A stretch of 34,236 nucleotides of DNA from Clostridia bacterium (GTDB lineage Bacteria > Bacillota > Clostridia > Oscillospirales > Acutalibacteraceae): contig JAFODS010000032.1 in assembly GCA_017380575.1 (NCBI GenBank), positions 1 through 34,236 on the forward strand, given 5' to 3'. A model generated the notes under the pieces. It saw only the letters and a list, made by a program, of their open reading frames with translations. It did no database searches and was not told the origin of the DNA. A program made the position numbers and the translations under genes. This document shows, in pieces, positions 1 through 34,236 of the stretch (positions are counted from its first letter, which is position 1; each line of letters begins with the position of its first letter).

Positions 1-3000
1 ACCGTCTTCTTCGATGAACTGAACCATAGCCATTCTGCCGTTTACAACAACGTCGAATGTGTTATGTGTATCTTCAGCCGGTGTGTATGTGATTGTTGAG
101 ATGCTTGAAACAACTTCCTTAGCTACGAGAGCGTCAAGAGCTGCGTTAAGAGCTGCTGCTACATCGTCGATTGTAGCCTGAGCTGATTCGCCGAGGTCAC
201 GTGCAACTGCCTTTGCATCTGCAAGAGCGTCTACTACTGCTGCCCATGTGTCAGCTGTCCATGCGTTCTGGTCATATGTGCCAGCGCGAAGGATAGCTGC
301 ATCAAGTGCTGTGTAATCAGCCTTCTTCTCGAGACCAGCGATAGCTGCTTCAAGAGCTTCTGCTACTGCATCAACTTCTGACTGCTGAGTCTTGGGAAGA
401 TCCTTAGCCAAACCTTCAACAAGTTCAAGAGCTGCATCAATTGCTGCCCATGAAGCTGCTGTATAATCATCCTTATTAAGAGATGCAATTGTATGAAGAG
501 CTACTTCAATTCTTGAGTAATCAGCGGGCTCAACAACAACTTCTTCCATAGCGTCGATAGCTGCGTTGATAGCTGCTGCGAATGCATCTACTTCGTCCTG
601 ATGATTTACGTTAAGGCCATAAACAACCTTAGCGATTGCAGCGTCTACAGCTGCGATTGATTCTGCTGTGTATTCTGCTGCTGCCTTCTTAGCTTCGAAT
701 GCTGCCTTAGCATCTTCAACTGCTGAGTAATCAGCTGCTGCAGCTGCTTTTACAGTAACCTTAAGGAAGTTGATTTCCTGAAGCTTAGCCTTAGCATAGT
801 TCTCATATGTGTAGTTCATTACGAGAGCTTCCTTAGCTGCAAGGTATGCTGCATATGAATCCTTATCATAGTAGTCAGCATCGTTAGCTTCGATAGCTGC
901 GATGTGAGCGTTGATTGCTGTGTAATCCCATGCACGGAATTCAGCTGTTGAAATAGCTGCGTTGATAGCTGCTGCCATTGCATCAACCTTATCCTGATCC
1001 TTCTTCTTGAGGCCTGTAACAACTGTAGCCTTAGCTTCGTTGATAGCTTCAAGAGTAGCATCTGAATAGCTGTTTACGCCGTTGTCCTTCTTGTTGAGGA
1101 TAGCGTCTGCAGCTGCGATAGCTGCGTTAACCTTTGAGTAGTCAGCGTCTGCCTCAACGAGAGCTGCGATAGCTGCATTAAGAGCTGCTGCTGCTTCGTC
1201 GATGATAGCCTGATCGTTAGCTGTGAGGTCACGTGCAACTGCTTCTGCATTTGCAAGAGCTGTTGTTACGTCTGCGAATGATACATAGTTGTCAGCTACG
1301 AGAGCCTTAGCTGCTGCGATAGCTGCGTCAAGTTCTGCATAGTTTGCGCCTGCTGCAGGAACGAGAGCCTTGATAGCTGCATCAAGAGCTTCTGCTGCTG
1401 CGTCAACTGTAGCCTGAGCTGTAATCTTGAGATCACGAGCAACTGCCTTAGCTGCGTCATACTTAGCCTTAGCTGCTTCATATGAATCAACTGTCCATGC
1501 CTTTGCATCGATAGCTTCGAATGCTTCGATAGCTGCGTCGAGAGCTGCATAGTTAGCTGCCTTCTCTTCAAGTGCCTTGTAAGCTGCATCGAGGTCTGCA
1601 AGAGCGTTGTCGATTTCAGCCTGTGATGTAGCAACGAGTGACTGTGCTGCTGCAAGAGCTGCATTGAATGCACCTGCTGTTGCATCTGTGTAGATAGATG
1701 TGTCTGTATCCTTAACTTCAGCGATCTTAGCGTTAAGAGCTGAGTAGTCAAGTGCCGGAGCAAGAGCGTCGATAGCTGCGTTAAGAGCGTCAGCTGCATC
1801 GTCTACTGTTGCCTGTGCTGATACGCCTGTGTTTGTCTGGCTGATAGCCTTAGCTGCGTTATAAACAGCTGTTGCCGAGTCAAAGTTTGACCATGCTGCA
1901 GGATCAAGAGCATCGTAACGCTCGATAGCTGCATTGAGTTCTGCAAAGTTAGCGAGATCTTCAGCACCATCGATAGCTGCAACGAGTTCTGTTACTGCTG
2001 CGTCGATGTCATCCTGAGATGTTGCTTCAAGAGCTGCTGTACCGTTATCGATAGCATCGTTAAGAGCTGCCTTTGAATCATCTGTGATGTTGCCCTTGAG
2101 AGCTTCAGCTGCTTCAGCAATCTTAGCGTTAAGAGCTGAGAAATCAAGTTCGGGCTCTGAAGCACCAGGAACTACGAGTGTAAGAGTAGCCTCTGAAAGA
2201 TCCCAGTACTGATTGTCGTCTGAATACTTCATGTTCGGGTTAAGAGCTGCCTGTGTGTCAACAACTTCACAGGGCTCGTCGCAATCTGCGCAAACACCGT
2301 TTTCATAAAGTCTCAAAGCACCCTGAGGCTTAGCTGAGCGCTGCTCAAGGCCTTCAGGAATTGTTACGTAGTATGTTGTGCCCGGCTTTGCATCTGCAGG
2401 AACCTTAACAGGCATCATAAGAAGATGAACTGAATCATCATCAAACATACATGTTTCACCAACACCTGAAGAAACAAGGTTGTTGAAACGGTTGAACTTC
2501 CACTCGTTCATGTTGAAGAGGTTGTTACCCTCATCGTCTGTCGGCCAGTTCTGTGCAACGTCGTCATTGAAGCCTTCCATTGCCTGCATTGACCAGTTGT
2601 TCTGAGCTGAGTATGATGTACCCTGGAGATCTGCCCAATAGTTGTCACTATTCCAGATATGGATCTTCTTGAGGTTAGCCTTAGAGATGTCAGTTGTTAC
2701 GCCTCTCTGAGCCTGATAATCCTCATTAGAGTCAATAAGACCTGCTGAATAGAAGAGGTTAGCCTGGATTGTGTGAACAAAATAGTTGTTTGTTACATAA
2801 ATGCGAACGAAAACTGTATCGCCAGGCTGAACTTCGATTTCAGCACCGGGATCTGATTCGTCGCCTTCAGTGATTGTTACCTTCGAGTTTGTTGTCCACT
2901 TTGCTGAACCAACCGAACCGGTAAGCCACATCTTAACCTGGTAATCGGAATCTTCAGGACCATTAGCTGAACCAACAACTGCGAAAGCGCTGAGTGCAAG

Positions 3001-3045
3001 TACAAGAGCAAGTACAACACTCAAAACTTTTTTTGCGAGTTTCAT
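1..3045 (-). CDS. Secreted stalk protein with ten FIVAR-like repeats (partial, C-terminus beyond left edge)
   Basis: An uninterrupted reading frame of 1015 codons runs from the ATG at 3045 to base 1 with no stop, so the C-terminus lies outside the window. The start is preceded by AGGAGG (3053-3058 on the plus strand). Residues 1-26 are a signal peptide (MKLAKK, then a Val/Leu/Ala core). Residues about 30-250 form a beta-rich domain whose pattern matches the N-terminal domain of the next gene upstream: a hydrophobic strand, an N-N/S-Y motif, then a long strand. From about residue 300 to 977 there are ten units of about 65-72 residues, each opening with D-Y-(S/T/A)-x-(L/I)-x-x-x-I and closing with an Ala-rich AAxALNAAIxAL helix; this is the pattern of FIVAR/three-helix repeats of surface adhesins. 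A new non-repeat domain begins near residue 978. Likely role: a long extracellular spacer. Binding target unknown. Confidence 0.85.
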   Translation of the reverse strand, partial: MKLAKKVLSVVLALVLALSAFAVVGSANGPEDSDYQVKMWLTGSVGSAKWTTNSKVTITEGDESDPGAEIEVQPGDTVFVRIYVTNNYFVHTIQANLFYSAGLIDSNEDYQAQRGVTTDISKANLKKIHIWNSDNYWADLQGTSYSAQNNWSMQAMEGFNDDVAQNWPTDDEGNNLFNMNEWKFNRFNNLVSSGVGETCMFDDDSVHLLMMPVKVPADAKPGTTYYVTIPEGLEQRSAKPQGALRLYENGVCADCDEPCEVVDTQAALNPNMKYSDDNQYWDLSEATLTLVVPGASEPELDFSALNAKIAEAAEALKGNITDDSKAALNDAIDNGTAALEATSQDDIDAAVTELVAAIDGAEDLANFAELNAAIERYDALDPAAWSNFDSATAVYNAAKAISQTNTGVSAQATVDDAADALNAAIDALAPALDYSALNAKIAEVKDTDTSIYTDATAGAFNAALAAAQSLVATSQAEIDNALADLDAAYKALEEKAANYAALDAAIEAFEAIDAKAWTVDSYEAAKAKYDAAKAVARDLKITAQATVDAAAEALDAAIKALVPAAGANYAELDAAIAAAKALVADNYVSFADVTTALANAEAVARDLTANDQAIIDEAAAALNAAIAALVEADADYSKVNAAIAAADAILNKKDNGVNSYSDATLEAINEAKATVVTGLKKKDQDKVDAMAAAINAAISTAEFRAWDYTAINAHIAAIEANDADYYDKDSYAAYLAAKEALVMNYTYENYAKAKLQEINFLKVTVKAAAAADYSAVEDAKAAFEAKKAAAEYTAESIAAVDAAIAKVVYGLNVNHQDEVDAFAAAINAAIDAMEEVVVEPADYSRIEVALHTIASLNKDDYTAASWAAIDAALELVEGLAKDLPKTQQSEVDAVAEALEAAIAGLEKKADYTALDAAILRAGTYDQNAWTADTWAAVVDALADAKAVARDLGESAQATIDDVAAALNAALDALVAKEVVSSISTITYTPAEDTHNTFDVVVNGRMAMVQFIEEDG

Positions 3046-3092
3046 TGAATAATCCTCCTAAATTAATATTACCAAATAATCAGTTTTGCTGA

Positions 3093-4172
3093 TTAGTATG
3101 GATTAGTTTGATCAATAACAATTGAACCACTTGTTATTTCAAGATAAACTGGTAAATCACCGATATCAATTACGCCGTCGTTTGTAAGATCGCCTGCAAA
3201 TGCAACTGTTGCATCTTCACAAACGATGTCACCGGCAGCATAACTGATGATAAAAGACAAGTCGTTGTTGTCACTGATTGCGTCACCGTCGATGTCACCG
3301 AAGATAACAAGGTCATACGACTTAACATTTACGCCGTCAATCGCAAGATTGAGCTTTGTACCTGTACCGTAACCAAAATCTGTCGGAGTTGAACGGAGAA
3401 CAGCTTTGCCTGTAGGTTTAACATATTCCTTGATTTCTGCATTACTTGCAATACCCACAGCGAGACCGTAAACGCGTCGGTTTTCTTCGTCTACAACACC
3501 GGGTGTACCGAAATCTTCGTTAGGAACAAGAGAAACCTGTTCACCAACTACCATTGCATTTGCTTCAACGAATGTCATCTGACATGTTTCAGCATTAAGA
3601 TAGTAGAAGGTTGTTGCATCTGCGGGATTTTCGATTGCCTGATAGTAGAAAAGATCTGACTCAGCAGGAATGAAAATTGTACCTGTCTTACCAACCGCAG
3701 TTGTCTTTGTTTTGAGCTCGAATGTGAAAGCGAGCTCGCCAGCTTCATTATTGAGATAACCTACTTCACCATTAGCAACAGAAGCAGTCCACTGAACGAG
3801 AACGCAACCGAAAGCTGAGGGATCGTAAGCTTCAGGAATGAAGTCTGCACCACCGTTAGTGTGGTTCTCATTTATTGTACCCTTAGCGGCACAAGCACCA
3901 TAGGACTTAAGACCGATAATTGTCGGAAGCTCATAAACTTCCGAGTCGAACATTATCGGGAAACGGAAAGACGGAACATTATAGTTAGAAGCGATTGTAA
4001 CCTTAACCTGAACAGCAGCTTCTGCTTCATATGTTTCGTTATCCGTTGTGATAGTTACTGTCATTGCTTCTGTTCCCGTCGGAGTGCCTGCAGCGGAAGC
4101 GCTGACAGCAAAGAGGGAAAGAGCAAGAGTTACAGCAAGAAGAATAGCAAGAATTTTCTTTGAAATTTTCAC
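3093..4172 (-). CDS. Secreted protein with cohesin-like beta domain and C-terminal dockerin
   Basis: 359 residues. Residues 1-27 form a signal peptide ending in SASA. Residues about 35-210 are beta-rich and resemble cohesin-type domains: alternating hydrophobic strands, a V-x-V-x-I-x-S-N-Y segment, then F-x-F-x-x-x-F-D. The same pattern occurs in the N-terminal domain of the neighbouring stalk protein. The last 70 residues carry two dockerin-type calcium loops, GDIDGDAISDNNDLS and GDLTNDGVIDIGDLP, each followed by a short helix. Dockerins bind cohesins in cellulosome-type assemblies, so a protein with both could be an adaptor or could self-assemble. The gene lies 47 bp upstream of the stalk gene and 109 bp downstream of the 1349-residue gene, all in one direction. 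A GAGG site (AGGAGG, 4180-4185 region) precedes the ATG. The cohesin assignment is by pattern only; the dockerin assignment is firmer. Confidence 0.8.
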   Translation of the reverse strand: MKISKKILAILLAVTLALSLFAVSASAAGTPTGTEAMTVTITTDNETYEAEAAVQVKVTIASNYNVPSFRFPIMFDSEVYELPTIIGLKSYGACAAKGTINENHTNGGADFIPEAYDPSAFGCVLVQWTASVANGEVGYLNNEAGELAFTFELKTKTTAVGKTGTIFIPAESDLFYYQAIENPADATTFYYLNAETCQMTFVEANAMVVGEQVSLVPNEDFGTPGVVDEENRRVYGLAVGIASNAEIKEYVKPTGKAVLRSTPTDFGYGTGTKLNLAIDGVNVKSYDLVIFGDIDGDAISDNNDLSFIISYAAGDIVCEDATVAFAGDLTNDGVIDIGDLPVYLEITSGSIVIDQTNPY

Positions 4173-4229
4173 TTTGTATTCCTCCTGTTAATAGATTTCT
4201 GACACGGCATAGAGCTGACCTCTCGCCGT

Positions 4230-4264
4230 TTATTCCTCAGAGGCTTTCGCCTCCGAGGGAATAA
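4230..4264 (-). terminator. Strong hairpin between two secreted-protein genes
   Basis: On the minus strand this reads TTATTCC, CTC, GGAGGC, loop GAAA, GCCTC, GAG, GAATAA: a long stem closed by a GNRA-type GAAA tetraloop. It lies 18 bases after the stop of the 1349-residue gene. There is no clear U-run after it, so it may be a partial terminator or a stem that stabilises or processes the mRNA between operon genes. Confidence 0.55.
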
Positions 4265-4281
4265 TGAGATAAATTAATCAA

Positions 4282-7200
4282 TTAAGCGATTTCACGTGAC
4301 TCATAGTTAACAACAACTGAACCTGCAGCGATTTCGAGATAGCTGTTGATTTCAGCTGTATCGATAACGCCATCGAAGTTAGTGTCACCAACGATTGTAT
4401 CGAATTCAGTCGGAACGATTGAACCACCTGTAATTTCGAGGATAACGCTTACTTCACTTGTATCAGTTGCAGCGTCACCTGTCAAGTCTGTGAATACTGC
4501 TACAGTATAAGTTGCAAGAACTGAATCATCAGCTTCGCTCTTGATCTCGATGATAGCACCTGTTGAGAATTCACCCTGCTCGTTCTCAGTAACCTCAACA
4601 TAGCAACCTGTGCAGTTGAAGTATTCAGCAAAGTCACGAGTGGGATCAATACCTGTGATAACGCCGCCATCGAACAATTCGATAACTTCGATAGGCTCAA
4701 ATGATGCATCACCGCTCGGCTCGTCGCCGCCCTCTGAAGGAGCTACGAGTCTCTTCTCAGCTTCGAGAAGTTCACGGTAAGCTGTCTTAACCTGTGTCGG
4801 GTTAGCTTTAGCGCTGTTAGCTGTTGTTGTTGCGAATGTAAGAGCGTTCTGGTAATCTGTCCATGACTCTTCTGAATAGTCAGCCTGATCACCGATTACT
4901 CTTGTCGGGTTAGCAAGCTCTGCCTGAAGGTGAGCCTTGTAAACCGGAGCGTCAAGAAGTCTTGAGAAGTAAAGCTCGAATCTGTGCTCGTTGTAAGCCT
5001 TATCAAGCTCGTTAACAACTGCTACTTCACCTGTCTCTTCGTTCGGGATTGTAGCTGCGTCGATCATACCTTCAAGAGTTCTGAGTTCATCACGGAAGTT
5101 ATAGTATGTATATGCTACATAGTCAGAAACACCGTGGTGGATGTATGCCGGGTCATAATACGGAAGGTCTTCCGGATTTGACGGATAGCACTTTTCGATA
5201 AGTGCGATTGAAGAATCAACACCAGCTGAAAGAACCTGTGCGTCGAGTTCTTCGATTGCTGCAACGAGGTTATCGTAAGCCGGCTTGTAGAGGCTGAACT
5301 TACCTGTTGCTGTTGCGAATGTTGTGTTACGGAAGCAGCTGTAAACAGCCTTTGATGCATCTTCCATAGCCTTTGAGTATGCCTGCCATACTGTCATGCC
5401 AGAGAATACTGTTGACTGAGCTGTACCGTAAGCAGCCTGCTGACGGTGCTTGCCCATTTCATCTTCAAGGATTCCGGGAAGACCGTAGTCCTTATACATG
5501 AAGATAAGAGCAGTTGTGTTCTGAACAGTTGTTGAACCGATCTTAGCACCGAGAGCATACTGGATTCTCGGGTAACGAGTGATAGCACCTGTTGAGGGGT
5601 TCTTAACTGTACCGTTTTCGATCATTGAATCCCAAACAGCTTCTCTCTCTTCACCAGTGAGTTCGCCGTAAGCTTCTGTGATCTTGAACGGGTTGATGTT
5701 TACGATACCAGCTGTATCTTCAACCTGAGGCATTACTGTGTAAGCGTCTGTGTTCATTTCGATGTAGCAGTCGCCGTCTACTGTTTCAGGATGCTGGTTT
5801 GTTGTGTTCTCAGTAAATGTGAGAAGAGTTGAATACGGAACAACGTTGTCATACTGAGCAGCGTTTGTATTCTGGATTGTTACAGTGATGTCTTCGATAT
5901 CGCCGATGCTGCTTGCATAGAGGTAACGAGGACCGTCTGTGATTGAGAAGCCGCCAACCTTATTTGATGTAAGAGCTGTTGTATCGTCGGGAGCTTCGTT
6001 GTAAGCAAGGTATGAATACAATGTTTCTGTGATGGGTTCCTCTGTAAGCGGTGAACCGTCTTCTGTAAGAACATCGTATGTGATTGTGATAACGAACGGA
6101 GTAGAAGCCTTAACAGCACCTGTGAATGCCATTTCAACTGTCTGACCACCTGCGATTGTGGTGGGGTATGTAACCTTGATAGCAGATACGTTAGTTGTTA
6201 CTGACTTGATGTCGTATGTGTAGAGCTTATCCTGATGGAATACGCCGTTCTTATCTGTGTAACCTGTGTTGATACCTGTTGAACCGTTACGAACCATAAG
6301 CTTGATAGCAACTGAACCAGCTGTTCTGATTGAGTTACCTTCAACGTTTGCGTCTGTCGGGTCCCAAGTAAGTTCAGGGAATTCGAATTCCTGATCGTTT
6401 GTAAGATCAAGGATACCGCAAAGTGTCGGAAGGATAGCCTTAACAAGGTTTGCCTTGTAGTTCCAGAGAGCATCGAAGATAGCTCTAACTGTACCTGCAA
6501 GAGCCTGGTTTGTTACGAGACCATCAATAGTTGTACTTGCCTTAAAAGCACCCGGGAAGATGATGTTGATAACGCGAGATACAAGGTTGATGATAACCTG
6601 CTTCGGAGTCTTCTGAAGCTCTGAATCTGAACGATATACAAAGAGTGAGAAGAGCTCTTCGATTTCGAGGTCAGCGATTGTGTTAACGAGAGTGAAGATG
6701 AAGTTCTTCAAGCTGCCGTTAGCTGAAGCAGGAAGCCAGTTTTCAGGAATGATTGAGAAGATAACTGTATCGATTGTTTCCCAACCTGAAGCACCGTCTT
6801 TGAAAGTAATACCGTTGAGGAGACCGCCGTAGTTTTCTACTGCGTAGTCAGCTGCCTTCTTGAGCTGAGCATCAACGCCGTCCATATCGTCAACGTACTC
6901 AAGGCCGAGGTCAAGCTCTGCGCTTACAGCGTGGATAGCATAGTTGATACCCATGATAACAAGAGAGTCTGTGCTGTTCGGATCAAGATCTGAGAAATCA
7001 AGCTCCGGAACGTCAGTTGCAAGAATCTGCTGAAGAGCGATAAATGCAAACTCACGGATTGTGTCTGTTTCAGGAATGTACATACCGTAGCATGAGCTGT
7101 TGATGATAGCGCGAACTGCATAAACAACGAGTTCAACGTCTGTCATAGCTTCAAGCTGTTCGGGAGTAGCAAGCTCGATGTAATCTGCGAAGAGATCATC

Positions 7201-8331
7201 ACCTGCGTTTTCAAGGAGTTCCTTAGCAACACGAACGAGGTTCGGCTTGAAAGCTTCCTTGCCGCCTGCCTGCCATACGATAACTTCCGGCTTAACGAGC
7301 TGATCAAGGATTGACTTGATGATGTTGTTACCCTGCTCGATGAATCCTTCATCTGTGAATTCATATGTAGGAACAACATAGTCAATGTTGAGAAGGCTTG
7401 CATACTCGTTGAGGTTATCGCGGTTCTCAGTTGTTGTGCCATCTTCGTTAGCGATGTACTCAACACCACAGAACTTCTGGATTGTGCTCTTAAGATCACT
7501 GTTCATAAGAGGAACAAGAAGTTCGTTGTAAAGAACCTTAATAACGTTATCAAGGAATGTGTACATTGTGCCTGATGAGATGTTTGTCTTACCCTTAAGA
7601 GCAGGAACAAGACCGTCAACATGCACGATTTCGCCTTCGTCATTTTCCTCATCGTAACCGTCAACTATGTACTTGTCGATAAGGCTCTGAGCCATAGCGT
7701 CAACAGAAGAATTCTTAACCTGATCATCTGTTCCCTCTACGCCGTAAGCAAACTCATAAAGGAGACCCTTGAGGAGCTTGTTTACGTCCATGAACTCACT
7801 GAGGTCGATAAGTGAACTAAGGATTGAACCTGTGTCGAGGTTACCTTCAACGAAAGAAACGAGAAGGTCTGTGTTGTCATGCAAGAACTGAAGAACTGCG
7901 TAAACGATATGTACGTCAGTCTTGCTTGCTGTGCCTCTTCTTACGCCGCCCTTAGCTTCAGTTGCGAATGCGTCAACATTCAAGTTCTGAAGGTCACCGA
8001 GCATACCCTTCAATGATGAGAAGAGTGCGCCGTTAACGATAGCGTAAACAGAGTCCATTGCTGCGTCGATAGAAGTAAGGTCGATATCACCAACGATGAT
8101 GTCCTCACGTGTGAACTTAAGCTGTTCCTTTGTGAGCATACGATCTACTTCGTCCATTGCTGCTGATGCATACTGTTCTGTTGTAAGAACTGCTTTATCG
8201 AGCTTATTGTACTGATCGATAATAGCCGAATCCTTATAAGCAGTATGTGCAGCGCTTGCGCCGATTACGAGTGTTGAGCAGATCATGATGATTGCAAGAA
8301 TAACACTCAGAAATCTTTTTGCATTACTCAT
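4282..8331 (-). CDS. Large secreted protein with C-terminal dockerin-like module
   Basis: The first in-frame ATG (8349) overlaps its own Shine-Dalgarno sequence, so the start is set at the ATG at 8331, nine bases after GGAGGTG; this gives 1349 residues. The N-terminus is a signal peptide (SNAKRFLSVILAIIMICSTL, cleaved after GASA). Residues about 30-650 are mostly helical and match no family I can name. About 690-900 is beta-rich, with Ig-like spacing. About 1010-1230 contains helical FIVAR-like segments (for example a YSEESWTDYQNAL unit). The last about 80 residues hold one good dockerin loop, GDTNFDGVIDTAEINSYL, and one degenerate loop (TDLTGDAATDTSEV). It is probably exported and docked on the cell surface or a scaffold. 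It is the first gene of the cluster behind the promoter at 8660-8688. Its enzymatic role, if any, is unknown. Confidence 0.85.
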   Translation of the reverse strand: MSNAKRFLSVILAIIMICSTLVIGASAAHTAYKDSAIIDQYNKLDKAVLTTEQYASAAMDEVDRMLTKEQLKFTREDIIVGDIDLTSIDAAMDSVYAIVNGALFSSLKGMLGDLQNLNVDAFATEAKGGVRRGTASKTDVHIVYAVLQFLHDNTDLLVSFVEGNLDTGSILSSLIDLSEFMDVNKLLKGLLYEFAYGVEGTDDQVKNSSVDAMAQSLIDKYIVDGYDEENDEGEIVHVDGLVPALKGKTNISSGTMYTFLDNVIKVLYNELLVPLMNSDLKSTIQKFCGVEYIANEDGTTTENRDNLNEYASLLNIDYVVPTYEFTDEGFIEQGNNIIKSILDQLVKPEVIVWQAGGKEAFKPNLVRVAKELLENAGDDLFADYIELATPEQLEAMTDVELVVYAVRAIINSSCYGMYIPETDTIREFAFIALQQILATDVPELDFSDLDPNSTDSLVIMGINYAIHAVSAELDLGLEYVDDMDGVDAQLKKAADYAVENYGGLLNGITFKDGASGWETIDTVIFSIIPENWLPASANGSLKNFIFTLVNTIADLEIEELFSLFVYRSDSELQKTPKQVIINLVSRVINIIFPGAFKASTTIDGLVTNQALAGTVRAIFDALWNYKANLVKAILPTLCGILDLTNDQEFEFPELTWDPTDANVEGNSIRTAGSVAIKLMVRNGSTGINTGYTDKNGVFHQDKLYTYDIKSVTTNVSAIKVTYPTTIAGGQTVEMAFTGAVKASTPFVITITYDVLTEDGSPLTEEPITETLYSYLAYNEAPDDTTALTSNKVGGFSITDGPRYLYASSIGDIEDITVTIQNTNAAQYDNVVPYSTLLTFTENTTNQHPETVDGDCYIEMNTDAYTVMPQVEDTAGIVNINPFKITEAYGELTGEEREAVWDSMIENGTVKNPSTGAITRYPRIQYALGAKIGSTTVQNTTALIFMYKDYGLPGILEDEMGKHRQQAAYGTAQSTVFSGMTVWQAYSKAMEDASKAVYSCFRNTTFATATGKFSLYKPAYDNLVAAIEELDAQVLSAGVDSSIALIEKCYPSNPEDLPYYDPAYIHHGVSDYVAYTYYNFRDELRTLEGMIDAATIPNEETGEVAVVNELDKAYNEHRFELYFSRLLDAPVYKAHLQAELANPTRVIGDQADYSEESWTDYQNALTFATTTANSAKANPTQVKTAYRELLEAEKRLVAPSEGGDEPSGDASFEPIEVIELFDGGVITGIDPTRDFAEYFNCTGCYVEVTENEQGEFSTGAIIEIKSEADDSVLATYTVAVFTDLTGDAATDTSEVSVILEITGGSIVPTEFDTIVGDTNFDGVIDTAEINSYLEIAAGSVVVNYESREIA

Positions 8332-8340
8332 TTTGGATTG

Positions 8341-8347
8341 CACCTCC
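8341..8347 (-). promoter_or_regulatory. Ribosome binding site fixing the start of the 1349-residue gene
   Basis: GGAGGTG on the minus strand, nine bases before the ATG at 8331. It overlaps the upstream in-frame ATG at 8349, which therefore cannot be the start. Confidence 0.8.
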
Positions 8348-8399
8348 ATAAAATTTTATACTATTCAAATATAGTACATTTTGGTTGCACACAAGTTTA

Positions 8400-8653
8400 G
8401 TCAGCCGTGTGCTGCTGATGCGACATTATCACGTTTTCCTCATCAACCTCCTCAGAAATCGAACCGCCGCCGCCACCTAAGCCTTCCCGCCTTAGCAGCG
8501 TTGCCCGGCCCGCGCTGATGGTCGCGATTACTAACGTCAATACGACGCTGAAATAAACCAGTCGGATGTTCAAACATCCTGTCTAAGCGGTGTTTCAGCG
8601 GTCACTGAAATACACCAGGGCAGAATAACCCTAATGACACCACTCTTATGGTT
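8400..8653 (-). ncRNA. Candidate structured leader RNA
   Basis: About 250 bases between the promoter at 8660-8688 and the large secreted-protein gene, clearly more GC-rich than the AT-rich sequence on either side. At least six hairpins can be read: 8617-8632 (AGGG/CCCT), 8589-8616 (TTTCAG/CTGAAA with outer GGTG/CACC), 8564-8579 (GGATGT/ACATCC), 8535-8547 (CGTC/GACG), 8496-8517 (CAGCG/CGCTG) and 8477-8495 (CTAAG/CTTAG). No open reading frame explains the composition. I could not match it to a riboswitch I know by its conserved core (cobalamin, SAM, T-box, lysine, c-di-GMP-I). Size and host group would fit the raiA RNA class, but I cannot confirm that. It is either a 5' leader of the secreted-protein operon or a free small RNA. 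Confidence 0.55.
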
Positions 8654-8659
8654 AGTTTA

Positions 8660-8688
8660 AATATAAACTATTATGGTTGTAAAGTCAA
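8660..8688 (-). promoter_or_regulatory. Sigma-A promoter for leader RNA and secreted-protein cluster
   Basis: Minus strand TTGACT (8683-8688), 17-base spacer, TATATT (8660-8665). The predicted start is near 8653, giving a leader of about 320 bases before the ATG at 8331. Confidence 0.75.
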
Positions 8689-8834
8689 TAAATTTTCAAG
8701 GAATATTTTTAATTTGTACATATTTCACAGTATTTGATAACGTTTTTTTACACGCCAACATCTTGACTTTTTCAGGATGATTGGCTTGGATTTTTTTCGT
8801 GTTTTTTCGTCATCACAAACCTGTTTTTTTGTCT
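8689..8834. other. AT-rich spacer
   Basis: Between the cluster promoter and the truB terminator. It is AT-rich with several T-runs. I see no gene, repeat or convincing promoter in it. Confidence 0.5.
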
Positions 8835-8866
8835 AAAAAAACGGCACCGTGATAACCACGATGCCG
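8835..8866 (-). terminator. Rho-independent terminator of truB
   Basis: Minus strand stem CGGCATCGTG / CACGGTGCCG (one mismatch) with a five-base loop, followed by seven T. It lies about 60 bases after the truB stop codon. Confidence 0.85.
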
Positions 8867-8928
8867 TACCTGAATTGTCGCCTATTTATATATATTATAA
8901 AATGTATACGAATTTTGGTGTTTTTTTA

Positions 8929-9819
8929 TCAATAAACCAGTATTTTTTCGACCGAAAAAGTGTTCGCTTCCCTGTCGATTTTACCGAGTCCCATAAGTTT
9001 TCCGTCCGGTGCTTTGACTCGGCATATGCCGACGGTTTCCTTATCCTTGACTCTGTCGAGGTCGAGTGCACCTCCGTTTGAGAAATAGAAAGCCTGTTTT
9101 GTGCTGACCTGAACCGCGGGATAGGAAGAAAGCATCTCGTCACAGGGTGCAATCAGCTTTTCGATTTCACCTTCCGCAACAGCTTTCTCGATTTCTTCGA
9201 GAGTAACCGTGCGATCAATACTGATTCCATTTGCAAAAGTACGGCGCAATTCGGATATCGTCGCACCGCAGCCGAGTTTTTCTCCGATATCCGCAGCGAG
9301 TGATCGGATATATGTACCTGCTGAACAGGACACATCGAGAATAAATTCGTTATTTTCAAGACCGCTGACAATTTCAAGGGAATGGATTGTGACATCACGA
9401 GCTTCTCTTTCAATTTCGATGCCCTGGCGTGCGAGCTTATAGAGCCTTACACCGTCTTTCGAAACTGCAGAATACATCGGCGGAAGCTGTTTGATTTCTC
9501 CCAGGAAGGACATTACAGCTTCACGAAGTTCATCCGCAGTGACATTCACTTCGCGGGTTTCGAGAATTTCGCCTGTTGTGTCGAGAGTATCCGTTACCGT
9601 TCCGAGCAGGATTTTTGCACGGTAAGCTTTGTCGTGTACAGGCAGATACTGAGAAAAACGGGTTGCACCGCCAAGCATTATCGGCAGAACACCCGTTGCC
9701 ATCGGGTCAAGAGTACCGGTGTGGCCCGCCTTCTTTATTCCGAGTAACCGACGTGTTTTATTAACAGCAGTAAACGAGGTTATGCCCTCAGGTTTATCAA
9801 GAAAAATGAAGCCTGTCAT
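8929..9819 (-). CDS. truB: tRNA pseudouridine(55) synthase TruB
   Basis: 296 residues, normal length for the family. TruB isomerises uridine 55 in the T-loop of tRNAs to pseudouridine in the cytoplasm. The N-terminus has the family signature FLDKPEGITSF, and the catalytic motif AGHTGTLDPMATGVLP carries the nucleophile Asp38. The C-terminal about 70 residues correspond to the small RNA-binding domain. The start ATG has a GGGAGG site seven bases upstream (CAGGGAGGCGAAACA). The usual partners rbfA and ribF are not adjacent, so here it is a single-gene unit with its own promoter (9848-9876) and terminator (8835-8866). Confidence 0.97.
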   Translation of the reverse strand: MTGFIFLDKPEGITSFTAVNKTRRLLGIKKAGHTGTLDPMATGVLPIMLGGATRFSQYLPVHDKAYRAKILLGTVTDTLDTTGEILETREVNVTADELREAVMSFLGEIKQLPPMYSAVSKDGVRLYKLARQGIEIEREARDVTIHSLEIVSGLENNEFILDVSCSAGTYIRSLAADIGEKLGCGATISELRRTFANGISIDRTVTLEEIEKAVAEGEIEKLIAPCDEMLSSYPAVQVSTKQAFYFSNGGALDLDRVKDKETVGICRVKAPDGKLMGLGKIDREANTFSVEKILVY

Positions 9820-9847
9820 TGTTTCGCCTCCCTGAAAATATGAGCTA

Positions 9848-9876
9848 ATTATACATTAAAAAATTACTGAATTCAA
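9848..9876 (-). promoter_or_regulatory. Sigma-A promoter of truB
   Basis: Minus strand TTGAAT (9871-9876), 17-base spacer, TATAAT (9848-9853), about 22 bases of leader before the start codon. Confidence 0.8.
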
Positions 9877-10013
9877 GAAAAACTTTCTGCAACACAAAAT
9901 CATTTTTTGTGTAATTGCTATATTTTTATCCCAATTTGGTTTAAATTCGTCTGCATTTTTGCACAAATTGCTACATTCTAATTTGGTGTAAACAGCGAAA
10001 ATGCGAAATTCGA

Positions 10014-10042
10014 TTGACTTTAATTTTTTAATAAGCTATATT
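10014..10042 (+). promoter_or_regulatory. Sigma-A promoter of the SigH-like gene
   Basis: TTGACT (10014-10019), 17-base spacer, TATATT (10037-10042). The start codon lies 33 bases downstream, preceded by GAGGTG. Confidence 0.8.
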
Positions 10043-10074
10043 ATTATTGTATCTTAGTCCTGTGAGGTGTCCGT

Positions 10075-10632
10075 ATGAGTAAATTCTCGATAAAGGAGGA
10101 TATGCTTAACGCGGCACGGAACGGCGATAATGAAGCAATGAACGAGCTTATCAAGGCTTTCGCTCCCACCGTGGAAAAGATTGCTGCGTCTTACATCGGG
10201 CGTTGTCCGCTGACGCACAGCGACCTTATTCAGGAAGGAATGATTGGTCTTTTAAGCTCCGTTTACGGGTATTCATCATCCGGCGGTGCAGAGTTCACTA
10301 CGTACTCTGTTAAATGTATTTCCAACTGCATTATGAGTGCAGTAAGAAATCAACTGAGAAATAAACACACACCACTTAATTCTTACGTGCTTATTGACAG
10401 TATCGACCTGACCGACGGTCAGGCAAACCCCGAGGTTGTTGTTGAAATGCAGGAGCGGATGAACCTTCTTCGTGAGAGGATAAGCACCAAGCTTTCCACT
10501 CTTGAGCAGGATGTTCTCAAGCTTCACATTGCAGGTCACAACTACAACTCTATTGCCGAAAAACTTTCTGTCACGGAAAAAACCGTTGACAACGCTTTGC
10601 AAAGAGCAAGAAAAAAACTCAAGGAAAAATGA
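10075..10632 (+). CDS. SigH-like RNA polymerase sigma factor
   Basis: 185 residues, of the sigma-70 superfamily and close in layout to SigH/Spo0H-type factors. Residues about 20-90 form region 2, with the core-binding helix SDLIQEGMIGLLSSVYGY and the promoter-melting segment FTTYSVKCISNCI. Residues about 130-183 form region 4, a helix-turn-helix (LSTLEQDVLKLH, then NSIAEKLSVTEKTVDNAL) for -35 recognition. Region 3 is essentially absent, as in short alternative sigma factors. It should direct RNA polymerase to a special promoter set; in Bacillus SigH serves early sporulation and competence. The target set here cannot be read from the window. The ATG follows GAGGTG by six bases. The zinc-ribbon gene follows after 93 bp. 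Confidence 0.88.
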   Translation: MSKFSIKEDMLNAARNGDNEAMNELIKAFAPTVEKIAASYIGRCPLTHSDLIQEGMIGLLSSVYGYSSSGGAEFTTYSVKCISNCIMSAVRNQLRNKHTPLNSYVLIDSIDLTDGQANPEVVVEMQERMNLLRERISTKLSTLEQDVLKLHIAGHNYNSIAEKLSVTEKTVDNALQRARKKLKEK

Positions 10633-10680
10633 TACCTTGGCACTTGTGAAAAATTTACGGGTATCCGTTCACAGGGGTCC

Positions 10681-10698
10681 GCAACCGTGGTCGGTTGC
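10681..10698. other. Small hairpin between sigma factor and zinc-ribbon genes
   Basis: GCAACC, six-base loop, GGTTGC. There is no U-run on either strand, so it is not a classic terminator. It lies just upstream of the zinc-ribbon ribosome site and may affect its mRNA. Confidence 0.4.
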
Positions 10699-10725
10699 AA
10701 AAATATTGTTAGTGAGGTAAGAATC

Positions 10726-11004
10726 ATGTACGAAGACAAGACTTTAATCTGTAAAGATTGCGGTGAGGAATTTATTTTCTCAGCAGGTGAGCAGGAATTT
10801 TACGCTGAAAAAGGTTTCGTAAACGAGCCCCAGCGTTGCAAGAGCTGCCGTGACGCAAGAAAGAACGCTGTTCGTGGCGAGCGCGAGCTTTTCGATGCTG
10901 TTTGTGCTAACTGCGGCGGTGCTGCTAAGGTTCCCTTCCGTCCGAGAGAAGACCGTCCTGTTTATTGCAGCGAGTGCTTTGCAAAGATGAAGGAAGAAGC
11001 ATAA
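10726..11004 (+). CDS. Double zinc-ribbon protein
   Basis: 92 residues from the ATG at 10726, chosen over the upstream in-frame ATG (10687) because GTGAGG precedes it at good spacing and the conserved region begins here. Four CxxC knuckles are visible: C9/C12, C38/C41, C60/C63 and C81/C84, giving two zinc ribbons in series. The first half (TLICKDCGEEFIFSAGEQEF, then RCKSCRDARK) matches the 'probable zinc-ribbon' family common in Firmicutes. The second ribbon (CANCGGAAKVPF, then VYCSECF) resembles the CxxC zinc-binding domain found alone in other small proteins. Function is unknown; nucleic-acid or ribosome binding is typical for such proteins. It may be cotranscribed with the sigma factor. 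Confidence 0.85.
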   Translation: MYEDKTLICKDCGEEFIFSAGEQEFYAEKGFVNEPQRCKSCRDARKNAVRGERELFDAVCANCGGAAKVPFRPREDRPVYCSECFAKMKEEA

Positions 11005-11026
11005 TTACATAGCTTTATAAAAACAA

Positions 11027-11060
11027 GAGGAAATCTCCGCGGAGATTTCCTCTTTAATTT
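11027..11060. terminator. Bidirectional terminator
   Basis: A perfect 26-bp palindrome (GAGGAAATCTCCG and its complement, 11027-11052), followed on the plus strand by TTTAATTTTTT. It serves the zinc-ribbon gene (plus) and the convergent membrane-protein gene (minus). Confidence 0.85.
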
Positions 11061-11061
11061 T

Positions 11062-12495
11062 TTATATAAGGTCATTCGAAGAAGAATCGTCAATTCCGCC
11101 AAGGCTCTGCATTTTCTGTACAAGAGTCTTTTTGGGCTTTTTCGCCATTGATTCTTTCTTAACAGGAAGAATAGCGGTTGTTTCTTTTTCTTTCGTTTTT
11201 TCTCTGTGATGATGACGATGGTGTTTGTGATGATGATGTCCCGAATGACGGTGCGAGCCGTCCTGTCGCTGATACGATTTCAGGAATTCGTCACTGTCAA
11301 AATCGTCCGTTATATCGCCCGAACTGACACGGTTTTCTTTCATCCGCATCTCTCGGTTTGCCTCGCGGATAATAGCATCGATATTTTCATCATCCGTGTT
11401 AACAACCTCTTCTTTAAGTGCCTGTTCAAGGATAATTTTATTTTCAAGAGCACTTTCGTCGTCTTCAGCTATACGTTCACGTTTTTCCGCTTCGTGAACG
11501 ATATTTTTATATTTTGCAGGGCTGATTTCTTCAAGCTTTTCAATCTTCTTTTTGACTGAACGTTCCGCTTCCCTCTTCTTTTTTCTTTCTTCGATTTCCT
11601 TGAGTTCAGCATCGATTTTTGCCTGCTTACGTTTTTTCTTCTCGTTAATTTTCTTCATTCCGATAAGGTAATGAATCAGCACGAACAGGAACGAAACAAC
11701 CTGAATCGCTATCATACGAAGCATAAACGACCACGATTCATAACGATTTGTTATGAAAATACTGCTTGAAAGGAAAACATAGAGGAAGTGGTCAACTGTT
11801 GCCATATACGTTGAGCCTGAAACTCTTGTCATCAGACCCCACTTAAGACCGGTAAATATTTCGTGGACTATATAGAAAACAACCACGAACACAGCCATCG
11901 GTACAGAAAGGCTGTTTCTGCTGAGCTGATCGGGAATGTTTCTTGCAAGGTAGGGCAGAATGAATGTCATATACAAGACCGCCTGCATAAAGTTCGCCTT
12001 GCCGAAATCAGTGATTTTATTGAATTTTTTGAGCAAAAATCCGCGGAAGAAAACTTCCTTGAATGCGGTTCCGAAGAAGCAGGTAAAAATATAAATCATA
12101 ACACCTGCTACAGGTGTAATACTCTTCTCAGGACTGAGATATGCCATATTCGGTGTTTCAAACCGAAAACTCAATGCGGTCGCATCCGTTGAAGCATAGT
12201 ATGCAACCTCACACAGTGTTACAATCGCAAGCGGAACAAGTGCAAAAAATGTTCCGTACAGCACTCCGCCAAAAATTTTCTGCGTCTTTTTGCTGATGCC
12301 GAGAGATTTGACCGACTCCTTTGCCGCTAAAAGATACAGGAAAATTATCACAAAGCTGATGAAGTGTGCAAAAAACGCATCACCGAGAACCGTAAGATCC
12401 GACCTGAACAAAAATATATCTATACAATAAACCGCAAGCATAACAAAAAACATTGAAAGTGCATTCGGTAAAGCTTGTCCTTTAGGGTTGCTCAT
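11062..12495 (-). CDS. CPBP-family membrane protein with degenerate active site and His-rich cytoplasmic tail
   Basis: 477 residues. Residues 1-280 contain about seven or eight hydrophobic segments with the layout of CPBP (CAAX protease/bacteriocin-processing) intramembrane proteases. The first motif, normally EExxxR, reads K146-E-x-x-x-R151. The second motif region (ANFMQAVLYMTFILPYL) lacks the expected His. A late His (H236 in TVDHFLYVF) remains. Proteolytic activity is therefore doubtful. Residues 281-370 are a charged Lys/Glu-rich coiled-coil stretch. Residues 415-430 are a histidine cluster with 11 His in 16, and the end is basic. The gene has its own promoter, whose -35 lies in the end of fkbM upstream. 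The ATG follows GAGAGGGGAG. A membrane-anchored metal-binding or scaffolding role is possible but inferred. Confidence 0.8.
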   Translation of the reverse strand: MSNPKGQALPNALSMFFVMLAVYCIDIFLFRSDLTVLGDAFFAHFISFVIIFLYLLAAKESVKSLGISKKTQKIFGGVLYGTFFALVPLAIVTLCEVAYYASTDATALSFRFETPNMAYLSPEKSITPVAGVMIYIFTCFFGTAFKEVFFRGFLLKKFNKITDFGKANFMQAVLYMTFILPYLARNIPDQLSRNSLSVPMAVFVVVFYIVHEIFTGLKWGLMTRVSGSTYMATVDHFLYVFLSSSIFITNRYESWSFMLRMIAIQVVSFLFVLIHYLIGMKKINEKKKRKQAKIDAELKEIEERKKKREAERSVKKKIEKLEEISPAKYKNIVHEAEKRERIAEDDESALENKIILEQALKEEVVNTDDENIDAIIREANREMRMKENRVSSGDITDDFDSDEFLKSYQRQDGSHRHSGHHHHKHHRHHHREKTKEKETTAILPVKKESMAKKPKKTLVQKMQSLGGIDDSSSNDLI

Positions 12496-12530
12496 CTATA
12501 CTCCCCTCTCACTGAAAATTTATCTGAAAT

Positions 12531-12559
12531 ATTATACCATAAAAGGATATTTTAATCAA
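12531..12559 (-). promoter_or_regulatory. Sigma-A promoter of the CPBP-like gene, overlapping the fkbM 3' end
   Basis: Minus strand TTGATT (12554-12559), 17-base spacer, TATAAT (12531-12536). The -35 box lies over the final codons and stop of the upstream methyltransferase gene. Confidence 0.8.
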
Positions 12560-13616
12560 CAACGCAATAAAAATTGGATTCCCATGCAGGGATATACGGG
12601 TGATGACAGAAATAGAATTTGTATCCCTTGCTTATTTCGTTAATCTTAAGCGGAAGACGGAACATATCGTCATTGCGGTGATAAGCACATACATAAAGCT
12701 TCGGCTTGTGGGCAATAATTGTTTTTCTTGCACCTTCAAGTGCTTTTTCTTCGCTGCCTTCGATATCCATTTTCAGCACTGTGATCTTTTCACCGTTCAG
12801 GATGTTATCAACGCTGTCTGCCTGCACTTCGACCTTTCCTGCAGAGGAAAGCTTCGAATTTCTGCCTTTTTTCTTTTCGAAGAAAAGGGTTTCTTTTTTG
12901 TCCCAGACAGCGATATTATGTGTTTCGATATTTTCAACTTCAGCTGTTTTATCTGTCAGCTTTCTGTAATTTTTTTCGTCAGCTTCAACAGCAATTATTC
13001 TTTCATATTTCCCGTCAGTTGCCTGCAGAAACTCCCTGACCGTGTCGCCGTCATATGCACCGAGATCCATAAAAATTTCGTTTTCGCTGAGATTAAGATA
13101 TCCGGAATATATTTCCTCCTTCTTTTTTTCACAGGAAAAAAGGTACTCAACTTTTCCGCTTACCTTGAAATTGAGAATATCAACGTAACTCTTACGCGAA
13201 AAATCATCGCTTAAAAGCGAATAAGCTTCGTCAAATTCCGCGTCGTGTTCTTCGATGAATTCTCGGGTGAAAATTCCGTCGTTAACTATCGGCACATTAG
13301 GTGCAACAAGAGGATGCTCTTCTGACATTCTGCGGATTTTTTCAAGCATTGCCTCATCGTGCATCGCAAAACAGACAACCACTACAAAATCTTCATATTT
13401 TTCGCAGATGTCGGAATATTTTACGACCTTGTAGCCGCGGAAGCTGTGACCGCGCACGAATTCGTCGCTCGCGAAAACCTCCGAAGCTTTCACCCCGATT
13501 TCATCAAGCTTTTCCATTACCATATCCGTTCCGTTGCCCATTCCGTAAAGCACTATCGGCAACGAGGTTTCCCTGAGAAAATCCCACACGTTTTTTTCTT
13601 TAATCTTTTCTATCAT
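12552..13616 (-). CDS. FkbM-family SAM-dependent methyltransferase
   Basis: 354 residues. Residues about 1-110 form a Rossmann-like N-terminal domain (IVLYGMGNGTDMVMEKL), as often seen in front of FkbM domains in glycan-related proteins. The FkbM methyltransferase domain spans about 175-350: SAM-binding motif I FMDLGAYDGDTV (183-193), the acidic residue of motif II at E211 (IIAVEAD), and the late motif VLKMDIEGSEEKAL. FkbM enzymes typically O-methylate sugars or other small molecules; the substrate here is unknown. No signal peptide, so cytoplasmic. It is divergent from the glycoside-hydrolase-like gene, with which it shares an overlapping promoter region. The ATG has no strong Shine-Dalgarno (GCGGACAAAAT). 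Confidence 0.88.
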   Translation of the reverse strand: MIEKIKEKNVWDFLRETSLPIVLYGMGNGTDMVMEKLDEIGVKASEVFASDEFVRGHSFRGYKVVKYSDICEKYEDFVVVVCFAMHDEAMLEKIRRMSEEHPLVAPNVPIVNDGIFTREFIEEHDAEFDEAYSLLSDDFSRKSYVDILNFKVSGKVEYLFSCEKKKEEIYSGYLNLSENEIFMDLGAYDGDTVREFLQATDGKYERIIAVEADEKNYRKLTDKTAEVENIETHNIAVWDKKETLFFEKKKGRNSKLSSAGKVEVQADSVDNILNGEKITVLKMDIEGSEEKALEGARKTIIAHKPKLYVCAYHRNDDMFRLPLKINEISKGYKFYFCHHPYIPAWESNFYCVVD

Positions 13617-13633
13617 ATTTTGTCCGCTTTCTG

Positions 13634-13663
13634 TTGTATTCGAATATAGATGTATGATATACT
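13634..13663 (+). promoter_or_regulatory. Promoter of the glycoside-hydrolase-like gene
   Basis: TTGTAT (13634-13639), 18-base spacer, TATACT (13658-13663). Its -10 overlaps the -10 of the opposite promoter. Confidence 0.6.
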
Positions 13664-13682
13664 AAATTATCAAAATAATCAA
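13654..13682 (-). promoter_or_regulatory. Promoter of the fkbM-type gene
   Basis: Minus strand TTGATT (13677-13682), 17-base spacer, TATCAT (13654-13659). It faces and overlaps the plus-strand promoter. Confidence 0.6.
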
Positions 13683-13695
13683 GGATGTGATTCTT

Positions 13696-15882
13696 GTGAG
13701 ATGTGATTTTTCAGGTTTTAAAATCGTTGCAGATACTCCGATTGAGATTAAAGCAGCTGAATTCTTTGCGGAAGAAATTGAGCTCAGAACAGGCTTCAAC
13801 CCCGAAATCGTCAATGAAGTGCCTGCAGATAACTTTGTTTCACTCCGCATTGAAGATGAAAGCGAAAGCGAAGAATATTCCGTTGAGCATAACAACAACA
13901 CCGTTGTCATCACAGCTCACCGCCTCAGAAGCCTTATTTACGGCTTTGCTGAATTTCTTAAAAAAGCTGTTTATGAAAACGGCAGAATTTTCCTTGTTAA
14001 AGACATCAGCATCAAAAGAAATCCTTCAATGCAGATAAGAGGTCATCAGCTCAGCTACACAAATATGAACAACACAGTTGATATGTGGGGCAAAGCTGAA
14101 TACGAGCGTTACATCCGTGACCTTATGCTTTTCGGCACAAATATGGTCGAGGCAGACTCAGGTGTCCGCGAGGAGAAGAGCACACTTATGCGTTTTTCGC
14201 AGAAGGAAATGCTTATTGCGATGTCTGAAATCTGCCTTGAATACGACATTGACCTTTCCGTCTGGCACGAGCTCTGGAGCAAGGACAGCGACGAAGAAAC
14301 AATGGCAAAAATGCACAAGCTTTACGACGACCTTCCGAAGCTTGATGTTCTCTTCCCTCCGGGAGGTGACCCGGGCGATATGCAGGGCGAAGCTTTTGTT
14401 CAGCGTTGCGTTAAAATGAAGCGTGAAATGCAGAAGGTTTTCCCGAATATCCAGATGTGGCCGTCAGCGCAAGCTCCGCATGAATACCCCGATTGGGGCG
14501 AGCGTTTTGCAAAAGAAATGGCAAAGTGTCCTGAAGAAATTGACGGCGTTATCTACGGTCCGAACCACGCGATGCCTCTTGACGAGCTTCGCAGAAAGAT
14601 TGATAAACGCTACCCTATCCGTCTTTATCCCGATATCGGTCACAACGTGCGTTGCGAAACTCCCGTTCATTTTGACCGTGACGACTGGCACTATGCACTT
14701 GCGGCAACTCTCAGCCGTGAAGCTGTCAATCCCCGCCCGTCAGAATACAGACTTTACCACAGAATTACTCGCCAGTATGCTGTCGGAAGCGTTACATATT
14801 CAGAAGGTGTCAACGATGACCTTAACAAGTGTGTATGGGGTGCGATGGACCTCGATTTCAACTATGATTTAAGAGAAATCGTGCAGGATTACTGCCGCAC
14901 ATTCTTCCCCGGTGCTGACACTGATGCAATCGCTGAGCTTCTTATTTCTCTTGAGCAGAACTGGAGCTGTGACCCGAAGGAAAATGGAAATATTCAGCCG
15001 AATTTCGACGGTTTTGTTTCTCTTGCAGAAAGCAATCCCGAGCTTATGAAAAACTGGAGATTTGTTCTTCATCTTTTCAGAGCTTATTGTGACAAGCTCG
15101 TCCGTGACAGAAGAATTTTTGAAACGGAGCTTATAAACGAAGCTGAAATTCTTATCCGTAAGGGTGATGTTGACGGTGCAATCAAAGTTCTTTCAACTGA
15201 TTTTTCCGATGAATACAAGCTAAACCGTCAGAAAATTGACGAATATGCAGAGCTTCTTTTCAATCAGATTGGTATTCAGCTTGACGTCGAGCATTATCAC
15301 GGTATGAGTTGGGAACGCGGTTGCACGCTTATGACAATCGACAACCCTGTTACCGACAGACGTTATCTGCTTGAAAAATTACAGAAAAATTCCGAAAATG
15401 CACTTCTCTACGTCGACAGAAACAAGGTTGCCCACGATGAATATTATTTCTCCTTTGCCGAGCACGGATTTGACGTCTGCGGAAAGCAGAAGGGCGAATT
15501 TTATATGAATTTCCGCGGAGATCAGAATTTCAAAGCCGAGCTTCCTGTATGTATGACGAAGGTTTACGACCATTTTAACTTTGAAACTACGGTTTCGGGT
15601 CTTACTTCAGGTGACTACAAATTAAGAATCACATACAAAATCAACCCGAACGATGAAATTATTCATCATAAGGTTGTTGTTAACGGTAACGTCATCCACG
15701 ACGGTAGACAGTACGGCGGTTTCAGGGATGAAGAATTTGAAAAGCTTTTCCTTGCTGACGGCTTTTGGAGCGTTGTTTACGATATTCCTGAAAAGTTTAT
15801 TATAAACGGTAGTGCTACACTTGAAATTACAGAACCGATTGACGGATTTATGATAAGTGAATATTGGTTTGTAAAGGCATAA
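13696..15882 (+). CDS. Cytoplasmic glycoside-hydrolase-like protein (alpha-glucuronidase/GH20-type layout)
   Basis: About 728 residues from GTG 13696. This start is preferred because AAGGA lies 10 bases upstream; an in-frame GTG at 13687 is too close to it. Residues about 10-110 resemble the zincin-like N-terminal domain shared by GH20 and GH67-type enzymes. Next comes a TIM-barrel-like region opening with IRGHQLSYTN and an RDLMLFGTNMVEAD strand, with conserved PPGGDPGD near 218, a YPDIGHN segment and YSEGVNDD near 367. A C-terminal beta domain of about 130 residues ends in the EPIDGFM region. I recognise this arrangement from proteins annotated only as 'GH20 or alpha-glucuronidase-like'. There is no signal peptide, so it would act on an imported oligosaccharide. 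Catalytic residues not assigned. A second copy of its last 20 codons occurs at 17738-17797. Confidence 0.75.
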   Translation: MRCDFSGFKIVADTPIEIKAAEFFAEEIELRTGFNPEIVNEVPADNFVSLRIEDESESEEYSVEHNNNTVVITAHRLRSLIYGFAEFLKKAVYENGRIFLVKDISIKRNPSMQIRGHQLSYTNMNNTVDMWGKAEYERYIRDLMLFGTNMVEADSGVREEKSTLMRFSQKEMLIAMSEICLEYDIDLSVWHELWSKDSDEETMAKMHKLYDDLPKLDVLFPPGGDPGDMQGEAFVQRCVKMKREMQKVFPNIQMWPSAQAPHEYPDWGERFAKEMAKCPEEIDGVIYGPNHAMPLDELRRKIDKRYPIRLYPDIGHNVRCETPVHFDRDDWHYALAATLSREAVNPRPSEYRLYHRITRQYAVGSVTYSEGVNDDLNKCVWGAMDLDFNYDLREIVQDYCRTFFPGADTDAIAELLISLEQNWSCDPKENGNIQPNFDGFVSLAESNPELMKNWRFVLHLFRAYCDKLVRDRRIFETELINEAEILIRKGDVDGAIKVLSTDFSDEYKLNRQKIDEYAELLFNQIGIQLDVEHYHGMSWERGCTLMTIDNPVTDRRYLLEKLQKNSENALLYVDRNKVAHDEYYFSFAEHGFDVCGKQKGEFYMNFRGDQNFKAELPVCMTKVYDHFNFETTVSGLTSGDYKLRITYKINPNDEIIHHKVVVNGNVIHDGRQYGGFRDEEFEKLFLADGFWSVVYDIPEKFIINGSATLEITEPIDGFMISEYWFVKA
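15823..15882 (+). repeat. Copy A of a 60-bp duplicated gene tail
   Basis: The last 19 codons and stop of the hydrolase-like gene. It matches 17738-17797 in 57 of 60 bases. Confidence 0.95.
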
Positions 15883-15901
15883 CAAAAATAAGGAGTAAAT
15901 T

Positions 15902-17719
15902 ATGATGAAAAAATTTCTTTGCTCGTTACTCGTTTTTATAATTATTATAACATCTTCAGCTATAGCTTTTTCAAAAAGTATGGGTGACGTAAATTCTGAC
16001 GGAAACGTCAACTCTTCCGATGCTTTGCTTATTCTTAAGAGCAGTGTCGGTATGAACCCTGCGGATTTCAATGCTTCATTGGCTGATATGAACGAAGACG
16101 GTAACATCAACTCTTCCGATGCTCTTATTGTGCTTAAAATCTCTGTCGGATTGATTAACCCTGATGTAGAAAAGGAAAACCCGCTCAAATTTGATAAATC
16201 TCAGCTTATTGAGTATTACAATTCTTGTTTGAAGAAGTCTTATTCATATGAAATAAACGCTACTAAGGTTGAACAGGTTGATATGAAGGTTTCGGATGTT
16301 GGTATGGGTGGAAGTGCAGCGATTAATACTGATTCTTTGGTCAACTCAATTATTGCTAACAATACAAAAAACAACGGTGTTGTACAGACAAAAAGCTTCA
16401 CAAACGGTAAGGCAACTGATGATAATTCTCCCGTTGAAAAATTTGTAGCTCCTACAAATCTTTACGACGAAGCAGTAAGAACAATCAATATTCAGAAGAA
16501 CGGTACAGGCTATCAGATCGTCATTAATCTCAAATCTGAATCTTGTCCGTATAATGAAACTGCCGAATATAATGCTTCCTGTTCATGGCCTCTTGATATT
16601 AATGCAATTGATTTCGGTCAGGCTATTACAATTCAGGAATGCACATTTAACTATCCCGGCACAAGGCTTGTAGCAAATATTGACAGCGAAGGCAGGGTAA
16701 CGACATTAAAAACAGAAATGCCACTTACTGTTACAAACGCAACAGCAAAGGCTATGGGAATTAATATCACAGTCGGCTCAATTGAGGGTAAATGGACTTG
16801 CCAAAATACAATGGCGATTGTAAAGCCATCCGAACCGGGCAGTTCAAATAACAGACCGAACGGTGGCTCAAACAGCGGTTCAAATAACAAACCGAGTACA
16901 GATAAAGAGCAGGTTGATAACTCTAAACCCGCACCATCTATGAAGGAAATAATTGAAGCTATTCAATCGGTAGCAAAAGAAAACATTACAATTGACAATA
17001 ATGGAAATGTTAACATTGAAAACGATGCCACTAAGGATACTGGTCTTTTCGGCTTCAAGTATTCAACAACAGAGAAATGTTTTATCACCGCTGAGGATGC
17101 ATGGCAGAGACAGTACGGTTATAACGAATTTAATGACGAATCCGCTCCCGTTCTTGCAATTTCGTATGATACAATGCGTGTATACTTCGATTATGACGGA
17201 CTTCAATGGATGATTCAGTATTGGAAGGGTCAGTACGGCCTTGTTCTTGTAGGTGCCGAAATCGGTATCTACAACAGACTTGAAACTTCATCACCGAGTA
17301 CTCATTACAACTGTGCAAGTGGTGAATCTGAGATTTTTCAAAGCATGAACGTTTATCAGTGTGGAACAGAAGACTCAAACGAATACAAGCTTATTCTTTC
17401 AAGAAATCCGACAAACACATGGTGGTGCACAGGCTTCGTTCCGGGTACACTTGCATTCGCAAAGTATAACGTAAACGCTGACTATACAAACCGTCTTCGT
17501 GTTGACTCGAAGCTTACTCTCAAGACTCCTGAAATGGCTCAGGCATTTATGGAAGGTCTTCGAAAGGTTGACACAATTTACAATAACACAGCAGGTGGCT
17601 CAACACGTAATATATCCTTTGTTGAAATGTCTTCGGTTGAAGAGTACGAAACAAGGGCAGCAAAAGCTAAGTTCTTCCTCGAAGAGGACGGCGTTACTGT
17701 AAGAGTCTGTTGGAGATAA
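15902..17719 (+). CDS. Secreted protein: N-terminal dockerin, linker, C-terminal DUF4474-like domain
   Basis: 605 residues. AAGGAG precedes the tandem ATG-ATG start. Residues 1-26 form a signal peptide. Residues 28-85 form a full dockerin with two calcium loops, GDVNSDGNVNSSDA and ADMNEDGNINSSDA, each with an LxILKxSVG helix. Residues about 100-305 are a domain also found, at low similarity, in the third protein of this group (18913-19818). Residues about 306-345 are a Ser/Asn/Gly/Pro-rich linker. Residues about 380-605 resemble DUF4474: a DAWQRQYGYN motif, then VYFDYDGLQWMIQYWKGQYG, then TWWCTGF. It has no known activity. The dockerin suggests attachment to a cohesin-bearing scaffold. It begins 19 bases after the hydrolase gene and is probably cotranscribed with it. 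The duplicated tail downstream suggests it was inserted here. Confidence 0.88.
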   Translation: MMKKFLCSLLVFIIIITSSAIAFSKSMGDVNSDGNVNSSDALLILKSSVGMNPADFNASLADMNEDGNINSSDALIVLKISVGLINPDVEKENPLKFDKSQLIEYYNSCLKKSYSYEINATKVEQVDMKVSDVGMGGSAAINTDSLVNSIIANNTKNNGVVQTKSFTNGKATDDNSPVEKFVAPTNLYDEAVRTINIQKNGTGYQIVINLKSESCPYNETAEYNASCSWPLDINAIDFGQAITIQECTFNYPGTRLVANIDSEGRVTTLKTEMPLTVTNATAKAMGINITVGSIEGKWTCQNTMAIVKPSEPGSSNNRPNGGSNSGSNNKPSTDKEQVDNSKPAPSMKEIIEAIQSVAKENITIDNNGNVNIENDATKDTGLFGFKYSTTEKCFITAEDAWQRQYGYNEFNDESAPVLAISYDTMRVYFDYDGLQWMIQYWKGQYGLVLVGAEIGIYNRLETSSPSTHYNCASGESEIFQSMNVYQCGTEDSNEYKLILSRNPTNTWWCTGFVPGTLAFAKYNVNADYTNRLRVDSKLTLKTPEMAQAFMEGLRKVDTIYNNTAGGSTRNISFVEMSSVEEYETRAAKAKFFLEEDGVTVRVCWR

Positions 17720-17737
17720 AAATAAATATACTGTTTC

Positions 17738-17797
17738 GAAATCACAGAACCGATTGACGGATTTATGATAAGTGAATATTGGTTTGTGAAGGCGTAA
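17738..17797 (+). pseudogene. Copy B: orphan 3' end of a hydrolase-like gene
   Basis: 57 of 60 bases match 15823-15882, including the stop codon. All three differences (17743, 17788, 17794) fall at third codon positions and are silent, so this copy diverged while it still coded for protein. It is followed directly by a strong terminator, which looks like the original end of the hydrolase gene. Upstream sequence is unrelated to the hydrolase. Confidence 0.8.
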
Positions 17798-17804
17798 ACA
17801 CAGC

Positions 17805-17841
17805 AAAAGCAAGCGATAAAAACGCTTGCTTTTATTTTTTT
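17805..17841 (+). terminator. Rho-independent terminator
   Basis: Stem AAAAGCAAGCG / CGCTTGCTTTT with a seven-base loop, then a T-rich tail. It ends the hydrolase/DUF4474 transcription unit. Confidence 0.9.
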
Positions 17842-17871
17842 GTCGATTTTTTCGTTAATTTTGCATCGTTC

Positions 17872-17900
17872 TTTACTTTTTATATGAGATATTATATAAT
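17872..17900 (+). promoter_or_regulatory. Promoter of the tandem dockerin genes
   Basis: TTTACT (17872-17877), 17-base spacer, TATAAT (17895-17900). It gives a leader of about 160 bases, in which a CAGAAAT/ATTTCTG hairpin can be drawn near 17918-17948. No known riboswitch was recognised in the leader. Confidence 0.65.
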
Positions 17901-18052
17901 TAAAATAAGGTTAAGTCAGAAATCTGTATTTTGACATTATTTCTGAGCTTCATTTCATATTGCTCTTGGTTTTCCCCATGTATAAAATTTTCAGGATTTT
18001 TATGTCACAAATCGGGTTTAAACTGACTACTTAATAAGGAGTAATTAATTTT

Positions 18053-18330
18053 AGGAGGATTCTGCAATGAAAAAGTTATTTTGTGTAATGCTTACTCTCG
18101 GTATTCTTCTCACTTCAACAGTCACAGCATTTGCCGCAACTAAAGGCGATGTAAACTCAGACGGCAAACTCAACTCTTCCGACGCTCTTGCTATTCTGCA
18201 GTATTCCGTCGGCTCAAATCCCAAAAAATTCAACAAAAACGTTGCTGATATGAATAATGACAGTAAGATTAATTCTTCGGATGCTCTTTCTGTACTTAAG
18301 ATTTCAGTCGGATTGGTTGACGGTGATACA
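18053..18330 (+). repeat. Tandem duplicate unit 1: ribosome site, signal peptide and dockerin
   Basis: From the AGGAGG site to the end of the dockerin, this is nearly identical at DNA level to 18899-19175. Similarity stops at the end of the dockerin. Confidence 0.9.
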
Positions 18331-18867
18331 AATACACCAAAAACCACTCTTCGTGACGAGGTTATTGCAAGCGTTATTAAGGATAAAAAATTCACTCTCT
18401 CGATGACAATTATCGGTGAAGGAGAAGAAATTCCTACAACGGTGACAATGGACGGCAATAACTTCGCTGCAGCTCTTTCACTTGACGGAATGGACTCAAG
18501 AATTATTACCAAAGGCGGTAAAACCTATATCGCTCTTGATTATCTGGGAACCAAAATGTATATGGAAACCGACGACGATATGGGCGTCGGTGACTTTATA
18601 AACACTGAATCTGATAACGATACTTATGTAAAAACTACTACCGTTAAGGAAGGCAGTAAAACATACACCTGCGAAGAATACAAATCAACTGACGGAACTG
18701 TTGCAAAGTACTACTTTGAAGGCAAAAAGTGGGTTCGTCAGGAAGTTATTGACGGTAGCACTATTGCAATCAGCAAAATTCACGAACTCAAAGACAGCGT
18801 TGACTGTTCGCTCTTTGACCTGACGGGTTATGAAAAACTCGACCCGGGTGCTATAAGACCAATGTAA
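18067..18867 (+). CDS. Secreted N-terminal-dockerin protein with LolA/LppX-like C-terminal domain
   Basis: 266 residues. AGGAGG lies eight bases before the ATG. Residues 1-24 form a signal peptide ending in AFA. Residues 26-85 form a dockerin with loops GDVNSDGKLNSSDA and ADMNNDSKINSSDA (the second has Ser in place of Gly at the loop turn). Residues about 95-266 are a beta-rich domain with repeated short strands (YIALDYLGTKMYME, then KTYTCEEYKSTDGTVAKYYFEGKKW), the pattern of LolA/LppX-type curved-sheet proteins that often bind lipids or act as sensors. This fold call is inference. There is no catalytic motif. It is the first gene of a two-gene unit with its own promoter. Confidence 0.85.
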   Translation: MKKLFCVMLTLGILLTSTVTAFAATKGDVNSDGKLNSSDALAILQYSVGSNPKKFNKNVADMNNDSKINSSDALSVLKISVGLVDGDTNTPKTTLRDEVIASVIKDKKFTLSMTIIGEGEEIPTTVTMDGNNFAAALSLDGMDSRIITKGGKTYIALDYLGTKMYMETDDDMGVGDFINTESDNDTYVKTTTVKEGSKTYTCEEYKSTDGTVAKYYFEGKKWVRQEVIDGSTIAISKIHELKDSVDCSLFDLTGYEKLDPGAIRPM

Positions 18868-18898
18868 ATGTAATTTTACTGTTTAAAACATAAAAACA

Positions 18899-19175
18899 AG
18901 GAGGATTCTGCAATGAAAAAATTATTTTGTGTATTACTTACTCTCGGCATTCTGCTCACTTCAACAGTCACAGCATTTGCCGCAACTAAAGGCGATGTAA
19001 ACTCAGACGGCAAACTCAACTCTTCGGATGCGTTGCTTATTCTTCAGTATTCCGTCGGCTCAAATCCCAAAAATTTCAACAAAAACGTTGCTGATATGAA
19101 TGATGACAGCAAAATCAATTCTTCGGATGCGCTTGTCGTTCTTAAAATTTCAGTTGGATTGATTGATCCTGATAA
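18899..19175 (+). repeat. Tandem duplicate unit 2: ribosome site, signal peptide and dockerin
   Basis: Second copy of 18053-18330. Differences are scattered and mostly silent. Confidence 0.9.
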
Positions 19176-19818
19176 TGATTCTTCCGTTCCTTCCAATGCA
19201 GCTGAATTGCTTGAATATTTCAATACAGCTATCAACAGAGTAAAAACTGATGCTAAATCTGTCGAACAGAAATCCGTTACAAACTACCTTGCAGGCAAAA
19301 CCACTATCTCGGGCAGTATACAAAGCGTTTATAACATGCTCGGCGGTGACGAATGGTTGAATCAGATGTTTAAAGACAACTCTCTGGGTGCTGATACATA
19401 CAAAGGTGCTGAAATCAAGACTTATTTCCCCGTTGAAGGCGAAAGCTACGCAAGTAAGCTTACGGTTGATGATATCAAATCTGCTACATTAAAAGAAAAT
19501 GACGGTGTTTATACAATCACAATCGTAACACTTGATGACGCCAAGTCGGATTCGTATCAACACGGTACGGGTCACAACCCGAAAGCATTCAGCATTATCG
19601 TGCCTGACGACGTTAACGAAAACATTCCTCCTGTTGCAAAGAATACGGTCGGTACAGTTTCTCTTGCCTATCCCTCTTCAACAATCAAAGTTACGGTAGA
19701 TGCAAAAACAGGTAATGTTCTTACAGCAGAATATGTTCTTAACTGGACTCTTTACTTTGATAAAGCAGGCATAATTATCCCCTGCGGTACAAAGTCAGTT
19801 TATGAAATCAATTGGTAA
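18913..19818 (+). CDS. Secreted N-terminal-dockerin protein with a different C-terminal domain
   Basis: 301 residues, 45 bases after the preceding gene. The signal peptide and dockerin (residues 1-85) are almost the same as in the preceding protein. The loops are GDVNSDGKLNSSDA and ADMNDDSKINSSDA, again with Ser at the second loop's glycine position. Residues about 95-301 are unrelated to the neighbour's C-terminus but resemble residues 100-305 of the DUF4474 protein: an opening helix (ELLEYFNTAINRVK), a central mixed region, and a closing strand pair with IKVTVDAKTGNVLTAEYVL. Function unknown; extracellular. It ends before a strong terminator at 19835-19860. Confidence 0.85.
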   Translation: MKKLFCVLLTLGILLTSTVTAFAATKGDVNSDGKLNSSDALLILQYSVGSNPKNFNKNVADMNDDSKINSSDALVVLKISVGLIDPDNDSSVPSNAAELLEYFNTAINRVKTDAKSVEQKSVTNYLAGKTTISGSIQSVYNMLGGDEWLNQMFKDNSLGADTYKGAEIKTYFPVEGESYASKLTVDDIKSATLKENDGVYTITIVTLDDAKSDSYQHGTGHNPKAFSIIVPDDVNENIPPVAKNTVGTVSLAYPSSTIKVTVDAKTGNVLTAEYVLNWTLYFDKAGIIIPCGTKSVYEINW

Positions 19819-19834
19819 TTACTGATAAACATTT

Positions 19835-19860
19835 AAAGGCGATGCAAATGCATCGCCTTT
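19835..19860. terminator. Bidirectional terminator
   Basis: AAAGGCGATGC, loop, GCATCGCCTTT. It lies between the convergent dockerin gene (plus) and rsmA (minus). Confidence 0.85.
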
Positions 19861-19862
19861 TC

Positions 19863-20723
19863 TCATCTCAACTTATAAAGTTCTTCGCAGAGCATTCCGA
19901 GTTCTTCCATCGTCAGGCTTTCGGCTCTGACCGTTGACGGAAGTCCTGCGTTTTCGATTGCTTCAATAACGGTCTGCTTCGGCATTCCGAGCCCTGAGCT
20001 GATACCGTTTGATGCGGTTTTTCTTCGCTGACTGAATGCTGAACGCACCATTGCGAAAAAGAACTTTTCGTCCGTCACTTCAACGGGCACTTCCTTTCGG
20101 ATATCAAGTCGGATGACCGCACTGTCAACATTCGGTGCAGGCATAAACGAACCCCTTGAAACGTCAAAAAGCTTCTGTGCTTCCGAATAGAAATTAACAG
20201 CTACCGTTACTGCACCCGAATCTCTGCTTCCGACATCCGCACAAAGGCGTACAGCTGCCTCCTTCTGCACCATTACGGTTACGGATTCAATATTAAGCCT
20301 GCTTTCAAGAAGACGCATAATAACAGGCGAAGTAATATAATACGGAAGGTTCGCACAGACTATAACGGGCATATCTCCGAATTCTTCTTCGAGGATTTTG
20401 TGCAGATCAACCTTAAGAATGTCACCGTTGATTATTTTTATATTGTCATAATCTGCAAGCGTTTCGTCAAGCACGGGAAGAAGCCTTGTGTCAAGCTCAA
20501 CGCAGACAACCTTGTCCGCACGCTTTGCAAGCTCGGCAGTAAGAACTCCGATACCCGCACCAACTTCAAGGACGCCTACGCCCTCTCTCGCTCCGCCTTC
20601 CTCCGCAATTCGCGGACAAACTGACGGATTGACAATGAAATTCTGTCCGAGAGCCTTTGAAAAAGTGAATCCGTGCCTTTGCAGAACGCTTTTTATTACA
20701 CCAATGTCTGATAAATTACCCAT
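19863..20723 (-). CDS. rsmA: 16S rRNA (adenine1518/1519-N6)-dimethyltransferase RsmA
   Basis: 286 residues, normal length. RsmA (KsgA) dimethylates two adjacent adenines in the 3'-terminal helix 45 of 16S rRNA during late 30S assembly, using SAM. Visible: the N-terminal KALGQNFIVNPSV signature, SAM motif EVGAGIG (53-59), the acidic ligand in VCVELD, and the catalytic NLPYYITSP (125-133). The C-terminal helical domain contains the FSQRRKTASNG motif. The ATG is preceded by GAGG at eight bases. It is transcribed from a TTGACA promoter that overlaps the galE promoter. Confidence 0.97.
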   Translation of the reverse strand: MGNLSDIGVIKSVLQRHGFTFSKALGQNFIVNPSVCPRIAEEGGAREGVGVLEVGAGIGVLTAELAKRADKVVCVELDTRLLPVLDETLADYDNIKIINGDILKVDLHKILEEEFGDMPVIVCANLPYYITSPVIMRLLESRLNIESVTVMVQKEAAVRLCADVGSRDSGAVTVAVNFYSEAQKLFDVSRGSFMPAPNVDSAVIRLDIRKEVPVEVTDEKFFFAMVRSAFSQRRKTASNGISSGLGMPKQTVIEAIENAGLPSTVRAESLTMEELGMLCEELYKLR

Positions 20724-20740
20724 AATAACCTCATTTGTTA

Positions 20741-20769
20741 TTGCAATTTGAATTTAAAACCGATATAAT
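20741..20769 (+). promoter_or_regulatory. Sigma-A promoter of galE-hflX
   Basis: TTGCAA (20741-20746), 17-base spacer, TATAAT (20764-20769). A leader of about 35 bases precedes the galE ATG. Confidence 0.8.
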
Positions 20770-20796
20770 AATATCGTATATGTGAAAATTTGTCAA
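20768..20796 (-). promoter_or_regulatory. Sigma-A promoter of rsmA
   Basis: Minus strand TTGACA (20791-20796), 17-base spacer, TATTAT (20768-20773). Its -10 shares two bases with the galE -10. Confidence 0.8.
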
Positions 20797-20810
20797 TTGG
20801 AGTGATTTAA

Positions 20811-21821
20811 ATGGCTATTTTAGTTACAGGCGGTGCAGGTTACATCGGTTCACACACCTGCGTTGAGATTCTTAATGCAGGTTATGAAATCGTTATCGTA
20901 GATAATTTCTACAACAGCTGTCCCGAAGCTCTTAACAGAATCAAGGAGCTTACAGGCAAGGATTTCAAGTTCTATGAATGTGACATCCGCGACAAGGCAG
21001 GTCTTGATAAGGTTTTTGCAGAAAACAAGATTGATGCAGTAATTCACTTTGCAGGACTTAAGGCTGTTGGCGAAAGCTGTGCAAAGCCTCTTGAATATTA
21101 CGAAAACAACATCGGCGGCACAGTCACACTCTGCGAAGCTATGCGCGACGCAGGCTGTAAGAAAATTGTTTTCAGCTCATCTGCAACAGTTTACGGCGAG
21201 AATAACCCCTCGCCGCTTAAGGAAACAATGCAGATCGGCGGTACAACAAACCCGTACGGCACAACAAAGTATATGATCGAGCTCATTCTCCGTGACCTCT
21301 GGGCATCAGACAATGATTGGAGCATTGCTATCCTTCGTTACTTCAATCCCATCGGTGCACACAAGAGCGGACGTATCGGCGAAAACCCGAACGGTATCCC
21401 GAACAACCTTATGCCGTACATCACACAGGTAGCTGTCGGTAAGCTTGCTTGCCTCAGCGTTTTCGGTGACGATTACGATACACACGACGGTACAGGCGTT
21501 CGTGACTACATCCACGTTGTTGACCTTGCTCTCGGCCACGTTAAGGCTGTTGAAAAGGTTCTTTCAGGTAACGGTGTTGACGCTTACAACCTTGGTACAG
21601 GTATCGGTTACAGCGTTCTTGACATTGTTCACGCATTTGAAAAGGCTTGCGGTAAACCGCTTAACTATAAAATTGTTGACCGTCGTCCGGGCGACCTTGC
21701 AACCTGTTATTCAGACCCGTCAAAGGCTCTTGAAACGCTTGGTTGGAAAGCAGAAAGAGGTCTTGACGAAATGTGCGAAGACTCCTGGAGATGGCAGAAA
21801 AATAATCCCGAAGGATATTGA
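20811..21821 (+). CDS. galE: UDP-glucose 4-epimerase GalE
   Basis: 336 residues, normal length. GalE interconverts UDP-glucose and UDP-galactose in the cytoplasm, feeding the Leloir pathway and cell-surface polysaccharide synthesis. It is an extended short-chain dehydrogenase: NAD-binding GGAGYIG near the N-terminus, catalytic S124 (SSSATVYG), and the Y149-xxx-K153 pair (NPYGTTKYM). A GGAG site lies nine bases before the ATG. hflX starts three bases after its stop, so the two are cotranscribed. Confidence 0.97.
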
Positions 21822-21824
21822 TTT

Positions 21825-23075
21825 ATGGAATTACACGAAAACAGTCAGGCACCTGAGGTCGCGATGCTTGTCGGCATCGATATGGACACCTACGATGCTG
21901 AAGTTTCGATTGATGAGCTTGAAGAGCTTGCACGCACTGCAGGTGCTGTTGTTTGTGCAAAGACATTGCAGAAGCGTGACCGTCCCGACTCGGCAACATA
22001 CGTCGGCAGCGGCAAGCTTGAAGAAATTAAAGAATTTGCTGAAGCAAACGATGTTGACCTGCTTATTTTTGACGGTGAGCTTACTCCTTCACAGCAGAGA
22101 AATATCGAAAACGAAACGGATATACGTGTTATCGACCGTACAACGTTGATTCTTGATATCTTTGCCGCAAGAGCCCGAAGCGGAGAAGGTAAAATTCAGG
22201 TTGAGCTTGCTCAGCTGAAATATTCTCTTCCGCGACTTGGCGGTAAGGGTGTTCAGCTTTCAAGGCTTGGTGGCGGTATCGGTACACGAGGTCCCGGTGA
22301 AACAAAGCTCGAGAGCGACAGACGTCACATCCGAAGAAGAATCCAGAGCCTTGAAGAAGATCTCAAGGAAATTGCAAAACGTCGTGAACAGCTTCGTACA
22401 AGACGAGAAAAGGACGGAGTTGAAACCGTTGCAATCGTCGGATACACAAACGCAGGAAAATCAACCCTTATGAATGCGCTTACGAATGCAGGCGTTCTTG
22501 CAGAAAACAAGCTTTTTGCGACGCTCGACCCGACTTCAAGAGCATTGATTCTCCCCGACGGACGAAGCGTTATGCTCATCGATACGGTTGGTCTTATCCG
22601 CAGACTTCCGCACCACCTTGTTCAGGCTTTCCACTCAACGCTTGAAGAAGCGGCATCAGCTTCCGTTATCCTTAACGTGTGCGACGCTTCCGACCCGTGC
22701 TGTGCTGAGCATCTTGCGGTTACGAAGAGCCTTCTTGAATCGCTCGGTTGCGAAGGCAAGCCTATTGTTTCAGTTCTTAACAAATGTGACCTTTGCGATA
22801 ATACATTCGTGCTTCCCGCTGAAGGTAAGTTTGTTATGATTTCTGCACTCAACGAGCGAGGCTTTGACAATCTGCTTGCACAGATTCAGCTTGCTTTACC
22901 GCTGACACGTAAAAAGGCGGAGCTTCTTATCCCCTACAGCGACGGCGGGCTTGTAAATTATATCCGTGAAGACGGTGTTCTTCTTGAAGAAGATTACCGT
23001 GGCGACGGAATTTACATTAAAGCAATTGTTGATATAATATTCTTAGAAAAGCACAAAGACTATATTATAGGCTAA
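21825..23075 (+). CDS. hflX: Ribosome-associated GTPase HflX
   Basis: 416 residues. HflX is a GTPase that binds the 50S subunit and splits stalled or hibernating 70S ribosomes, notably under stress. The N-terminal HflX domain spans 1-200 and contains the conserved GGKGVQLSRLGGGIGTRGPG region and a charged coiled coil (RRRIQSLEEDLKEIAKRREQ). The G domain follows: G1 GYTNAGKST (206-214), G3 DTVGLI, G4 NKCD. A C-terminal domain of about 50 residues ends the protein. It is coupled to galE with a three-base gap, its ribosome site (AAGGATA) lying inside the galE end, so expression probably depends on galE translation. Confidence 0.96.
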   Translation: MELHENSQAPEVAMLVGIDMDTYDAEVSIDELEELARTAGAVVCAKTLQKRDRPDSATYVGSGKLEEIKEFAEANDVDLLIFDGELTPSQQRNIENETDIRVIDRTTLILDIFAARARSGEGKIQVELAQLKYSLPRLGGKGVQLSRLGGGIGTRGPGETKLESDRRHIRRRIQSLEEDLKEIAKRREQLRTRREKDGVETVAIVGYTNAGKSTLMNALTNAGVLAENKLFATLDPTSRALILPDGRSVMLIDTVGLIRRLPHHLVQAFHSTLEEAASASVILNVCDASDPCCAEHLAVTKSLLESLGCEGKPIVSVLNKCDLCDNTFVLPAEGKFVMISALNERGFDNLLAQIQLALPLTRKKAELLIPYSDGGLVNYIREDGVLLEEDYRGDGIYIKAIVDIIFLEKHKDYIIG

Positions 23076-23080
23076 AATTA

Positions 23081-23116
23081 ACACCGTACTTTCCGACGAA
23101 AGTACGGTGTGTTTTT
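23081..23116 (+). terminator. Rho-independent terminator of galE-hflX
   Basis: Stem ACACCGTACTTTC / GAAAGTACGGTGT with loop CGAC, then GTTTTT. Confidence 0.92.
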
Positions 23117-23126
23117 ACATAAAATG

Positions 23127-23718
23127 CAGACAAATTTGGGGTTGTTGATTTCTTTGTTTTCCACCTCATTCGCCTCGTCCCTCGGCACCTTCTCCTCGAG
23201 GAGAAGGCTGAAAAACTACGCAAATCCAAGGTTTCCCCTTGAGGGGATTCCCCTGACAGGGGAAATGTCGCGTAGCGACAAAGGGGTGCCCGTTTTCGGA
23301 GAAAAAGGCTACGCCGTAGGCGGTGGTGAGGTGTAGGTTGCAACGCAACCGTATATTCAAAACACCCCGACAAACCCGAATTTAGCAGGATATTTAAAAT
23401 CTTCTTGTAGGGTGTGACGCTTGCGACACACCGTTAAATACAGCAGAATATCGGCACGTCGCAAGCGTCGTGCCCTACGAACCCAGTTTCAAATAACCGT
23501 GTAGGGGACGACGTCCTCGATGTCCCGTCAGAAATGTACAAAATTGGCGGCAGATGATATCTGCCCCTACGAACCTTGTTTCAGTCAACTGCGTAGGGAC
23601 GGGCGTCCTCGACCGTCCGTTAACACAGCAGAATCTGCGGACCGTCCGGGAGGCCGGTCCCTACGCGCACAGAGATAGATTGTGCAAAATCAAAGAGTTC
23701 AACAAACCCGAAATTGTT
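23127..23718 (+). repeat. Composite palindromic repeat, copy A
   Basis: It fills the gap between two convergent terminators. In order: boundary palindrome near 23130, inverted-repeat-rich part (about 23160-23336), boundary motif (23366-23383), three REPIN-like doublets (23407-23478, 23501-23570, 23593-23664), boundary motif (23701-23718). Each doublet starts GTAGGG and ends CCCTAC. Copies B and C elsewhere in the window have the same order. No coding potential is evident. Confidence 0.85.
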
Positions 23719-23728
23719 ATGCAGATTA

Positions 23729-23762
23729 AAACCAGCCTGTACTGTAAAGTACAAGCTGGTTT
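23729..23762 (-). terminator. Terminator of the M28 peptidase gene
   Basis: Stem AAACCAGC, TGTACT, loop, AGTACA, GCTGGTTT, with a single-base bulge. It is followed on the minus strand by a short T-run (TTTTAAT). Confidence 0.8.
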
Positions 23763-23783
23763 GTTTTATTCTATGTTTTAAAT

Positions 23784-25007
23784 TTACTGCTTTGCGCCGT
23801 TGTCGAACATTTCGAGGACTTTTACTGAAGCTGCGAAGCAATCTGCAAGGCAGGACGGATTAAGAGCATCCGGTGTGTCAAGTCTTGTATGATAGAAATC
23901 AGGAAGTGCATGGTTGAGTGCTGTAACACCTGTTGCACGCATACCTGCCTGAGCAAAAGCTGCTGAGTCAGTTGCACCGCCAAGAGGAGGAACAAAGCCC
24001 TTCTTGCAGGGAATCTTAAGCTCTTCGCAAGCTTCCATAAACAAGTCTGAAACATCCTTGTCAACCTTAACTGTAGCGTTGAGGTCACGGTAGTTTACCA
24101 TAAGCTGTTCATTCTGAGCGATTGTGTCGTATGAATAAACGAAAGTAGGAACATCGTTAAATTCGTCCTTATGCTTTGCAGCCCAAGCCTTTGCACCGCG
24201 AAGACCTGCTTCTTCTGAACCTGTAAGAACAACACCGATTTCTGTGTTTTCAAGTTCAATGCCTTCGTCCTTGAGCATCTTAAGGATTGCCATACCAATG
24301 TAGCAACCTGAAAGGTTATCGTTTGCACCGTCAACGATTCTCTTTTCGTTCCACATAAAGTAAAGACCGAACCAGAAAGGAACAAATGCAATAGTAACAA
24401 GACCGAGAGTTTTTGCAAGCTCGGGGTTTGCATCAAATGCTCCTACAATCTTTGCGATTGAAATGCCAAGAAGGTAGAACGCACCAAGGAAGCAGAACAT
24501 CATATGAAGGTCAAAGCCGAGGTATGTAAACTTATACTTGAAAGGCCATTCCCAAGCACCGTCAGTATGACCGTTGAAGATAATTCTACGCTTAACTTCA
24601 CCTGTCGGCTTTTTGAAACCGGCAACGTTGTGACCTGTTTTCTCAGGGAAGAATTTGTCAACAACCTTTTTGTAAAGACCGAACTGAAGGACACAAAGAA
24701 TGAGACCTACTGCGATAAAAGCAACCGAAAGCCAAGGAATAAAGAAGTAACAAGCAAGAGCTATGAAGCAGAATGTGATTGTAAAGTAAATCCAGCCAAG
24801 GAAAGCATTCGGATTTTCTTTGAATCCCTCAACATAAACTTCGTCGCAGCCGAGTTTTTTCATTTCTTCTGCACAGTAGTCGCTGGCCTGCTTTTCACCG
24901 AGATCACCGGGGCCTCTTTTTTCAAATGTGTTGCATATATATGTTATTTCATCAACCATATATTTTGCCGCCTGATCTTTTTTGTCAATAATACTTTTAA
25001 GATTCAT
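23784..25007 (-). CDS. Membrane-embedded M28-family zinc aminopeptidase
   Basis: 407 residues from ATG 25007. A TTG five codons upstream overlaps the GGGAG ribosome site and is rejected as the start. The fold is M28 (Zn-dependent aminopeptidase). Metal ligands in order: H147/D149 in FNGHTDGAWEWP, D230 in GANDNLSG, the E265-E266 pair in TGSEEAGLRG, an Asp in YSYDT, and a late His in FYHTRLDTP. All expected ligands seem present. Two hydrophobic hairpins are unusual: residues about 70-108 after the N-terminal segment, and about 165-220 inside the peptidase domain between the first and second metal motifs. There is no signal peptide. It is probably a membrane-bound enzyme that hydrolyses short peptides; side of the membrane and substrate are not known. 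Confidence 0.9.
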   Translation of the reverse strand: MNLKSIIDKKDQAAKYMVDEITYICNTFEKRGPGDLGEKQASDYCAEEMKKLGCDEVYVEGFKENPNAFLGWIYFTITFCFIALACYFFIPWLSVAFIAVGLILCVLQFGLYKKVVDKFFPEKTGHNVAGFKKPTGEVKRRIIFNGHTDGAWEWPFKYKFTYLGFDLHMMFCFLGAFYLLGISIAKIVGAFDANPELAKTLGLVTIAFVPFWFGLYFMWNEKRIVDGANDNLSGCYIGMAILKMLKDEGIELENTEIGVVLTGSEEAGLRGAKAWAAKHKDEFNDVPTFVYSYDTIAQNEQLMVNYRDLNATVKVDKDVSDLFMEACEELKIPCKKGFVPPLGGATDSAAFAQAGMRATGVTALNHALPDFYHTRLDTPDALNPSCLADCFAASVKVLEMFDNGAKQ

Positions 25008-25015
25008 TTTTTCAT

Positions 25016-25020
25016 CTCCC
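25016..25020 (-). promoter_or_regulatory. Ribosome binding site deciding the M28 gene start
   Basis: GGGAG on the minus strand, eight bases before ATG 25007. Confidence 0.7.
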
Positions 25021-25036
25021 AAGAAATATTATGGAC

Positions 25037-25065
25037 ATTTTATCACAAACTGTTGTGAAAATCTA
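25037..25065 (-). promoter_or_regulatory. Possible promoter of the M28 gene with palindromic spacer
   Basis: Minus strand TAGATT (25060-25065, weak), 17-base spacer, TAAAAT (25037-25042). The spacer is a TCACAA...TTGTGA inverted repeat (25043-25058), a possible operator. Confidence 0.45.
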
Positions 25066-25084
25066 CTACTTTTTATAAATATTT

Positions 25085-27397
25085 TTAATTTTGGAAATAT
25101 TTTTTAGCAGTTTTTACTGTTTCTGTTGCATCCGATGCATAAAAGTCTGCATTTATCATTTCTGCGTAGGATTTTGTCAATACAGCACCGCCCACAATCA
25201 CTTTTGCATCCGTATTTTTATGAACAAGTTCTATTGTTCTTTCCATTGCAGGAACGGTGGTTGTCATCAAAGCTGAAAGGCCAACAAGCTTTACGTTATT
25301 TTCAATTACCGCCTGAAGTACATCCTCTTCGGGCACATCCTTGCCGAGGTCAATTACATCATAGCCATAATTTTCAAGCAATACCTTGACGATGTTCTTA
25401 CCTATATCGTGAATGTCACCGTGAACGGTTGCAAGAATAATCTTTTCGCCCTTTTTCTCAGTTGCATCCTTAGGCATTGAGGCTTTGATAATTTCAAATG
25501 AAGCTTTCGCACTTTCCGCACTCATAAGAAGCTGCGGAAGGAAGATTTTGTTTTTCTCAAAACCTTCGCCGACAAAATCAAGTGCAGGCATAATTTCTCC
25601 GTTTATGATTTCAAGGCTGTCCTTTGCTTTAACAAGCTCGGTTGTGCATTCAACCGCCTTTTGCCTCATTCCCTTTATAATCGCAGTTTTAAGGTCAACC
25701 TCTTTTGAAACAGGCTGAGCAACCTGAGTTTTTGAAACGTTTGCAATATAGCTCTCACAGTTTTCGTCAAGACCGCGAAGGGCAAGAAACGCATGGTACG
25801 TGTTCATCATCGCGTCACTCAGCGGATTGATTATACCGGCTGAAAGACCGTTTGAAAGAGCCATATTGAAAAATGCCGAATTAACGATTTCACGCTCGGG
25901 CAGACCGAAAGAAATATTACTGACACCGAGAATTGTTTTAACTCCGAGAGTTTCGTTAAGATATTTAACCGCTTTAAGCGTTTCGTTTGCACTTTGTGAA
26001 TCTGTGCTTACAGTCATTGCAAGAGCGTCGAAAACAAGCTCGGATTTATCTATACCGTATTCTTTCGCTTTCGCGATTATTTTTTCCGCAATTTCAATTC
26101 TGCCGTCCGCTGTTTTCGGGATACCGTTTTCGTCAAGGCAGAGGCAGACAACAACAGCACCGTATTTTTTTACAAGCGGAAAAACAGAGGTCATCGACTC
26201 CTCTTTTCCGTTTACGCTGTTGAGCATCGGCTTTCCGTTATACATACGAAGTGCAGTTTCCATCGCAGTAATATCTGCAGTATCAATCTGTAACGGCAAA
26301 TCCGTTACACCCTGAAGAGCTTCGACAGCTGACTGCATCATTTCATTTTCGTCAATTTCAGGAAGTCCGACATTAACATCAAGGATGTGTGCACCTCTTT
26401 CCTTCTGTGAAACACCTTCGTTGATGATATATCCGATATCGTGATTTCTGAGAGCTTCTTTAAAAAGCTTTTTGCCTGTAGGGTTAATTCGTTCGCCTAT
26501 AATTATCGGTTTTTTACCGAAATTAACTGTCTTTGAGTAAGATGAAACTCTTGTAACTTTTTCTTTCTGCGGAATGAAAGACTCTGCATCTTTACAAGCA
26601 GAAACAAGAGCCTTTATATGTGCCGGAGTTGTACCGCAACATCCGCCGAGATACGAAACACCGAGCGAGGCAAATTCCTTCATCATTTCAGCAAAGCTTT
26701 CTGCATCAACGTCAAAAACAGTTTTTCCGTCAACGCTTCTGGGTAAGCCTGCGTTTGGATTCAGAAGCATCGGCAAGGATGTAAGGCTTCTCATTTTCTT
26801 TGCAAGCGGAAGCATTTCGGCAGGACCAAGACCGCAGTTCATACCGATTGCATCAATTCCGAGACCTTCAAGAGTTGTAACTGCTGTTTCAATATCTGCA
26901 CCCGTAAGAAGTCTTTCGTTCGAATCAAACATCATTGAAACAAAAATCGGCAGATTGCAGTTTTCTTTAGCCGCAAGGACACCTGCTTTTATTTCGTAAA
27001 GGTCTGTCATTGTTTCAAAGAAAACAATATCAACAGTGTCCTTAGCCGCAAGTATAACTTCTTTGTAAAGCTCGTATGCTTTTTCAAATTCAAGGTCACC
27101 CGAAGGCTTAAGAAGCTTACCGAGAGGTCCCATATCAAGAGCGACCTTTTTGCCTGCCTTTTTTGCGAGTGCAACAGCCGCCTGCACAACCTCACTTACA
27201 TTATCAAACTTGAGCGAGTTGACGCCAAAGGTGTTTGTACTGATAATATCCGCACCTGCATCAGCATAAGCTTTGTGGACACTGTATACCAATTTGGGAT
27301 TTTTCAAATTCAGCGTTTCGGGAAGTTCACCTGCTTTCAGACCTCCTGCCTGAAGCATCGTACCCATTCCGCCGTCAAAAAACTGTATCTTACTCAT
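25085..27397 (-). CDS. metH: Cobalamin-dependent methionine synthase without activation domain
   Basis: 770 residues. It transfers the methyl group from 5-methyl-tetrahydrofolate to homocysteine through methylcobalamin. Domain order: homocysteine-binding barrel (1-280) with zinc ligands C188, C253 and C254 (MNCGLG and GGCCGTTP); pterin-binding barrel (about 290-555, starting IIIGERINPTGKKLF); cobalamin cap and Rossmann domain (about 560-770) with the DxHxxG motif, H663 being the lower axial cobalt ligand (GDIHDIGKNIV). The C-terminal SAM-dependent reactivation domain of about 300 residues found in E. coli MetH is absent; in many Clostridia and Thermotoga it is a separate protein. The start codon overlaps the end of metF by eight bases (ATGAGTAA), showing translational coupling. 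Confidence 0.93.
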   Translation of the reverse strand: MSKIQFFDGGMGTMLQAGGLKAGELPETLNLKNPKLVYSVHKAYADAGADIISTNTFGVNSLKFDNVSEVVQAAVALAKKAGKKVALDMGPLGKLLKPSGDLEFEKAYELYKEVILAAKDTVDIVFFETMTDLYEIKAGVLAAKENCNLPIFVSMMFDSNERLLTGADIETAVTTLEGLGIDAIGMNCGLGPAEMLPLAKKMRSLTSLPMLLNPNAGLPRSVDGKTVFDVDAESFAEMMKEFASLGVSYLGGCCGTTPAHIKALVSACKDAESFIPQKEKVTRVSSYSKTVNFGKKPIIIGERINPTGKKLFKEALRNHDIGYIINEGVSQKERGAHILDVNVGLPEIDENEMMQSAVEALQGVTDLPLQIDTADITAMETALRMYNGKPMLNSVNGKEESMTSVFPLVKKYGAVVVCLCLDENGIPKTADGRIEIAEKIIAKAKEYGIDKSELVFDALAMTVSTDSQSANETLKAVKYLNETLGVKTILGVSNISFGLPEREIVNSAFFNMALSNGLSAGIINPLSDAMMNTYHAFLALRGLDENCESYIANVSKTQVAQPVSKEVDLKTAIIKGMRQKAVECTTELVKAKDSLEIINGEIMPALDFVGEGFEKNKIFLPQLLMSAESAKASFEIIKASMPKDATEKKGEKIILATVHGDIHDIGKNIVKVLLENYGYDVIDLGKDVPEEDVLQAVIENNVKLVGLSALMTTTVPAMERTIELVHKNTDAKVIVGGAVLTKSYAEMINADFYASDATETVKTAKKYFQN

Positions 27398-28265
27398 TGA
27401 TTATATCACCAATACCTTGTGTAATCTTTTCTGCGATGTCAGGTTTATTCATTGTATAGATATGGATGTTATTAACACCGTTTGCAAGAAGGTCAACAAT
27501 CTGCTCCATCGCATAGACGATACCTGCCTGCTTCATTGCGGCATTGTTTGTGCCGAAATGGTCGACAAGCTTTGTGAATTTTTTTGGGAGTGAACATCCT
27601 GCAAGCTTAACTGTTCTTTCGATAATATTAACGTTAGTTATCGGCATAATTCCCGCGACAAGCGGAACATCAATGCCCTTGATTGCACACATCTCCCTGA
27701 AATTATAGAAAACTTCATTGTCAAAAAACATCTGCGTTGTAAGGAAATCAAGACCGCAATCAACCTTTTCTTTCAGGTGAGCAATGTCAGTAACCCTGTT
27801 TTCGCTTTCAGGATGAATTTCAGGGTAACAAGCACCGCCGACACAGAAATCACCGAGAGTGTGTATCTCCTCAATAAGCTGACTTGCATATGTATAATAC
27901 TGTTTATCGGGAAAAACAAAATCCTTCGGTATATCTCCGCGAAGCGCAAGGATGTTTTCAATTCCGTTTTCCTTGAGTTCATTAACAACGGTGTGAATTT
28001 TATCCCTTGTCGATGTAAGGCAAGTAAGATGTGCCAGAGGGGTTATTCCGTTTTCCTTTACAGAATTAGCAATCTCCGTTGTGAAACCGCTTGTTGTGCC
28101 TGCAGCACCGTAGGTAACGCTCATAAAAGACGGTGAAAGCTTTGCGAGTTCATTTATAACCGCTTTTGTGCTTTCAACCTTATCCCATTCCTTCGGTGGA
28201 AAGACCTCAAACGAAACCGTCACTTTGTTATTTTTAATTATGTCTTTAACTTTCAATGTGAACAC
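27390..28265 (-). CDS. metF: Methylenetetrahydrofolate reductase MetF
   Basis: 291 residues, normal length for a bacterial MetF. This FAD enzyme reduces 5,10-methylene-tetrahydrofolate to 5-methyl-tetrahydrofolate, the substrate of the overlapping metH gene. Visible: SFEVFPPKEWDKVE near the N-terminus, a GAAGTTSGFT strand-loop, ALRGDIPKD, then a PLVAGIMPI motif. The listed start is GTG 28265, but a TTG at 28256 sits at better spacing after AGGTG; both keep the whole conserved domain. The two genes form an operon from the promoter at 28291-28319. The leader is only about 20 bases, too short for a SAM riboswitch or T-box, so the usual methionine control elements are absent here. Confidence 0.95.
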   Translation of the reverse strand: MFTLKVKDIIKNNKVTVSFEVFPPKEWDKVESTKAVINELAKLSPSFMSVTYGAAGTTSGFTTEIANSVKENGITPLAHLTCLTSTRDKIHTVVNELKENGIENILALRGDIPKDFVFPDKQYYTYASQLIEEIHTLGDFCVGGACYPEIHPESENRVTDIAHLKEKVDCGLDFLTTQMFFDNEVFYNFREMCAIKGIDVPLVAGIMPITNVNIIERTVKLAGCSLPKKFTKLVDHFGTNNAAMKQAGIVYAMEQIVDLLANGVNNIHIYTMNKPDIAEKITQGIGDIINE

Positions 28266-28290
28266 CTGCCAAGTTCAGTTTTCTGTTTTC

Positions 28291-28319
28291 ATAATACCAC
28301 TACTTAAAACTAAATTCAA
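28291..28319 (-). promoter_or_regulatory. Sigma-A promoter of metF-metH
   Basis: Minus strand TTGAAT (28314-28319), 17-base spacer, TATTAT (28291-28296). Confidence 0.75.
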
Positions 28320-28335
28320 TAAAATAAAATACAAA

Positions 28336-28363
28336 AAGGTGTTCCGTTTTACCGAAACACCTT
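28336..28363 (-). terminator. Terminator of rny
   Basis: Minus strand AAGGTGTTTCGG, short loop, CGGAACACCTT, then TTTGTATTTTATTTT. It lies 28 bases after the rny stop. Confidence 0.85.
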
Positions 28364-28390
28364 AAACATTCGTTGTAACTCTATCTTAAA

Positions 28391-29947
28391 TTACTTTGCA
28401 ATGTCAATAACTCGATTTTCACGAATAACATTGACCTTGATCTGTCCGGGATACTCGAGTTCTTCCTCGATTTTCTTAACGATATCCCTTGCAACCAATA
28501 CCATCTGGTCGTCAGATACAGCCTCAGGCTTAACCATAATTCTGACTTCACGGCCTGCCTGAATTGCGTATGATTTATCAACGCACGGGAATGAGCTTGT
28601 AATTTCTTCAAGCTTTTCAAGTCGCTTGATGTAATTCTGAAGATTTTCACGTCTTGCACCCGGTCTTGCTGCTGAAACCGCATCGGCTGCCTGAACAAGA
28701 CAAGCAACGATTGTTTTAGCCTCAACGTCACCGTGGTGAGCATGAATTGCATGAGTAACAGCTTCGTTTTCTCTGTACTTCTTAGCGTACTCAACGCCGA
28801 GTTCGATGTGTGTACCTTCCATTTCGTGGTCAAGTGCCTTACCGATATCGTGAAGAAGACCTGCACGCTTTGCTGTCTTGACATCTGCGCCTAACTCCGC
28901 AGCCATAAGACCTGCAATGTAAGAAACTTCCAAAGAGTGGTTAAGTACGTTCTGACCGTAACTTGTACGGTATTTCAGCTTGCCAAGCTGTTTGATAAGT
29001 TCAGGATGAATTCCGTTGACACCTGCGTCAATAGCGGCTCTTTCACCTGTCTGCTTGATTGTGTGTTCAACTTCACGCTTTGACTTTTCGTAAAGCTCCT
29101 CAATTCTTGTCGGATGAATACGTCCGTCTGCGATAAGTTTTTCAAGAGTAAGTCTTGCAATTTCACGGCGTACCGGCTCAAAGCAGGATACTGTGATTGC
29201 TTCGGGTGTGTCGTCAATAATGAGGTCAACACCTGTGATTGTTTCAAGGGCTCTGATGTTACGACCCTCACGGCCGATGATACGACCCTTCATTTCGTCA
29301 TTCGGTAATGCTACGACTGATACAGTTGCATCCGCACTGTGGTCAGCAGCACAACGCTGAATTGCCGTCGCAATGATTTCGCGTGCTTTTTCTTCTGCTT
29401 CGTCTCTTGTCTTCTGTTCGTAGTCAAGAATCTTGACTGCTTTTTCGTGAACAAGACTGTCTTCAAGAGTTTTGAGAAGATAATCTCTTGCCTGGTCTTT
29501 AGTGTAGCCTGAAATTCTTTCAAGCATTTCAATCTGGCTACGCTTGATTGTTTCAATTTCTTCCGCTTTAAGTTCAGCGTCCTTGATTTTTGAAGCGAGA
29601 GTTTCTTCTTTCTTTTCGATATTCTCGATTTTCTTATCAAGGCTTTCTTCCTTCTGAACGAGTCTGCGTTCCTGTCGCTGCAGCTCACTGCGACGTTCAC
29701 GATTCTCGCGTTCAGCTTCCGTACGCTGCTTATGAATCTCGTCTTTTGCTTCAAGGATAGCTTCCTTTTTCTTTGACTCAGCCTTTGAAATAGCTTCGTT
29801 AAGAATTCTGGTAGCTTCCTGCTGAGCAGAGCCGATAGCTGATTCAGCAACCTTTTTGCGGTAGATGATACCAATCGCAACACCAATTGCAAGAGCCACA
29901 AGCGCAGCAGCGACAATGGCAATTACAAATATTGATGTTTTAATCAA
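28391..29947 (-). CDS. rny: Ribonuclease Y
   Basis: 518 residues, the usual length. RNase Y is a membrane-anchored endoribonuclease that starts mRNA decay in Firmicutes. Residues 4-26 form the single N-terminal membrane helix. Residues about 30-205 form a long charged coiled coil. The KH domain, about 208-270, contains [17 protein letters not shown]. The HD domain, about 330-425, has the metal motif [12 protein letters not shown]. The C-terminal conserved region ends the protein. The start codon is TTG, ten bases after a full AGGAGGTG. It is a single-gene unit with promoter 30091-30119 and terminator 28336-28363. Confidence 0.97.
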
Positions 29948-29957
29948 AACTTAAATG

Positions 29958-29965
29958 CACCTCCT
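29958..29965 (-). promoter_or_regulatory. Strong ribosome site supporting the TTG start of rny
   Basis: AGGAGGTG on the minus strand, ten bases before TTG 29947. Confidence 0.8.
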
Positions 29966-30090
29966 GTTAGATTTTTTAATTCATATTCTGATTTAAGTAA
30001 GTTGTACACAACAGATTGTATAGTAGTTCGTGTCAGGAACAATCCGTTGGAGATAGCTAAATTTTGGCATACTTAACTATCATCCGTTTT

Positions 30091-30119
30091 ATTCTAATAC
30101 AAATCAAGTCCTGTGTCAA
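30091..30119 (-). promoter_or_regulatory. Sigma-A promoter of rny
   Basis: Minus strand TTGACA (30114-30119), 17-base spacer, TAGAAT (30091-30096). It gives a leader of about 135 bases in which I recognise no riboswitch. Confidence 0.8.
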
Positions 30120-30233
30120 GCGGATTACAACACTTTTATGCTTTAATGTATAAAAAATCTGAAATTATATAATAAATTATATTAAATATCTGCAATAATT
30201 AAAAACAGCTCGCCTGTACACCGTGCTCCGAAC

Positions 30234-30765
30234 TCCCGACAAATTCGGGTTTGTGGAGTTCTTTGATTTCGCACAATCTGATTCTGTGTTCGTAGGGATG
30301 GGCCTCCCGGACCATCCGCAGATTCTGCTGAGTTAACGGACGGTCGAGGACGCCCGTCCCTACTGAAACAAGGTTCGTAGGGGCAGATATTATCTGCCCG
30401 ACATTTTGCAAATTTCTGACGGGACGTCGTCCCCTACATACACGCCTGATTCTGTTTTGTAGGGCACGACGTTTACGACGTGCCGATATTCTGCTGTATT
30501 TAACGGTGTGTCGCAAGCGTCACACCCTACAAGAAGGTTTTAAATATCCTGCTAAATTCGGGTTTGTCGGGGTGCTTGGGTTTTGCAGAATCCAATACCT
30601 CCATCTGACGAGGGAGGTGGATTTTGCGAAGCAAAAGACGGAGGGAGAGATAGCACAAGCTTTTACTACCCCTCAGTCTTGCCTACGGCAAGCCAGCTCC
30701 CCTGACAAGTGGAGCTACGCCCTTTTTTAGCTAAAAAAGAAGAACTCCACAAGCCCAAATTTATC
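30234..30765 (-). repeat. Composite palindromic repeat, copy B (inverted)
   Basis: Read on the minus strand it has the same order as copy A: boundary palindrome (30750-30765), inverted-repeat-rich part (about 30598-30727), boundary motif (30552-30574), three REPIN-like doublets (30459-30530, 30377-30437, 30292-30363), boundary palindrome (30234-30255). The middle doublet has lost about ten bases relative to copy A. Confidence 0.85.
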
Positions 30766-30789
30766 GATACAATCGGTTGGAAGCAAAGA

Positions 30790-30821
30790 AAAAAGAAGCC
30801 GATTGCTCGACTTCTTTTTTC
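30790..30821. terminator. Terminator-like hairpin beside repeat copy B
   Basis: AAAAAAGAAG and CTTCTTTTTT arms, with an inner CGA/TCG stem and a TTGC loop. It could end transcription in either direction. No gene that needs it is visible nearby. Confidence 0.5.
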
Positions 30822-31006
30822 AATAATTGAGGGGTTTATTGAGGAGGGGTATGTACTAACAAGAGTTGCGGCTCTCTCGTTGAGTACAGCTAAATAATAA
30901 CCCACATTTGTTACAGAGATATGAACTTTCTGTTATGCTTTGGTATATTATTTATGAATTCAAAAGAAAAAATTTTCCAAAAAACTTACTTTTTTGCATT
31001 AAAGTG
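30822..31006. other. Spacer without recognisable gene
   Basis: AT-rich towards the right. No gene, repeat or RNA was recognised between the hairpin and the isomerase promoter. Confidence 0.45.
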
Positions 31007-31035
31007 TTGAAATGAGTTTAGCTTTGTTGTAAAAT
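31007..31035 (+). promoter_or_regulatory. Sigma-A promoter of the isomerase/oxidoreductase operon
   Basis: TTGAAA (31007-31012), 17-base spacer, TAAAAT (31030-31035). GGGAGG lies upstream of the ATG at 31075. Confidence 0.75.
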
Positions 31036-31074
31036 TCAGAATGTAAGAAAATTTACCCTGGGAGGTTATATATT

Positions 31075-31797
31075 ATGAAACTTGCAGTTCAGCTTTATTC
31101 AGTCAGAGACGACTACAAAACAGGCGAAGAATTTCTTAAGATTCTTGAAAAAGTTAAGGAAATCGGTTTTGAGGGCGTTGAGTTTGCAGGCTTCGGCGGT
31201 TGTGAACCCGAAGTAATCAAAGCAAAGCTCGATGAGCTCGGACTTACAGCAGTCGGCTGCCATATGGGCGTTGAAAATTTCAAGGCTGACAAGATTGAAG
31301 AAACAATCCGTATCGCTAAGGTTCTCGGAATGAAATACGTCGGTACAGGCGGTGCACCGCATACCACAGCTGAAGAAGTTCAGGAGCTTGTTGATATTTA
31401 CACATACGCTAATGAAATCGGTGCAAAGGAAGGCATCAAATTCTACTATCATAACCACACTGAAGAATTTGAAATTGAATTTGACGGCAGAAAATGCATG
31501 GACGTTATTGCTGACGGTGCATACCTTGAGCTTGACACATACTGGAGCTTCTGCGGTGGCGCTGACAACTATACATATATTAAAGACAATACAGATAAAA
31601 TCATCCTTCTTCATATCAAAGACGGTATCGACCGCAAGCCGACAGCCCTCGGTGAAGGTAACAACGACCTCCTTTCTGTTTTCAAAGCTGCGAAGGAAGT
31701 TGATATGGAATGGCTTGTTCTTGAAAATGATGATCCTGTTCCGACAGGTATTGAGGACATCACACGCAGTATGAAATACTTTGAAGCTAACTTATAA
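31075..31797 (+). CDS. Sugar phosphate isomerase/epimerase-like TIM barrel (short form)
   Basis: 240 residues, of the AP-endonuclease-2/xylose-isomerase-like TIM barrel superfamily. Candidate metal or active-site residues sit at strand ends: H126/H128 in FYYHNHTEEF, D154 in LELDTYW, H180 in ILLHIKDG and E217 in LVLEND. There is no signal peptide, so cytoplasmic. Family members isomerise, epimerise, dehydrate or cleave sugars and inositols, and the exact reaction cannot be read from sequence. It is the first gene of a three-gene operon: 12 bases to the next gene, which is also a TIM barrel, then an oxidoreductase. The ATG follows GGGAGG by ten bases. Confidence 0.88.
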   Translation: MKLAVQLYSVRDDYKTGEEFLKILEKVKEIGFEGVEFAGFGGCEPEVIKAKLDELGLTAVGCHMGVENFKADKIEETIRIAKVLGMKYVGTGGAPHTTAEEVQELVDIYTYANEIGAKEGIKFYYHNHTEEFEIEFDGRKCMDVIADGAYLELDTYWSFCGGADNYTYIKDNTDKIILLHIKDGIDRKPTALGEGNNDLLSVFKAAKEVDMEWLVLENDDPVPTGIEDITRSMKYFEANL

Positions 31798-31809
31798 GGA
31801 GAAAATAAT

Positions 31810-32775
31810 ATGAAACTTGGTGTATTCACTTGCTTGCTTCAGAACTTACCTCTTGAAGAAGCACTTAAATATTTCAAATCACTCGGCATTGAAATGGTTG
31901 AAATCGGCTGCGGCGGATATCCCGGAAACGCTCATGCAAATCCTGAGGAGTTGCTCGCTGACGATGCAAAGCTTGAAGAGTTCAAGGCTACACTTGCAAA
32001 GTACGATATGCAGATAAGTGCACTCAGCTGTCACGGTAACCCTGTTCACCCGAACAAGGAAATCGCTGCTGATTACGATAAGACCATCCGTAACACAATC
32101 CTTCTTGCTGAGAAGCTCGGTCTTCACCAGATCAACACATTCTCAGGTTGCCCCGGTGACCACGAAGGTGCAAAGTATCCCAACTGGGTAACTTGTCCGT
32201 GGCCCGACGATTTCAGCGAAATTCTTGAGTGGCAGTGGAACGAAGTTCTTATCCCTTATTGGAAAGACCTTGTTGAGTTTGCAAAGGCTCACGGTGTTAA
32301 CAAGATTGCACTTGAGCTTCATCCCGGTTTCTGTGTTTATAACTGTGACAGCCTTCTTCGTCTTCGCGAAGCAGTCGGTCCCGAAATCGGTGCAAACTTT
32401 GACCCGAGCCATCTTATCTGGCAGGGAATGGATCCTGTTGCCTGTATCCGCAAGCTCGGCGATGCAATTTTCCATTTCCACGCTAAGGATACAAAGATTG
32501 ACAAGTACAATACTGCTGTAAACGGTGTTCTTGATACAAAGCCCTACGGTGACGAAATCAACCGTTCATGGATTTTCAGAAGCGTCGGTTACGGTAACGA
32601 TGAGGTTTACTGGAAGGATATTATCAGCAACCTTCGTCTTGTCGGTTACGACTATGCAATCAGCATTGAACATGAAGACAGCCTTATGAGCCAGAACGAA
32701 GGTCTTACAAAGGCAGTCAACACTCTTAAAAACGTTCTTATTACAGAAGCAACCACTGAAATGTGGTGGGCATAA
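31810..32775 (+). CDS. Sugar phosphate isomerase/epimerase-like TIM barrel (long form)
   Basis: 321 residues, in the same superfamily as its neighbour but only distantly similar. The classic Glu-Asp-His-Glu metal set is visible: E169 (IALELHPGF), D198 with H201 nearby (NFDPSHLIWQ), H224 (FHFHAKD) and E287 (ISIEHED). Cytoplasmic. Such proteins next to Gfo/Idh/MocA oxidoreductases often work on oxidised (keto) sugars or inositols, for example IolE-type dehydratases or the isomerase/lyase partners in oxidation-elimination glycoside breakdown. Assignment to one of these is inference. The AAGGAG site ends eight bases before the ATG. Confidence 0.9.
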   Translation: MKLGVFTCLLQNLPLEEALKYFKSLGIEMVEIGCGGYPGNAHANPEELLADDAKLEEFKATLAKYDMQISALSCHGNPVHPNKEIAADYDKTIRNTILLAEKLGLHQINTFSGCPGDHEGAKYPNWVTCPWPDDFSEILEWQWNEVLIPYWKDLVEFAKAHGVNKIALELHPGFCVYNCDSLLRLREAVGPEIGANFDPSHLIWQGMDPVACIRKLGDAIFHFHAKDTKIDKYNTAVNGVLDTKPYGDEINRSWIFRSVGYGNDEVYWKDIISNLRLVGYDYAISIEHEDSLMSQNEGLTKAVNTLKNVLITEATTEMWWA

Positions 32776-32800
32776 TTCCCATTGAAAAGAGGCAAAAACT

Positions 32801-33871
32801 ATGGTTAACGGAAAAATCGGAACAGCCGTCATCGGATACGGCGGTATGGGAAAATGGCACACCGAAAAGATGATCCGCGATATGGGCGAGCGAATGGAGC
32901 TTGTCGGCATTTATGATATCAGGGAAGAAAGATGTCAGCTTGCAAAAGAAAACGGAATCCACGTCTTTTCTTCAAGAGAAGAATTGCTTGCAGACGAAAG
33001 AATTGACTTCATCGTTGTAGCAACTCCGAATGACCTGCACCGTGAAATTGCGATTCAGGCAATGGAAGCCGGCAAAAACGTTATGAGCGAAAAGCCCGTT
33101 ACGCTTTCAAGTGAAATGCTTGAAGAAATGATTGTTGCAAGCGAACGCACAGGCAAGCTTTTCACAGTTCATCAGAACAGACGCTTTGACCCTGACTACC
33201 TTACAATCAAGAGAATCTATGAAGAAAACATGCTCGGTAAGATTTTCAATATCGAATCCCGCGTTTGCGGTTCAAGAGGTATCCCCGGTGACTGGCGACA
33301 GAAAAAAGCTCAGGGCGGCGGTATGATCCTCGACTGGGGCATACATACACTTGACCAGATTCTTATGCTTTTTGATGACAAGAAGCTTCTTTCGGTTTAC
33401 AACCAGATAACCAATATCACCAACGACGAGGTTGACGACGGTTTCAGCTGTGAGCTTCGTTATGAGGGAAATCTTACGGTTCATCTTTACGTAGGTACAA
33501 GCAACTTCATTGATCTTCCCCGCTGGTATGTGCAGGGCGAAAACGGAACTGCAATAATCAAAGACTGGGATTTAAACGGTGAAATTGTTAAGGTTGAAGA
33601 CTGGGAAAACAAAGACGCTGTGCCGATTCAGGCAGGTGTCGGTCTTACAAAGACAATGGCACCGAGAACCGACGAAACAATCAAGAAGTTCCCTCTCCCC
33701 TATGTTGAGAAAGTTTCTTTCAGCGACGAAAGCAGACTTTACAACAACCTTTGCGATGCAATTGAAGGCAAAGCTGAGCAGATTGTTACTCACGATCAGC
33801 AGAGAAGACTTATCCGAGTTGTTGAAGCAATGTTCGAATCAGCAGAGAAAAACGAAGTTATTAAATTCTAA
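32801..33871 (+). CDS. Gfo/Idh/MocA-family NAD(P)-dependent oxidoreductase
   Basis: 356 residues, normal length. The N-terminal Rossmann domain has the dinucleotide motif VIGYGGMGKWH (10-20) and the family's MSEKPVTL (95-102), where K98 is the catalytic lysine. The C-terminal alpha/beta domain has GGMILDWGIHTLDQ, with D178 and H182 as the usual catalytic pair. These enzymes oxidise or reduce a hydroxyl of a sugar, inositol or polyol. As the third gene after two isomerase-like barrels, it probably supplies or consumes their keto-sugar. The AGAGG site is eight bases before the ATG. The operon ends at the terminator at 33878-33913. Confidence 0.93.
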   Translation: MVNGKIGTAVIGYGGMGKWHTEKMIRDMGERMELVGIYDIREERCQLAKENGIHVFSSREELLADERIDFIVVATPNDLHREIAIQAMEAGKNVMSEKPVTLSSEMLEEMIVASERTGKLFTVHQNRRFDPDYLTIKRIYEENMLGKIFNIESRVCGSRGIPGDWRQKKAQGGGMILDWGIHTLDQILMLFDDKKLLSVYNQITNITNDEVDDGFSCELRYEGNLTVHLYVGTSNFIDLPRWYVQGENGTAIIKDWDLNGEIVKVEDWENKDAVPIQAGVGLTKTMAPRTDETIKKFPLPYVEKVSFSDESRLYNNLCDAIEGKAEQIVTHDQQRRLIRVVEAMFESAEKNEVIKF

Positions 33872-33877
33872 AGTTAA

Positions 33878-33913
33878 AGACCGGCAGTTCAAAACTGCCG
33901 GTCTGCATTTTTT
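33878..33913 (+). terminator. Rho-independent terminator of the isomerase/oxidoreductase operon
   Basis: Stem AGACCGGCAGTT / AACTGCCGGTCT with a three-base loop, then GCATTTTTT. Confidence 0.93.
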
Positions 33914-33915
33914 CT

Positions 33916-34236
33916 ACAAATTCGGGTTTGTGGAGATGTTTGTTTTTGGATTTGAATATAAGCAAAGCCTCCCTTGCCTAAAGGGAGGTGGATTTTGCGA
34001 AGCAAAAGACGGAGGGATACTTTATAAAAACTTTGATTTTTCGCTGTTTTCTTCAAAAATATCCCCCAGTCACGACTTTGTCGTGCCAGCCCCCTTTAGG
34101 CAAGGGGGCCATAAAGGTGCACTATCCAAGAGACCGACAGACCCGAATTTGGCAGGATGTTTAAAACCTTCTTGTAGGGTGTGACGCTTGCGACACACCG
34201 TTAAAAACAGCAGAATATCGGCACGTCGTAAACGTC
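33916..34236 (+). repeat. Composite palindromic repeat, copy C (cut by right edge)
   Basis: Boundary palindrome ACAAATTCGGGTTTGT (33916-33931), then a part with terminal inverted repeats of about 19 bp (33967-33985 and 34091-34110), a boundary motif near 34128-34145, then the first REPIN-like doublet from 34174 to the edge. The order is as in copies A and B. Confidence 0.85.

Follow-up and report, generated by a model that had tools for sequence, protein, structure and literature searches.

The question raised by this locus is what a cluster of palindromic doublets represents, in which two palindromes face each other between GTAGGG and CCCTAC, and whether the hairpin itself is the thing selected or copied. 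The cluster lies in a stretch of 34,236 nucleotides (hereafter, the window) from a clostridial genome of the family Acutalibacteraceae, which is available as 2.52 Mb in 79 contigs, is 88.8% complete, and contains the window on contig C37. The explanation that accounts best for the observations, and that is held here to be probable, is that the doublets of the window are REPINs, non-autonomous paired REP hairpins that would be copied as folded single-stranded DNA by RAYT transposases, and that the RAYTs of this clostridial clade usually carry hairpins of their own.

Six complete doublets are present in the window, three in copy A of a cassette and three in its inverted copy B. Copy A (23360-23717, plus strand) consists of an array with conserved flanks, in which the motif CAAACCCGAA occurs at 23371 and 23703. 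Its doublet 1 (23407-23478, plus strand) is built of the arms F1L and F1R in the order GTAG foot, hairpin, spacer, hairpin, and CTAC foot; doublet 2 (23501-23570, plus strand) joins F2L, which has a mismatch in its stem, to F2R, the stem of which is nearly perfect; and doublet 3 (23593-23664, plus strand) is composed of F3L and F3R in the allele GGACCG/CGGTCC. The doublets are separated by linkers of 22 bp (23479-23500 and 23571-23592, features to which no strand applies), a spacing typical of the arrays of this genome. Copy B (30239-30577, minus strand) matches copy A in inverted orientation, the arms of the match in copy A being 23360-23481 and 23593-23717, and comprises doublet 3 at 30292-30363 with the allele GGATGG/CCATCC, doublet 2 at 30377-30437, which has a shortened F2L arm and is 61 bp long, and doublet 1 at 30459-30530, which has the commoner GTTTAC form of F1R, all on the minus strand. 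Copy C (34134-34236, plus strand) holds the left flank and doublet 1, is 93% identical to 23367-23469, and ends at the contig end (34236), where its last stem is only partly present. The window contains GTAGGG 17 times, whereas 100 shuffles have it 4.8 times on average and 10 times at most, and the six doublets, folded as single-stranded DNA, have z-scores of -5.47 to -2.48 relative to shuffled sequences.

The surroundings of the arrays bear on whether the hairpins act mainly as RNA, either as intergenic terminators or stability elements or, within RAYT messages, in the control of translation. Array A lies between converging ORFs (21825-23075, plus strand, and 23784-25022, minus strand), and the space between converging ORFs is a usual place for terminator and stability elements; RNA hairpins in a RAYT frame could, in addition, slow translation. 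This role is nonetheless improbable as the main one, as array B is situated between divergent ORFs (28391-29947, minus strand, and 31075-31797, plus strand), a scan of the window yielded no Rfam family at or above its gathering score, and the part conserved beyond the stem is the GTAG foot, which the account in PMC8266576 links to the cutting of single-stranded DNA by RAYTs.

In the genome as a whole, the pattern GTAGGG-N40-70-CCCTAC occurs at 90 places spread over many contigs, compared with a single place for the reversed control, which bears out the initial annotation in its description of triple REPIN-like doublets running from GTAGGG to CCCTAC. That the doublets are unrelated palindromes alike by chance has next to no probability given this difference and the excess of GTAGGG over shuffles, which together rule it out, as well as the recurring vocabulary of arms and the 22-bp linkers. 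The 87 of the 90 doublets that were gathered by script and classified are 61-73 bp long, with GTAG feet pointing outwards and REPs facing each other. They are grouped into 45 arrays, of which 12 consist of a single doublet, 26 of two, 5 of three, and 2 of four, and the linker between neighbouring doublets is 22 bp in 32 of the 38 cases measured.

Twelve arm types are distinguished among these 87 doublets, the main pairings called by the script being F3L/F3R (35), F2L/F2R (15), F6a/F6b (14), and F1L/F1R (7). Certain arms also enter other combinations, F2R with F4 in five doublets and F2L with F7 in another five, and no clear case of the same arm type at both ends was found among the 87, the sole F3L/F3L doublet called by the script being an F3R variant by eye. 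Many of the arms follow a common plan of six lower pairs, a 1x1 mismatch, two pairs, and a four-base loop. The doublets are REPINs with mixed ends, a name that is kept because E. coli, too, is known to have mosaics of different REP types. Arrays with mixed ends are found outside this genome as well, in G117 (the genome of the RAYT locus L108), which has 63 doublets, against 4 for the control, on several contigs, many of them with mixed arms and some in arrays with linkers of about 21 bp.

A search of the genome with the cassette gave at least 51 matches at an E-value of 0.001 or better, a lower bound given that the search scored 40 of 93 first-look candidates, and several of the relatives elsewhere in the genome are near full length. 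Doublet copy numbers are probably underestimates as well, because several contigs end in or near arrays (the window contig, at 34236, and also C12, C24, C38, C49, C75, and C79). The motif CAAACCCGAA or its complement, which can form an ACAAA/TTTGT hairpin, is found in the window at 30244, 30557, and 33921 in addition to the two positions in copy A. Of the 45 arrays, 35 have it on one side or both at a distance of no more than 120 nt, and 13 have it on both. A second, unrelated repeat, GGGAGGTGGATTTTGCGAAGCAAAAGACGGAGGG, is located near copies B and C (30610-30649 and 33980-34019, respectively). The window further encodes three paralogous, secreted-looking proteins (15902-17719, 18067-18867, and 18913-19818) with duplicated GDVNSDGKLNSSDAL-like stretches that resemble dockerin repeats.

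Differences between the copies of the window had been read in the initial annotation as compensatory changes, from which it concluded that the hairpin is selected or copied as a unit. The paired differences it quoted are real, but as evidence of compensation they are weak, one of them looking like a single switch and the other like copying. In the third doublet type (36 copies), the right hairpin has GGACCG/CGGTCC in 17 copies, GGATGG/CCATCC in 13, and one or more broken lower pairs in 6, with a few forms part-way between the two alleles, and the left hairpin is unbroken in 34 copies and has a broken lower pair in 2. For the 23 distinct rows of this type, the covariation score is 0.117, against 0.055 in shuffled rows and reached by 0 of 500 shuffles; the number of pairs changed on both sides (2 against 1.7) is not above that of shuffles, 368 of 500 of which reach it. 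Since the both-sided changes are confined to two adjacent pairs, the paired changes of the third type look like one inherited allele switch. Five of the 16 pairs depart only by unpaired cells, and with the broken pairs of both hairpins, the unpaired stem changes that had been named in advance as speaking against selection on the hairpin were thus encountered in part.

In the first doublet type, it is copy A that is the exception among seven full copies. The altered inner 10-mer of its doublet 1 and the inner 10-mer of the partner hairpin have the same sequence, ACGCTTGCGA, which points to local copying between the two hairpins. A more general form of this idea is that paired changes arise by hairpin-templated mutation or gene conversion, be it between arms, partner hairpins, or copies, the hairpin itself being under no selection. 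The shared 10-mer is what it would predict, pairing between the two hairpins of this doublet is possible over 21 positions, and two common alleles with part-way forms, as seen in the third type, are what recombination between copies would give. This origin of the paired changes is a serious contender, at somewhat less than even probability, and the few copies of the window are not, on their own, evidence of selection on the hairpin.

Evidence on the hairpin itself comes from the transposase genes. The search for a RAYT/Y1 transposase that the initial annotation had suggested retrieved four RAYT matches in the genome, on C16, C14, and C78, with a second one on C14. Five Y1 transposase matches were obtained, two of them IS200-like by score and three RAYT-like (L033, L034, and L035), and a profile search picked up the fourth RAYT of the genome, L173. 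As the initial annotation had stated, the window contains no REP-associated transposase: none is seen among its ORFs by inspection, and no RAYT/Y1 match falls on C37. Scanned against the NCBIfam family REP_Tyr_transpos (NF047646), the first three RAYTs give E-values from 1e-19 to 5e-21 with scores of 70.7-75 bits, which lie below the cut-off of 80. The H-x-H (HUH) and Y...NP motifs of class 2 are invariant in these three, and both H, the Y, and the N are invariant across 48 aligned relatives. For the AlphaFold model of one relative, L052 (mean pLDDT 84), the first match is 4ER8 (E-value 2.3e-7, TM 0.62), the structure of a RAYT bound to a REP hairpin. RAYTs are the likely agents of the doublets. 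The two strong Y1 matches, L031 and L032, were rejected as the cognate enzymes, L031 because it scores 151 bits with transpos_IS200 and 24.4 with REP_Tyr_transpos, as an IS200-like enzyme would, and L032, which has two stops, solely on its equally high Y1_Tnp score.

A GTAGGG hairpin is found within the reading frames of L033, L034, and L035, and a second, inverted hairpin lies in frame in L033 and L035 and beyond the stop in L034; in L173, too, both places are occupied by hairpins. Further RAYT loci were gathered by similarity to the RAYTs of this genome, from named genomes (the best 80 of 538) and from the same family (34 of 100 genomes with a match, some of them weak). The 108 ORF matches were brought to 104 by dropping four below 95 bits and the duplicate L131 and by adding L173; site 1 could be measured in 98 of these and site 2 in 102, and 97 were used for the counts of feet and phases and for the tree. 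Along the 104 ORFs, the stem profile has strong peaks at model columns 43-48 and 96-100, which flank the HUH motif, and only a third, small bump at columns 83-88.

Pairing at the two sites exceeds that of synonymous-codon shuffles, the mean stem being 6.55 at site 1 (n = 98) and 6.89 at site 2 (n = 102), against 3.85 and 4.02, respectively, in the shuffles, and stem levels reached in no more than 2 of 100 shuffles are attained by 53 ORFs at site 1 and 54 at site 2. Of 97 ORFs, 88 have GTAG at site 1, where it is in reading phase 0 in 86 of 90 occurrences and is followed by at least six pairs in 81 of 90; for GTAGs at other positions of these ORFs, the latter figure is 8 of 49. CTAC feet with at least six pairs make up 79 of 91 at site 2 and 4 of 84 elsewhere, and the site-2 feet are distributed over the three reading phases as 72, 18, and 1 of 91. 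When hairpins are picked by foot and loop alone, all six lower pairs are formed in 43 of 43 at site 1 and in 42 of 45 at site 2; the 3212 control windows with the same loop and no foot peak at one to two pairs, and 50 of them form all six. Synonymous-codon shuffles, selection by foot and loop, and counts of feet and phases are the fairer tests of pairing. In the L052 model, site 1 corresponds to a turn between two strands and site 2 to a loop with pLDDT below 50. One RAYT, L062, which is labelled Candidatus Collierbacteria, has its feet on the opposite sides, with hairpin-CTAC at site 1 and GTAG-hairpin at site 2.

The stems of the in-gene hairpins differ between lineages and remain paired. 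For 33 distinct sequences, 98.9% of the cells are paired (82.2 in shuffles), 43 cells are changed on both sides (11.4 in shuffles), and the covariation score is 0.447 (0.112 in shuffles), values that 0 of 500 shuffles reach in each case, and the score falls to 0.13 or less when the partners are slid. Two other counts stand out less, pairs changed on both sides numbering 4 against 2.9, a value that 13 of 500 shuffles reach, and further pair types 11 against 10.4, which 240 of 500 reach. The 19- and 20-nt in-gene hairpins likewise have varied yet paired stems; their tables, like the counts of agreement between sites, rest on hairpins chosen by best stem, which leans towards pairing. Support for the hairpin as a conserved unit, the other half of the initial proposal, thus comes from the RAYT genes of relatives rather than from the small number of copies in the window.

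The two sites also change in concert. The outer arm is the same at both in 57 of the 69 genes that have both feet (permutation mean 14.0, maximum 24 in 1000), and the hairpins are identical throughout in 35 of the 69. On a RAYT tree of 97 rows, from which the hairpin columns were left out and which is poorly resolved, with few columns and 48 of 94 inner branches open, there are 19 arm types at site 1 and 33 changes of arm type at site 1 against 32 at site 2. Because both sites change together while staying paired, either a single enzyme specificity or frequent copying between the sites would hold the two hairpins together. Conversion between sites could also produce the agreement in the absence of selection; however, conversion alone does not explain that GTAG is kept, that its phase is 0, and that its position is fixed over very different stems. 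Moreover, the 1x1 mismatch position is unpaired in 26 of 30 distinct 22-nt hairpins (a set picked by best stem), where templated correction should pair it.

With regard to recognition, the protein columns that share most mutual information with stem position 3 are, among the rows listed, column 131 and then column 130, which is a lead to a specificity code, confounded by descent. The W-Q that adjoins these columns is grouped in PMC6006769 with foot-contacting residues of the E. coli enzyme. A specificity code derived by mutual information was not adopted, the supporting pairs on starred branches being shown as just one or two.

In a wider sample, the in-gene position is not general among RAYTs. 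This sample, drawn from across the phylum and supplemented by three plasmid matches, contained 16 clear matches, 12 of which have hairpins outside the open frame, five at least one inside, and three none. Hairpins are found only outside in eight (L200, L201, L206, L207, L211, L212, L213, and L214) and neither inside nor outside the frame in L204, L208, and L215; those with at least one inside are L202, L203, L205, L209, and L210, in L205 and L210 just near the frame ends, and the first hairpin of L202 lies upstream of the annotated start. The 16 weaker matches of this sample (L216-L231) have no hairpins. The stretch at site 1 is at most 18 residues long in 11 of the 13 measured in the phylum and plasmid sample and 23-25 residues in 66 of the 88 among those listed for the clade. 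After 12 ORFs with short flanks were left out, 68 of the remaining 92 clade ORFs have at least two in-gene REPs, counted anywhere in the frame, and REPs within 500 bp outside are lacking in 54 of these 68 and present in 14. Because the site-1 stretch is longer in the clade and in-gene REPs mostly occur with no REP outside, the origin is read as an uptake of REPs into two loops of the gene, where they would have replaced the flanking REPs.

Such an uptake might have been no more than tolerated, the hairpins being REP insertions in flexible loops that play no part in the action of the enzyme. The shorter site-1 stretch outside the clade indicates that something was inserted, site 2 falls in the low-confidence loop and has its foot in two main reading phases, and in-gene REPs are interpreted as insertions by Quentin et al. 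(PMC6006769). The occupation of the same two places, the constant phase at site 1, and the prevalence of genes with no REP outside argue against mere tolerance, as does the retention of both hairpins by L145, L146, and L113 in genomes with no detected doublets (G014, G079, and G113), which makes it an unlikely account. L139 and L149 similarly keep the second hairpin in genomes with no detected doublets, and, as far as a pattern with exact feet can tell in genomes some of which are incomplete, the five loci together rule out that in-gene hairpins require dispersed doublets.

The correspondence between the hairpins of the RAYTs and the dispersed doublets is limited. In the window's genome, 7 of 174 doublet arms match exactly the first nine bases of the site-1 hairpin of one of its own RAYTs, three times that of L033 and four times that of L034; L173 and L035 have no exact match, and the L173 hairpin resembles type F6 by eye, apart from one pair in which both bases are exchanged. 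In those relatives for which all or most doublets were listed, inspection by eye identified an arm identical or similar to that in the gene in G117, G102, G115, G064, and G071, in the last of which a doublet lies about 1.2 kb from the RAYT, and no arm like it in G100, G110, G066, and G084. By a pattern that demands exact feet, and with some genomes being incomplete, no doublet was detected in 6 of 26 RAYT-bearing relatives (G015, G079, G014, G029, G113, and G114), and the count was not above the control in six more (G100, G102, G104, G105, G107, and G109). The assembly offers no RAYT hairpin with an exact match for most doublet arms, so that the arrays may in large part be left over from enzymes since lost.

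Taken as REPINs, the doublets would each be a mobile pair of REP hairpins with the GTAG feet facing outwards, and RAYT (TnpA_REP) enzymes would copy them as folded single-stranded DNA; we infer that RAYTs copied these doublets and that single-stranded DNA is the form in which the hairpin is read. A RAYT gene of the clade usually bears its own hairpins, in two loops of the protein: an in-frame GTAG hairpin precedes the HUH motif, and an inverted one follows it. A bolder proposal, offered tentatively and with rather less than even confidence, is that the recognition hairpins are built into the transposase frame, so that enzyme and substrate are inherited as one while each lineage drifts to a new stem, the two in-gene hairpins and the enzyme changing in step. 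To our knowledge, the recognition of REPs by RAYTs beyond GTAG is known from only a few studied pairs. If clade RAYTs do carry their cognate hairpins, the genome sequence alone would yield many enzyme-hairpin pairs, the drifting stems of the lineages would constitute a natural library of matched enzymes and substrates, and the specificity code of RAYTs would become testable by covariation and simple cutting assays. It would also show a way for a transposase to stay tied to its substrate without flanking ends.

Among known systems, the REPINs of Pseudomonas fluorescens, in which an inverted REP doublet of about 71 bp with a spacer is the unit, forms ordered clusters, and is presumed to be mobilised by a RAYT (PMC3116915), resemble the present doublets in the inverted unit of about 70 bp, the spacer, and the ordered clusters; dispersal in high copy number is likewise a trait of REPINs that the doublets share. 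As far as they are described in that report, they differ from the doublets discussed here, which have different arm types within each doublet, reuse some arms, and are mostly joined by 22-bp linkers. With the E. coli REP/BIME and RAYT system (PMC8266576), they share the GTAG foot, a hairpin broken by unpaired bases, and mosaics of REP types; the E. coli REPs have an AA/GC bulge in that account, unlike the 22-nt hairpins found here, in which a 1x1 mismatch lies above six lower pairs. The GTAG-tagged palindromes of Di Nocera et al. (2013; PMC3733652) are similar in that they often occur as dimers and sometimes lie in frame inside genes, and the paired REPs within RAYT genes set the present case apart from that account.

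The closest precedent is TnpA_REP subclass 2.4, in which REPs are inserted, generally between HuH and Y, in addition to the flanking REPs (PMC6006769). As in that subclass, REPs are located within an unbroken transposase frame, a variable insert lies between the HUH strand and the next helix, and the REPs are long with a G-C rich stem base. In comparison with the main text of PMC6006769, the clade described here differs in having two fixed sites, one before and one after the HUH motif, with stems mostly matched within a gene, and its genes are usually devoid of a flanking REP within 500 bp. REPs inside subclass 2.4 RAYT genes have thus already been reported (Quentin 2018, PMC6006769), and the fixed pair of sites around the HUH motif, the matched stems, and their covariation appear to extend that report and to be new with respect to the main-text passages of the literature consulted.
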